From Glandiceps talaboti (Eukaryota; Hemichordata; Enteropneusta; Spengelidae): 64,000 bases of DNA. Under the pieces are notes generated by a model. That model saw only the letters and a program-made list of their open reading frames with translations, was not told the DNA's origin and ran no database searches. This document shows, one piece after another, positions 1 to 64,000 of the stretch. The stretch covers positions 31,861,176 to 31,925,175 of the forward strand of contig NC_135550.1 of NCBI RefSeq assembly GCF_964340395.1, read 5' to 3'. Each line of letters starts with the position of its first letter. The first letter of the stretch is position 1. The position numbers and the translations under genes are program-made.

Positions 1-238
1 TCATTAATATATATTGAAAACTCACTTCAATAATTTATATTGCACATCCAATGGTAATGAAATCATTGTAATTTTTCAACTGTACTTGTTTCAAAATCAA
101 TAAGGTCTATGGCTTTACTTTTTTTCACAACAAAACAACTAAGCTGGCAACTTTATTAATATTTCAGTCACATGTATGTATAGTGTTTAAGAAATTCTCA
201 CAAAATGACAAACATTAGAATTGCTTGTCATTTGCATT

Positions 239-373
239 TATAAATGAGGAAAGAAAAGATTCCTAAGTTGGCATGGAGACCTGTGAATCTATTTATATAG
301 ATCCTTTAGGTCTAGTGTGACTGGTGTTTAGGGGACATGGGTTACGTGTGTCACTTTTCTTTCCTCATTTATA
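239..373. repeat. Short inverted repeat (20-bp arms)
   Basis: TATAAATGAGGAAAGAAAAG at 239-258 is exactly inverted at 354-373, leaving a 95-bp spacer. It lies in what should be GEN1 intron 2. Possibly a decayed MITE; no target duplication identified. Confidence 0.5.
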
Positions 374-554
374 ACAAATTCAAAAATTACTTTATGGTGA
401 GTTTTTTTCATGTATTGCAAACCCAAAAAAATGTTGCATTACTTTACACCTGCAACGACTGTTACCACTTGGGCCATAGTCAGTAGATTCACAACTCTCT
501 ATAACTTTCTGACTTTTTTCTCCTTCAAATACTGAGATCGTGTTATATGCCCAC

Positions 555-1487
555 CTCTGCTAAAAGTGCTTTAAAATGGGCTCGAGATCCATCAAACCGT
601 CCTACATTTTTCCTTTTTTCTCTTGACTGTCCAGAACTTCTTGGTATGGGTGGTCTGTTTGCCATAGTCTTCCATTTTATAGCTGGTGCTTTACCTTCAA
701 TTACAAACACCAGTTTGATTTCAAGACGTGATAAATTTACAGCTCTGTAAAAAAGAGTCCTGAAAAATAGACACATTGATGACATTACAGCCTCTCAGTA
801 TTGTGTGATTTATGAATTAAGGCTTGTGTGATTTGACCATGGCCGGTAGAACTTCATAATTGTCAACAGCTGTCTTTCAAAGATTTGTTTCACTTTCGAA
901 GATTTTGTATTACTCGGCAAAAATCACAACATGGGAAATTCCTTGGAATGAAATGCAAACCAATGATTGCGAAGCTGCGCTATCTGTACATTCTGATAAA
1001 GTATACTTTTATCGCAAACGTCGTTAAAAGTTGATGCTATAAATTTTGACAGATGTGTAGTTGTCGATGCAAATGAAGATGACAATACACAGGATGGATA
1101 ACAAGATGGGGTTTATACCAATCTGATTAAAATCCGATGTGGTGAAAGCTGCTAGATGTCGTTATTTACCTCTATTCATCGTGTTGTGACGTTTGTTTTG
1201 TTCGGAGTGATCGCCGCCTTCCCGGGAAGGCGGCGATCACTCCGAACAAAACAAACGTCACAACACGATGAATAGAGGTAAATAAGGACATCTAGCCGCT
1301 TTCACCATATCGGATTTTAATCAGATTGGGGTTTATACCTGAGATACGGCCTGAGAGCATGTACAGCTGCAAGACTTTCGCAAACCCAAGCACTAAGATC
1401 GACGGCGATCGTTTGTCCCTTTAACTCGCTGGCCGGTGTTGGCTGTTTAACTCCATCAAATACCGACCAGAGTGTCTTGACCCCCAT
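555..1487 (-). CDS. GEN1: GEN1-like Holliday junction resolvase, 5' two coding exons (partial)
   Basis: GEN1 is an XPG/Rad2-family nuclease that cuts Holliday junctions and 5' flaps. Two exons are visible: 1487-1339 (49 codons plus 2 nt) and 759-555 (phase 0 exit). The protein starts MGVKTLWSVFDGVKQ and contains QTIAVDLSAWVCES, matching the XPG N-domain of GEN1; the metal-binding Asp falls at residue 30, as in human GEN1. Exon 2 gives RTLFYRAVNLSRLEIK, LVFVIEGKAPAIKW and GSRAHFKALLAE, which follow the human order (LVFVMEGEPP, SHFKSVL). Donor of exon 1 is AG/GTATAA, acceptor of exon 2 TTTTTCAG/GAC, donor of exon 2 GAG/GTGGGC (weak). The XPG-I half, helix-hairpin-helix and chromodomain would lie beyond base 1. 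The intron between the exons carries a palindromic insertion next to the donor. The only rival reading would be another XPG paralogue. Confidence 0.85.
1108..1339. mobile_element. Near-perfect 208-bp palindromic MITE with 12-bp direct repeats
   Basis: Bases 1120-1327 form a palindrome centred on CCCGGG (1221-1226) with no loop: 104-bp arms that by my alignment differ at 3 positions. It is flanked by exact 12-bp direct repeats GGGGTTTATACC (1108-1119 and 1328-1339), read as target-site duplication. The right-hand repeat covers the last base of GEN1 exon 1 and its splice donor, so the element sits in intron 1 starting 12 bp into the transcript downstream direction. No coding capacity. Confidence 0.85.
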
Positions 1488-1625
1488 GCTTACGATGAAT
1501 AAAATGCTTTACATCCCGCGATCACGATATTTTATGCTTAACTATAGCAACATCCACGCGTTTATTTCGCGTCCCGGAAGTACCAACAAATTAGCGCCCT
1601 CTATAGCTATCATAACGTATCACTG
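1488..1625 (-). promoter_or_regulatory. Likely GEN1 promoter / 5' UTR
   Basis: CpG-containing segment directly upstream of the GEN1 start codon. It contains an ETS-family core CCGGAAGT at 1574-1581 and several CG dinucleotides (CGCGTTTATTTCGCGTCCCGG), unlike the AT-rich sequence on either side. No TATA box is obvious. The transcription start is not determinable from sequence alone. Confidence 0.45.
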
Positions 1626-2268
1626 TGTTTTAAAAGCCGTAAATTGTAAAGGATAATTACAAGATACAGAGACCGCTATTCAATCATTGTGATGTTCGTT
1701 ACATTTTCTAATAAGTATCAAATACAATTATAGGTATATACAGTTTGTATGAATTGATGTGCTTTATTGCATTATTTACCTATCCCCATGAAGTTGGTAC
1801 ATATAAGGCTTAATAATCACAACATTAACTGTAATTTTTCATTTACCATCGAAAGAATTAATTCATTGAATTTAACACTGTGTGGGTAGAGGCAGTGCAT
1901 TATTATAAAATCAAACATTTATTTTTCTTACAAGTAACTTATTGTTTTTCCACTTAAAATTGTGCTCCCTGGGTCAATTATTTAACAAAGATGTGAGCAT
2001 CATTGCTTTCAAATAAGTTTTGCATGCTTCTACTGAATTATCTATGCCTTAGAATCCAAGATGGAAGTATATAATTGTTACAGTATTCAGGATGTCCTAG
2101 AGGAAAATGTCATCAACTGGGGTAGGAATTGGTGAAAGATGTAGTCTTGCTGCCCCTTGTTCTGTACTGATCAATAACACAACACATATCAACCAACAAT
2201 AAACTGAACATGCTCCCATTCAGAGAAATATATCCCATGTTCCAAAAGTTCATCAACTATATACAAAT
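1626..2268. other. Gene-free AT-rich intergenic sequence
   Basis: No coding exon, RNA gene or clear repeat structure recognised on either strand. Confidence 0.5.
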
Positions 2269-2269
2269 T

Positions 2270-2822
2270 AGCAATTGATTGACTCAATAACATCAAATAT
2301 TTGCTTGGTCAATATATTTAGGAAGTTTAATCAAATTTGGTGTAATCTCGGTTTAGGCCCTAACTGACAACATTCATTAATTAATTCAACCAAATTGACA
2401 GCACTAAATTTCATTAAGAACTATCATATCTCTGTATGATCAATATCTGCGGCAAGTTTCATCAAATTTGATAAAGCCCTTCTAGATGCATAACTGGAGT
2501 TACAAACATGCATTTATTATGCAAATTAGCTTGACAACTCTTTTATATCTTTGTATGATCTGTAGATGTAGCAAGTTTCATTGAATTTCTTCTGCATGTA
2601 TAGCCCCATTTATCATAATTATGCATAAATCATTATGCAAATCAGTGTTAATTTTTGAATCCATTCCCACCAAAACCTAATCAGTGCCAAGTTACTGCCA
2701 GACAATGCCACATAGTAAGTTGCAGAACATTTGCTTCAGTGCTTTTTGAGACATCAGTGGAAATTCTGTAGTGGAATTCTGCAGACATACAGCACCATGA
2801 CATCAGCTCCCACACGGGAGCT
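2270..2822. repeat. Dispersed repeat with internal ~120-bp degenerate monomers
   Basis: A phrase of the form 'atatctNNgtatgatc ... gcaagtttcatNaaattt' recurs about every 120 bp (around 2425-2475 and 2545-2595, with a weaker earlier copy near 2310-2340), interspersed with ATGCAAATTAG-type segments. The unit ends with a GC-rich hairpin AGCTCCCACACGGGAGCT (about 2805-2822). This looks like a non-coding dispersed element; family not identified. Confidence 0.5.
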
Positions 2823-3587
2823 AAAAAGAGGAATCAACACACAGTTCTGCCTTGTCGAAGTTAAAAGATGGAAACTATTTTAGAAGAGACAATCTTTACA
2901 AAGGATTGTGTATTGTTTTATGCTGATAATTGAATATATTTCTACCAGCTGAGTACCTATCAGACTTACAAATAAACCAGTCTGATATGCCCATTCAACA
3001 TCTCAATGGAGAGAATGAAAGTACTTTTTTTTGCATTGTGCATGTTTGTGTTTATTTCTTCTCTACTTGTTTATATCTCAAATACCAATAAATTCCCACA
3101 ATGCAATTACTGAACGGAATAACATCTTTGCTCTCCCCAACATCACTAATTAGAAATGTGGAAGCCAAGGCTTAGAAACCTCATGTTTAATATTTTCTGG
3201 AACAGGCACTGTACTTTACAATATACTACACTACACTGTTCTGTGCTGTGCTATATTAAATTTACTGTGCTGCATGCATGGTACTATATTACCATATTGT
3301 CATGAAAGCCAAGTTTTTCCAAGTACCAGATGGAGGAGGGACACAGCTACTGGAGAAATAAGAAAGAACTCACACACACGTCAAAGGTTTTACTTTGTCT
3401 CATTTATCTCTAAATAACAAAATACAACACTTGTACAGCGAATCTGCCTGTATGAAAAAAACTATGCTTAAACCTATAAAATTACTGATGGCTGGTTATG
3501 GAAAATAAAACTACTGGTAATGTTTATTGTAAAGTCTCATTTGTGTTGTATCAAAGCGCAGACTTGGAACACACTGTTGGCACTGCA

Positions 3588-3588
<1 letters not shown>
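2823..3588. other. Gene-free intergenic sequence
   Basis: No supported gene. Only local simple structure (for example ACTACACTACACTG and GTGCTGTGCT near 3220-3255). Confidence 0.5.
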
Positions 3589-3642
<54 letters not shown>

Positions 3643-3652
3643 TACATACATG
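3589..3652. repeat. (CA)n microsatellite with (CATA)n end
   Basis: About 25 CA dinucleotides followed by three CATA units. The short open frames here on both strands are products of the repeat. Confidence 0.95.
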
Positions 3653-3858
3653 CACAACTCATGGATAAGATCGTCATTGTTCATGAATGCCAAGTTATGT
3701 TCAAAGCAATGTAGTATTCACAGTCCCAGCAAAGTGTTGAGTTTCCAAGCAGTAACTCTCTAAATTGAATATACGAAAGAATGCTATTACAGTACAGAGA
3801 AGTCCAGAGAACGTACAACTAATCTTTCATTGGATTGTTTTAATATATAAAAAACGCT

Positions 3859-4036
<178 letters not shown>

Positions 4037-4359
4037 ATAGTGGTACTGGTGGGGATAGACAGGTAGTCTAACGACAGGTAATCTACCAGTGGTATAAAGT
4101 AAAATTGTTACAGTGATTACCTTGGCCTATCAGGGCAACCCAAAGATCTGTAAGCAGTCACTACTATATTTTGTGATTTGCAGAATTTAAGCATGTCATT
4201 CTGTGCGAAGGCACTACATATTGACCTCGGGTCACCGATTGACAACAACCATGGGAAAAAACTTTAGAAAAGTCATATAATAGGCACGATCACGACACAC
4301 AAATTGAGGTGTTGAACAAGCGTACCAAGTCCCTCGATGCTGCCACGATAAGTACACTT

Positions 4360-4520
4360 ACACAAAACTTTCCTTGTTATTTACAAACTACAGTACAACG
4401 TCCTAAAGTTAGAACCACGACGGCGCATGCGTACATTTTGTGAAAACGTTCACATCCTCTCTCTTTTCTATCGTAACGGGGCGCTATATACATTACGCCC
4501 GTCATATTTCGATAGTAAAC
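4360..4520. promoter_or_regulatory. CpG-bearing promoter-like segment, owner unknown
   Basis: An island of CG dinucleotides in AT-rich surroundings, containing GGCGCATGCGT at about 4422-4432, one mismatch from the NRF1 palindrome (GCGCATGCGC), and a GTAACGGGGCGC segment. No coding exon with a good start and donor was found on either strand nearby, so this may be the promoter of a non-coding first exon or just an unmethylated remnant. Confidence 0.3.
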
Positions 4521-4790
4521 AATAATCATAATGTTTGCAAATAAAGGTATTCTCTTTATGTTTTGTTCTTAATGCACAAAATTTTCAGTAATATTGCCCG
4601 TTCATGTGGTCTAGTTACGGCGAACACATACAATGTGAAACGTTTTTATAACGATTGGTCCATATTCAAATTAGCAAATGTCAAACCGTAGTGAAAGTTT
4701 TCAAAATCTAACACTCTATCACTTTTGCTTACCTTTATTACAGATATTAAAATATATTATAAGCTTTTTCAAATGTGATCACAAGATACA

Positions 4791-4872
4791 GGTGGAGTAG
4801 TGGTTAAAGTTGACGACTTCTAAGTCTAACATTGTATCGTGTGCTCAAGATCGATTCCCAGAACGGATCAAT
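4791..4872 (+). mobile_element. tRNA-derived SINE head, copy 1
   Basis: Contains an A-box-like TAGTGGTTAAAG (4799-4810) and a B-box-like AGATCGATTCCC (4848-4859) at tRNA-like spacing, with a paired 3' end (CAGAACGGATC). The anticodon arm is irregular, so it is read as a SINE promoter and not as a functional tRNA gene. A T-run and AT-rich body follow. Confidence 0.6.
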
Positions 4873-4944
4873 TTTTTTTTAGTGAGATCTCTTTATTTGA
4901 AAGTGATATATGGTTAAAATAACATAGGTAATCACAAGCTCAGT

Positions 4945-5087
4945 ATAATAGAGTAGTGGTTAAAGTTCTATACCTCAAAGATTAAGGTTTCTGGTTCTAT
5001 TCCTAGAAGAGGTAGTTTCATTTGTAGCATACTTTGAGTTAGCATAAAGACACGATACAACAACAACAACAACAACAACACCCCCCC
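4945..5087 (+). mobile_element. tRNA-derived SINE, copy 2, with (CAA)n tail
   Basis: A-box-like TAGTGGTTAAAG near 4954 and B-box-like GGTTCTATTCC near 4993-5003 repeat the layout of the copy 120-150 bp upstream. The body ends in (CAA) units and a C-run (about 5057-5087), a typical SINE microsatellite tail. It begins AATAGAGTAGTGG, which contains the seed of the pentanucleotide array that follows. Confidence 0.6.
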
Positions 5088-6885
5088 AGTAGAGTAGAGT
5101 AGAGTAGAGTAGAGTAGAGTAGAGTAGAGTAGAGTAGAGTAGAGTAGAGTAGAGTAGAGTAGAGTAGAGTAGAGTAGAGTAGAGTAGAGTAGAGTAGAGT
5201 AGAGTAGAGTAGAGTAGAGTAGAGTAGAGTAGAGTAGAGTAGAGTAGAGTAGAGTAGAGTAGAGTAGAGTAGAGTAGAGTAGAGTAGAGTAGAGTAGAGT
5301 AGAGTAGAGTAGAGTAGAGTAGAGTAGAGTAGAGTAGAGTAGAGTAGAGTAGAGTAGAGTAGAGTAGAGTAGAGTAGAGTAGAGTAGAGTAGAGTAGAGT
5401 AGAGTAGAGTAGAGTAGAGTAGAGTAGAGTAGAGTAGAGTAGAGTAGAGTAGAGTAGAGTAGAGTAGAGTAGAGTAGAGTAGAGTAGAGTAGAGTAGAGT
5501 AGAGTAGAGTAGAGTAGAGTAGAGTAGAGTAGAGTAGAGTAGAGTAGAGTAGAGTAGAGTAGAGTAGAGTAGAGTAGAGTAGAGTAGAGTAGAGTAGAGT
5601 AGAGTAGAGTAGAGTAGAGTAGAGTAGAGTAGAGTAGAGTAGAGTAGAGTAGAGTAGAGTAGAGTAGAGTAGAGTAGAGTAGAGTAGAGTAGAGTAGAGT
5701 AGAGTAGAGTAGAGTAGAGTAGAGTAGAGTAGAGTAGAGTAGAGTAGAGTAGAGTAGAGTAGAGTAGAGTAGAGTAGAGTAGAGTAGAGTAGAGTAGAGT
5801 AGAGTAGAGTAGAGTAGAGTAGAGTAGAGTAGAGTAGAGTAGAGTAGAGTAGAGTAGAGTAGAGTAGAGTAGAGTAGAGTAGAGTAGAGTAGAGTAGAGT
5901 AGAGTAGAGTAGAGTAGAGTAGAGTAGAGTAGAGTAGAGTAGAGTAGAGTAGAGTAGAGTAGAGTAGAGTAGAGTAGAGTAGAGTAGAGTAGAGTAGAGT
6001 AGAGTAGAGTAGAGTAGAGTAGAGTAGAGTAGAGTAGAGTAGAGTAGAGTAGAGTAGAGTAGAGTAGAGTAGAGTAGAGTAGAGTAGAGTAGAGTAGAGT
6101 AGAGTAGAGTAGAGTAGAGTAGAGTAGAGTAGAGTAGAGTAGAGTAGAGTAGAGTAGAGTAGAGTAGAGTAGAGTAGAGTAGAGTAGAGTAGAGTAGAGT
6201 AGAGTAGAGTAGAGTAGAGTAGAGTAGAGTAGAGTAGAGTAGAGTAGAGTAGAGTAGAGTAGAGTAGAGTAGAGTAGAGTAGAGTAGAGTAGAGTAGAGT
6301 AGAGTAGAGTAGAGTAGAGTAGAGTAGAGTAGAGTAGAGTAGAGTAGAGTAGAGTAGAGTAGAGTAGAGTAGAGTAGAGTAGAGTAGAGTAGAGTAGAGT
6401 AGAGTAGAGTAGAGTAGAGTAGAGTAGAGTAGAGTAGAGTAGAGTAGAGTAGAGTAGAGTAGAGTAGAGTAGAGTAGAGTAGAGTAGAGTAGAGTAGAGT
6501 AGAGTAGAGTAGAGTAGAGTAGAGTAGAGTAGAGTAGAGTAGAGTAGAGTAGAGTAGAGTAGAGTAGAGTAGAGTAGAGTAGAGTAGAGTAGAGTAGAGT
6601 AGAGTAGAGTAGAGTAGAGTAGAGTAGAGTAGAGTAGAGTAGAGTAGAGTAGAGTAGAGTAGAGTAGAGTAGAGTAGAGTAGAGTAGAGTAGAGTAGAGT
6701 AGAGTAGAGTAGAGTAGAGTAGAGTAGAGTAGAGTAGAGTAGAGTAGAGTAGAGTAGAGTAGAGTAGAGTAGAGTAGAGTAGAGTAGAGTAGAGTAGAGT
6801 AGAGTAGAGTAGAGTAGAGTAGAGTAGAGTAGAGTAGAGTAGAGTAGAGTAGAGTAGAGTAGAGTAGAGTAGAGTAGAGTAGAGT
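5088..6885. repeat. Giant uninterrupted (AGAGT)n pentanucleotide array
   Basis: 1,798 bp of the 5-mer AGAGT (about 359.6 units) with no interruption that I can see. It abuts the tail of a tRNA-like SINE. Since the unit has period 5 and no stop in one set of frames, it produces artefactual 600+ residue YSTLL-repeat frames on the minus strand. Such homogeneity indicates recent expansion, and the true genomic length may differ from the assembled length. Confidence 0.98.
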
Positions 6886-8493
6886 CTTTCACCTCCCTCT
6901 TTTATTACCCCCTCCCACCACCCCACCCCGAAAGTCATTTGTATAGTCTAAGAAAAGAAGAAAAGTTGATTTTTTGCAAAGGTATCCTTGGTAATGCAAA
7001 TTCTACTGCTATCAGTTGGACAATATTAATGTAAACAAAATGTACAAACACACTGTTGGTGAACCTTACAGTACAAAATATATGAGAAAACATACTAGTT
7101 GATTGAATCAACAAAACATTATATTATATTATTAAAACATATTTTATTGAATCAACAAAACAATGTTGTATTATTTCAGTAAAACCATGTATATAACATT
7201 ATATCACATGTATGGTGAAATCATTCAATGTCAGCTTGTTTTGTACTTAACTAATACAAAGTGATGTCATAATAACTTAACTACATGTGTATTTATAACA
7301 TAACTAAATATCCCATGGTAACACTTTGGTCTCTTCTTGGTTTAAGATTGTGGAATCACCATGTTTATTTCAGAATTTTCAACTGCATGACAGTGGATAG
7401 TATTCCATGAATTTCTGAAAACTGTTATTTGTATTTTGCAATTGTCTATTCACTCACAGTCAGTCTATAGAGGAATTGTGGTCCATTAAAATGGATGACT
7501 GCTGTAAATTTGTTGGTAGTCAGTACTTCCAAAAATCGAGCCCACAAACAGTTTCCCAATACCTCTCATAATGCTGATACGTATTTTTTTTTTTTTTCAA
7601 AATTAAAGAAGTAAACCCTTAGAAAGGTTTCCAAGTCATCTGATAGTAACATATTCTAACAATCTAAATATCCTTTGAAATAGCCACCAAAAAGTGATGC
7701 TTTACTGCGAGATCACAGATCAAATATAGATCTAATGTACGGCATTGTACATCATAAGAAAATCTGATTAGCTATCAAAACATGTTGTGTATTACAAGCA
7801 TTTGCAATGGTTGTGAGTTTATTTACAAATCTAAGTACTAAGGCAATCCTAATAGCTCATGTAGCAGCTTCATTACTTTTTTTTTGGTGGTTTTACCCAA
7901 GGATGCATTGCAGCCCAATGACTATGCATGCGTGTTCTATATACAAATGTACTATGCGCATTCTCCACATGGAGGGTGCTATCTACAATATCATCGTGAG
8001 GCAGCCGGTCACAAGTGAATCTACCCTGCATGAGCTTATGGGCTTTGCCTAGTTATGATATAATGAATACAGTATGAACAGATATAAGAAAAGCAATCAC
8101 ATGCTGAACAAATAGCAAGATAAAAAGAACCTTCAACTCAAACTAAAAGATTAAAATTGTTATCAAAGCAGAAATCTAAAACTACAGCAAGTTTCAAGAA
8201 TGCTATGCCCAAGTGGCTTACACAGTAACAAATTGGGATTGTTACTTTATATTCAAAGACACAGTAGCACTAATTGTTCCTAATATTAGTAATCTAAATT
8301 ATCAAGACTAACATAAAATAAATTGTAAATAATACAATGACATAATACCCGTAAGGTACCTAACATTTCAACTTTTCTGTTAAATGATAGTTTATTATTT
8401 ACCAAGGACTGTTTATCTGTGGGTGACATCTAAGGCTATTCAATGTTTAGCATAGTAACATAATCCTCCATAGATATAATAAGAAAAATTATA
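6886..8493. other. Gene-free AT-rich sequence
   Basis: No supported exon. There is a short direct repeat of TTGAATCAACAAAACA around 7095 and 7145, and a T-run near 7587. A frame at 7807-8052 lacks any recognisable homology or splice context and is not called. Confidence 0.5.
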
Positions 8494-8558
8494 ATATACC
8501 TAGTGATAATGCTGTGCCATGATTCGCTAGAATCAGTCACGTGATAAGAAAATAGAAT

Positions 8559-8582
8559 GACTATTTCCCTAGGGAAATAGTC
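8559..8582. repeat. 24-bp perfect palindrome
   Basis: GACTATTTCCCT followed by its exact inverse AGGGAAATAGTC. The CTATTTCCCT arm recurs in the larger palindrome just downstream, suggesting the two belong to one repeat family. Confidence 0.8.
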
Positions 8583-8681
8583 CCATCAACTTTTACATGG
8601 TCACGTTACCACCGCGCGTTCACAGCAGGTCAAAATGGCAGCTTCTGACGATGTCGTCTGCCACTGCAAGTTCACAGCATG

Positions 8682-8920
8682 AGGTATATTATAAAACACA
8701 TATTGCCTGGCCTATATTCGGGCTATAGCACCCGTTCATTACCCCCTCGTGACTGTGAGTTACCAGAATCACATGCTATTTCCCTCGGCCTTTGGCCTCG
8801 GGAAATAGCATGTGATTCTGGTAACTCACAGTCCCTCGGGTGTAATAAACGGGTGCTATAGCCCTCATGGCCAGGCAATATGTGTTCACTACAATACAGG
8901 AGGTAATACACAATATACCT
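8682..8920. mobile_element. Palindromic MITE (long inverted arms)
   Basis: Arms run from AGGTATATT (8682) through CACATATTGCCTGGCC and CACCCGTT to the centre near 8791 (CTCGGCCTTTGGCC), and back out to AATATACCT (8912-8920). The left arm lacks about 22 bp present in the right arm. The inner 45 bp each side (CTGTGAGTTACCAGAATC and CATGCTATTTCCC) are almost perfectly paired. No coding capacity; small frames across it are mirror-image artefacts. AATATACCT also occurs at 8494-8502, so a wider element or duplication of flank is possible. Confidence 0.75.
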
Positions 8921-9100
8921 CACACAAGCCAACTTGAATGCATCTGAACAAAAAATATGTGATTTATAGCTACACTGCATTGTTCTCTGCCATAACAATA
9001 CGTGTCTTTCTGTAGTGCTCAAACTACAGTCATAAGTCAGTGTTCAAAATTACTGATATTTTTCTATATTCTTAGTAAATATGCTTGCACAGCTAAAATC

Positions 9101-9203
9101 ATGTTATTCCCCAATATTTGTCTTCATTCGACTCATAGTGACAAGGCCCCATAGGTCATATATTCTTTCTTTGGCTGAACAAAGAAAAAACTGGGGAAAT
9201 AAT
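9101..9203. mobile_element. MITE, copy 1 of the ATGTTATTC family
   Basis: Begins ATGTTATTCCCCAATATTTG and closes with a decayed inverse (CTGGGGAAATAAT). The left 30 bp match the left end of the element at 34343-34494, and both contain a central GTGAC..GGGGCC / AGGTCA pairing. Non-coding. Confidence 0.6.
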
Positions 9204-9646
9204 AAATAAATATCATATATGAGTTTTCTTGAGGTCAGTTTTACATCTAGCTAGAGTCATGCACTTATAAGACTTAGAATAGTACATCCAGGTATGTTCA
9301 AAATGATACTTTGGTCCATAGCAACCTGTATCATGGCAATGTTACAGTAAGATTACAAAACTGTCTTTCTGATCATACATGTACATGACAAGTGATGTGC
9401 CTATGTAACACTGAGGAAACTTTGATATCTGATAACATAACATGAATGTCATACCTTACAGATTAGTGGTTATGCTTCACATATATCAACCCAACACAAC
9501 CCAGTATCTGATATCTGATAACAATGAATATTCAATTTCTTACAAATGGGAAAAAAATATAACTCTTCATGTTTGTCATGTTGTCTAAAATCTTTAAAGT
9601 AATATTATATTAATTCTTTGCCTTTGTCATTCTTTTTTCAAAAGCT

Positions 9647-9652
9647 TTTATT
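9647..9652 (-). promoter_or_regulatory. Candidate CRLS1 poly(A) signal
   Basis: AATAAA on the minus strand about 160 bp past the CRLS1 stop codon. Called from position and motif only. Confidence 0.4.
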
Positions 9653-9809
9653 TCATTTTGTTGAGAAATAAAGTTTGAACTCTCACAAATGTATTATTAA
9701 TCCTGAATATTCAACTTCAGCAAATCAAATTGGCAGTTGCTGTTTTCTTAATTTGGCTCATGCATTGCAAAATTGAGATTTATACAGTTTTTATATTTCA
9801 GTTTGTGGA

Positions 9810-12800
9810 CTATTTCCTTTTGCTGAGAATTTTAAATGTATCCTTGGCAAACACATAGGTCAATCCTGATATGAAGGTAGTCCCAGCTGTTAGATACCTG
9901 TGAAACAAACATATGCACATTTATGATTATTAACATACGACACAAATACCATCTAAAACATTTGTCAGAAATGATAATAACAGTGAATCTCTATAGGTTT
10001 TCTACATAAAAAGTTTGTAGTTGCCAATGAGTACATCAACAAGTTATTGAACAGGTAAGGTGAGATGAATATATGAGTATTTACCAGAGAGCATGGAGAT
10101 ATGGATGATCTACATAGCCAAACACTGGTGCAGCTAGTGATGCTGCAACCATGACCAATTGTACATTAGTGTTCACCTGCAATAAATAAAGAGAAACAAA
10201 AGACATCAGCAATGCATTCATAGGGATTTCACATTTGCAATTTTATAATATTGACTAATACTAGTACTAGCTTTGCAGTGCCATATTTTTTTATCTAAGT
10301 TGTTCAGTAACACAAACTGAGCAGTAGGCTAATTTCTGAAAGCACACATCTACTCAAGAAAATGGAGATTTCATTTGCAGTGAGCAAAATTGGGTTTTAA
10401 ATCAATTCACATCGCAAACACATTGCTATTTACCTTACTGATGAGTAGAGGTTTCAGTTTCACTGTGGCATGAGTTAGATCAAAGTATCTTCTGAGGGTA
10501 AATGGGGATGGCAGTGACTTGTATCGTAGAACAAAGGCTGCTCCAAGTAACAATATATCCCTTGCTACTATCAACACAGTCAAAGGAACTGGAAAAAAAT
10601 GAGTAACATGGTTATGAGAAAAATTTCAAGTTTATACACCTTTGTGGCATATTGATGTCAGAAAGTCAAAGTTAGAATTAATCAATTCTTACAAATTGCT
10701 AACTTTCATATTTCAAGTCATGCACACGATACTACTAACATATATGTACTTGAATTTCTGAAACAAATTTCTTCACTCATAAATAGCTCATTAGCAAGTA
10801 TTGCAGTGGTTCACATGCCACACCTTTATATGTCACATCTATCAAAGTCAATATACAGTATATGCACTCCAACCTACAATGATATCATCTAGTGGCAGCG
10901 AGTTAACAAGCCAAGAGGTGCTAGTCAAAAGCTCCTGATATTGGTTCCATATTGTGTGAAATTGGTTACAACAGTTTTCAGTAATTTGTTTGTTTGCACT
11001 TGTTCATTGGTCTGTCTAGGCTTGACATGGAGCAATAAAAAAAATGCAAATACGAAATAAAAGGTACTGTGGCTATACCCTTCCATTTATAGGGTGGTGC
11101 ACTTTATGGCTGGCAATTTGAACATCTCCTGTATATCATCAATTTATGTGCAAGAAATGGAGAAGTCTGATTATGAGACACTAAGTCACTAAACTTACTT
11201 GGAATGAGTCCAACCATGGTGAGTGTAATGGTCAATACACCAACCAATACTTTATCTGCTAAAGGATCCAGTATACTGCCAAGGACTGACAGCTGATTTG
11301 GATAATTACGGGCGATGTAGCCATCTAACTGTAAATTGAATATTCCCTAGATGATTCATTTATTCATACAAACTGTTCTACTTTTCTGAGATGGGGTATT
11401 TAACCACCAGTGCCACTTTACAAGTACATGTACATAATAATGTTACCTGAGGAGAGTCAATACTACAGTATTATGGATGATATGTCCTTCTGCCAATGCA
11501 TCATTTAAAACTTGTATGCACTAACAAATACTGGTAGTATGAAAGACAACTGCATCAACTGACATACAGGTATTAGTCTAGTATCCCATATACATTACGA
11601 TCACTACGATCATCTCCATCATATAGTCAAACTGGTTACTCTAGTACAAGGGCACAATCTCATCTCAGACATCAATAGTTTATTAAATTTAATGGTATTA
11701 GAGTGCTGACAGTTTCTACACTGTTGCAAACCCGAAATATTAGGGCCACATCAAAACAGCTATAATAATTGAATATTAATGAGCAATTGCCTGAATGTAA
11801 CCACTTACAACTGCCTGTCACTTTGCGATTGATTACTACTGACATGCACTGTTTATCCTTGCCCCTGCAGGCAGTTTAGTCAGATTTCGGTGAAATTTGT
11901 AGGTTTGACTATATGTGGAGTCAGCAGGATCATGATCATAGAAAGTGTTGACAGGTATAGGACTAGACTATACAGGTATTTGCTGATGAATAAGTTTGTG
12001 TCTTTGTTGCATTATAATTAGATAAAGCAAGGGTGAAATCACACAAATATTGTGACTCGGGACATTTTTTGAATCAAGTTGCTTCCTCAAAGGATCATTC
12101 TGTTGACAACCATAGTAAATAAGATGATTTTACTGATAATAGTAATCATTTGGTTTTGCTATAAACTACATAGAACGAGGACCTGGGTCACTTTCAAACC
12201 ATGCTTTCTTTTTGAACAAATGAATATTATTAATGAAGAACTTACCAGATCAGTGATTCCTGCAACAGCAAATAGCAATGTTGCTGAACCAAAATATTCA
12301 TGGATGACCAAGTATCCCAGAACAGGTGATGTTACAATACGACCAGTTGTCAGAAAATTTGGGATTGTGAAGATGTTCTCTTTCTGTAAGAACAACAGAA
12401 AGAGTTACCGGTATGTTTATTAATAAATACAAACATGAAAACTTATTATCTGTTTCTCAAAAGGAACATGAGCCATATTAGCAAGCATGTGCATATAAAC
12501 TTATAGTCTGAGGAAGCTCTGATTTGATCAAGGAGTCAGATATATTTGGTCGGTATGACTATGTTCTCTGTCTGAGAATGGAGTTATACTGACCAAATAT
12601 ATCTGACTTTGTGCCCAAGTCAGAGCCTCCTCGGACTAATAAACTTATTGATGATAATTTACCACATGGTAGCTCACTATCTATTTCATACATTTTCTCC
12701 AATAGTCAAACTGCATTACTTAGATTTCATACAAGATTTGTATGGAACTTCCCGACTGCTGGTATATTAGTTGGTCTGGTCATAGACCCTTCACCCACTG

Positions 12801-13450
12801 GGTGGAGGGTCTATGGTCTGGTATACACATTATCATAAGTACTTCTGCTTTTATTTGACTTTCCCTTGATATTATGGACTCACCATTTCTTTCACTCTGT
12901 CTTCTATTTCCTCTGCTTTAAGCCTAACCCTTTCTTCTATTTCTTCATACTTTTCTTTCATTCGTTCTTGTGCTTTCACAATTTTCTTTTTCGCTCTTTT
13001 AGTTTTAGTGTTTTTGAATTGTAAAATTGTGTTTGAACTTGTCTGCCTCTTATGGTGCTTGGTGCTTTTATCTCTTGATATAAACACAGTAGTGGCAGGA
13101 TGGAAAAGTTCTCCTGGTAAGTGTCTCCTTGACAGACAATCTGTAAGTGTGCTGACATAGTTTCTACACTGTTGCGAATCCGAAATATTAGGGCAGATTT
13201 TCCATGGAAAATGGCCAGAAATCAAAGATGTGTTATGATGCGCACCAGAACCGCACCGGGGCGACTTCCTCGTCTGGTAAGATCTAGGTCCCTTGGCTCT
13301 GTAGCCCACAATACTCGTATAATAAGATCTACATTTCTTGTGAAAAGTTGCGTCAGTATTCGGAATAATGTTCTCACTGGTTATACAGGACAGAAGTAGC
13401 CCTGAACCCCTTGTAAAACGAACTGCACCGTTGAGCAATCGCGCGTGCAT
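9810..13450 (-). CDS. CRLS1: Cardiolipin synthase (CMP-forming), mitochondrial
   Basis: Joins CDP-diacylglycerol and phosphatidylglycerol to make cardiolipin in the inner mitochondrial membrane. Six exons on the minus strand: 13450-12884, 12383-12246, 11328-11199, 10588-10434, 10176-10085, 9897-9810; all junctions GT-AG and in phase, giving 389 residues (human about 301). The CDP-alcohol phosphotransferase signature is complete: D234, D237-G238, A241-R242, G252, D256, D260 (LLDGYIAR ... [10 protein letters not shown]). Exon 2 begins [15 protein letters not shown], as in animal CRLS1. The N-terminal exon is long, basic and ends in a K/E-rich helix ([15 protein letters not shown]), explaining the extra length; it probably includes the mitochondrial targeting sequence. 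The start chosen is the first Met of the long exon 1 frame, 314 bp from the divergent GNPNAT1 start. A MITE lies in intron 1. Confidence 0.95.
12504..12638. mobile_element. MITE with 9-bp target duplication, in CRLS1 intron 1
   Basis: Inverted ends TAGTCTGAGGAAGCTCTGA (left) and the inverse of TAGTCCGAGGAGGCTCTGA (right), with an inner paired block GTCAGATATATTTGGTC. Flanked by exact ATAAACTTA direct repeats at 12495-12503 and 12639-12647. 135 bp, non-coding. A 9-bp (or 8-bp) duplication points to a hAT/Merlin/Mutator type of transposase in trans. Confidence 0.85.
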
Positions 13451-13764
13451 GATTCACATGGAAGTCGCCATTTTAAATACCCTTGCATCAACTGGTCACA
13501 AGAATAAATGTCATGAATGCTAGAATACGTTTAATGTTTCGTAAAATATAAGCTCTCTCATAAAATAATCATAAATTATATATTTTATGAATCACTGAAA
13601 TTACCAATTAATTTATAAATATCAAATCTATACAAAAAGAAGAAACGTATATGACCACACTTGTGAGTGAGGATGTATTCTCAACCCGGAAGTGACGACA
13701 TCGTATGTCATTACACTGAAACTTTTCGTCTGGTGTGCATGTGAATGACAGAACTGGGGACAGA
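13451..13764. promoter_or_regulatory. Bidirectional promoter CRLS1 / GNPNAT1
   Basis: Only 314 bp separate the two divergent start codons. Contains CCGGAAGTGACG at 13686-13697, an ETS/GABP core fused to a CRE half-site, typical of housekeeping bidirectional promoters. No TATA box is evident. Confidence 0.6.
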
Positions 13765-16700
13765 ATGGAGGTAAGAGTAATTTAAACATTCCTCTTATCT
13801 ATATGCTAGTGTTTTGATATTCGGGAAAATATAATTCCACCCTCAGTCTACAGGATTCTGAACACAAGCTTCTTCATGACATCTTTACATATAAATATTG
13901 GGTCCCGTAGTAATATAAACACCGACTTGTTTACGTGGCATGTGTCACTGTGTAAAGAACTTTTCAGATCAATTATTTGAAGCTCTACACAATACGTTGT
14001 ATTTTACATGTGTAAATGTGTCACTGGTGAAACGTTCGACGTCAGTCTAACATCACACATGTACTTGGGTCAAACTGTTGTAAATATATGTATATACGAA
14101 AGTATGTTGTAACCCCCCCCCCCGTACCACCACAATGACCATCACTACGAAAGTGAGAATGAAAATTATGTAATGTCAACAACGTGATTTCCAGTTACAT
14201 AAAAGCATCTATGGACTTTGTTGACCTGCCAACCATATTAGAGCTGGACTGCCACCGTGTATTAAATTGAAAAAATGAATGATGAAATAGTGTAACAACT
14301 ATACTATATAGTGTGAGGCATATAAGATAAGATAAGATAAGATAAAACTTTATTTCAACCGTTTAGAAAATATTACATTTCTAATATAATATAATAATAT
14401 ATATATAATATAATGTCCAAATCAAACATGCCAGTATGTATTTGAGACCTTGCTTGGATGAGCAAGTTAGCAGTAGTCTACGTCAAATTATTTCTAGATA
14501 ATCAGGAATCTGAAAAAATACATATTAGAATAAAAAAGAATTTTTGGACATTCACAAATGGGTATTCCTGAAGTTGTGAACAAAGTTTCTTTGTGTATCT
14601 GACTAATTTTTAACTACAACCTACTGACAACCTAAAACAGATTGCAGGTATTTCATGGAATTGCAAACGAGTGGTATGTTATCATGTTTTGAATTTATTG
14701 GTATCTCAGTATGCTAGGTATTTTACCTAATAGAAACAGATACCATTGTTAGATTTGTACTATTGATTCTTTGTCATATGTAAACTATTCCCATTGTTCT
14801 CACCATTTTACTTATTTGATCAAACCCCTAACTCAAAACTAAATCAATATGATAACACATTGCCTTCTTTCCAAAATTCTGAAGCATTTCTATAAAAATC
14901 AACACAGATGAAACAATTAGTATTTAAATTGTAGAAATAAAAATTATGTTGATTTTCTTTTATGCTAATAAATTTTGATGATAGCACGTTTTTTTACAGG
15001 TGATGTCAATGGAAAAATGTTCAACTGCTATTAAAATAATATTAGTTATTATTTTGTAAAGGTGAAAATGAATTTTTAAATAATATGTGATTATTAAAAT
15101 TATTCTTTTAAGTCATCAGATAAAAGCAAGTGGGTTCAAATCGGTAACCGCTGGTTACCAAAGGCAGCAGTTGGAAACAGTCAACTTATGGTACTTTCTT
15201 ATCTGCAATAGACTATGTGTGCAATTACATGTTAATTTGATATTATCATCACGTCTCTGTCTCTGCGTAAATTGCATATAAAAGTATACTAGTAGTTTTA
15301 ATAATAACATATTATACTAGTGATCAGACTCATTGTCAAATTCATGCTATCACACAGTGTATATCAAACATAAAGAACATGAACTCCATTCGATTTCTTT
15401 ATTGAGTAGTGGTCATGTATATTTTTTGCCAGTATAATTGCATTTAGATCATTGACAAGTTTGCATAATGCTATTCGTCAGTTGTCAAGTTCATCAGCAT
15501 ACATATACTTCTCATTATATAAATGTGTTTGATAGTTACTGGTGCAAAATTATGAAACATTCAACAATTTCAATGTCTTCTGTTGTCTGGTGGAAGTTCA
15601 TGCATCTAAATTAAGTTTTCTCATTTGTATCGGTCACCATGATTCCAGTGTTGATGTTCAACATTAAAGTTTGTACAGTTATTTATTGAATATGTTGTTG
15701 TTTCAACTTCTGACCAAATGTAAAAGTAGCAATTGATGTGAGCCCCATATATGTACATTTGTGTGATGACATTGCAGTATTGGAGACATGTAACATCCAT
15801 TACCGTTAGTCTGATGCCATAGCTGGTGATAAGGTTTACTGTGGTAACTTTCTTACAGTGGTGGAGGGTTAACCCATACAACATCTTTTGTTCATTCTTC
15901 ATAACATTGTCTGTAATATTTTATTATGGTAGAATGGTCCACTGGATGAAACACCACTTTTTAGACCAGGTCTCCTGAAGGAGATTGATTTCAGTAAAGT
16001 CCATGCCAAATTCAAGCCACCTGTATCACCTACCAATCCTGGAGAAGATTTGGTAATGAGACCACTATGTCCTGCAGACTTTGATAAAGGTGAGTTGACC
16101 AATCATAGGTGTTGACTATTGGCAGACACATACAATTGTCTAAAGGTACCTCAATCTACAAGTGGTAGTTACATGTATGTCACCATGTTACTTGATTACG
16201 AGTCTACAAGTGGTAGTTGTGTCACCATGTTACTTGATTACTAGTCTACAAGTGGTAGTTATGTCACCATGTTACTTGATTACTAATCTACAAGTGGTAG
16301 ATGTGTCACTATGTTACTTGATTACTAATAATCCACAAGTAGTAGTTGTTTCTTGATTACTAGTTTAGATTAGTCAACTTGATTTTATTAAGCAATCAAG
16401 TTTGCTTACTGTCATTGGGATTGTGACAATCACTCAAGGAACAACAAAATAAAAAACAAACGACACTAAATGAAGGAAATATAGGTAAATAAAGAAATGG
16501 AACTGTATTCTCCACATCAGATTTTAATCACACTGGTCAATATTATGTAAAAACATGCATATATCCATACTTAAAGGTTACATGTTATGTTGCAGGGTTT
16601 ATGACTTTACTTACACAACTGACAGTAGTTGGTGATGTCTCAAGAGAACAATTCTTAGGTAAGTTGTTGTTATTTTGATTCTTTGCATTTGATGGTACAA

Positions 16701-19560
16701 CATAGAATAATTGGTGTATTTCTAAAGGAAACATGTATGTAAAACCCAAGGTGGATCTTGTATTAAAGTTATCATAAGTGAATTATGATGAGTGTATGCA
16801 GTATCAAGTTGGGATGTTTGTGCTTCTTGCCTCAACTAAAAGTAAATGAACAAAAACAACTATCTTGCCTGATCCAAAAGTGTCCAAAGTAAAAAAAAAA
16901 ATTGAGAATTTATTGTTTGATCCAACAGTCTCATTATGAAATGATATTCACACATAAATCAATTGATGAAAGTGTCATTGGAATGCCTTGAATAACTGTT
17001 GAATTCACTGAAACTTCAGAAAATGCAGTGCTTCATTTTCAAATTCAATATTGTACACTATAGAATATTGAAATTCTTGGCAAATGATGTCATAACTACT
17101 GGTAGCCATATTACATGTCAGCGTGATCTTCATCATGTGACCACACTAAGTTAGTGTAGTATATGTAACATGACACATGCAGGTTCCCAAGTGATATTCC
17201 ATGTGGTAAAATGGCTTCTTGATGACCTTTCTTGTGTTCTACAGCTAGGTATAATCAAATGAAGGCCTGTCCAGATACATACTATATTGTTGTTATAGAA
17301 GACACATCAACAGGAAAGATTGTTGGAACAGGAAGTGTTATCAAAGAACAAAAATTCATCAGGGCATGTGGAGCGGTATGTAGTTTTTCCATGACAAAAA
17401 CAGCTTTAGAAATTACACAGGAAACTGGCATTTTCTGTACCACTTTAGGATTGCATGGATAGAGAGTTAGAATTGCCACAACTCTTTAACATCTATCCAC
17501 ACTGTAAACATTGTTATGCTGTTGGTTGGCACAGAAAGAGTGAGATTTCAGTGTGGTGTTTCAGTGATAGCCTTAGTAACATTGACCTTTTCGTATTGTC
17601 AGACTCTGTATTTTTCACTTTTTTAAAGTAATTTTTTTACAACTACTTGCCAGTCCAAAATATTGTAAATTCATCAGGCACATAAACTTTTACAATATTT
17701 GTGAAATTACATGTAATATTTAGTAGTCTAGCTGCTAGACCTTGAGTTTTCTTCCGATGCAATCTTCATGAAGGATGGCACACCCGAGGTCTAGCTAAAG
17801 TCATCTCCACATTCCAGGAATATAAATAACGGCCAATCAGTTAATAAAGGCCGTCCCCTTGAAGCAATAGCATTATGATAGTAACTGTTATATTTTATTT
17901 TGCTTTGTTTTAGAGGGGCAAAATGGAGGAATTTGTTGTGGATAGTGCATACAGGGGAAAACAACTTGGAAAATTGTAAGTAAATCAAATAACATGGTGT
18001 TGAAATCAGTGATCTTATGGCAGCATGTGCCTTGGGGACCAACTTCCCTGAAAATCAAATAACATGGTGTTGAAATCAGTGATCTTATGGCAGAATGTGC
18101 CTTGGGGATCAACTTATGGCAGCATGTGCCTTGGGGACCAACTTCCCTGTAACTCAAAGTTCTTAAAATCTCTCTTACTTTACCATATGAAAGCTTGTTC
18201 CTGATTCTTATAAAAATGAAACCCCTTAATGAAAGGTTTGTCAGACAAATCTCGGACTTTGCAAAATGTTTCAAAAGTGTAATTTCAGGATTTATTGTCA
18301 CCACCTTAGAATCCCATTTCAAAATTTTGGAGATATGGTTATGGTGTAGATTTTGCTTAGTTTGTTTCACAATATCAACATATTTGACATGCTTTGAAGA
18401 TGAGACCCCATGCAAATCTTTCGTGTCTTGATAGTGAATCACAAGATTGGGCCCCACATAACCCTTTCATGTCTTGATAGTGAATCATTCTTGCTATCTT
18501 CTTATTTCTTTTGTTGCAATTTGTGAGTCCCCGCCGGACGAAGTCCGGGGCGGGGACTTATGGATTGGGTTCCGTCTGTCCGTGCGTCCATGCGTCCGTC
18601 CGTCCGCAGCCGTTTCTTGGAGATGCCTGGACCGATTTTTTTTCAAACTTGGTACAGGGACAACATACAATGGCATACATATGCACGTCAATTTGTTTCA
18701 TGATACGATCCAATATGGCCGCCTAGCAGCCATTTTGTTTGCAAATTTTCCCTGTCTAAAGCCATAACTCATACATGCTTGAGCAGATCTCATTCAAAGT
18801 TTGTATTAGGACAGTGTTCTATGACATACATATGCACATTCATTGTTGTTATGATACGATCCAATATGGCCGCCTAGCAGCCATTTTGTTTGTGAATTTT
18901 CCATGTCCAAAGCCATAACTCGGACATGCTTGAACAGATCTCATTTAAAGTTGGTATTAGGACAGTGTTCTATGACATACATGTGCATATTCATTGTTGT
19001 TGTGATATGATCCAATATGGCCGCCTGGCAGCCATTTTGTTTGCGATTTTTCTATGTCCAAAGCCACAATTCAGACATGCTTGAACAGATCTCATTCAAA
19101 GTTGGTATTAGGACAGTGTTCTATGACATACATGTGCATATCCATTTTCATCGTGATACGATCCCCATACCCGACCCATCCTTTATTGTTGTAGGCATGT
19201 TCCATGTCCAACAAGCAGACACAACATATCTAAGTTTGTTTGATTTAGGTTCACAAGTGTTGTTGCGTGATCAGAGTAGTGATAATTCCTTAAAACCCAA
19301 TCATAGCGGGGACTGTGTCACTCTCAATGACTTGTTAAATTTATATGTTAACCTTAAGTTCAACTGTATCAATAACTATTACATAAAAATGTATTTTGAT
19401 GACTTTTCATTTTTCTAGATTATTCGAGACACTCTTTCTCCTTGCCAACGAAATTGACTGCTACAAGTGCTCACTTACATGCAAGCCAGAGAACATTGCT
19501 TTTTATGAAAAATTTGGTTTTAAAGTGGACCCAGAGAGCTTTATGCAATACAGATTTTAA
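13765..19560 (+). CDS. GNPNAT1: Glucosamine-6-phosphate N-acetyltransferase
   Basis: Acetylates glucosamine-6-phosphate with acetyl-CoA in the hexosamine pathway to UDP-GlcNAc. Six exons: 13765-13770 (just ATG GAG), 15933-16089, 16596-16658, 17245-17375, 17914-17975, 19419-19560; GT-AG throughout and phases agree, giving 186 residues (human 184). N-terminus [17 protein letters not shown] resembles the family start. The GNAT fold is complete: [17 protein letters not shown], then the acetyl-CoA pyrophosphate loop RGKQLGK (residues 133-139), and the C-terminal [15 protein letters not shown]. The two-codon first exon means a 2.1 kb first intron directly after the start. Introns carry a LINE tail, a 42-bp minisatellite and an 800-bp dispersed element. 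Shares a promoter region with CRLS1. Confidence 0.96.
14321..14412 (-). mobile_element. LINE-like 3' end with (TTATC)n tail
   Basis: Read on the minus strand: AT-rich 3' UTR, TTTCTAAACGGTTGAAATAA, AGTTTTATC, then TTATC repeats (14323-14346 on plus as AAGATA/GATAA units). The same 45-bp block recurs at 60535-60590, where a LINE-type ORF2 C-terminus lies upstream on the same strand. In GNPNAT1 intron 1. Confidence 0.6.
16152..16365. repeat. Minisatellite, 42-bp unit, ~5 copies
   Basis: Unit begins TCTACAAGTGGTAGT and includes GTCACCATGTTACTTGATTA; period 42 bp measured between 16201 and 16243. Lies in GNPNAT1 intron 2. The Cys/Leu-rich repeat frame across it is an artefact. Confidence 0.9.
17982..18150. 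repeat. Local segmental duplication in GNPNAT1 intron 5
   Basis: A ~69-bp segment starting AAATCAAATAACATGGTG and ending GACCAACTTCCCTG is present twice in tandem (17982 and 18052), with a third partial copy of its second half (CTTATGGCAGCATGTGCC near 18114). It starts 7 bp after the exon 5 donor. Confidence 0.9.
18526..19333. mobile_element. Dispersed non-coding element, copy 1 (three 151-bp monomers)
   Basis: Opens with a GC-rich hairpin AGTCCCCGCCGGAC...GTCCGG..GGGGACT, then TCCGTCCGTCCG-rich sequence, then three tandem 151-bp monomers beginning GATCCAATATGGCCGCC (18707, 18858, 19009), then a unique 3' part with GTTCACAAGTGTTGTTGCGTG and TAGCGGGGACT (inverse of the 5' end) and CTCAATGACTT. 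Homologous to the copy at 37577-38077, which has a single monomer. In GNPNAT1 intron 5. No transposase or RT coding sequence. Confidence 0.8.
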
Positions 19561-21743
19561 AAAGAGGAATACAAATGTACAAATATAACGTAAATCTGGT
19601 GCTGTCAAAATATCTCACAAGAATTGGTTGGCTAATGTTGAGAAGAAGACATATTGACAATGTTCTAAGAAGTCTGGATATGATGATAATGGACACTGCA
19701 ATTAATTTTGATTCTGAGTCGAAAATAATTAAAAATATAGATACTGTGTGTTTTGGATCTATGATGTTCTGAAAGGACAGGCATCTCTATCTGTGAATGT
19801 ATGATTTCCAATAGACCATAGTAGACAGGGACACTTGTCATATATTATCTCTTGATTTTCCAAGGGAATGACATGTTACACTGCTTTTGCAAGCTGTGGT
19901 GGATTTGGTATCACATTCATTGCTTATTTTCCAATGCAGAACATCTTGATTGTGTGAATGTATGGAATGTATTTTACTGCAACTTTTACATGTTGACACA
20001 AGACTGGTGTATAAATCAATCAATGAAATCCAATAGATTTTGTATCTATACATGTACATATTAACATCAGCATCCAATATTTATTCCCTGTGAATGGTAC
20101 ACAATCACATAGTGCTACCAATAACAACACTGTAGTGTTCAAATATGCATATATGATTCTTGTATACTGTGGTCAATTATCCTCTCATCAAAGTGTATGA
20201 CATCAGACTAACAATATTATAATCATGTGGCTATCCAATTCATTACTCTTCATCATGTCAGCAATGATGTCTATAATATAAACTCAAAGGGCAGTTGTTA
20301 CATGGTGCAGACAATAATACTGTACAAACTTTGATTTTCCTAATATTTAATGAGCTTCAGACCCGACTCTTTGAAGTGTTGTTTCCAGAAGCATATTTTC
20401 TAATATTGACATTACAAAAAAGTTTTAATGAATGTCTTACTTTTTTTTTAGAATATTTTAAATATAATTTTATTAACATTATTAAATTAAGTCAATCATT
20501 CAGCATATTAATATTAAGCAAAATTGTATTTTCTTAAAACATATTCTTTTATTTTCAACATATGAAATCATTAATTATGCATTTATTTTGGTGTGGTTGC
20601 AACTTACAAATAATTCTAACTTTGGCATTCAAATAAGATTATCCTATTAACTTCATGTTATGAGCCTGACCAGTTCAACAGATGTACAGAATCTCAACAG
20701 TATTTACCCAAGTCTACACACGCTAAGAAATAATTTATTTTAAAATAATATTCTTTCCACTAACTAGAATTCATGTTGCACAACAAGTTTAATTAAAAAA
20801 TACCGCCAATGATCCACTCTCTTAACATTTCTTTAATCTTGTCATTGTATTTTAAATGTGTGATATTATGGAATGTAGACCAGGTACAAATGTGCCAATC
20901 TTTCTGGGCTCCAAATTTCAGATACACTTGAGTTTGATGAAAGAAATGATGTCCTGCATATTGAAGTATATTTGTACCTACATATACATGGAGCCTTTCT
21001 TGTTTTGCAAGACATGGAATTATGTTGTATTGTTATGAAAATTGAAAGTATGCCATGGGATTACTATTGTACATAAATATCCAAATTTCTAGTACTTTGC
21101 ATTCATATTAAGTATCGACTCAAATTGTCACTAGTTGATTCAACACTGATATACCTCTGCAAGACTATCATTCCACCAAAACACTTTATAGGATACAAAT
21201 TTTACAGTAATTTAAAGTCAGTCTTCCATACAGGCACATTTTACTGTGCAGGCAGATATATCAAGTGCTGGGAATTTCAGGTTTCACATTCCATAGCCTC
21301 TAACAACAATCAAAAAGGGCACATACAAGAATTGTTACGGTGCAATAAATTGTTAGTCAGTATTTTCAATATATCATTTCAAATGTAAAGTTTTTAACTA
21401 TTTTTGAATAAATTCACCTTATTCATTTCAGTAATATGACATGCGACACTTTTCAAGAAATTATTTGTATGTGTGTATAATGTGTCTTGTTGAAGGAGAG
21501 AGGTTGAATTACTCATGTCAAAACATGCAATTTTATTAAAACCATTAGAAATGTCAAATATCCATCTTGAATCTACATACATTAGATTTTGCAATCACAG
21601 TCATATGTATTGAAAGTGAACACTCCAAAATCTAAACCTATGTTCAGTTCAATAAAATGTATGTTTTCTATCATACCAACACTCCTAAGTGAATTCATCC
21701 TTTCAAAGGATGCTTCAATTAATTGGTCAAAGAAATAGTTGGG
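19561..21743 (+). other. GNPNAT1 3' flank / probable 3' UTR, no other gene
   Basis: AT-rich, without any supported exon. Candidate poly(A) signals AATAAA occur at about 21407 (TTGAATAAATTC) and 21652 (TTCAATAAAATG). UTR extent cannot be fixed without transcripts. Confidence 0.45.
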
Positions 21744-21915
21744 GCAGTGTGCCCTCTGATGATAGCCAAATTTGGTTGTTTTGAATCAAATTGAGAAAAA
21801 CTGGGATTTCTTGTGAGTCAGCACATAGTAAGAGATAGGAGAACACCAAATTTTGGTGCGTTACTAGAAATTATGTGTGTCAGTGGCACGTCAAATTGGC
21901 GTAGAGGGCACACTT
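21744..21915. mobile_element. MITE, AGTGTGCCCTCT family, copy 1
   Basis: 172 bp with terminal inverted repeats AGTGTGCCCTCT / AGAGGGCACACT. Flanked by GTTGGG direct repeats (21738-21743, 21916-21921). About 80% alike by eye to the copy at 42459-42631, including CTTGTGAGTCA and GAACACCAAAT blocks. Non-coding; CAGTG ends and 6-8 bp duplication suggest the hAT group. Confidence 0.85.
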
Positions 21916-22135
21916 GTTGGGAGACAATGTTGTCACTTATTACAGCAAGTTCATATTATGAGATCTTCAAACCCTAAAGTATAAAATGATAATATCCTGT
22001 AGGAGGGTGGGTGCAATAGTAGAACAATGGCTAAAGCATTACCCATACAACACATGATTATGCAAATATGATTGGGTAAAGCATTACAATTATTCTAGTT
22101 TCTCCTTTACCACAGCTTGTACATTTTCAAAAAAA

Positions 22136-22510
22136 TTAGAGTCCTTTACGCTTTGCTTTTGGATTGCGTTGATAGAGTTCATATGCAAATTCCTCTTGAT
22201 GCACAGGATCAAAGTCTACACTTATGTGGTCAATTTCCAAAGCAAATTCACCATCTATAGCATCAGCAATTGTAAAGGAAATGGCATTCACTCTCTCTAA
22301 GTCTGCATACACTTGCCTGTCTTGAATACGACCCTTATGTGTAAGAAAGAACTTTGAAAATGGTATCTGAAAAAAATGGATAAAAGGAACATTATGCATG
22401 ACATATTTTGGATTGGGCAGTGCAAATTTTCAGAAAATGGTTACCTAAAAATTTTGTCACAAAAGTGAAAAGTGAAAAATCTTAATAATGCCTTGATTGT
22501 CTCACTGTAA

Positions 22511-22541
<31 letters not shown>

Positions 22542-24329
22542 TTTTCATTCTTCTTTCACCAAGTAGAGTGCTCAATCAGCTGGGGGAGCACAATACATAC
22601 GTAAAAATGAAAGAAGACGTGTCTGTTATTAAAACTGAAATAACAGACTCGTATTCTTTCATTTTTTACAAATACACACACACACATTACATCGTCTGAT
22701 ATCAAGGGCTGGTGACAAGTCACCACTGAATTTTCTAAACCATCTGTTGATACACAAGTTTCTCCTTCACACAGCGCCCGCAGGTGCTATGCTTGCCGGG
22801 CCTGGGTGACTCTTGGATAGCCTGTGAAATGACTGGGAAAGCCTTGACAGTTCCACAGCAACATGATATATAGTACCAAACCTGAATGGATCTCAGTAGC
22901 ATTTGTGTGTTTGTGTGTTTTTGTCTGGATAACATTAACAGGAAATCGCTGGGAGTAATTCCCAGCACAAAAATTTATTTAAAGAAGAAAAAAAAAGTTT
23001 CTCCTGTATAAGTCTATTCTCACATGTAGGACTTCATTTTAAAACTACATAGCAATCAGTTGCCCATAGCCAATCATGCGATGTGTGACTTACTTTGACA
23101 TCCTGCCAATAAGGTCCACCTTTGGTAAAAAGGAAAAAATTCCACATGTCATCTTTGTTGTCGCTGAAGAAACTCTCAGTGATAAGATTTATCATATATG
23201 ACCTGCCATCGCCTCGGACTCTCATCCTCAAGATGTTGAATGGTGACAGATCCAGCTGTATCTTCCTATCAAATGATCGCTGCAAGAAAGAATACAGTAT
23301 AAGAAATTGAACCATGTCAGAATTAATGGAGCAATCTAATTTATGTCACTGACTCTATGGTACATACCTAAAATGTTCCCTCATAACCAAAAATATTGCA
23401 GCCCTGCACATAAATCATGAAAGAAAGAGTTCCCTCTGCATATGCACATGTTATTTTGACAGTATTTGATAAAGGGGCCTGGGGATCATGTGGTTACCAC
23501 ACTACTGGAGGAGTATATGTATGTCATTGTACTACAATGTTAAAAGTACATTTTCATATCTTCATTAATATCAACATTGTTCAAAGCCATTTACTTGAGA
23601 AAAGAATGTAATTATGTTTATGATGAAAGTGAAGTCTTAACAACTATAAAAGCTTCTTTATTCCTACAATTAGTGTATGTCTAACGTCTTCATTTTTTGT
23701 ATGTAAAAATCTTGCTTTGAAAGTCTCAATAAAACAAAGAGTACAGAAAACACAGCTGAGGGAGATACCTGTTTTTATACAATTTTCAATCTACTGAACC
23801 TTCTTCATATCAAATCACACTCCCTAATAGTAATATGAGGCTCGCAGGTCTGGGTTTATTTCCCACTGGCCATCATAAAGATGCTAGTACATTTATGATG
23901 TTTCATATCTATACTTACATACAACTGTTTTGATTTAATGGTGCAATAACCACTATACTCAGTTTCGCCATCTCTTGGTACTTCGGTGCACAAAACTCCA
24001 TGAAAGAGACCTTTATTGTTCTTACTAAGAGTGAACTCAGCTGTGCTTTTCCCACCTTGATCCTTGTCAGTAGCCACAACGAATGTACTCAAACTTTCTT
24101 GGTCTTCAAATTTCCACAGAGTTCTGTATCGATTTGTTATAAGTCCTAATTCTGGTGATTTTAATTTTACCACCATTTCCTTCCATAGCTTGTCTAACTG
24201 CACACCCAGATTTGAGAAGTCTGACTTGTGAGCACATGGGATGACTGTCGACTTCACATTAACATTGAATAACTGTCGAACTAGACAGGACCGAGTCCTT
24301 GCAATCCTGCAGATACGTGCAGCAAGCAT
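22136..24329 (-). CDS. NDUFAF1: Complex I intermediate-associated protein 30 (assembly factor)
   Basis: NDUFAF1 (CIA30) chaperones assembly of the membrane arm of mitochondrial complex I. Three exons: 24329-23919, 23279-23094, 22366-22136, all phase 0, 275 residues (human 327). Residues 1-40 are basic with Arg and Ser, as in a mitochondrial presequence (MLAARICRIARTRSCLVRQL). The CIA30 domain is recognisable: TLWKFEDQESL, LFHGVLCTEVPRDGE, SGYCTIKSKQLY, FNILRMRVRGDGRSYMINL, FLFTKGGPYWQDVK, IPFSKFFLTHKGRIQD, ISFTIADAIDGEFALEID, EEFAYE near the C-terminus. The shorter length comes from a shorter linker between presequence and domain. Divergent from CHP1 with 1.49 kb between starts. Confidence 0.95.
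22500..22690. repeat. (CA)n tracts flanking a 69-bp hairpin
   Basis: In NDUFAF1 intron 2. Two CA arrays (about 22512-22540 and 22674-22686) flank a hairpin at 22601-22669 with arms GTAAAAATGAAAGAA..CTGTTATT and its near inverse. Possible 9-bp duplication AATACA(T/C)AC on each side, but the adjoining CA repeats make that ambiguous. Confidence 0.6.
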
Positions 24330-25815
24330 TTTGATGTCTGACGCCCTGATAATTTTTTTAAAGCTAAGCTAAGCAATGGGAAATTCACGATCAGTTTTAA
24401 GGAGATGCGTGTTAAAAATTTGATTTACTACCACTTTGATTTATTCAGTTCATAAGCACCATTTCACACCTGTACATTCCTGCAGGAAAAAAAATATGAT
24501 TTGATAATTATCATTGGACTCAATTCATTGTTGTTCTCTCCAATTTAATAATACTGTGTATGATACACATATCACTACATAGGCCAATGTCTAGCCTAAA
24601 CCTCTGAGATTTCAGTGCAATTTAATACAACAGAAGTGGTTGTTGTTGCATAGCACTCACATTTAGCACAAAATGGAGGTCAAATTGTAAGCAGTTAATA
24701 CCAAAACATTTCATCAATGAAAACATTTACATGAATAATTATTAACACATAGCTCTTCACTTTTGTGCTAATGTATAATAAATCTATAACAACAAAATAT
24801 ACCATTCCTGGTCAAGAGTACACATCAGACTAAAAAGTTGAGGAATGAGATTTATGACTATACTTTTTATCAATTGTGAACCTTTTATATTTCATTTTGT
24901 TTTTCAAAATTTGTACAACACATACACATTTGTGGCACACTCTCTGGTAGTGTGTGTAACGTAATAAAGATTGAAATGATTGAATAATACTTTATTACTA
25001 AGTATTACACTAATAATAGTACTATACCTTTGGATACAGTATGGTAAAAAACAACAACAATAAAAATGCTAACAACAACACATCTACTGTTAAAAACAGT
25101 AACAAAAGTAACCATCATTCCTGCAAAAGAATGATGACACGATTGCACATGTATGTCAATGCAGTACACATACATACACTGGTAGTACTTCTAGTAGTAG
25201 TCCCACTGGTTTCATACTAAGTTAGTACTATAGTACTACTACTAGTAGCTAGTTACAAGAAACTGACATAGCCAATAAATTATGTTCATGATAAAATTGT
25301 GCATAACCAAAGACGTTGGAGAGCTGTCTCCAACGTCTATGGCATAACCAATGAAGCAGGCTAGTGAAGCCTGGATCACGATCACCAAACAAGTTTTGAG
25401 CTTTGATTTTACCTGTGCATCATGCTGCTAAAGTGTGACCATAATGGGCTAGGAGGCCCCATCCCATAGTGCAGTGCAAACAAGTCTCCCTAAGATTATA
25501 TTGATTAGATGGAAAAGATTCATCACATTTGACAATATTTCTCGTATATTAATAAATAAAATATTAACACATCTAAACTTCCAATGTAATTTGCCTTCAG
25601 GGTATATTACACAAAATATTCTGTACAACCAGACAAATTTACTGATATAATAATTATCAAGCTAGAGGAGCAGGGGTCAAAGGTATACTTTCAAACAGGA
25701 AGTGTCGTACGTTTCAAAAGTGATATGGAACGGAAGGTCTGAAAGACATTCACAAATTTCTTTTTCGTAGAAGCTGTTCACGGCCTTTTGTTTGGCCCAA
25801 CATCTTTACTTCATC
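24330..25815. other. NDUFAF1-CHP1 intergenic region
   Basis: No exon supported. Contains a LINE/SINE-like 3' tail at about 24895-24990 (GTAATAAAGATTGAAATGATTGAA), a small snap-back insertion at 25301-25351, TAGTAG-rich sequence near 25185-25250, and an ETS-like AGGAAGTG near 25697, 119 bp upstream of the CHP1 start, which probably marks the CHP1 promoter. Confidence 0.5.
25301..25351. mobile_element. 31-bp snap-back insertion with 10-bp direct repeats
   Basis: AGACGTTGGAGA-GCTG-TCTCCAACGTCT (perfect 12-bp arms, 4-base loop) plus ATG, flanked by exact GCATAACCAA copies at 25301-25310 and 25342-25351. It looks like a TIR element reduced to its ends, or a templated insertion at a break. Confidence 0.7.
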
Positions 25816-28800
25816 ATGGGTTCTAGATCCTCTATCCTCCTAAGGGACGAAGAAATTGAACAAATACGAAAAAACACTGGATGTACGTATTCGTTTCGAA
25901 TATTTGCTTGCGTTGACCCGAGTGTTACACTGTTACTGTTGTTCGTTACGTCATGGCGATTTTATACTGTGAAATGTTGACGGTAGATTTCCGTCTACGT
26001 CCTTCCACGTATGCATGTAACCCGGTCATTGGTCGTGGACATGACGATGTGAATAGGTATTAGCATGGAGGTATAAGGGGAGATGGTATTAGGTAGTTGT
26101 AAATGTGACCAAGTGAGCCGCTGCTGACTAGTCATTCTAAGATAGGGTACAATAATGATACATTCGACTCGAAGTGTTTCTTGTTGTCGGCAGGCTTTAC
26201 CATAACGGCATAAAGGCACAAAATCAGAAACTTCATAGTCATTCCAAAATGGCCAAATACTAATACTGTATTCTATCTGTAATCCTCACCAGGGTAGGTA
26301 ATCACTAGACTAGCGGTATCTAACATGTAACATGTAGATGGCCATGATGATAATGATGATGATGATGATATAATCTAGCAATAATTGTAGCATTAGATTT
26401 GGTTTTGAGTTGTTTTTCCTTCTGTACGTTTTTGAGCTTTTTTTGTTCCATCGTTTTACCGTGAAACAAACGCTACAATTTCTGCTGGGTTTATTCAAAT
26501 AGATCACGGTGCAATACAGATCTGCCTCACATAGCTGCAACAATTGTAGCTTTGTTTTTATTTACTCACCATTTTTCGTTTTTATGTTTTTTTTATGGGT
26601 TTATAGCATAGGACCAAAAGTGATGTAGCGAAACCACTACAGTACTGCATCTATGCCTCACAAAGTTGGGTGGAGTTTTTGGCTAAATTAAAGCCTTTCC
26701 AGCCAAAAAATCGGACATTTCCAAACTCCAACAATAAATGGAGACTTCAAGACCCAAGAAATGTTCAAATTCTGTCAAAAATGGCCACAGTAGCAGCACA
26801 CCACAACATTTTCAAATGGGTAGTATGATGGGTAGTACAGAGAGATCACGCTGACAATGTGAGCAAGATGTCAACATCATAGACATACTCATACTACCTG
26901 TTTGAAAATGTTGTGGTGTATTACTACTGTTGCCATCAAGTCAGATCTGTGTTTTACTGTATGTACATTGACTCAATGAATTTTGTCTTCCATTATGTAT
27001 TTGAAACTTTAATCGTAATCAGAATTTCAGTATTTTGTCCGTGGCCATTTGTTTAAAGTATGTAAGCATGCACTTGTAAACATTTTTTTCTTAACTTTTC
27101 AAATGAAAATGAAAACTGTTTAAAACTGGACCATTTACTGTTGCTTGGTGTCCAGTGAATCGGTATAAATGTAGTAACATGTTGTGGGATTAAAGTTCTG
27201 TTGTGTTTCAATACCATGCCCTTCATTCACTTCATGGTTTATGTTCAAACTACATGTATTTCCAATATTTGCACATGTCAAAAAATCTGATTGTATTCTT
27301 GTATTATCTATTTACAGTTTCACACAACCAAATAATAAGACTGTATCACCGGTTCAATAGTCTTGATAAGGGTAACAATGGTTTTTTGAGGTGAGTGTTC
27401 AGTATACATGTAGAAGTGTTTCGCTTTTTTCACTTTGCATCTGTGTATACATGTATGTCTGATTTGCTATTCCTTGTTAGAACTTATTAGAATTGAAGAT
27501 ACACAGTTAAAATCTAACACTGTGTGTTTAGTTCAGTTAGTAAAAGCTATGTGGTTCCGTCCTGTTGCACTGTAAAGCCTTCTGAAATCCCATGCTAATA
27601 TCCTCTATAACACAGAATTTTCCATATTTTCATTAAGAACAATTTTGTTCTCATTTTTGCAGTCGAGAAGACTTTCTAAGAATACCAGAATTGGCAATTA
27701 ACCCACTGGGTGACAGAATCATTCATGCTTTCTTTGGAGAGAGTCATGATCAAACTCTAAACTTTAAGCAGTTTGTTAAAGCACTTGCAACTTTCAGACC
27801 AGTCCAAGATGGCAGTGACAATAGATTGAATAGCAGAGAAGAAAAACTAAAATGTAGGTAAAGTGTAAATTCAGAAGTGGAATAATTTTATACAAATTTT
27901 AGTGAAGAATGTGCAACGTACATGTATGCTGTATGGACCTTTCAGTTTTATATCAGAAATACAGTTTTGATTGATTTTAACCACAACTGAACTGGTTCAG
28001 TAGTGCTATAGGCATGGAAAAGTGTCTGGATGTGTGTGTGCATGCGGGTGTGTAAACAACTTAAAGTCAAAAGGCAACATGAATGATGGACAACATTATA
28101 CTCTAATACTAGTATGACATTACAGAATTGTTTTGTTTTCACTCTTACTAGTACTTGATTCTTTATCAAGTAAAGTGTTATAAAGCAGGAACTGTAGAGG
28201 TAAGTATAAGAAATTTAAGGCTATGGTCAAGTGAAACACTTCACATCTAAAATTTCATACATGTAAACAAAGGTCATGAAAGTTGACTCTTCTGTAGATG
28301 AGATGTGTTCGTGAAGGAAAAGACACAAGACTTCTAGAGTCACACTACATTGTGATTGACAAAATGTAAATCTTACAGTATTGTTATTCTGTTTTACTCT
28401 TTGCAGTTGCATTCAAGATGTATGATGTGGATGGCAATGATAAAATTTCAAAAGATGAGTTGTTACTGGTGTTACAGATGATGGTTGGTGCTAATATTTC
28501 TGAAGAACAACTTGGCTGTATTGCAGATAGAACTATACAAGAAGCTGATGTCGACAATGATGGACTTATTTCTTTTGAAGAGTTCATGACTGTAAGTTGA
28601 TATGTATACTTTATATAGCCATACATTCATGTAATTGAGTCAATTTATTATAGATTGTGAGAAGTAGGGGATTCTTCATACCATCATTCATTTTTTTCTT
28701 CTCTTCTATATTTATTTTGTCAGGGTCACAGACTAGACTAGTTCAGATCGAAGTATATCTGTGGCCCTCACCAGATATATTATCAAATCAACCTCCTTTT

Positions 28801-29254
28801 TGAAATGTACATAAAAATGTTATCCTGTTTTATATCTGGTGAATAAACAATTCAATTCAATTCAATTCATTCATTGAGTAGTCTGAAACCTACAGACGCT
28901 ATTTTTCTGGGCGTTATGCTTCACTAATTTGATCTGGTATATGTAATCATGTCATTCATTTATTAGTTACAAACCAGAAGATTGGCAAGGAAACCGGAGT
29001 TTGGTCTTTGATACGGATATATGCTTGGTAAAGTAGACTTGTTAGATAAATAACCTGTCTTAATTTCTTTAGGACCTTGTGACTGTCAGCAAGGAAAGTT
29101 CTCCTCTTTTGTGGTAAATGAACAGAAGGAAAATATTGTGATCGAATAGGATTTTTAAATAGAAAAACATCAAATTATTTTTCTTGTCTGTATCTTGTAG
29201 GCAATGGAAAGAACAGATGTTGAACAGAAGATGAGCATCAGGTTCCTTCATTGA
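25816..29254 (+). CDS. CHP1: Calcineurin B homologous protein (EF-hand)
   Basis: CHP1 is a myristoylated EF-hand protein that binds Na+/H+ exchangers and inhibits calcineurin. Five exons: 25816-25882, 27318-27390, 27663-27853, 28407-28591, 29201-29254; GT-AG and consistent phases, 189 residues (human 195). N-terminus MGSRSSILLRDEEIEQI has the Gly2 myristoylation context. EF1 and EF2 loops are non-canonical (39-50 DKGNNGFLSRED), whereas EF3 (117-128 DVDGNDKISKDE) and EF4 (158-169 DVDNDGLISFEE) are full calcium loops, as in CHP1. IPELAINPLGDRI and the end VEQKMSIRFLH are family signatures. The inter-EF2/EF3 linker is shorter than in human. A MITE lies in intron 1 and a LINE/SINE tail in intron 4. 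Confidence 0.97.
26783..26934. mobile_element. MITE-like inverted repeat in CHP1 intron 1
   Basis: Left arm GGCCACAGTAGCAGCACACC...ACAACATTTTCAAA..GTAGTATGA is inverted at 26889-26934 (TCATACTACC...TTTGAAAATGTTGTGGTGT...CTGTTGCC) with a few mismatches; ~46-bp arms, ~60-bp loop. No clear target duplication. Confidence 0.75.
28722..28875 (+). mobile_element. LINE/SINE 3' end with (ATTCA)n tail
   Basis: In CHP1 intron 4. Sequence runs ...TTATATCTGGTGAATAAAC then AATTC repeats (CAATTCAATTCAATTC), the form of a CR1/L2-like 3' terminus or of a SINE using it. No ORF remnant seen upstream. Confidence 0.5.
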
Positions 29255-31135
29255 AGTGTGAGAGCGTGTGAGAGAGCTTTATCGAAATGATTACTGAGAA
29301 CTTTGTCGCACATGACAGAAGATTTTATCACTTTCACAATCTTTTGCTGCTATTTATATTATATACATTTTAATTAACAAGAGACATTTACCACAAAGTT
29401 TTATCCAGTTATATGCATAAGGCAAAATCTAGAAATCTTAGACGTAGGTTGGTGGGGTAATTTTCTGAAAAGTCCATCTCTTAGGGAACAAGGTTTAAGC
29501 AGACATTCAGTTTTTCATTTCCCGTGACAAACTTTATTAAAATCACAGACTTGTTTTTGTAATCAATTAGATATGTTTCAAATACAGCAAATCCACTTTA
29601 TGATGGAGAAGAAGACATTGTTTATCCATGTGAACTATAAGATAGATATATTTGATTGTTTGCCTAAACTAAAAACACTGGAGTGGACACTTTATTAATA
29701 ATTTTAAGCACCAATAAGTTATGCTGTAGTATGACAAAATTTACGATACACCTACGTTGCCTCCAAGATGAGATAAATGCAATCATACATGAATACATTG
29801 CTATATTCCCTTCATATGACCAATTTTAGTACTTTTAAAACTTCTGTGATGTCATCATTGGAACCAGACTTTTGTCATGATTTACTCACAGAATGAAAAC
29901 AAGAATGTCCTTCTCTGTGTTTGAATTTGAATTGACGGAAAAAAAGTTCTCTGACAGCTAGGTCGAGACTGATGAGTTCTCAAGAAATGATGAATTGGAA
30001 AACAGATAGTCAACTTGTTGTATGAAAGGTTTGAAAGTTATGTGTAGAGATAGCAATAGTAATCTGACCTGAAATTTACAACTTAATGTCATACATATTC
30101 GGCAACCATATTTGCTTTTTTTTTTACATAGTGATATAGAACTTTTGTTTCAAGAGTTAAGTTTTCCCCCGAGTCATAAACCTGCAGTAAGTTGAGTTCT
30201 TTGTAACAGAAAATGTTTCAGAAATTTTGAGAATTATAAGGGGTAAACGTTTTGCTCCTTTCTGATCCAGTGTTTTAAATGTGAAGTATAACACCTGTAC
30301 AAGCACAAGTTCATTGTGGACTAATCAGAAAATGATGGCTACAAAATATATACAGGTAATACTAATAGATAAGTTTCTCATTATCATATATACAAGGTAT
30401 TCTTAGTGTATATATACACAACAGCTACATACTGATATTACAGGGTAGCCAAATTGACTTCTGTATGTTTTGACAAAATCTTACATTGTAATGAGTGTCA
30501 AAGATATTACATACATGTACATTTCAACGCAAGTAATGGTTTGTGGAAGGGTTCAAAGAATGTGGTCTGTGTATGATTACTTGGTAGGATACTGATTCAA
30601 CATACAAAACATTACCATCTTAAAAGTACCACAAGTATGACAATTTAAACTGGCTAAATGTTGAAACTATAAGGCTAGCAAATTTCAAATACAGAGTTTT
30701 CATATTGTGTGAAATATTTTTATTGATGGAAAGTGACTTGAATTCTTCTGAAAACTCTGGTCCGGTTAATGACACTAGGAGAAATAGTTATGAACTGAGA
30801 GTGAAGTGTAATGAAATATAATCAGCTAATACATGGAGGGGTGCAGTAAGTCTGTTTTGAAGACCAATACCAGTGGCAAGATAAAGTGGACTGTCTTGTT
30901 TTGCATGGGTTTTTAGTAGAGTGATTTGTAACAGTTACACTGAAAGAACTTTCCACATAGCTGGATACATTCTTCAGTTCAAGAACTGATATTATTTTGA
31001 AATTTGCAATATTTGTCAAAACAAGAATTATCTAACAATATCTGTAAAGTTGAAGACAATACTTTGAATGAAGCAATGTATCATAATCTGACTCCATGTC
31101 AATTGTATGTACAGGTTTGAATAAACAACACTATG
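29255..31135 (+). other. CHP1 3' flank / probable 3' UTR
   Basis: No other exon supported. AATAAA at about 31121 (TTTGAATAAACAAC) is a candidate poly(A) signal, giving a 3' UTR of about 1.9 kb if used. Confidence 0.45.
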
Positions 31136-31415
31136 ATAAAAATGATTGTGTGAAATGTACTGGTATCTCTCAATCAGTTAACAAACACTTCAGTGCTAAG
31201 AATTTGAAGAACTGCATTATTTGTGACTAGTGGTCCTGTTTTGGTCTTTTATTTGTCCTGACTTGACATTCACAATCATACTGTCATTAACACCAAGACT
31301 CTACGAGACTTCTGAACTCCAGAGGCTATGATGTAACAAGGTGTAGCATTGATGATACATCACATATTGACCTGTGGTTATTTCATAGTATTGATGATGC
31401 ATCACTATTGACCGG

Positions 31416-31516
31416 TAGTCTAGTTCCTGACGACTGTGTTCTGATTTCACACTACATCATCTTCCCAAAGATAACGTAGTGTAAAAAAGGAACAATGTCG
31501 TCGGGAACTAGACTAG
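31416..31516. mobile_element. MITE with 8-bp target duplication
   Basis: Ends TAGTCTAGTTCCTGACGAC and its inverse GTCGTCGGGAACTAGACTA, inner arms also paired (ACACTAC / GTAGTGT). Flanked by TTGACCGG (31408-31415) and TTGACAGG (31517-31524), 7 of 8 matching. 101 bp, non-coding. The flank just left is itself a short duplication (ATTGATGATNCATCAC twice). Confidence 0.8.
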
Positions 31517-32103
31517 TTGACAGGGGTTATTCATTCAAACTTGGACAAAAAAGTTGTCTGAGATTTAAGCAGTTATAAATACTCTGTTACCATGGTTACA
31601 CACTGTTGCTCAACTCATTGGCCCTGGATTGAATTTTACTTAAGTGTCACCAGAAACCCTCCACCCACAAATAGTCTATGGTGTCATGCTATGGTCAACA
31701 TCACCCCTGCTTATCAGTCAATTGAGACCCATAAATGTCTGAGCTCTGAGCTTTTTGGGGTAATTTCACATTTCTGTGATTGCTGGGTTTTGAGCTTTGG
31801 CTGCTCAATAGCCCCCACTCCCCAGAAAACAACAACAACAACCATACTTTTGACTTAAGACTGTCTTTATTCAAGCTGAGGTTGAAATGTTCATCATAAC
31901 ATCTACAGCACTAGTGATGTACGTGCAAATATGTTGGTTGTCCCCTCCTCGGGCCCCCTCCTCCACAGGTTATGTATGGTACACTTTGGGGCATGTATTA
32001 AATAATAACAAATTTATACACAACTGCATCATCAGAGAATACAGAAAGGTAAACAACAACACAAATATAACGAAAAGAAACAAAGCATGACGCTTCCACC
32101 AAT

Positions 32104-32912
32104 GATCTATGATAAGGGGAGAACCATTTGATTTCTGGGGGGGGGGGGTTATGGAGGATTTTGAGAAAAGAAAATTTGTTTCCAGGTGAACCAGAAAAAA
32201 AAGATTTGATCCTGTAATGGCTTGAGAAAAAAAATTGTCATAACAGACAGAAGTGAAAAAAAAAATTGTCACAATGCACCAGAAATGAGCAAATTTGGAA
32301 ACCTTATTCTCATGTATTCTTTGGCAGCGCGTCGCCATAGGCGGCGCAAATGTTTTTAATACAAGTATAAATTCCTGTTTTTTTTCCAGCACTTATCATT
32401 AAAGCATGCACTATATAGCTCTGCACACAAAGTTTTCCTTTCCTTTTCTGACCCAAGAAAACATATTTCAGGATTTTTGTTGTAATATCTCAATGACACA
32501 GTCAATATCTGAAGGGGACTATTTGGCTTCTGTAAATTAAGACAATTTAAAAAACAAGACAGGGATATTTTACCAGTCATCTTTGGTACATACAAATTTA
32601 AGTAGCAGAAGTATGGTCGGTAGACAGACGTCTTTCATACTAACTACTAATTCTTCTACTTGCGCAGAACAAGTTATTTAGAGGTACAGTTGTGAACCAT
32701 TGTGACGTGGTATAGGTGGGAGATTACAAACTTAATGACTAATTTAAAAAAAAATTTGCACTACTACTCCATTTGTAAAAAAAAATTGATGCAGGACTGA
32801 CAGTAGAAAAAAAAATTGCTGTCATTCTGACTGGAAAAAAAATTGCTCCCATACCTACTTCCTCCATACCCCCCCCCCCAGAAATCAAATGGTTCTCCCC
32901 TAATAGATCCAT
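32104..32912. mobile_element. ~0.8 kb non-coding TIR element with poly-A/T-spaced subrepeats
   Basis: Left end (about 32104) GATCTATGATAAGGGGAGAACC..TTTGATTTCTGGGGGGG..TATGGAGG is inverted at the right end (CCTCCATACCCC...AAATGGTTCTCCCC..AATAGATC, to about 32912), so TIRs are roughly 50 bp and include a C/G homopolymer. The interior carries several ~25-35 bp subrepeats of the form GAAAAAAAAATTG. Translation of one strand gives recurring 'NFF' peptides but no intact frame. Family not identified. Confidence 0.65.
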
Positions 32913-33111
32913 GCTTCCAGAGCATGCTCTGCATGCTTCCACAGAATTTCGTTTGCATATCTATTGTTGTCTTATTGTTTGTAAGCTTCTCCAACTTAGA
33001 ACTTTTGTAAATATGTTATGTTTTAGTAGCCTCTCCACATATGTCCGCAGTGTCGAAAACCAGCCGAAAACGATGACAACTGTTACACATGTGTGTATAC
33101 ACATAGAATAG

Positions 33112-33152
33112 TGACGTCATAACAAATGTATGTTCGCCAAAATGGCGGCCAG
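33112..33152 (+). promoter_or_regulatory. RNF8 core promoter motifs: CRE and YY1
   Basis: A perfect CRE palindrome TGACGTCA lies at 33112-33119, and the start codon is embedded in CAAAATGGCGGCC, the YY1 consensus that in many animals places the ATG just after the transcription start. Together they suggest a very short 5' UTR. Confidence 0.6.
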
Positions 33153-35407
33153 TTTTTGGTGTTTGAAACGTTCCGATGACAAAGTTTGCGCTCTGCAACA
33201 CATACCGTTGTCAACAGGGCGAGAGGTAAGTCCTCGAACTAAATTGTACATGTCGTTCTAAAACTGTAATGAATTGTATTATGCGCATGAAAGGGAGCAG
33301 TGGCTGGTGGCATGGGCGCCTCAGTTCAATCCCAGGTCACTGAGAACTAGACTAGAGTCTCAGATCAGTGAGATACAATATACAGTCTTGTAGAACTGAG
33401 TTGTCTGTGATATGACACCATGTACCATTTTCTTGATAATCGAACAGTTCGAAAATGTTTTATTTTTGGCATAGATTTCTTCGAGATATGTGTTGTGACT
33501 GATCATTGCAGTAAAGACCTTACTGTGCTAGAACTATAGAAGTTTCACGGTTTTAGAAAGGTCCTCAGAGTCAAACTTTCTGAGAGCCTACATGTAGACT
33601 TGAGAACGGCTATTGCCACACAGTAACACTATTCCGCTATCCTATTGTATTTTGAATTTTTTAATTTCAGCTACATTTCCCTCGAACGTAGCGGAAATTC
33701 AAAAATGTCAGGCTAGCGGAATAGTCATGATAGTGTAGCACAGGTTCTCAAGTCTACTACTACAGGGAGGCTAACTTTCTGATCTGAGTTAGTAATAGTA
33801 TAAGAAAGTGTCCCTACGTAGCTGAATAATTGTAGCATTTGTTTTGATTTTGATTTTCTTATTTTTTTCCGTTCTGGGCTTTAAATGCAAAACTAATGTA
33901 CGAAAAAACAGCTCAAAAAAGAGAAAAAACTCAAAATCAACACTAACTTTCACTTTACAATCTGCATCTGGGGGCAGTGCAGTCTGTGACTCTATGCTCT
34001 CAGCAAGTATGAGAGGTTATATACAGTAGATCATAAAAATGACATTCCTTGCCTTAGTTAGGCCATGGATGTATTAGGGGAGAGTGTATGGTTCTGATTA
34101 CGTTCAATTTTAGAGTAGGTGGGGTAGGTAGGGGTGTCACTACAGTGCCCCTCACACAAAGGAGAGGGTAGAGGGACAATACTCCAGCTGCAAGCAGATC
34201 TATGTCTAATGGCACATTATGTGCCAATATCCATACATCACAATTGATGGTTTTACTATTTTATTTGGAGGACGATAGGCCATATACTGATATGGAGACA
34301 AGTTCTAGTGAATTTTAAAGTGTAGGTTTGATAAATAATTAGATGTTATTCCTCAATGTTTATCTTCATTCAGCCTAGGAAAATATGAGTGACCTAAGGG
34401 GCCTTTGACACTACGAGTCGCTACACAAGAAGTGTCAACCCTTAGGTCACAAGTATTTTCCAGCAGAATGAAGAAAAATATTGGAGAATAACATAATTAT
34501 ACCAGCGCCAGTGATATCAATGAAAAATCATGGAAAATAATGACAATTCTGAAGGTTTTGACTCATAATCCAAACATAGCAGAACCAGTCCAGTGACATA
34601 GATAAGCGTTGTCATGCTGTAGAACGCCCATGGTATAAATTCCATACTTTTTGTTCAACTTGGCTTGTCCATGGTATAAATTGTGGTATCTGTTATTAAT
34701 TCTGTGAAAGCAAAATTTGGGAAATTTTGTTTGGAAATGTGAACCTGTGAAATAATAGAAAAAAAAGTTTGTGTGGGCTGATGCATGTAAGTAAGCAACA
34801 TACTAAGTCAAAAAGAGGCTGAGCACTTTTCATTTAATCCAACTCCTATACTTAGTGGGTAATAAAACAATATTTAATCCAAACATAGATCCCATAGTGA
34901 ACTCAAGAGTTTATGATCCAGGTGTTCATAAGAGTCTAGAAATATCTGGTTTTTAATTCTCTCTATTTGTTGTATTCTCTAGTAATGTAATCTCGAGCCT
35001 TGCTGCATGTATGAATGATATATTTTGTTAGCTTACAATTTGTACAATGTATTTCAGTTCATGTGAATATTTACTGTGTAATCTGTAATGCATTATGATT
35101 TATAGCTGAACTTGTTAAAGTTTGCAGTTTCAAATTATTGTGCAAAGGGTTTTCTTTGTAATAAGATTAGAGTGAACAATTTAAACTTTGGACATATACC
35201 AAACTACAAATGTAGTAAGTGTACAATTTCTATCCTCTCTGCACTTTTAGGTAACCTTGGGTAGAGGTTTAGATGTAAATATCCAACTACTGTCAGAAAG
35301 TAACCCATTAATGATTTCTAGGACCCATGCAACTTTCCAAGAAACAAGTGAGAATACATGGACAGTGAAAGATCACAAGGTATGTATGTACGCATATACA
35401 TACATAC

Positions 35408-35438
<31 letters not shown>

Positions 35439-38400
35439 TGTATGTATGTATGTATGTATGTATGTATGTATGTATTTGTGTATGTATGTGTGTGTACATG
35501 CGTGCATGCTTGCATGCACGCATCATGTATGTATATATGCATGTATGTATGTATGTATGTATGTATGCATGCATGTGTGTGTGTGTGTGTGCACATGCAT
35601 GCATGCATATGTAAATGTATGTATGTGTGTGTGTGTGTGCGTGTGTGTGTGTGTGTGCATGTTTGTTTTACCTGTACCAGAGACTAAGAACTTCTTTTAT
35701 AGGATATCAAAATACAATTTTGTATGCAGCACATTCTGCAATAGTAGATTTTGACAGTAAATACAATACAAACACATAACCAGTTTCTTTGTCTTGACAG
35801 AGTACAAATGGAATCTATGTGAATTCAAAGAAAATCAGAGCAAACAGACAGCATGAACTGAAAGAAGGTGATGTCATTCAACTTGGCATATCTCCCAATG
35901 AAAACACACCTGCAGAATTTGTTTTCAAATTGATAAAAGAAGAACACACAGAGAAAGAGGTCCAGGCAGTATTTGCTAAAAAGAAAAGGACACGGCCTGC
36001 TAATCAGAAAAATGGAGTGAAAAGGAAACACAGTGAAACAAACAGTCCATATGTGAAAGAGGAAGGAATTTCAAATAAGGAAGGTGAGAAAAGCAAAGTC
36101 ACTATCAAAGTCGAGCCAAAGACTAAGAAATGTAAGGTTCATGACAGTCAAGAAGCTGGACCTTCAGAAGGAGAAACAGATACAAAAAGTACTTGTAGCA
36201 TTTCAAGGAGTCCTCAAAAACCAGTATTGCCAAAACCAGATTTGTCTGCCAAACAAGTGAATGAATTGAAAGAAAAGTTAAAGGAACAAGAAAAGTTAGC
36301 AGAGATAAGAGTCCAGGAAGCACAGCAGCAACTTGATGACATGCAGACAGTACTTGCTGCTAATGAGTGTGTCAAGGAACACCTAGAAGAACAGTTAAAA
36401 CAGAAAGAAAAACAAATGTTGAAAGAAATGGAAAAGCAGCAGGAAAGATTGCAAGCCGAAAAGCAACTTCTACAAATACAGATGAGAGAATTCATGGAGA
36501 AACAATTGAGAGAGAAGGAAGAAAAAATGTTAACAGAACTCAAACAACAAAAGGAAGCGCTCATAAGTGAGAAAAAGAAAGTTGAAGAAAGTTTACAGAA
36601 AGAATTACAAACTAAACTACAAGAGAAGGACAAGAACTTACAGGCAGAGTTGGAAAGAGAGAAGGAAAAGTTGGAAGACATAATTAGTAAGAAAGAATTG
36701 GAGTTCTGTGCTCTAGAAAATGAGGTAAGTATAATAAAATATACATGTTGCATTTTGACATGTGTCCATATATAAAACTATTTACATGATGTGTATCAGA
36801 TGAGAAGGATCTATCACATTAGTTCATGTTTTGTGGTGCAATGACATTTTCGTATTTTGTGCCGTGTACTTGAAAGTAGTCACCCTTTCTTTCCATAATT
36901 TACATGTACATTTGCAAATATTGAACACTTTTGTGCCTTATAAGATAAATCTGATCATCATACAAGATATCACAGTTGCTTTGTTTTCATTCTTTTGCAT
37001 ACAAAGAAACTCAGAAGTAACATCATGTTTTTCTGTCAACTTGATTGTTCATTTCAGTTAAAAGAAAGTAACATTGAAAGGGAACAACAAGAGATTTTCA
37101 TACAGAAAGCTAAAGAGGAAGCCATACAGAATGTAGCTGAGGTCATGGAAGATGAATTACAGTGTTGTCTTTGTTATGAGTTATTTGTACAGGTAACGTT
37201 GATGAATTACAGTGTAGTCTTTGTTATGAGTTATTTGTACAGGTAAAGTTGATGAATTACAGTGTAGTCTTTGTTATGAGTTATTTGTACAGGTAAAGTT
37301 GATGAATTACAGTGTAGTCTTTGTTATGAGTTATTTGTACAGGTAAAGTTGATGAATTACAGTGTAGTCTTTGTTATGAGTTATTTGTACAGGTAAAGTT
37401 GATGAATTACAGTGTAATCTTTGTTATAAGTTATTTGTACAGGTAAAGTTGATGAATTACAGTGTAGTCTTTGTTATGAGTTATTTGTACAGGTAAAGTT
37501 GATGAATTACAGTGTAGTCTTTGTTATGAGTTATTTGTACAGGTAAAGTTGATGAATTATAATGTAGTCTTTGTTAGTCCCCGCCGGACGAAATCCGGAA
37601 CGGGGACTTATGGATTGGGTTCCATCTGTCCGTGCGTCTGTGTGTCCGTCCAGAGCTGTTTCTTGGAGATGCCTGGCATTAGGACAGTGTTCTATGACAT
37701 ACATGTGCATATCCATTTTTGTTGTGATACGATCCAATATGGCTGCCTGGCAGCCATTTTGTTTGCGAATTTTCCATGTCCAACGCCATAACTCAGACAT
37801 GCTTGAACAGGTCCCCCCATACCCGACCCATCCTTTATTGTATTATTCCATCACGTCATCTTGAAGAGTAGGGATGTCCCATGTCCAACGAGGAGATACA
37901 ACATGAGTAGGCATACTCCATGTCCAACGAGCAGACACAACATATCTAAGTCTGTTTGATTTAGGTTCACAAGTGTTGTTGCGTGATCAGAGTAGTGGTA
38001 TCAAGAAAATGACAACATAAACTGCCAGTTTCTTAAAACCCAATCATAGCGGGAACTATGTCATTCTCAATGACTTATTATGAGTTTTTTGTACAGGTAA
38101 AGTTGATGAATTATGGAAGTGAGTATATTGACAGTACAATGTCCTACATGTAACATGTAAACATTAATTACATGGACAAGTTTTCTGTACAAATGTTGTT
38201 ATCATTGTGCATTTCTGGTTATTGAAAGTATCAGCTGTTTCTCACTCATGAAGATGATTCTATTTTGTGTTGAACCCCCTGACTTACAGCTTAGTTGTGG
38301 TCTGCCTATTCCACACTTCTTTCCATAAATTTGGCACCATTTGTCAGAGAAAATCAAATCATGGACATGTATCAAAGTGTTGTTGATTCTCACTCTGTCA

Positions 38401-38685
38401 TCAACATGGACATCAAAAAGTACATATGGGCTGTTCTTATCAACATTTATCCTATTTTCAGGCTACAACACTGAATTGCTCTCACTCATTCTGTTATTGG
38501 TGCATCACTGAATGGACAGAGCGAAAAAAGCATAAAGATTGTCCCGTGTGCAGAGCCCAAATTACCAGTAAAAATAAATCTATAGTTCTTGATAGTTACA
38601 TCGACAAAATGGTAGAGAATCTTAATGATGAACTCAAACAGAGGAGAGTTGAACTGGTGGAAGAACGGAAAAGTAAGTTTGTCTT

Positions 38686-38724
<39 letters not shown>

Positions 38725-39846
38725 TTTTTTCAATATTAGAATTTATGTTTCATTGTTTGTTAGTATTGCTTGTGTATTTATTGTGATATCTATAGAGTGA
38801 TTGTGAGTCATCAAGTGTTGGTGAATACATGTAACTATAAGATACATGTATATCGTCATGAATGAAAGATACATAAAGAGAAAACAATAACAAGGAATCA
38901 TAATGATAAAACTAGGAAAGAAAGATTTTCAGTATTATTGTGATAAAAACACTGCAATTTTAACCTTCCTTTCACTGATGTTAACACTGGAATTTTAACT
39001 TTCCTTTCACTGATGCTAACACTGCAATTTTGCTAAAAGTAATGTACCCTTTGTCTCCAAATAATGGATGTGGCACATCATCATGGATGGGGTTGTATCC
39101 TCACAAGATTAGTGTTTTCACTATGGTTAGTGGGTGATAAGTCTCTTTTGTTATTCAGAGCAACTCACAGAAAGGAATGGAGGAAAGAGAACATCTCCAA
39201 GGAAACAAGGAAGAGGAACAGGGAGACAGGATGGTGGTGATGGAGGAGCAGGGACATCTAATGCTGCTGATGACATCACAGGTCCCGCAACACGTACACG
39301 ATCACACATAGTTGTTATTGATGACAGTGTTTCAGATGATGATCTTGGTATTCCCATTGAGCTCTCCAGTGATTTGGAGTCTGATGATAGTGTAGATGAT
39401 GAAAATAGTGACGACTCTGATGAGATGGAAGATGACTCTGATGAGATGGAAGATGAACCATACTATGGCGGACATGGAAGGTGTTTTAACTGTGGTAAGT
39501 AATAAAATGTTGAATATAGACTATTATTTGTTGTTAAAAGTCAACTTGCACAAAAACTAAGGAACTATAATACATACATTGTAGAGTCTTGTTGCAAGTG
39601 TCATCAAGCACATGTTATCAAATATGATCTATCCACTGGTATCAATAGACTTGACCTTGAACTTCAAGGTCAAATATCTAACATATCAAATATCAGCAGT
39701 TTTAACTTTACCATGATTTGTGGACCATACATTCTCTATATTATAAAATACTGGACAGACTTCAGTATCAATATAAATACTGTCATTTATATTTTCCATT
39801 TCTAGGCAGGAGAGGCCATTGGGCAAATGGATGTCCATTCAGGTAG
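33142..39846 (+). CDS. RNF8: RNF8-like E3 ubiquitin ligase (FHA, coiled coil, RING, CCHC knuckle)
   Basis: RNF8 reads phosphorylated MDC1 at DNA breaks through its FHA domain and ubiquitinates chromatin. Seven exons: 33142-33225, 35251-35379, 35801-36724, 37058-37192, 38462-38672, 39159-39494, 39806-39846; phases agree, 619 residues (human 485). FHA: G32-R33, S51-R52-x-H54, N74-G75. A long K/E/Q coiled coil covers about residues 210-410. RING C3HC4: C415, C418, C430, H432, C435, C438, C451, C454, split between exons 4 and 5. After it come a basic stretch, a Ser/Asp/Glu-rich acidic tail, and a C-terminal CCHC zinc knuckle (C603, C606, H611, C616; CFNCGRRGHWANGC), which human RNF8 lacks. The start at 33142 has a strong Kozak context; an in-frame ATG at 33130 would add four residues. 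Introns are repeat-loaded, two of them at the donor sites. CHFR is the alternative FHA/RING family, but the RING position, coiled coil and lack of a PBZ finger favour RNF8. Confidence 0.93.
33293..33345 (+). mobile_element. tRNA-like SINE head in RNF8 intron 1
   Basis: AGTGGCTGGTGGCATGGGCG resembles an A-box region and TCAGTTCAATCCCAGG a B box with T-stem. Only about 50 bp are tRNA-like, so the call is tentative. Confidence 0.4.
33565..33795. mobile_element. MITE-like inverted repeat in RNF8 intron 1
   Basis: AGACTTGAGAAC at 33596 pairs with GTTCTCAAGTCT ending 33755; inner blocks ACTATTCCGCTA / TAGCGGAATAGT and AATTTC..TAC / GTAGCGGAAATT also pair, and outer blocks (CTTTCTGAGAGCCT / AGGCTAACTTTCTGA) extend the arms. 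No target duplication determined. Confidence 0.65.
34343..34494. mobile_element. MITE, ATGTTATTC family, copy 2, in RNF8 intron 1
   Basis: Arms of ~55 bp: ATGTTATTCCTCAATG..TATCTTCATTC..GTGACCTAAGGG and its inverse ending GGAGAATAACAT. Same family as 9101-9203. Possible short AATTA-type duplication on both sides. Confidence 0.75.
35380..35662. repeat. (GTAT)n/(GT)n microsatellite starting in the RNF8 exon 2 donor
   Basis: The donor CACAAG/GTATGT is the first unit of a long GTAT-rich array with interspersed TGCA/CATG and GT runs up to about 35662. Nearly every GTATGT unit is a donor-like sequence. Frames of Cys-Met-Tyr-Val repeats are artefacts. Confidence 0.9.
37151..37575. repeat. 50-bp tandem array copying the RNF8 exon 4 end and donor
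   Basis: The last 42 bases of exon 4 (from GATGAATTACAGTG, encoding the first RING cysteines) plus the first 8 bases of the intron are repeated at exact 50-bp steps: 37151 (exonic), 37201, 37251, 37301, 37351, 37401, 37451, 37501, and a truncated one at 37551. Complete intronic copies end CAG/GTAAAG, a stronger donor than the exonic one (CAG/GTAACG). All visible copies change TGT TGT to TGT AGT. Confidence 0.97.
37577..38077. mobile_element. Dispersed non-coding element, copy 2 (single monomer)
   Basis: Second copy of the 18526-19333 family: GC-rich 5' hairpin, TCCGTCC-rich stretch, one 151-bp monomer, and the same 3' part ending TCTCAATGACTTA. It interrupts the last 50-bp repeat of the RNF8 array: TTTGTTA precedes it and TTATGAGTTTTTTG follows, so a TTA (or TT) duplication is inferred. 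It lacks two monomers relative to copy 1 and has an extra ~60 bp near 37840-37900. Confidence 0.85.
38684..38728. repeat. (TTTA)n microsatellite
   Basis: About eleven TTTA units beginning 12 bp after the RNF8 exon 5 donor. Confidence 0.95.
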
Positions 39847-39969
39847 TCAGTGCACTGTGGATATCACAGCTGAGTTAGTATGGAGGAATTATCTTTATCC
39901 ACAAAGCCACTCTCTTCCACTAGACTGTAGGAGTGTTTTGTGAGAGCTTCAAGTCTTGTCTACATCATA

Positions 39970-39975
39970 AATAAA
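39970..39975 (+). promoter_or_regulatory. Candidate RNF8 poly(A) signal
   Basis: AATAAA 124 bp downstream of the stop codon. A longer 3' UTR through the following minisatellite cannot be excluded. Confidence 0.4.
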
Positions 39976-40383
39976 ATGACACAGGACATTGATGTAGTCA
40001 TCCAAGGATTGGTGTTAAATTGCAGCAAAGATTGAAGAACAGATTTCATAGGATCTGTTGTCTCAATGTACTGATGTTTGATTACTGAAAAGATGCTAAT
40101 TACCCTACTGCCACTTTTTTTTTTTTTTAATTTTAAGGGTAGGGCTAGTTTTTATCATTTATTGTTAAATTGTACAATGTAGAAACAGTGAGTGTTACTT
40201 GTTTGCCAGAGAGGATGTGTAACAACTTATAAATTACAAGTTGATTGTTACAAAACTGGGTGCTTTAATGTAAATCAACACAACTATGAATTGACAATGT
40301 ATTGACTTTGGACTATGAAATGTTTCGATGTGCACCAACTATATTTAAGAAATGATGAGTTAAGGGTATAACTAGTACAGATA

Positions 40384-41740
40384 CAGTCCCAGTGATATAA
40401 CACACAGAGTTGTGTCTACAGTAGATGCAGCAGTCCCATTGATAGAACACACAGAGTTGTATCTACAGTAGATGCAGCAGTCCCATTGATAGAACACACA
40501 GAGTTGTATCTACAGTAGATGCAGCAGTCCCATTGATAGAACACACAGAGTTGTATCTACAGTAGATGCAGCAGTCCCAGTGATAGAACACACAGAGTTG
40601 TGTCTACAGTAGATGCAGCAGTCCCAGTGATAGAACACACACAGTTGTGTCTACAGTAGATGCAGCAGTCCCAGTGATAGAACACACAAAGTTGTGTCTA
40701 CAGTAGATGCAGCTGTCCCAGTGATAGAACACAGAGTTGTGTCTACAGCAGATGCAGCAGTCCCAGTGATATAACACACCGAGTTGTGTCTACAGTAGAT
40801 GAAGCTGTCCCAGTGATAGAACACACAGAGTTGTGTCTACAGTAGATGCAGCTGTCCCAGTGATAGAACACACAGAGTTGTGTCTACAGCAGATGCAGCA
40901 GTCCCAGTGATATAACACACCGAGTTGTGTCTACAGTAGATGCAGCTGTCTCATTGATAGAACACACAGAGTTGTGTCTACAGTAGATGCAGCTGTCCCA
41001 GTGATAGAACACAGAGTTGTGTCTACAGCAGATGCAGCAGTCCCAGTGATATAACACACCGAGTTGTGTCTACAGTAGATGAAGCTGTCCCAGTGATAGA
41101 ACACACAGAGTTGTGTCTACAGCAGATGCAGCAGTCCCAGTGATATAACACACCGAGTTGTGTCTACAGTAGATGCAGCTGTCCCAGTGATAGAACACAC
41201 AGAGTTGTGTGTACAGCAGATGAAGCTGTCCCAGTGATAGAACACACAGAGTTGTGTCTACAGTAGATGCAGCAGTCCCATTGATAGAACACACAGAGTT
41301 GTGTCTACAGTAGATGCAGCAGTCCCATTGATAGAACACACAGAGTTGTGTCTACAGTAGATGCAGCTGTCCCATTGATAGAACACACAGAGTTGTGTCT
41401 ACAGTAGATGCAGCAGTCCCATTGATAGAACACACAGAGTTGTGTCTACAGTAGATGCAGCAGTCCCAGTGATAGAACACACAGAGTTGTGTCTACAGTA
41501 GATGCAGCAGTCCCAGTAATAGAACACACAGAGTTGTGTCTACAGTAGATGCAGCAGTCCCAGTGACAGAACACACAGAGTTGTGTCTACAGTAGATGCA
41601 GCAGTCCCAGTGACAGAACACACAGAGTTGTGTCTACGGTAGATGCAGCAGTCCCAGTGGTAGAACACACAGAGTTGTGTCTACAGTAGATGCAGCAGTC
41701 CCAGTGATAGAACATATAGAGTTGTGTCTACAGTAGATAC
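40384..41740. repeat. Minisatellite, 47-bp unit, ~29 copies
   Basis: Unit includes CAGTCCCAGTGATAGAACAC and AGAGTTGTGTCTACAGTAGA; period 47 measured between 40431 and 40478, with some 45-bp variants. Variants (ATTGATAG, GATATAACACACC, GCAGCTGTCCC) recur in blocks, implying higher-order duplication. Located 0.5 kb downstream of the RNF8 stop. The 89-residue minus frame within it is an artefact. Confidence 0.95.
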
Positions 41741-42458
41741 TATAGTATCTGCCAAGTTTTGTAAATCAAGGAACCATGTGAATCAGCTAGTGTATGACGA
41801 GGTTTAATAATTATACGTTTTGTATTCATAAGTGTCTGATACTTTTTAGGTATAAATTGTATGACTTTAAATCAACTAAAAATATCATTACTAACTCATG
41901 TTTAGCTGGTTATCAGTTACATGACTGTAGATCAACTAAAATGTCTTTATGTATGTTTAGCTGGTTATCAGTTGTAATGTTTCCATATATATTGTACTCC
42001 ACAAAAGTTTTACAATGTCAGGGTAGGTTCAGAGAGTTTTCATTATTGTGTATAGTGAAATATATTTCATCCAAGTGTTAGAATATTTCAAGTTTTTAGT
42101 GATACAGTTGTAAATAATAAACTAGATCCATTGTTATTGTCAGTAAGGCAGGACTACATCTTTTCTTCAAATGGAAATTCATCTGTCTTGGTAAAGCATA
42201 GTATTCAATCTAACTTTTGTTCCAAACACAACTTTGAACATTTTACCTGAAATTTTCAACTGCACACTTCAGTCATTGTCAACAGATTGACCCACTATTC
42301 AGTACATGTGACCTTATGGACACGCAAGCCTAATAAGCCACCTATGTAATAAAATTGTGACAGCTCCATTAATCACTCACAAGAAGTAAGATTGACCAAA
42401 AAGTAAGGTGGGTTGTCTATGTATTCACACTGGAAGAGTCTGTTAGGTATGACATGTG

Positions 42459-42631
42459 TCAGTGTGTCCTCTAATGATAGCCATATTTTGTTGTTGTGAG
42501 TCAAAATGAGAAAAAAACGGCATTTCTTGTGAGTCACCAAATTGTAAGAGATAGGGGAACACCAAATATTGGTGCATCACTAGAAATTGTGTGCGTCAGT
42601 GGTACATCAAATTGGCTTAGAGGGCACACTG
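42459..42631. mobile_element. MITE, AGTGTGCCCTCT family, copy 2
   Basis: 173 bp, TIRs AGTGTGTCCTCT / AGAGGGCACACT, flanked by CATGTG direct repeats (42453-42458 and 42632-42637). Homologous to 21744-21915 along its whole length. Confidence 0.85.
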
Positions 42632-42637
42632 CATGTG

Positions 42638-45600
42638 ATGCCACACTATCAGCTATGATTTGACAAGCCTGATAAGGTTAACAAAGCGATGTATTGTAGT
42701 CTAACATAATACAATGTTACATTGTATTATTTGATAGAATTGAGTAAGACAATGACATTCCTGTGAGTTGTATATAGATGAAAGTGTCAATGTATGACAT
42801 ATTAGTATGTGACGCTACTATTCGTAGTACTTGTATATATAATAAAGTAGACAACAAGCATGCCAAACTTTGTTCTATTCTCATTTCTTTAGTACACTAT
42901 ATGCATTATTATTAATTTAAGATGTAGAAATTGGCATTAAAGCTTTCCAAAATTTATTTTGTGTGTGTATGTGTGTGTGTTACCTCTATTTGCAATGAAT
43001 GGTAAACTTTTACATAAAAGCATGTTTGACAAAGGTGTAAATGGGATAATTTATGGAAATCTGCAGTCAGAACATTCTCTGCCAGATGATTTTGATATAA
43101 TTTTTGTAGTCTTCAACTAAAAGAAAGGGCTCAACTTTCCTCACTTCTTCCATTATTGCAATGACTTGACTTTTTCAGTAGAAGATGCATTTCATATATT
43201 ATATTTTGACTCTTACATTTTCATCACAAATCAGACTTGGCTCAAAATATGACATTTGGAAAGTGTTTAAATCCTGACCTTTGATACGCGACAAGTAGAT
43301 ACATGTGACAGACAGTTATTTTATGCAAGTGAAGTGGGTATGATGACTTATATACTGGTACATACTCATGTGTACATCCAACAAATTCAACATTGCATGT
43401 AGACATGGAATACAATTATTCATCAGTTTTGCTTTGGTGCCATGGGCACTTTTATTTGGCCATGTCAAGACAGGCTGCATACATGAAGATGGAATGGAGG
43501 TGCATATGGAATAAGAAGAGAACTAACAGTACCACTACACACAGAGTACAGCCTATCTTTATACATAGAACAGTCTTTACAAAATACAAGTTATTCACTG
43601 AAGCTTGTATTTTATTGCCAAATGCCCTTCAACATTGATATAAAAAAGTTACACAGAACTTCAGTCATCATATTAAAATATTACAAAAACAATAATTGTC
43701 ACACCAGTTATAAAAGAAAACATCAAACTAAATTATATTTTGTTGTATGTTATGTTATGTTGTCATTGGGTCTTCTGATACAAATAAACAATTTTATAGA
43801 ACATGCTTGTGTTGCATCTAAAACACTTTCATTGGTTCCTTTATGGATTATTCATTTCATATAACATCTGATTCTACATCAAAGACTATCTGATTCATTA
43901 CATCTAACACACCATTTCTTTGGTTGAACTCTACATTGTTACTTTCCACACATAGGGGAACACGATACGTCCATAGTAAGTAGATAGCACACATTTTGTA
44001 AGTAAATGATTTATCACTTTTTGATATTAAATATTCAATTTCAAGCACATGATGCAATAAGTAGAAAAAACAACAACCAAATACTGGTGTTATAACATCC
44101 TCTGTGCCTAGCACAGTGTTCCATCTTGGGCACATTATGTACTATTGCAATAGGTGTTTTGTAGAACTTATTAAACTGTACATTTATGTACAAAGAAATC
44201 CTTGTCAGTGTAATAAAATTATGTCTAATTCAGAAATAAAGGTTCAGGGTCCAAAAAATAATTTTATTTGATTTGGACATGCATACGTAGACATCTTCTT
44301 TGATCAATTAACTAATAATTTTGAAAATTACTTTATAAAAAGACAACAACACCCTCCATTTTTCTGAACTACCCATGACAGTATCACCATTGTCAGCATT
44401 AGCTGTCATGCAATCTTCATTGTTGAATCTGTGCAACTTCAAAAACCTTAACGGGCACACTGGTAGTTATCCAATTAACTATGTCATAACATGTTCTACA
44501 ACAGTGTAAACCACTGTATTATCAATTTCAAACAATATTTACGTTTGCCACACTTTGGTATGATCTTACCACACTTTTCATTATTTAAACAATTTTCATT
44601 CAGTATATTCTTCCTGTTCAAACGAAATCCTACTAAAAGTGCCTTTTAATTGAAGTTACTATGTGTATCTTGCTAAGTTAGCAAAGAAAAAACACCTTTT
44701 ACTTGTAGTTACCATGCATTTCTTGCTAAGTTAGCAAAGAAAAAACACCTTTTACTGGAGTTACCATGCATATCTTGTTAAGTTAGCAAAGAAAAAACAC
44801 ATTTTACTTGGAGTTACCATGCATATCTTGTTAAGTTAGCAAAGCAAAAACACCTTTTACTCAGAGTTACCATGCATATCTTGTTAAGTTAGCAAAGAAA
44901 AAACACATTTTACTCAAAGTTACCATGCATATCTTGTTAAGTTAGCAAAGAAAAAAACACATTGTACTCAAGAGTTACCATGCATACCTTCCAAGTCAGA
45001 AAGATCAGGTTCAGGCAAAATAACCTATTTCTGTTTCCATTACAAATAAAAGCCACTGAAAAGAATACTCTTTTCATTGAAAACAGTATTCAATGGTAAA
45101 GTATGCACTTTTTTCAGAATGAAGAATCACTTTTGCATCTCAGAAACAACCAATATTGTATGCATTGTTGACTCCAATGACATAAAAATTGCACAGTCAG
45201 CACTTATCATCAGCAGTCTTATACATCATGCAAGTACTACTAATTGTAACAAAAAACCTCAACCAAATCTTCATTTTTTTCACCAATGTCAACCATATGT
45301 GGTTTAAGTATTGGTCAGTCAAATTTGAAAAATGAGAAATGGCCTTCGAAATACAAATAATCTCAATTATTTGAGATGTTTAACATATGTTTTGAAGTGT
45401 TTAATCTTGAAAACAAAGCTGTGTACTGTGTGGCAACTTTGTTGGTAATTACTTTGGTGATTGATGGTGATGTTCATACAGGAAACAGAGATATACATGG
45501 CATGTATGTTTAACCAAAGTTTGCATCTTCCAAAAATGTGATTATTTAGAACTTAGCACATCGAACATCACTTATAGTAAAAAAAAATTAGTTTTTTCAT

Positions 45601-45902
45601 TCATAATGATAATTTGGAACTTCTGGTTTCTTAAAAATCTTTAATGACTTGTTTCTGTAACTTTGTAATTACATCCTGGGTGTTAGGCTTTAAAGTCTTG
45701 GTTTCTGTAACTCTATCCCTACATATAGGGTATCAGGTTTTAATGACTTGGTTTCTGTAACTCTATGTAATTACACCCTAAATATAAGGCGTCAGGCTTT
45801 AAAGGGTTAATTTGCCAAATTGTCAAAATAACAATGTGGACCATGGCAAAAAAAGCATTGGCACTTTGCATAGAGTTCACTCACTAAAATGAAGTACTGC
45901 CA
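42638..45902. other. RNF8-ABC intergenic region with a 53-bp tandem repeat
   Basis: No supported exon between the RNF8 3' flank and the ABC stop codon. A tandem repeat with 53-bp period (TTACCATGCATATCTTG..AAGTTAGCAAAG) spans about 44650-44990, six copies. AT-rich remainder probably includes the 3' UTR of the convergent ABC gene. Confidence 0.5.
44650..44990. repeat. Minisatellite, 53-bp unit, ~6 copies
   Basis: Period 53 bp measured between TTACCATGCA at 44761 and 44814; each copy has AAGTTAGCAAAGAAAAAACAC. Probably within or near the ABC gene 3' UTR. Confidence 0.9.
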
Positions 45903-48900
45903 TCAACCAAGCTTCTGAAGGACACCTCTGACAAGGCAATATATGTTGTCAAACTCCACCATTAGATCTGCACATGGTTTGCTGGTGATAAACACCACAG
46001 TACTGTTGGCAAACTTGTCCTTAATAGTACTGCGAATCAGGGTTCTGCTTGCTTCAGTTGATGGATAGAAATCACTGATGATGACAAGCTTTTTGTTGGT
46101 CAGAATTCCCCTTGCTAGTGACATAAGATACTTCTGATAAGGTTGAAGTTGTAAATGTCTTCTGATATCAGAGTTTAGTTGTTTTGGGAGGGCTTCAACT
46201 ATTGACTTTAAACCAACATAATCAAGTGCTTCCCATATTTCTCCCCTAGAGTTCAAGTTCTTTGGATCTAGGTTGTTTTGCACTGATGTAGAAAATATTA
46301 CTTTTTGCATTCCTACAACAGATATGATATTCCTGAGTTCATGACTTGGAGCATAGAGATTATAGATATTGATGTTATCAATGTATAATGATCCTGAAGT
46401 GGGTGGTAATGCACCTAGCAGTACACGAACAAACAAATCTTTACGTTCGCTACAAATTATTCCTACTTTTTCACATTCCTGAATTTTGGTATTTATATTT
46501 AAAAATGGCCAAATCCCAGGTTGAAAAATCACATTATGAAAGTGCACTCTTCCTCTTCTTACTTTGAATTTGATGAGGTGATTATAATCTGGGTTTTCAG
46601 TTTCCTTCTCAGTTAGTTCAATCAACCATTTCAATTGTGGTAATCTGTACTCCATGTCAGCCACAGCTTGTATCAACTTGGGTATAGAATCTATGACAGC
46701 CCAAAATGTCAAAACAATTTGTATGCCATCTTTAGCAAATAGCTCAGGTCTCCTAAACACAAAGTTAGCCACAAGAGCCAAGTACACAAATGATAGAAAC
46801 TGGACACGACCTGCTAGTAAACTGTCGGTGACTTGAGTAATGAACGCTGCAGACATTCTCTTGTTCTGTTGCTGGAGAAAGGTTTTGTGGAATCCTTCGG
46901 CCAAGCTCACAGCTCTGATTGAAACAAGCCGTTCTATTGTCTCTAACAAATGCCGCTTTGATGATGATTGGATTTGTGTTTCAATTTCTTTCAGATTCCT
47001 GTAGGTTTTGGCATAGCTCCTGCCAACACCTGTTACAACGAGTGCATATATAAGGGTAGGCATTACAAGTGATGGGCAGACAAAGACAGTGAAGATTAGA
47101 ATTCCACAAACTGGCAACAAAACATCAGGAATTCCAGCTACAGAAAACATTATGTGTTGGTCCAGGGTTTGTAGGCACTTCAGTAAAGTCCTTACTGTAT
47201 GTGTTGAGAATGTTCCCGAGTCCTTCATGATCCTTCTTACTATTACACTGTGAATTCTGATCAGTGCATTTTTAAGTACGACTAATAGCACCAAGCCACT
47301 GAACATGCAGAACCACACAAAGGCCAACTCGCATATGAAATAGCTGTCAATGGACGATTTAGACTTTGCAGTCTCAACGCGGAAATGCTGAGTTACATGC
47401 TCACTCTCCTCACCATCTGGCTGTAATGGTTGAAGAACAACTGCACTTCGTTCATCAACCAGGTCAAATAGTAACCAGTCTGATAGATGAAATGTGCATT
47501 GACTAAGCACTAACATTCCAATTAGAATAGTTAGGACTAGCATGTTCCCGCCAAATCTGAGGAAAGATGCAAAACATACAAACATATGTGAACGTCTATC
47601 AATAGCATACCAATTGTCTCTGTCAGTGTCACAATCTTTGCTGTTTTCTTCTCCAGCATCTTGGAGTGGTCTGTGAGAACTCACACTTTCTCTATCTGCA
47701 TCAGTGAAGTTGTCATAGTTTGTGAAAGCACAAACCTTCCCATTCTTAAGAAGAATTACTTTATCTGCTACTTTCATGTGTTCTTCCTGATTAGTTACAA
47801 CAAGGCAAAGTTTTTCTTTGAGATGATCTCTGACAACTACCCTAAAGAAGTGATCAACTTCCTTCTGGTCAAAGACACCTAGGATATCATCAAATAGATA
47901 GACATCAGCATCAGCATACAAGGAACGGGCTATATTTATTTTAACTCGTGTACTCGAGGATACAAATCTGAAATCATTTGTGATGTAAGTTTCATCCCCC
48001 TTCATAAAGTCAATGAATTCATCTTGCAATTGACATATCTGAATTATGTTCCTGTATTTCTCTTCATTGTACTGCTGGTGACAGAGAATGTTTTCCCGAA
48101 TTGTGCCTTTAAATATCCAATCCTCTTGTGGGACATACAGGACATGACCACTTGTCCTGACAAGACCAAAAGTGCTTGCGATTTCACCTGCTGCTGTTAG
48201 AAGTAGAGTAGTTTTTCCTGAAGCAGGTGGTCCTGCTAAGCAGACCAGTTCCCCCTTATTAGCAACAAGATCTATACCCTGTAGCAAAATCTGATCCTTA
48301 CTGTCCTCTCCTTCTTTCTTCTGTCCCGCAAAGGATGCAACAACTACATCACAGAACCTAAGTCCTGTCTTATTATTCCCATGTGTACTTTCTGGGACCC
48401 ATGTTTCCGATTTGATGCGATTTGGTACATCATCGATAAAAAGAAAAGCCTGAATCTTTAGAGAGGAGTAAAACATGTCTATGACAGACTCAAACGCAAC
48501 AGGAAAGTCCCTAGCAACATTGGCATGAAGAATATAAAAGAAAATACTAGTGAGAACAACCTTCTCTATGGTCATTGTCTGACCAACAGCTGCAGTGCTC
48601 ACGACAGAACACAACAATACAAGGACATGAATGTGAGAGAATGAAGTATTAGACATCATGGATGTTGCCAATGCAGGCAATTGCAGTTGCTGAACTTCAA
48701 CAGCTCTTAATCTTTCAAAAAGCCTTGTGTATGGTTTCTCCCACACATTGACTCGAATTACATCCATTCCCTTGACTACATCTTCTGTCAGTCGTTTTCT
48801 CAAATTTGAAAGGTATTCTACCCTGCTTTGAACCCTAGAGCATAGCTTAATCTTGCTGGAATGAAGCATGGTTGTTACAGCAATGACAATAAGACCAGGG

Positions 48901-49571
48901 ACGAATGGGGAAAACAAACCAGTGTGAGAATCAAACAGTATGTACAGAGCTCTTGATACTGTGAAAAACGATATCATTGCCAACCAAAGAGAATGCACTT
49001 GTTCTAGACCATTACCCACTTTCTCTGTGTCCTCAGACAATAGCTTAGCAATTTCTTCTTCTGAAAGTCCATATTTTACGTCTTTCTTCATACGTAGTAT
49101 TTTTCGGTAGATAAGGCATGAAAGAGCACCTTTGATGGACACTGATACACTTTTTAGATTTTCTGACATTGAACTTTTAAATGTACAGATAACAAATGCA
49201 CATGAGCACAGTCCAATAGCATTGAACCAGACTGTTCTTTCAGAAACCTTAAAATCATCAGATCCAATGAGATATGTGATGAAGAATTCCACTAGACTGG
49301 GAAAAAGAAACACTGTCACAAGGTGAAGAAGCAGCATTCCAAAACCAGTTAGGTATATGGTCCAAAAGTAGAGTCGATGTATCATAGAGAGTAAACTTGG
49401 AGGTCTTTTCTCTCTCTTTGTCAGCACAATTTCCTTACGCCATGCTCTAAAGAATTTGATGTCTAGTTTCTCTGCTGTTTCCTCCAGTTTCATTCTTTCC
49501 ACATCTTTAATACTGATGTGTGAATGAACAAAAATTCTTCTGAGGTAAGATACCAATGCGTGTAACATCAT
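45903..49571 (-). CDS. ABCC-type ABC transporter with degenerate nucleotide-binding domains, single coding exon
   Basis: A full-length half-TMD1-NBD1-TMD2-NBD2 protein of 1222 residues, closest in layout to the short ABCC/MRP4 class (for example SEEEIAKLLSEDTEKV before the TM bundle). NBD1 has a good Walker A (GPPASGKTT, about residue 446) and Walker B (DVYLFDD, about 555), but the LSGGQ signature is replaced by VSSST. NBD2 is more eroded: the Walker A position reads GIICSERKDLFV without the GKS, the signature reads LQPYQ, Walker B reads LVIISDF without the catalytic Asp-Glu, and the Q loop is altered (VGMQKVIF). The frame is nevertheless intact. ABCC genes in animals normally have many introns, so the uninterrupted coding exon suggests a retroposed origin. 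Start: ATG ATG at 49571; the frame is open up to a splice acceptor at 49618, and a likely non-coding exon upstream has an in-frame stop. Confidence 0.88.
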   Translation of the reverse strand: MMLHALVSYLRRIFVHSHISIKDVERMKLEETAEKLDIKFFRAWRKEIVLTKREKRPPSLLSMIHRLYFWTIYLTGFGMLLLHLVTVFLFPSLVEFFITYLIGSDDFKVSERTVWFNAIGLCSCAFVICTFKSSMSENLKSVSVSIKGALSCLIYRKILRMKKDVKYGLSEEEIAKLLSEDTEKVGNGLEQVHSLWLAMISFFTVSRALYILFDSHTGLFSPFVPGLIVIAVTTMLHSSKIKLCSRVQSRVEYLSNLRKRLTEDVVKGMDVIRVNVWEKPYTRLFERLRAVEVQQLQLPALATSMMSNTSFSHIHVLVLLCSVVSTAAVGQTMTIEKVVLTSIFFYILHANVARDFPVAFESVIDMFYSSLKIQAFLFIDDVPNRIKSETWVPESTHGNNKTGLRFCDVVVASFAGQKKEGEDSKDQILLQGIDLVANKGELVCLAGPPASGKTTLLLTAAGEIASTFGLVRTSGHVLYVPQEDWIFKGTIRENILCHQQYNEEKYRNIIQICQLQDEFIDFMKGDETYITNDFRFVSSSTRVKINIARSLYADADVYLFDDILGVFDQKEVDHFFRVVVRDHLKEKLCLVVTNQEEHMKVADKVILLKNGKVCAFTNYDNFTDADRESVSSHRPLQDAGEENSKDCDTDRDNWYAIDRRSHMFVCFASFLRFGGNMLVLTILIGMLVLSQCTFHLSDWLLFDLVDERSAVVLQPLQPDGEESEHVTQHFRVETAKSKSSIDSYFICELAFVWFCMFSGLVLLVVLKNALIRIHSVIVRRIMKDSGTFSTHTVRTLLKCLQTLDQHIMFSVAGIPDVLLPVCGILIFTVFVCPSLVMPTLIYALVVTGVGRSYAKTYRNLKEIETQIQSSSKRHLLETIERLVSIRAVSLAEGFHKTFLQQQNKRMSAAFITQVTDSLLAGRVQFLSFVYLALVANFVFRRPELFAKDGIQIVLTFWAVIDSIPKLIQAVADMEYRLPQLKWLIELTEKETENPDYNHLIKFKVRRGRVHFHNVIFQPGIWPFLNINTKIQECEKVGIICSERKDLFVRVLLGALPPTSGSLYIDNINIYNLYAPSHELRNIISVVGMQKVIFSTSVQNNLDPKNLNSRGEIWEALDYVGLKSIVEALPKQLNSDIRRHLQLQPYQKYLMSLARGILTNKKLVIISDFYPSTEASRTLIRSTIKDKFANSTVVFITSKPCADLMVEFDNIYCLVRGVLQKLG

Positions 49572-50570
49572 GGAATATTCTTGGACTTGTTCAGATATTG
49601 AAGTAACTTTTCTGTATCTGAAAAGAATACAAACTTGATATCAATGACTTGCAAGGTTCACTTACAATCTCATTTTCAGATTTCAAAATCAAAGCATAAT
49701 CTCCCACAGAAGGCCCAAATTAGCTCAATATGCAAATTTTATTCATTTACTTTTATTTTCATTGTTGCTATGGTTATTATATTTCTTGTCACATGATAAT
49801 TGCAAGGAAGAATGTAACTTTGTGCAAATTAATGTTTATTAGTAGCATTCAAACTGAGCACAACCTCACCATCCTTCATATACGTTATTATTGCTATTTA
49901 GTTTGAAAGTATTTCAGTCCAAACATAGGAAGTCTAAATCTGTTCTCTGCCAAGCTCTCATTTACAAGACAAGTTTGTCACAATCATCAGTGGCATACTA
50001 AAGCAGTCCTCGAATATCTAATTATGTGTTTTATGTTTTTAGTAAATTGTACCAATTTTGGTAATATATGTATTGCTTCAGGTGATGAAAAGATGCAACG
50101 TCTACTAAGATTTGTACAACAGATGGTGTGACAGCCTGTACGTTAAATATCTCTCACTGACAAACTATACAATGGTTGCTGTAAAAACCACTCCCATCAA
50201 AAATACCGCTGTGACTGACTGCAGTTGTAGATAATGCTATGTATCTTATTCTCATACTAAAAAAAGGAACCCCTCCAAAAAGTTCCATAGTCCACTGTCA
50301 CTGTCAACAGTACAGTGCTTTTCAGATTGTGTTTAATACAAATATAAGCTACAGGAACGAAGAGAACTTCAAAATGAACCCCTTGAAGACTACCTCTAGC
50401 ACAATTTAAGGTCTATTTGTATCTACGAAATCAGAGTATGAAATTTTCATTCTGGACCTCAGCATGAGGTACGCTTAAAGCGTTACACACATTCCATCTT
50501 GTCGATTCAGTCAAGGCGTGTAACTTAAAGGACACAGACGTCAGACGTAGACAGTTATTACAGTCCTAGC
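49572..50570. other. First-intron sequence of the ABC gene, left of the foldback element
   Basis: Bases 49617-49572 are the 5' UTR end of the ABC coding exon (acceptor TTTTCAG at 49618 on the minus strand). From 49620 to 50570 no exon is supported. The last bases are the left target duplication GTCCTAGC (50563-50570). Confidence 0.5.
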
Positions 50571-50982
50571 GATACCCGGCCCAAAATGAACCACTGTTTT
50601 CAATGCCTATACCACACGACCGGTCGTACGACCAAATTTTGGTCGTGGATAATAGTAGCATATACTAATACGAGTAATAGGGGCTACAGTAAGAAATACC
50701 CGGATGTTCGAATGATCTTGGACATAGGTCGTCTTCTTTACTCATGTTACTTATCAGGAGTTATCATGAGTATGAATCTAAGACCAGACTAAAAGTCAGA
50801 TTCACATTGGAAGAACATATGATTATGAATCAAATCTCCTAATTATGAGGCTGGAACTGGGGCTCAATATATTAGAAGAGTCTGTCTCATAAGTATCTTC
50901 AATATGTGAACATGAATCTGAATCTGAGACTAGATTTATACTCTATCTTGATAAGAACATCAGTCCTAAATTTCAGTAATAT

Positions 50983-52541
50983 TTTTTGACCGGTCGTATG
51001 GTCGTGGCAAGTATTTTTTCCAATAACTTTTCTCCCCGGTCGTATGGTCGTGACAAATATTTTTTTTCACTGTCTTTTCTCCACGACCGGTCGTATGGTC
51101 GTGGCATGTATTTTTTCCAATGACTTTTCTCCACGACCGGTCGTATGGTCGTGGCATGTATTTTTTCCAATGACTTTTCTCCACGACCGGTCGTATGGTC
51201 GTGGCATGTATTTTTTCCAATGACTTTTCTCCACGACCTGTCGTATAGTCGTGGCATGTATTTTTTCCAATGACTTTTCTCCACGACCGGTCGTATGGTC
51301 GTGGCAAGTATTTATTTTCCCTGTGTTTTCTCCACGACCGGTCGTATGGTCGTGGCATGTATTTATTTTCCCTTTGGTTTCCCCACGACCGGTCGTATGG
51401 TCGTGGCATGTATTTTTTCCAATGACTTTTCTCCACGACCGGTCGTATGGTCGTGGCATGTATTTTTTCACCATCTTTTCTCCACGACCGGTCGTATGGT
51501 CGTGGCAAGTATTTTTTCCAATAACTTTTCTCCCCGGTCGTATGGTCGTGAGAAATATTTTTTTTCACTATCTTTTCTCCACGACTGGTCGTATGGTCGT
51601 GGCATGTATTTTTTCCAATGAATTTTCTCCACGACCGGTCGTATGGTCGTGGCATGTATTTTTTCACCATCTTTTCTCCACGACCGGTCGTATGGTCGTG
51701 GCAAGTATTTTTTCCAATGACTTTTCTCCACGACCGGTCGTATGGTCGTGGCATGTATTTTTTCCAATGACTTTTCTCCACGACTGGTCGTATGGTCGTG
51801 GCATGTATTTTTTCACGATCTTTTCTCCACGACCGGTCGTATGGTCGTGGCATGTGTTTTTTCACCATCTTTTCTCCACGACCGGTCGTATGGTCGTGGC
51901 ATGTATTTTTCCACCATCTCTCCACGACCGGTCGTATGGTCGTGGCGTGTATTTTTTCCAATGACTTTTCTCCACGACCGGTCGTATGGTCGTGGCATGT
52001 GTTTTTTCACCATCTTTTCTCCACGACCGGTCGTATGGTCGTGGCATGTATTTTTTCCAATGACTTTTCTCCACGACCGGTCGTATGGTCGTGGCATGTA
52101 TTTTTCCACCATCTCTCCACGACCGGTCGTATGGTCGTGGCATGTATTTTTTCCAATGACTTTTCTCCACGACCGGTCGTATGGTCGTGGCATGTGTTTT
52201 TTCACCATCTTTTCTCCACGACCGGTCGTATGGTCGTGGCATGTATTTTTTCCAATGACTTTTCTCCACGACCGGTCGTATGGTCGTGGCATGTGTTTTT
52301 TCACCATCTTTTCTCCACGACCGGTCGTATGGTCGTGGCATGTATTTTTTCCAATGACTTTTCTCCACGACCGGTCGTATGGTCGTGGCATGTATTTTTT
52401 CGCCATCTTTTCTCCACGACCGGTCGTATGGTCGTGGCATGTATTATTTCACCGTCTTTTCTCCACGACCGGTCGTATGGTCGTGGCATGTATTTTTTCC
52501 AATGACTTTTCTCCACGACCGGTCGTATGGTCGTGGCATCC
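50983..52541 (+). repeat. Left arm array: ~31 units of a 49-50 bp palindrome repeat
   Basis: Each unit contains CCACGACCGGTCGTATGGTC followed by GTGGCATGTATTTTTTCC or a variant. Period 50 at 51121-51170. In 51920-52400 two unit types alternate (..TATTTTTTCCAATGAC and ..TGTTTTTTCACCATC), a higher-order ~99-bp repeat. The right edge runs into CATTTTGGGCC at about 52541-52551, the inverse of the element's terminal GGCCCAAAATG, hinting at a once separate, shorter element. Open frames over the array on both strands are artefacts. Confidence 0.97.
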
Positions 52542-52551
52542 ATTTTGGGCC

Positions 52552-55233
52552 AAGCGACGTAATATTGGCCCTAATTTTACATAAGTCATAAGTATGATTG
52601 AAGTTTAGGATGATCGAGAATAGCTGACAAGTGTATACGGACTTTGATCGATACTTGTACACCTTTGCCAACACCTTCGCCACCTCTTACTATAAGAAAC
52701 GTAATTCATTTGTTTTAGTTCGCAAGAGGAAATGGGAACATGAACGATTTGTCCTATTGCAACGCTTACTATTTCATGCACCATTTACATCGTCATTGGT
52801 ATGCAAACTAAACTAGCAAAATTCATTCAAAGTTTAAAGCGTTTTATTAACTCTGCAAAACATTCTTTCAACGGGAAATTGTATTTACCAGTCTTCGTGC
52901 TTTCTATAGAGTCTTCACGCTGTTTCTGTGGTTTCATTCGCCCGTTTCCGCATATCGACACTCAGTTACTTAAAACAGGCACTGCACAATGACCTTGACT
53001 GCTTTCACGTGTTTCAAATATCACGTGAAAAAATGTACAAATCTCTCCAAAAAAACTAAAACCATTGCTGAATAATTAATTTTGACGATCGGTCTTTTTG
53101 TTTTCACCTCAATAAATGGACACAGGCTGTCGTCGAGACCTGAGTTGACCTCAAATGCGTGACATCGCACCGGTAATTTCCGGATTGTCGTTCGTGTAAG
53201 TTTCACGATATGTCGGGCCCACCCCCAACATGACATGCAGCACGGCCTAGCTTTGAACCTTTTTGACAACTCCTTTTCCACATAAATTCTGTTAAAATCA
53301 ATTAGGGTGACGACCATACAAGAGTCACATGACATGTCGTACACACAGTGTTGTTTATCTCTCTGCTGTTCGATGTGTCCCAAGAGCGAACCCGTGTCGA
53401 CTTTGGATTCAAAAAAATGTTACGTATAAATCCGAGAAATTTTAGGTACATGTTCATGTAAATAATTTTAGTAATGTAACAAGTAGAAAGTCCGAGCCCG
53501 GGCCGATTCCAGTTCGTCGAATACTACACGATCATTTCTGGTCGTGACAACTACCGCCAAAGGAAGTCTCTATCAATTTGAGAAATTCGGCAAAAAGACT
53601 TCTTTTTAGGTGTTGATGAATCCATAATAAAATAAGGTTTTTATAGCAATCACATGGTTGTTTTTGTCACTCATTTATTGCTGAACATTCCATTCAGGCG
53701 ATGCCATCTTGTGCTGGATAATACTTCACGTACTCCAGTTGTGTTCCAAAACGAAGGTGTCGGCCTACAAAGCATGTAACTTGCAAAATTTAACCTGGAG
53801 GTCAAGATTCAAGTTCGCAGCTGTGGGTAATGGACATTGAACCGATTCAAGTTCAAGTTCGATTCGGTTTTAAGTCGGTTTTTCCTGTCCTAACTACGAC
53901 AAGTTAAACCTGTTCCGAACCGATTTACTTTGAACCGAATCGACCCCCCCCCCCCCAGGTAGTTTCGAACCGATTTAAGGGATTCGAATCGAATCGAAAC
54001 AGGTTCAGAATTTAGGTCGGGACACAGGGTTACTATCTTGATGCCGAAATAAAAGGGGTGTTCTCAATAGGGGGGTTACATGTATTCTGATTAAATCTCA
54101 TATCAACGAGTTCTGTGTTAAACGTGATGTCGAAAGTTTTTTCCGTCGTTTATGTCTTATCAGGAACACCTTATTTTTAGTTCGTATAAAGGGATCTTAC
54201 CTGATTTATATATAAACACTTTATTGATGATAATGGTGGTGCAGCTTCACTCAAACTTGCGGAATGTGTAACTTCAATCCTGCTATTCAGTATACTTACA
54301 TGTATGATATTCTGAACTATCAATTTCCTTGTCATCTTTCTTAGGATTGATGGTCATGATATAGCTACATCTGTTAATACTAAACCTACAGATTCACATT
54401 TATATTTGCAGTATGGTTCATCACATCCTAATAAATGTAAAGATTTCATTCTCTTTGTCTACGTCGTATAATATTTGTAGTAGTGATTTGGATTTCAGGG
54501 ATAGCCCTGCTAAATTTTTCCACGTACTTCCACCAACGTGTATCCAGTGTCGGTTACCAATACGGCTTTAAAGGTGTCTTCTTTGTCTAGGAAGCTTGTA
54601 TCAAATCACATGATCAGAAGATCAGAAGAGTATTAGGAACATAATAAGGACTTACGTTCTAATAGGATAATTTCCTGACGCACCTTTAACAGCTTGGCGT
54701 GGTGATACCAATCTTAGAAATACGGTGGTCCGACACATAACAACATGGATTGGAAGTTAATGCTGGTTCATTTCCATGACATAGTACTCGATGTGGTATA
54801 TGTCGTTTCATTATTAATACTATAATCGTGCATTTGGCCCTAAGAACAGCGTGGCTGTTACGACAGTAGCTTTACTTGTATTAGTACTACAGACCCTTTT
54901 CATCAAATTTCCATCCTATGAATTCATAATTTAAAAAAAAAACATCCTGATAACATATTTCATTCCATATTTCATATCTAAACTATTTATTCAAGTGCAA
55001 TGTATGTATGTACTACAAATTTGGGCAAGCGCTGGTATATTTTGTTTGACGATTTAAACCCCTCCCCCCATTCCACATACACGCACATAAAAAGTAAAAT
55101 AATATGAAATAAAATAAAACGTGAGTTTTCACATAGATTTAATGTATCCAGGTACAACCCTAACAGTTACACGTTCTCTAAGCCATCCTGCAGATCTGTC
55201 AATGTGTACTGTGCAAATTAATACACAATGAGC
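52552..55233. other. Foldback element loop, unique part
   Basis: No homology recognised. A 120-residue minus frame (53021-53383) is Cys-rich but resembles nothing I know. Between about 53830 and 54020 the octamer-like GAACCGATT / AATCGGTTC and GATTCGAATC occur repeatedly around a C14 run, forming many short overlapping inverted repeats. A short CACGATCATTTCTGGTCGTG inverted motif near 53527 echoes the arm palindromes. Confidence 0.5.
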
Positions 55234-57292
55234 AATATTTTTAGATCGTCTAAATAGTGGATACTAGTACTTTATAAAGTTTAGTATAAAATGTAGAACG
55301 ATATTTAGATCGTTTAAATAGTCGATAGTTTATCAAGTTCAGATAACGATATTTAGATCGTCTAAATATAAAATGTAGAGCGATATTTAGATCGTATAAA
55401 TAGTCGATAGTTTATAAAGTTTAGATAACGATATTTAGATCGTCTAAATGTAAAATGTAGAGCGATATTCAGATCGTATGAATAGTCGATAGTTTATAAA
55501 GTTTAGATAACGATATTTAGATCGTCTAAATATAAAATGTAGAACGATGTTTAGATCGTTTAAATAGTGGATAGTTTATCAAGTTCAGATAACGATATTT
55601 AGATCGTCTAAATGTAAAATGTAGAGCGATATTCAGATCGTATAAATAGTGGATACTTTATAAAAGTTTAGATAACGATATTTAGATCGTCTAAATATAA
55701 AATATAGAACGATGTTTAGATCGTCTAAATGTAAAATGTAGAGCGATATTTAGATCGTATGAATAGTGGATACTTTATAAAAGTTTAGATAACGATATTT
55801 AGATCGTCTAATATAAAATGTAGAGCGATATTTAGATCGTCTAAATAGTCGATAGTTTATAAAGTTTAGATAACGATATTTAGATCGTCTAAATATAAAA
55901 TATAGAACGATGTTTAGATCGTCTAAATGTAAAATGTAGAGCGATATTTAGATCGTATAAATAGTGTATACTTTATAAAAGTTTAGATAACGATATTTAG
56001 ATCGTCTAAATATAAAATGTAGAGCGATATTTAGATCGTATAAATAGTCGATAGTTTATAAAGTTTAGATAACGATATTCAGATCGTCTAAATATAAAAT
56101 ATAGAACGATGTTTAGATCGTCTAAATGTAAAATGTAGAGCGATATTTAGATCGTATAAATAGTGGATACTTTATAAAAGTTTAGATAACGATATTTAGA
56201 TCGTCTAAATGTAAAATGTAGAGCGATATTTAGATCGTCTAAATATAAAATGTAGAGCGATATTTAGATCGTCTAAATATAAAATGTAGAGCGATATTCA
56301 GATCGTATAAATAGTCGATAGTTTATAAAGTTTAGATAACGATATTTAGATCGTCTAAATGTAAAATGTAGAGCGATATTTAGATCGTATAAATAGTGGA
56401 TACTTTATAAAAGTTTAGATAACGATATTTAGATCGTCTAAATGTAAAATGTAGAGCGATATTCAGATCGTATAAATAGTCGATAGTTTATAAAGTTTAG
56501 ATAACGATATTTAGATCGTCTAAATGTAAAATGTAGAGCGATATTTAGATCGTCTAAATATAAAATGTAGAGCGATATTCAGATCGTATAAATAGTCGAT
56601 AGTTTATAAAGTTTAGATAACGATATTTAGATCGTCTAAATGTAAAATGTAGAGCGATATTAGATCGTATAAATAGTGGATACTTTATAAAAGTTTAGAT
56701 AACGATATTTAGATCGTCTAAATATAAAATGTAGAACGATGTTTAGATCGTTTAAATAGTGGATAGTTTATCAAGTTCAGATAACGATATTTAGATTGTC
56801 TAAATATAAAATGTAGAGCGATATTTAGATCGTATAAATAGTCGATAGTTTATAAAGTTTAGATAACGATATTTAGATCGTCTAAATATAAAATGTAGAA
56901 CGATGTTTAGATCCTCTGAATGTAAAATGTAGAGCGATATTTAGATCGTATAAATAGTGGATACTTTATAAAAGTTTAGATAACGATATTTAGATCGTCT
57001 AAATATAAAATGTAGAACGACATTTAGATCGTCTAAATGTAAAATGTAGAACGATATTTAGATCGTCTAAATATAAAATGAAGAGCGATATTCAGATCGT
57101 ATAAATAGTGGATACTTTATAAAAGTTTAGATAACGATATTTGTATGGTATAAATATAAAATGTAGAACGATATTTAGATCGTTTAAATAGTGGATGGTT
57201 TATCAAGTTTAGATAACGATATTTAGATCGTCTGTAGAACGATATTTAGATCGTATATATAGTGGATAGTTTATAAAGTTTTAGATTTAGAG
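55234..57292. repeat. Loop array: ATTTAGATCGTCTAAAT satellite, 2.06 kb
   Basis: Built of ~35-bp modules (CGATATTTAGATCGTCTAAA plus TATAAAATGTAGAG) and ~48-bp modules (GATCGTATAAATAGTGGATA, CTTTATAAAAGTTTAGATAA) that alternate irregularly. ATTTAGA-TCG-TCTAAAT is an inverted repeat with 7-bp arms, present dozens of times. Composition is far more AT-rich than the GC-centred arm arrays. Confidence 0.95.
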
Positions 57293-57664
57293 TAAGATCA
57301 TAATGGTTAACTTAGCTTTCTAATTTCTAACTTAAAAACTTTAGATTTAGATTTAGACACTTCTAATTTATCTATCTAAACTTCTAGCTAAACTTTCTAA
57401 ACTGGCTAATACACAATACCGCACCTTGCTGCAGTATACTTAACATTTTAGAAGCGTCATGTCATCTCATCGTGGACGTATACAGAATCAAAAATATAAA
57501 TTAGATCAAAGGCAAATTAACATTTTAAGATACACAAATATTTGCATATTAAAAGGAATCGTGAAAAACCACATCACGTATTCAAAAATGGTATTTAAAA
57601 CTGGGGGCTACGATCGTACAAAGGTCGTGGGGGAAAGAGTGCAAAAATATTTCTTCATCACTGT
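57293..57664. other. Foldback element loop, right junction
   Basis: TTTAGATTTAGA-type simple sequence followed by unique sequence. A single divergent arm-like motif (CTACGATCGTACAAAGGTCGTGG, around 57608) precedes the right array. No gene supported. Confidence 0.5.
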
Positions 57665-58822
57665 CCCATGGTCGTGGAAAAAAGACAGTAAAGAAATACA
57701 TACCACGACCATACGACCGGTCGTGGAGAAAAGACAGTGAAAAAATACATGCCACGACCATACGACCGGTCGTAGAGAAAACTCATTGGAAAAAATACAT
57801 ACCACGACCATACGACCGGTCGTGGAGAAAAGACAGTGAAAAAATACATGCCACGACCATACGACCGGTCGTGGAGAAAAGATGGTGAAAAAACACATGC
57901 CACGACCATACGACCGGTCGTGGAGAAAAGTCATTGGAAAAAATACATGCCACGACCATACGACCGGTCGTGGAGAAAAGATGGTGAAAAAACACATGCC
58001 ACGACCATACGACCGGTCGTGGAGAAAAGATGGTGAAAAAACACATGCCACGACCATACGACCGGTCGTGGAGAAAAGTCATTGGAAAAAATACATGCCA
58101 CGACCATACGACCGGTCGTGGAGAAAAGATGGTGAAAAAACACATGCCACGACCATACGACCGGTCGTGGAGAAAAGTCATTGGAAAAAATACATGCCAC
58201 GACCATACGACCGGTCGTGGAGAAAAGATGGTGAAAATACACATGCCACGACCATACGACCGGTCGTGGAGAAAAGTCATTGGAAAAAATACATGCCACG
58301 ACCATACGACCGGTCGTGGAGAAAAGATGGTGAAAAAACACATGCCACGACCATACGACCGGTCGTGGAGAAAAGATGTTGAAAAAATACATGCCACGAC
58401 CATACGACCGGTCGTGGAGAAAAGATGGTGAAAAAATACATGCCACGACCATACGACCGGTCGTGGAGAAAAGATGGTGAAAAAACACATGCCACGACCA
58501 TACGACCGGTCGTGGAGAAAAGATGGTGAAAAAATACATGCCACGACCATACGACAGGTCGTGGAGAAAATTCATTGGAAAAAATACATGCCACGACCAT
58601 ACGACCGGTCGTGGAGAAAATTCATTGGAAAAAGTACATGCCACGACCATACGACCGGTCGTGGAGAAAATTCATTGGAAAAAATACATGCCACGACCAT
58701 ACGACCGGTCGTGGAGAAAATTCATTGGAAAAAATACATGCCACGACCATACGACCGGTCGTGGAGAAAAGACAGTGATAAAATACATACCACGAACAAC
58801 ATACGACCGGTCGTGGAGAAGA
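57665..58822 (-). repeat. Right arm array: ~23 units, inverted relative to the left arm
   Basis: Same 49-50 bp unit in the opposite orientation (CATGCCACGACCATACGACC then GGTCGTGGAGAAAAGATGG or AAAGTCATTGG). The same two variants (AAGATGGTGAAAAA and AAGTCATTGGAAAAA) alternate, mirroring the left arm, while the outer part is enriched in an AAATTCATTGG variant. Shorter than the left arm by about 8 units. Confidence 0.97.
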
Positions 58823-59030
58823 TAGAATAAATTTATTGTTTATTGTCCGAGGTCAAACGAACATCCGGGTATTTATTACTATAGCCCTGTGTATTATATG
58901 ATACTAAACATCCACGACCGAAATTTGGTCGTACGACCGGTCGTGTAGCGTAGGCATTGAAAACAGTGGTTCATTTTGGGCCGCATATGGTCCTAGCAAC
59001 GTTACAATATTCATTTAAATTTGCACTCAC

Positions 59031-59300
59031 CTGTTTCTAGGTCACTTTATTGTAGTGTGTACCGATAAACTTGTAAATGCCTTTTTCTTGCTGCACTTGT
59101 CGAAATTTCGAACTCATTCATTGCAAGTTTAGCTTCGTTCAGCTTCGTTCAGCTTCCCCATGCGCTGCTACTCTGATTTCCGCTTCCGGCAAATATTTTT
59201 TCTCGGCCGTGTGTGCGCCGCCACAGTTGAATGGAGAAACAGTCTCTGTCGGGGCTGCGAGACTTCGACGTCACGTGGATATGACTTTCAGCAAAAAAAT
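59031..59300 (-). promoter_or_regulatory. Likely first (non-coding) exon and promoter of the ABC transporter
   Basis: On the minus strand a CpG-rich segment with CCACGTGACGTCG (CRE plus E-box, about 59267-59280), CGGCGGCGCACAC-like sequence and CCGGAAGCGGAAA (two ETS cores) leads into AAGTGACCTAGAAACAG/GTGAGT, a consensus donor (59030). Splicing to the acceptor at 49618 gives an in-frame TGA before the first ATG, so the exon would be 5' UTR; short upstream ORFs are present (for example from ATGGGGAAGC). A 9-bp direct triplication AGCTTCGTTC lies at 59131-59155. The link to the ABC gene is inference from strand, donor quality and lack of any other acceptor. Confidence 0.5.
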
Positions 59301-60295
59301 ATGATATAATACGTATTAAAAGGTAAACGTAATAACAATTACAAATAAAATAACCTTAAGAAAAATAGTCTCCGTTTTTCAATCATACACAATATGATTT
59401 TCTTGAGGGATATTAGGGGCTGGGCATTTTTATCTGACTGGGGAGGCCAGTGTTTTGGTGGGATCATCTTGATAAACACCACTTGAAGCATAGGGGAGTG
59501 TGTAATATTTCATAGATTGTTGTTGTGTTCCAAGTCTACAGACTAAATATAACAACCTTTTGACTGTATATTCCTATCTATAAGGAGAAATATTTCTAAT
59601 AGTATAGAGATTGCAACAGGATTCGTACGATATTTTCCCAAGAAAACGGTACTGATCTAAACAATAATACGTGCCCCTGTGACTAGGAGTGGGGGTGGGG
59701 GTGGGGGGTGGGGGGTGATAATTTTGAAAAACACCACTTGAAGTGGGGAGGTCACTTTGGAAAACAGACAGAGTTGTATTAACTGAGATTCGTATGTGGT
59801 ATTTCTTTTTTGTCTGAGAGGTTGAATGAAGAAAAACATATAGATTATACATTTGTAAAGCCTTACTTAGAAAGCATTTTCACTTGAGTTAAAATGTTCA
59901 TATCAAATCCAGAGTTTAATTGGATATCTTACAGTGATATATGTGACCATGGCTGGATATTTATTTACTTGGAAAATGATTATCAGCATTAATAAACTAA
60001 ACACTTTATATACTTACTGTCAGTACCAATTGTAAGATGGTGGAATTGACAGATCAAAACAAACCCTTCCCCAGCTTTACACTTCGATTTCTTTCTTTCT
60101 TTCTTTCTTTTTCTTTCTTTCTTTCTTTCACCACAACAAATTTTCCACTGATAAAATGAAAAATAAAATTACTGTTTGTGACAGTGTTGTAAAAAGAGGA
60201 CAGCGGTGTACAACTACAGGGGGTGGGAGCTCAGGCTTAAATCCTTGGTTACGTTTACGAAAACACCAAAAAACAAACAAAATGAAACCAATGAA

Positions 60296-60370
<75 letters not shown>

Positions 60371-60524
60371 CATATAAATAGTGACAGACATGAAAGACAA
60401 GGTAATTATAAAATCAATATTAACAATGTTTCTATGCAACAAAGAATTACGGGGATTACAATATGTTTTCCTATATGTGTAATGGTCACTGTTTTCATAC
60501 CCCTACAGGGTACCGGGTATAGAT
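59301..60524. other. Gene-free intergenic sequence with simple repeats
   Basis: No exon supported. Contains a G-rich GGGGGTGGGG tract near 59690-59716 (possible G-quadruplex), (CTTT)n at 60086-60128, and a pure (AAAT)n array at 60292-60370. The phrase ACACCACTTGAAG occurs near 59476 and 59729. Confidence 0.6.
60292..60370. repeat. (AAAT)n microsatellite
   Basis: About 20 uninterrupted AAAT units. The Leu-Phe-Ile-Tyr repeat frame across it is an artefact. Confidence 0.95.
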
Positions 60525-60966
60525 ATACAAAGATAAAAAGATAAAGATAAAACTTCATTTCAACCGTTTAGAAAATTTAACATTTCTAATTTGGTAATTA
60601 AAAGAAATAAAGTTAATAATAATCTAAGTAAATAACTAAGTTATAAATATGAAAGTATAGAATAGTTCTAGTGTTTGTCTATTTACTACTATTCAGGTAT
60701 ATGAAAAGAGCAGTTATAATATCCCTATGTACATGCAGAATTAAGAATTAGCTTATATGCTGTATGATAGATGATAACAAGATTTTTGTAAATAGCGCCT
60801 AGTATCCATCAAGTGATGCTCACTGGTGCTTTATATAAATACTATCACTAATAAGCTCTCTCGAAAAGGTGTGTCGCCCGGTATGTGTCGATCTTTAGTC
60901 TTGACTTGAAAGTCTCAATACTTGGTACAGAGCGGACAGTATATATAACAGTACTAGTTGGTTCCA
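60525..60966 (-). mobile_element. 5'-truncated LINE: ORF2 C-terminus, 3' UTR and (TTATC)-type tail
   Basis: Minus strand. Bases 60957-60848 encode a peptide with VPSIETFKSRLKIDTY before a stop, the usual 'S..TFK..LKTHLF' C-terminus of non-LTR retrotransposon reverse transcriptase ORFs. A GGCGCTATTTAC phrase follows (about 60790), then an AT-rich UTR, TTTTCTAAACGGTTGAAATG, AAGTTTTATC and TTTATCT units as a tail. The tail block is shared with 14321-14412. Confidence 0.65.
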
Positions 60967-61026
60967 AGATGAGGCAAAAGAAAAAAGTAAACAGCAAAAA
61001 CAACAAAGAAATGAAGTAAAGTACTT

Positions 61027-61664
61027 ATTAGTCCTGCTTGCCAACGGTGTATGTATGGCACTCGACAATGGCGAAGGATTGGAGCGCCACCAAACATCAA
61101 TGACCTTGCATCTCTGAGGTCAAGGAGTGGAGAGTATGAGGTCAAATTGTGTCAACTCTGTAGAACGTCAATAGCATGTAGTGTAACACTATAGCAGTCT
61201 TTCTCATCTGTTTCTGCTGTGTAAAACACCTTACGGTTATCACGCACAGGTACTAGGTCAGTGCTATGGTCAGTGTGATACTGGAACGATGTGATTGAGT
61301 GTGCAGTTTTGGTGTACTCTAGTTTGCATACAGCAGATATATTTTTAGTACTAGTTTATTCGTATCATGGACCTATTATTGAGATCCATGGTCGTATGCA
61401 CAACTAGACTCTAGAGTACTAATAGTGATGTAATATGGTACGTAATTCACGTCAAAAGTCGAACTCAGTCAACTGAGAAGTCAGAGCCGAGTCCTCGGTA
61501 TATGCCCCGGGACTATATGGCGTCAATCAGCAAGGAAAACTACAATATTCATAATTTGTATACCGTTATTTGTAGTACAACTAGTCCTGCTTGCATACGG
61601 AGTAAGTCCCTTGAGGGCCATGTCAGTAATCTAGACCCGTGCACCGTCAGCAAGCAGGACTAAA
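61027..61664. mobile_element. TIR element (TTAGTCCTGCTTGC ends), ~0.64 kb
   Basis: Left end TTAGTCCTGCTTGCCAACGGTG and right end inverse of TTAGTCCTGCTTGCTGACGGTG (ending 61664). An extra internal copy of the left end at 61582 (AGTCCTGCTTGCATACGG) forms an 83-bp hairpin with the right end, suggesting a nested or solo MITE. No ORF recognised. Confidence 0.65.
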
Positions 61665-62105
61665 CTGAACCGAGATTCAGTAGTGCTATAGGCCGCATGG
61701 TGAAATGTGTGCGTGCGTGTGTCCCGGGGGTTGATACCAATGGCCAGCTCTGGTAGGGGTGTGTGGCCAGTGCTGGTCACCCCAGACCCCATTTTTGACC
61801 CACTTTGACCAAAAATCAATACCCCATTTTAGACTATTGCAGGTTTTTAAAAAGATGAAAGTTTAGACAAAATACATTTTCCTTATGAGGCAACATTTTG
61901 GGATAATTAATGGCAATTATGATTTGGTAAAGGACAATGGACCACACTTTAGACCAAGCAAATATAAAATAATGGAAAGTGGACCCCACTTTAGACTCTT
62001 CAACTTGAAAAAGAACATACCCCATTTTAGACCAAAGGGCTAGAAAACACCCCAAAGGGCAGCACATATACATATACTTATATAAGGGGCATAGCATTAG
62101 CATAA
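61665..62105. repeat. Repeat region with ACCCCATTTTAGACC subunits
   Basis: The phrase (A)CCCCA(T/C)TTTAGAC recurs near 61785-61830, 61938-61955, 61983-61998 and 62018-62035 at irregular ~40-80 bp spacing. An 18-mer TTCAGTAGTGCTATAGGC at 61676-61693 is also present at 27996-28013 followed in both cases by GT-rich sequence, marking another dispersed repeat. Confidence 0.5.
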
Positions 62106-62790
62106 CGTGATGAACCCATAAATTACGTCTAAAAGTGTGTCTTTTTGGTCAAAAGTGTATAATTCGAAAATTGCAGATGGGGCTGAGATTTGATGGGAAC
62201 ATTCTTAGGGGTATTCAGATTTAGAAATATTCATAACATGATGATCCCATGAGTGATATGCAAATTAGAGCAAAAAATAGAACTTTTTGGTCAAAAACTT
62301 TCATTCCTAAACTACTTATTTATTTATTTTGCAACAAATTGGATTTGTGTCTTATAAGCCCAAGGGGCTGGATGTGGCAAGTGTTATGAACAATTGTACC
62401 AGATCATATAAACAAATGTATACTTTAAGTCCACATAGGACACGTTAATAAATAAAATACAACAACAACAACAACAACTTAGCAGATTGGGCTGAAATTT
62501 GGTGGCAGCATTCTTATGGGTGTGTAGATTAAGAATTGTCCTTGACATGATGATTCCCATCAGTGATATGCAAATTTGGTATAAAACTGTGCCTTTTTCA
62601 TCAAAATCCAAAGCAACCAAGCAGATTGGGATGGAATTCAATGGGGATACCTATAAAGATGTGTACATATAGATATATTAACAACATGATCATCCTACAT
62701 CAGATATATGCAAATCCAGTCCAAAAATCTCTCAATTTTGGTCAGAAACTTATATATTATATGTATCTTGAAACTACATGATGAGTGAGG
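62106..62790. repeat. Dispersed repeat with ~150-bp degenerate monomers
   Basis: Three diverged monomers (about 62160-62320, 62470-62630, 62625-62780), each carrying GCAGAT(T/G)GGG.TG(A)AATT, an 'ACATGATGATCCCATCAG' phrase and ATATGCAAAT, then 'TTTTTGGTCAAAA'. A (CAA)n tail with AATAAATAAAATA lies at 62449-62478. Family not identified. Confidence 0.55.
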
Positions 62791-62849
62791 CTGCAACTTT
62801 TTGCTGGAGGTGTTATTCTGCAGTTATTGTCCAAAACATTCAAACAGAA

Positions 62850-63115
62850 CTGGCCCTCGCAAGCATGGCCACACCCTTAGCAACAGTGAAATGATGATGC
62901 ATATTACAAAGATAACAACAGGGATGGGTAGGTAAATGTATAAAGAATAAAAAAATGTATGTAAATATGCCTACCAGCAAGACCTTGCCCATAGCAACAG
63001 CCAAATGATGGTTTATATTGCAAAAATGAAAACTGGGAAGGGTAGCCAAGTGACAAAAATGTATGCAAATATGCCTAGCAACAAGACCACACCCATAACA
63101 ACAGTCAAATACAGT
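62850..63115. repeat. Tandem ~105-bp degenerate repeat
   Basis: Segments with ATGCCTA.CA.CAAGACC..GCCCATAGCAACAG..AAATGATG recur near 62865, 62970 and 63070. Non-coding. Confidence 0.6.
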
Positions 63116-63448
63116 TGTGCTACAATGTCATTGGTGCTGTTGTGCTACAATGTCATTTGTTTCTGAGCTTTTTAATACACTCAAAAATAATTTTTAATGA
63201 GTTATTTTTTGCTACAAACCACAGGAGAAAAAAAACTGAGATATAAAAATATTTATTGTAGCTATTTTAGAGTGCTAACTCCAGAAGGACAAAAAGCTGT
63301 AATACAAAACTGACACTACGATTATTGCACCTAGAGTAAGACTTACAATAACATCTGACACACACCACTTTCAGAGTGAACAGCGAGTATTGTACATTGA
63401 TTTTAAGTTTCAGATAATAACAAGTGGGGATTGACGTTTGTTACAACC

Positions 63449-63566
63449 ATGGAAAATGTCAGGTCCAGCATTGACGTTGTTGACAAAGATACAATCCATA
63501 CCGTTGTCAGGGAAACAATAGATAAAACGAAAGAGTTGATTCAGAATATCAAAGAACAAGTGGAAA
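63449..63566 (+). CDS. Likely first coding exon of an unrecognised gene (cut by window end)
   Basis: ATG in a strong context (AACCATGG) followed by 39 codons of charged, helix-forming sequence (MENVRSSIDVVDKDTI, then HTVVRETIDKTKELIQNIK) and a consensus donor GGAAA/GTAAGT at 63567, phase 1. Coding-like composition and heptad-like Ile/Val/Leu spacing suggest a coiled coil. I do not recognise the family, and no second exon is visible before base 64000. Confidence 0.5.
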
Positions 63567-63625
63567 GTAAGTATTGTACAATATTGTCTATGTAATGATA
63601 TACCTATTCATCTAAATACTGTCAA

Positions 63626-63653
63626 GTTTGTTTGTTTGTTGTTGTTGTTGTTG

Positions 63654-63691
<38 letters not shown>

Positions 63692-63734
63692 TGTTGTTGT
63701 GTTTTGTTGGGTTTTTTTTTTGGGGGGGGGGGAT
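63626..63734. repeat. (GTT)n microsatellite with G-run
   Basis: Interrupted (GTT)n from about 63626 to 63700, ending in T9 and G10 (about 63712-63732), in the putative first intron of the preceding exon. The Val/Cys-repeat frame is an artefact. Confidence 0.95.
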
Positions 63735-64000
63735 GTTAATCCTCGTTCACCCAACTACTAATTACTTGTTTACAACTAATACTCCCTTGAGAGAAAGAGG
63801 ATTAATTAAGAAACAAACAACACATTTTATGTGAATAATTTACCTAAAAGTATCTCCTTTTTGTAAATTCATGGGATCTCTGCTGAGAGAGGTGGCTTTC
63901 TGTCCATAAAACACATCTCCCATGCACCTCCAGTAAAGGACCCAGAGAATTATTTTGTTTATGTGTATGTTTGCCTTATCATTTATCATTGTAGATTTAA
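63735..64000. other. Intron-like AT-rich sequence to the window edge
   Basis: No second exon recognised; an acceptor-like TTATCATTGTAG occurs at 63983-63994 and could open an exon beyond the edge. Confidence 0.4.

Follow-up and report, generated by a model that had tools for sequence, protein, structure and literature searches.

A young, non-autonomous foldback transposon family with regular palindromic arrays in the genome of Glandiceps talaboti

By combining repeat analysis of a single element with a genome-wide survey of its relatives, we find that a stretch of 64,000 nucleotides from the hemichordate Glandiceps talaboti (here called the window) carries a member of a young, real and non-autonomous foldback family, which is of a known kind and has regular palindromic arrays as its mark. 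The account we favour, and consider probable, is that of a non-autonomous foldback cut-and-paste DNA transposon that is mobilised in trans and whose arrays represent multiplied putative binding sites. Foldback elements are known to cause inversions, and both the growth and the role of their repetitive arms are still unsettled. Copies of this family with an identical unique loop and unequal arrays lie on different contigs, so that array change could be traced to single jumps, while the palindromic half-site unit provides a short, exact target for testing arms as multiplied transposase-binding sites. We found no description of this family in the open-licence literature, and the main text of the paper on two hemichordate genomes does not use the word foldback (PMC11175523).

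The whole element spans window positions 50571-58989 (8.4 kb; 8419 bp), and the 8-mer GTCCTAGC flanks it directly on either side (left target-site duplication at 50563..50570, right at 58990..58997), so that both the coordinates and the 8-bp duplication given by the initial annotation are exact. Its left end, GATACCCGGCCCAAAATG, begins at 50571 and its right end, CATTTTGGGCCGCATATG, finishes at 58989. The inverted ends that the annotation had placed near CGGCCC are present, but the element reaches 6 bp beyond that motif and the outermost six bases differ by side (GATACC on the left, CATATG on the right); from the seventh base inward the two ends are mutually inverted, if imperfectly, at ~84% over 148 bp. 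The left terminal segment (50571..50987, plus strand), whose positions 7-154 are those that match the right end, begins with GATACCCGGCCCAAAATGAACCACTG and includes a cluster of four ACGACC/GGTCGT half-sites (50616..50646, plus strand), while the right terminal segment (58821..58989, minus strand) contains a corresponding cluster of four (58914..58944, minus strand). Counted from the respective end, the half-sites lie at identical distances in both, namely +46, +52, +58 and +71, and the cluster spans +46 to +76. Between these segments follow the left palindrome array (50988..52546, plus strand), with ~31 units of 49-50 bp and the majority unit core CCACGACCGGTCGTATGGTCGTGG; a unique loop (52547..55220); a second, AT-rich array with periods of 34, 82 and 116 bp (55221..57290); an inner loop segment between the AT array and the right arm (57291..57669), which measures 370-381 bp in ten copies; and the right palindrome array (57670..58820, minus strand), with ~23 units running opposite to those of the left array. 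The AT-rich array has 26% GC and ranges from 516 to 2628 bp across nine measurable copies. The unique loop, described in the annotation as non-coding, matched nothing in Pfam when translated in all six frames (E up to 1); it is common, in whole or in part, to 11 copies, with 0-1.33% substitutions.

Two features place the family among foldback elements, namely long inverted arms of tandem repeats around a loop and scattered copies that have constant boundaries together with target-site duplications. In the 590-Mb assembly (47 contigs), the 19-bp core GGCCCAAAATGAACCACTG has 56 exact matches, some of them inside other repeats, against 0 for a reversed-pattern control. A 201-bp query from the left end gave at least 42 matches with 40 of 109 candidates scored, and a 166-bp query from the right end at least 40 with 40 of 108 candidates scored. 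Both ends were present at 15 of 26 fetched loci, giving 16 two-ended copies including the window copy; one of these, L031, has different outer bases and unequal flanks and was excluded from the boundary and duplication counts. The other 15 two-ended copies, distributed over nine contigs, agree in their boundaries except for point changes: the start GATACCCGGCCCAAAATGAACCACTG is common to them, with point changes in L017 and L024, and they have GATACC and CATATG as outer bases, the first base of L017 excepted. Perfect 8-bp duplications flank nine of these 15 copies, each with a distinct 8-mer. The L024 duplication matches at 7 of 8 positions, L017 has a 7-mer common to both flanks at a one-base offset and is alone in being readable as a 7-bp duplication, and the flanks are unequal in L011, L014, L015 and L022. 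The fixed boundaries on which the annotation's foldback element depended are thus borne out in 15 copies, with L031 as the exception. At the remaining 11 fetched loci only one end could be recognised or the structure was divergent or truncated; in seven loci fetched for missing ends (L035-L041) the core was absent at up to 4 errors, and core patterns gave no match in a collection of viral contigs that may not include this genome. Long inverted arrays are difficult to assemble, but an assembly artefact, or a chance pairing of inverted satellite arrays, is extremely improbable here, being contradicted by boundaries shared among 15 copies on nine contigs and by nine distinct perfect duplications.

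The arrays, for which ~31 and ~23 inverted units had been counted, were recovered as 31.6 tandem copies of 50 bp on the left and 23.2 of 49 bp on the right, mutually inverted. Perfect ACGACCGGTCGT palindromes number 50 in the element, 27 in its left half and 23 in its right half, with one of each half sitting in the terminal segment; there are none in the remaining 55,581 window bases and none in any of 200 sequences simulated for the element with a first-order Markov model. The hexamer ACGACC, which the annotation had correctly singled out as repeated in both orientations, occurs 169 times in either orientation versus a simulated mean of 4.3 and a maximum of 10, and the richest copy of the family carries 211 such half-sites. 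Among 538 near-palindromes counted, 26 lie distant from any near-perfect palindrome and are look-alikes. The prediction that the arms can fold locally finds partial agreement in single-strand folding: two array units (z -4.5) and the AT array (z -3.1) fold better than shuffles, and neither terminal segment does so (z -1.1 and +0.25).

Each unit core contains three ACGACC half-sites. Because the core thereby shares half-sites with both ends, and by the nearest experimental parallel, the Galileo transposase, whose THAP domain protects +63 to +80 and has two further binding sites among the tandem repeats of its arm (PMC3688188), our analysis suggests that the arrays are amplified versions of a candidate transposase-binding cluster located near the ends. 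We propose that a transposase encoded elsewhere would mobilise the element in trans, recognising the outer ~38 bp together with the ACGACC cluster at +46 to +76; that the arrays, as multiplied copies of this cluster, would act as secondary binding sites; and that the repeated arms may exchange between copies, yielding chimeric copies and one likely 8.5-kb inversion. The repeated transposase-binding sites posited in the annotation are possible: the four matching half-site positions of the two ends favour them, and the units themselves do so only moderately, the core being only moderately more uniform than the spacer. To measure core variation independently of the core, we used 490 units that had been cut by the spacer alone, with the core not required. 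The 27-nt majority core is exact in 335 of the 490 and has at most one change in 436, and 24 core positions vary by 0.2-10%, while part of the spacer varies by 42-58%. This spacer variation comes largely from few unit types offset by one base, and constraint on the core is therefore only moderately supported; the uniformity of the units could also come from homogenisation.

The same transposon may carry its arrays as a passive by-product of slippage, gap repair or unequal exchange, with no binding role, a possibility that we take seriously even though we lean against it. Differences of more than 1 kb between the arrays of copies with no unique-loop substitutions, together with block duplications and losses in the strings of unit types, are what such a by-product would look like, and the spacer, too, exists in few types, so that the uniformity of the core may reflect homogenisation; moreover, the right end of L024 has no half-sites. 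It is less easily reconciled with a core that repeats the half-sites set at fixed distances in both ends, or with the smaller number of distinct cores (28) than of distinct spacers (42) in the 490 units.

The pace of array change can be read from three closely related copies. In the 2.67-kb unique loop there are 0 substitutions among the window copy (contig C2), L011 (C14) and L017 (C9), the other, non-zero pairs in the family differing by 0.15-1.33%. Relative to L011 or L017, the window copy has one 3-base gap in the loop, 2 differences per 416-417 bases in the left end (not counting the first base of L017), 1 in 370 bases in the inner segment and 0 in 169 in the right end. The right module is constant at 1329 bp in all three, whereas total length is 8419 bp in the window copy, 6972 bp in L011 and 9282 bp in L017, with left modules of 1976, 2080 and 2720 bp and AT arrays of 2070, 516 and 2186 bp, respectively. 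Arrays thus vary by up to 1.7 kb among copies that are nearly identical elsewhere, and since array length varies while bases barely do, the arrays change much faster than the bases. The strings of unit types show blocks duplicated and lost; a run of seven unit types, for example, is present once in the window copy and twice in L017. We conclude that the transposon has been recently active in this genome. A more speculative extension, which we rate as improbable, is that every jump rewrites the arrays through gap repair or hairpin processing, gaining or losing blocks of units, which would renew putative binding sites and perhaps titrate transposase and thereby restrain the element's own activity, and that the arms would invert neighbouring DNA.

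Several copies are much reduced. L018 (638 bp) and L021 (338 bp), both with perfect duplications, L024 (240 bp) and the 1981-bp L015 have kept both termini and have no loop, and the three shortest of these (240-638 bp) resemble MITEs. Elsewhere, two core motifs face each other ~100 bp apart at C12:5823306 and C12:5823404, possibly a very small derivative. Exchange between copies is suggested by L014 and L015, two oppositely oriented copies separated by 8.5 kb in the 14.910-14.927 Mb segment of C8. On its left, L015 has the same 8-mer that L014 has on its right (GATAAATA), which is the sole exact cross-match in 291 flank pairs, where 0.004 would be expected, and the other two flanks agree at 7 of 8 positions after a one-base shift. 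Judged from these flanking bases, this is likely the trace expected if two oppositely oriented copies recombined and inverted an 8.5-kb stretch; an assembly error at the locus is a possible alternative source of the exchanged flanks. Twelve chimeric Galileo copies likewise carry unequal flanks (PMC3573991). The flanks of L021 and L024 also agree at 7 of 8 positions, but with 0.11 pairs expected at 7 or more we take this agreement as chance.

To find a source of transposase, we located transposase genes by Pfam family and took their distances to 110 listed end-like places, a partial list that includes core fragments of another repeat. All 41 hAT matches (PF05699) are more than 50 kb from any listed end-like place, the nearest being 52 kb away, and the single KDZ match (PF18758) lies ~203 kb from the nearest. 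Among 13 P-type matches (PF21787), none was seen between element ends and one lies within 10 kb, at a distance of 5.9 kb and outside an end-like place that is a core fragment of another repeat; the autonomous P- or hAT-type partner that the annotation had suggested looking for was not found near the listed end-like places. Two P-type matches, C14:24546894-24547337 and C19:16472492-16472935, have equal scores and a 751-aa open frame each, and possibly mark a recently active P-like element. Two of 31 MULE matches (PF10551) have a listed end-like place within 5 kb, where ~0.12 would be expected within 10 kb, and in the short pieces read neither gene was seen between two such ends. At C2:5723662, an end-like block stops after ACGACCGG and its inner part resumes 4.5 kb further along, just past the MULE domain, in the two short stretches of 120 and 400 bases that were read; the C12 gene is broken and lies 1.1 kb outside an end-like block. 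We rejected proximity alone as grounds for a MULE engine, the C12 gene lying outside its block and the C2 gene seeming to interrupt one. An end look-alike at the start of L042, also rejected, is probably coding sequence of the broken C12 MULE, a 184-aa piece of which has relatives at 39-51% identity, the best from a coral. For L012, which has a left end only, a six-frame scan of 8 kb matched nothing in Pfam at E up to 0.1. No DNA transposase was among ten open frames taken from L012, L026 and L029-L034: four have matches above the cut-off (RVT_1, NHL, ALKBH8_N and Ion_trans_2), two have matches below it only and four have none.

Which superfamily would supply the transposase can be weighed against known foldback systems. 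TU elements of sea urchins share the foldback plan and have 8-bp duplications. Galileo of Drosophila, a foldback-like member of the P superfamily, resembles the present family, by description, in its long inverted repeats and the internal tandem repeats of some subfamilies (PMC3688188), and in its very variable arm length, chimeric copies and link to inversions (PMC3688188, PMC3573991). It differs in having 7-bp duplications, few repeats per arm and a P-type transposase in some copies, whereas here the duplications are not 7 but 8 bp in 9 of 15 copies, the window copy has ~54 units and no transposase was found. Tm1, a Mutator/Phantom foldback of Meloidogyne, is described as having asymmetric terminal motifs outside the inverted repeat, a trait that our ends share but that is not proof, as well as variable internal-repeat number and MITE-like derivatives; its duplications, however, are mostly 9 bp, its repeat is ~14 bp and a transposase-bearing member is known (PMC3169594). 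Tetris of Drosophila virilis is, in the account cited, likewise non-autonomous, with a non-coding middle, tandem repeats in the arms and an autonomous copy not found, but it has TIR-220 repeats and duplications of 8-10 bp, and its authors suggest Mutator (PMC4079207).

Membership of the P superfamily, in a Galileo-like form, or of hAT is a tentative possibility. Regular 8-bp duplications suit both better than they suit a MULE, but the ends do not resemble the known termini of hAT or P elements. For P in particular, Galileo offers the precedent of THAP-domain sites both close to the terminus and within the repeated units of its long arms (PMC3688188), and P-type genes exist in this genome, including the equal-scoring pair with 751-aa frames; against both stand the gene distances, with no hAT match within 50 kb and the lone nearby P match outside another repeat's fragment. 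A place in the Mutator/MULE superfamily, as a Tm1- or Phantom-like foldback, seems to us rather unlikely. It would account for the asymmetric terminal bases outside the inverted repeat, which are reported for Tm1 and other MULEs (PMC3169594), and for the excess of MULE genes near end-like places; yet one of those genes sits inside an interrupted block and the other outside, neither between two ends in the short pieces read, and all nine exact duplications are 8 bp where those of Tm1 are mostly 9 (PMC3169594).

The survey also brought up other repeats and neighbours. A different repeat, identical over 190 bp at C16:4988047-4988236 (L046) and C20:6393806-6393995 (L047), holds ~56 bp of the right-end core as the variant CACTCTTTTC, which at least 29 places bear with one mismatch. 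An older composite occurs at L034:163-1246, L030:8341-9354 and L042:1227-1701 and in L044; in it a right-end-like block is enclosed by a common flank reaching ~330 bp and, in L030, L032 and L034, a common segment reaching ~600 bp, the latter being present outside the left-type ends of L023, L025 and L026 as well. Within the window itself, positions 45903-49637 (minus strand) hold an uninterrupted open frame of 1244 aa with ABC transporter domains, whose best named match is an ABCC4-like protein of Ptychodera flava at 45% identity, other named matches reaching at most 35% (7991 candidates scored). Parts of an FHA domain lie in two adjoining open frames at 35251-36772 (plus strand), 28.9 tandem copies of a 47-bp unit, at 94%, occupy 40384-41738, and a 1.8-kb AGTAG array at 5088-6885, with 100% matches, is open in several frames.
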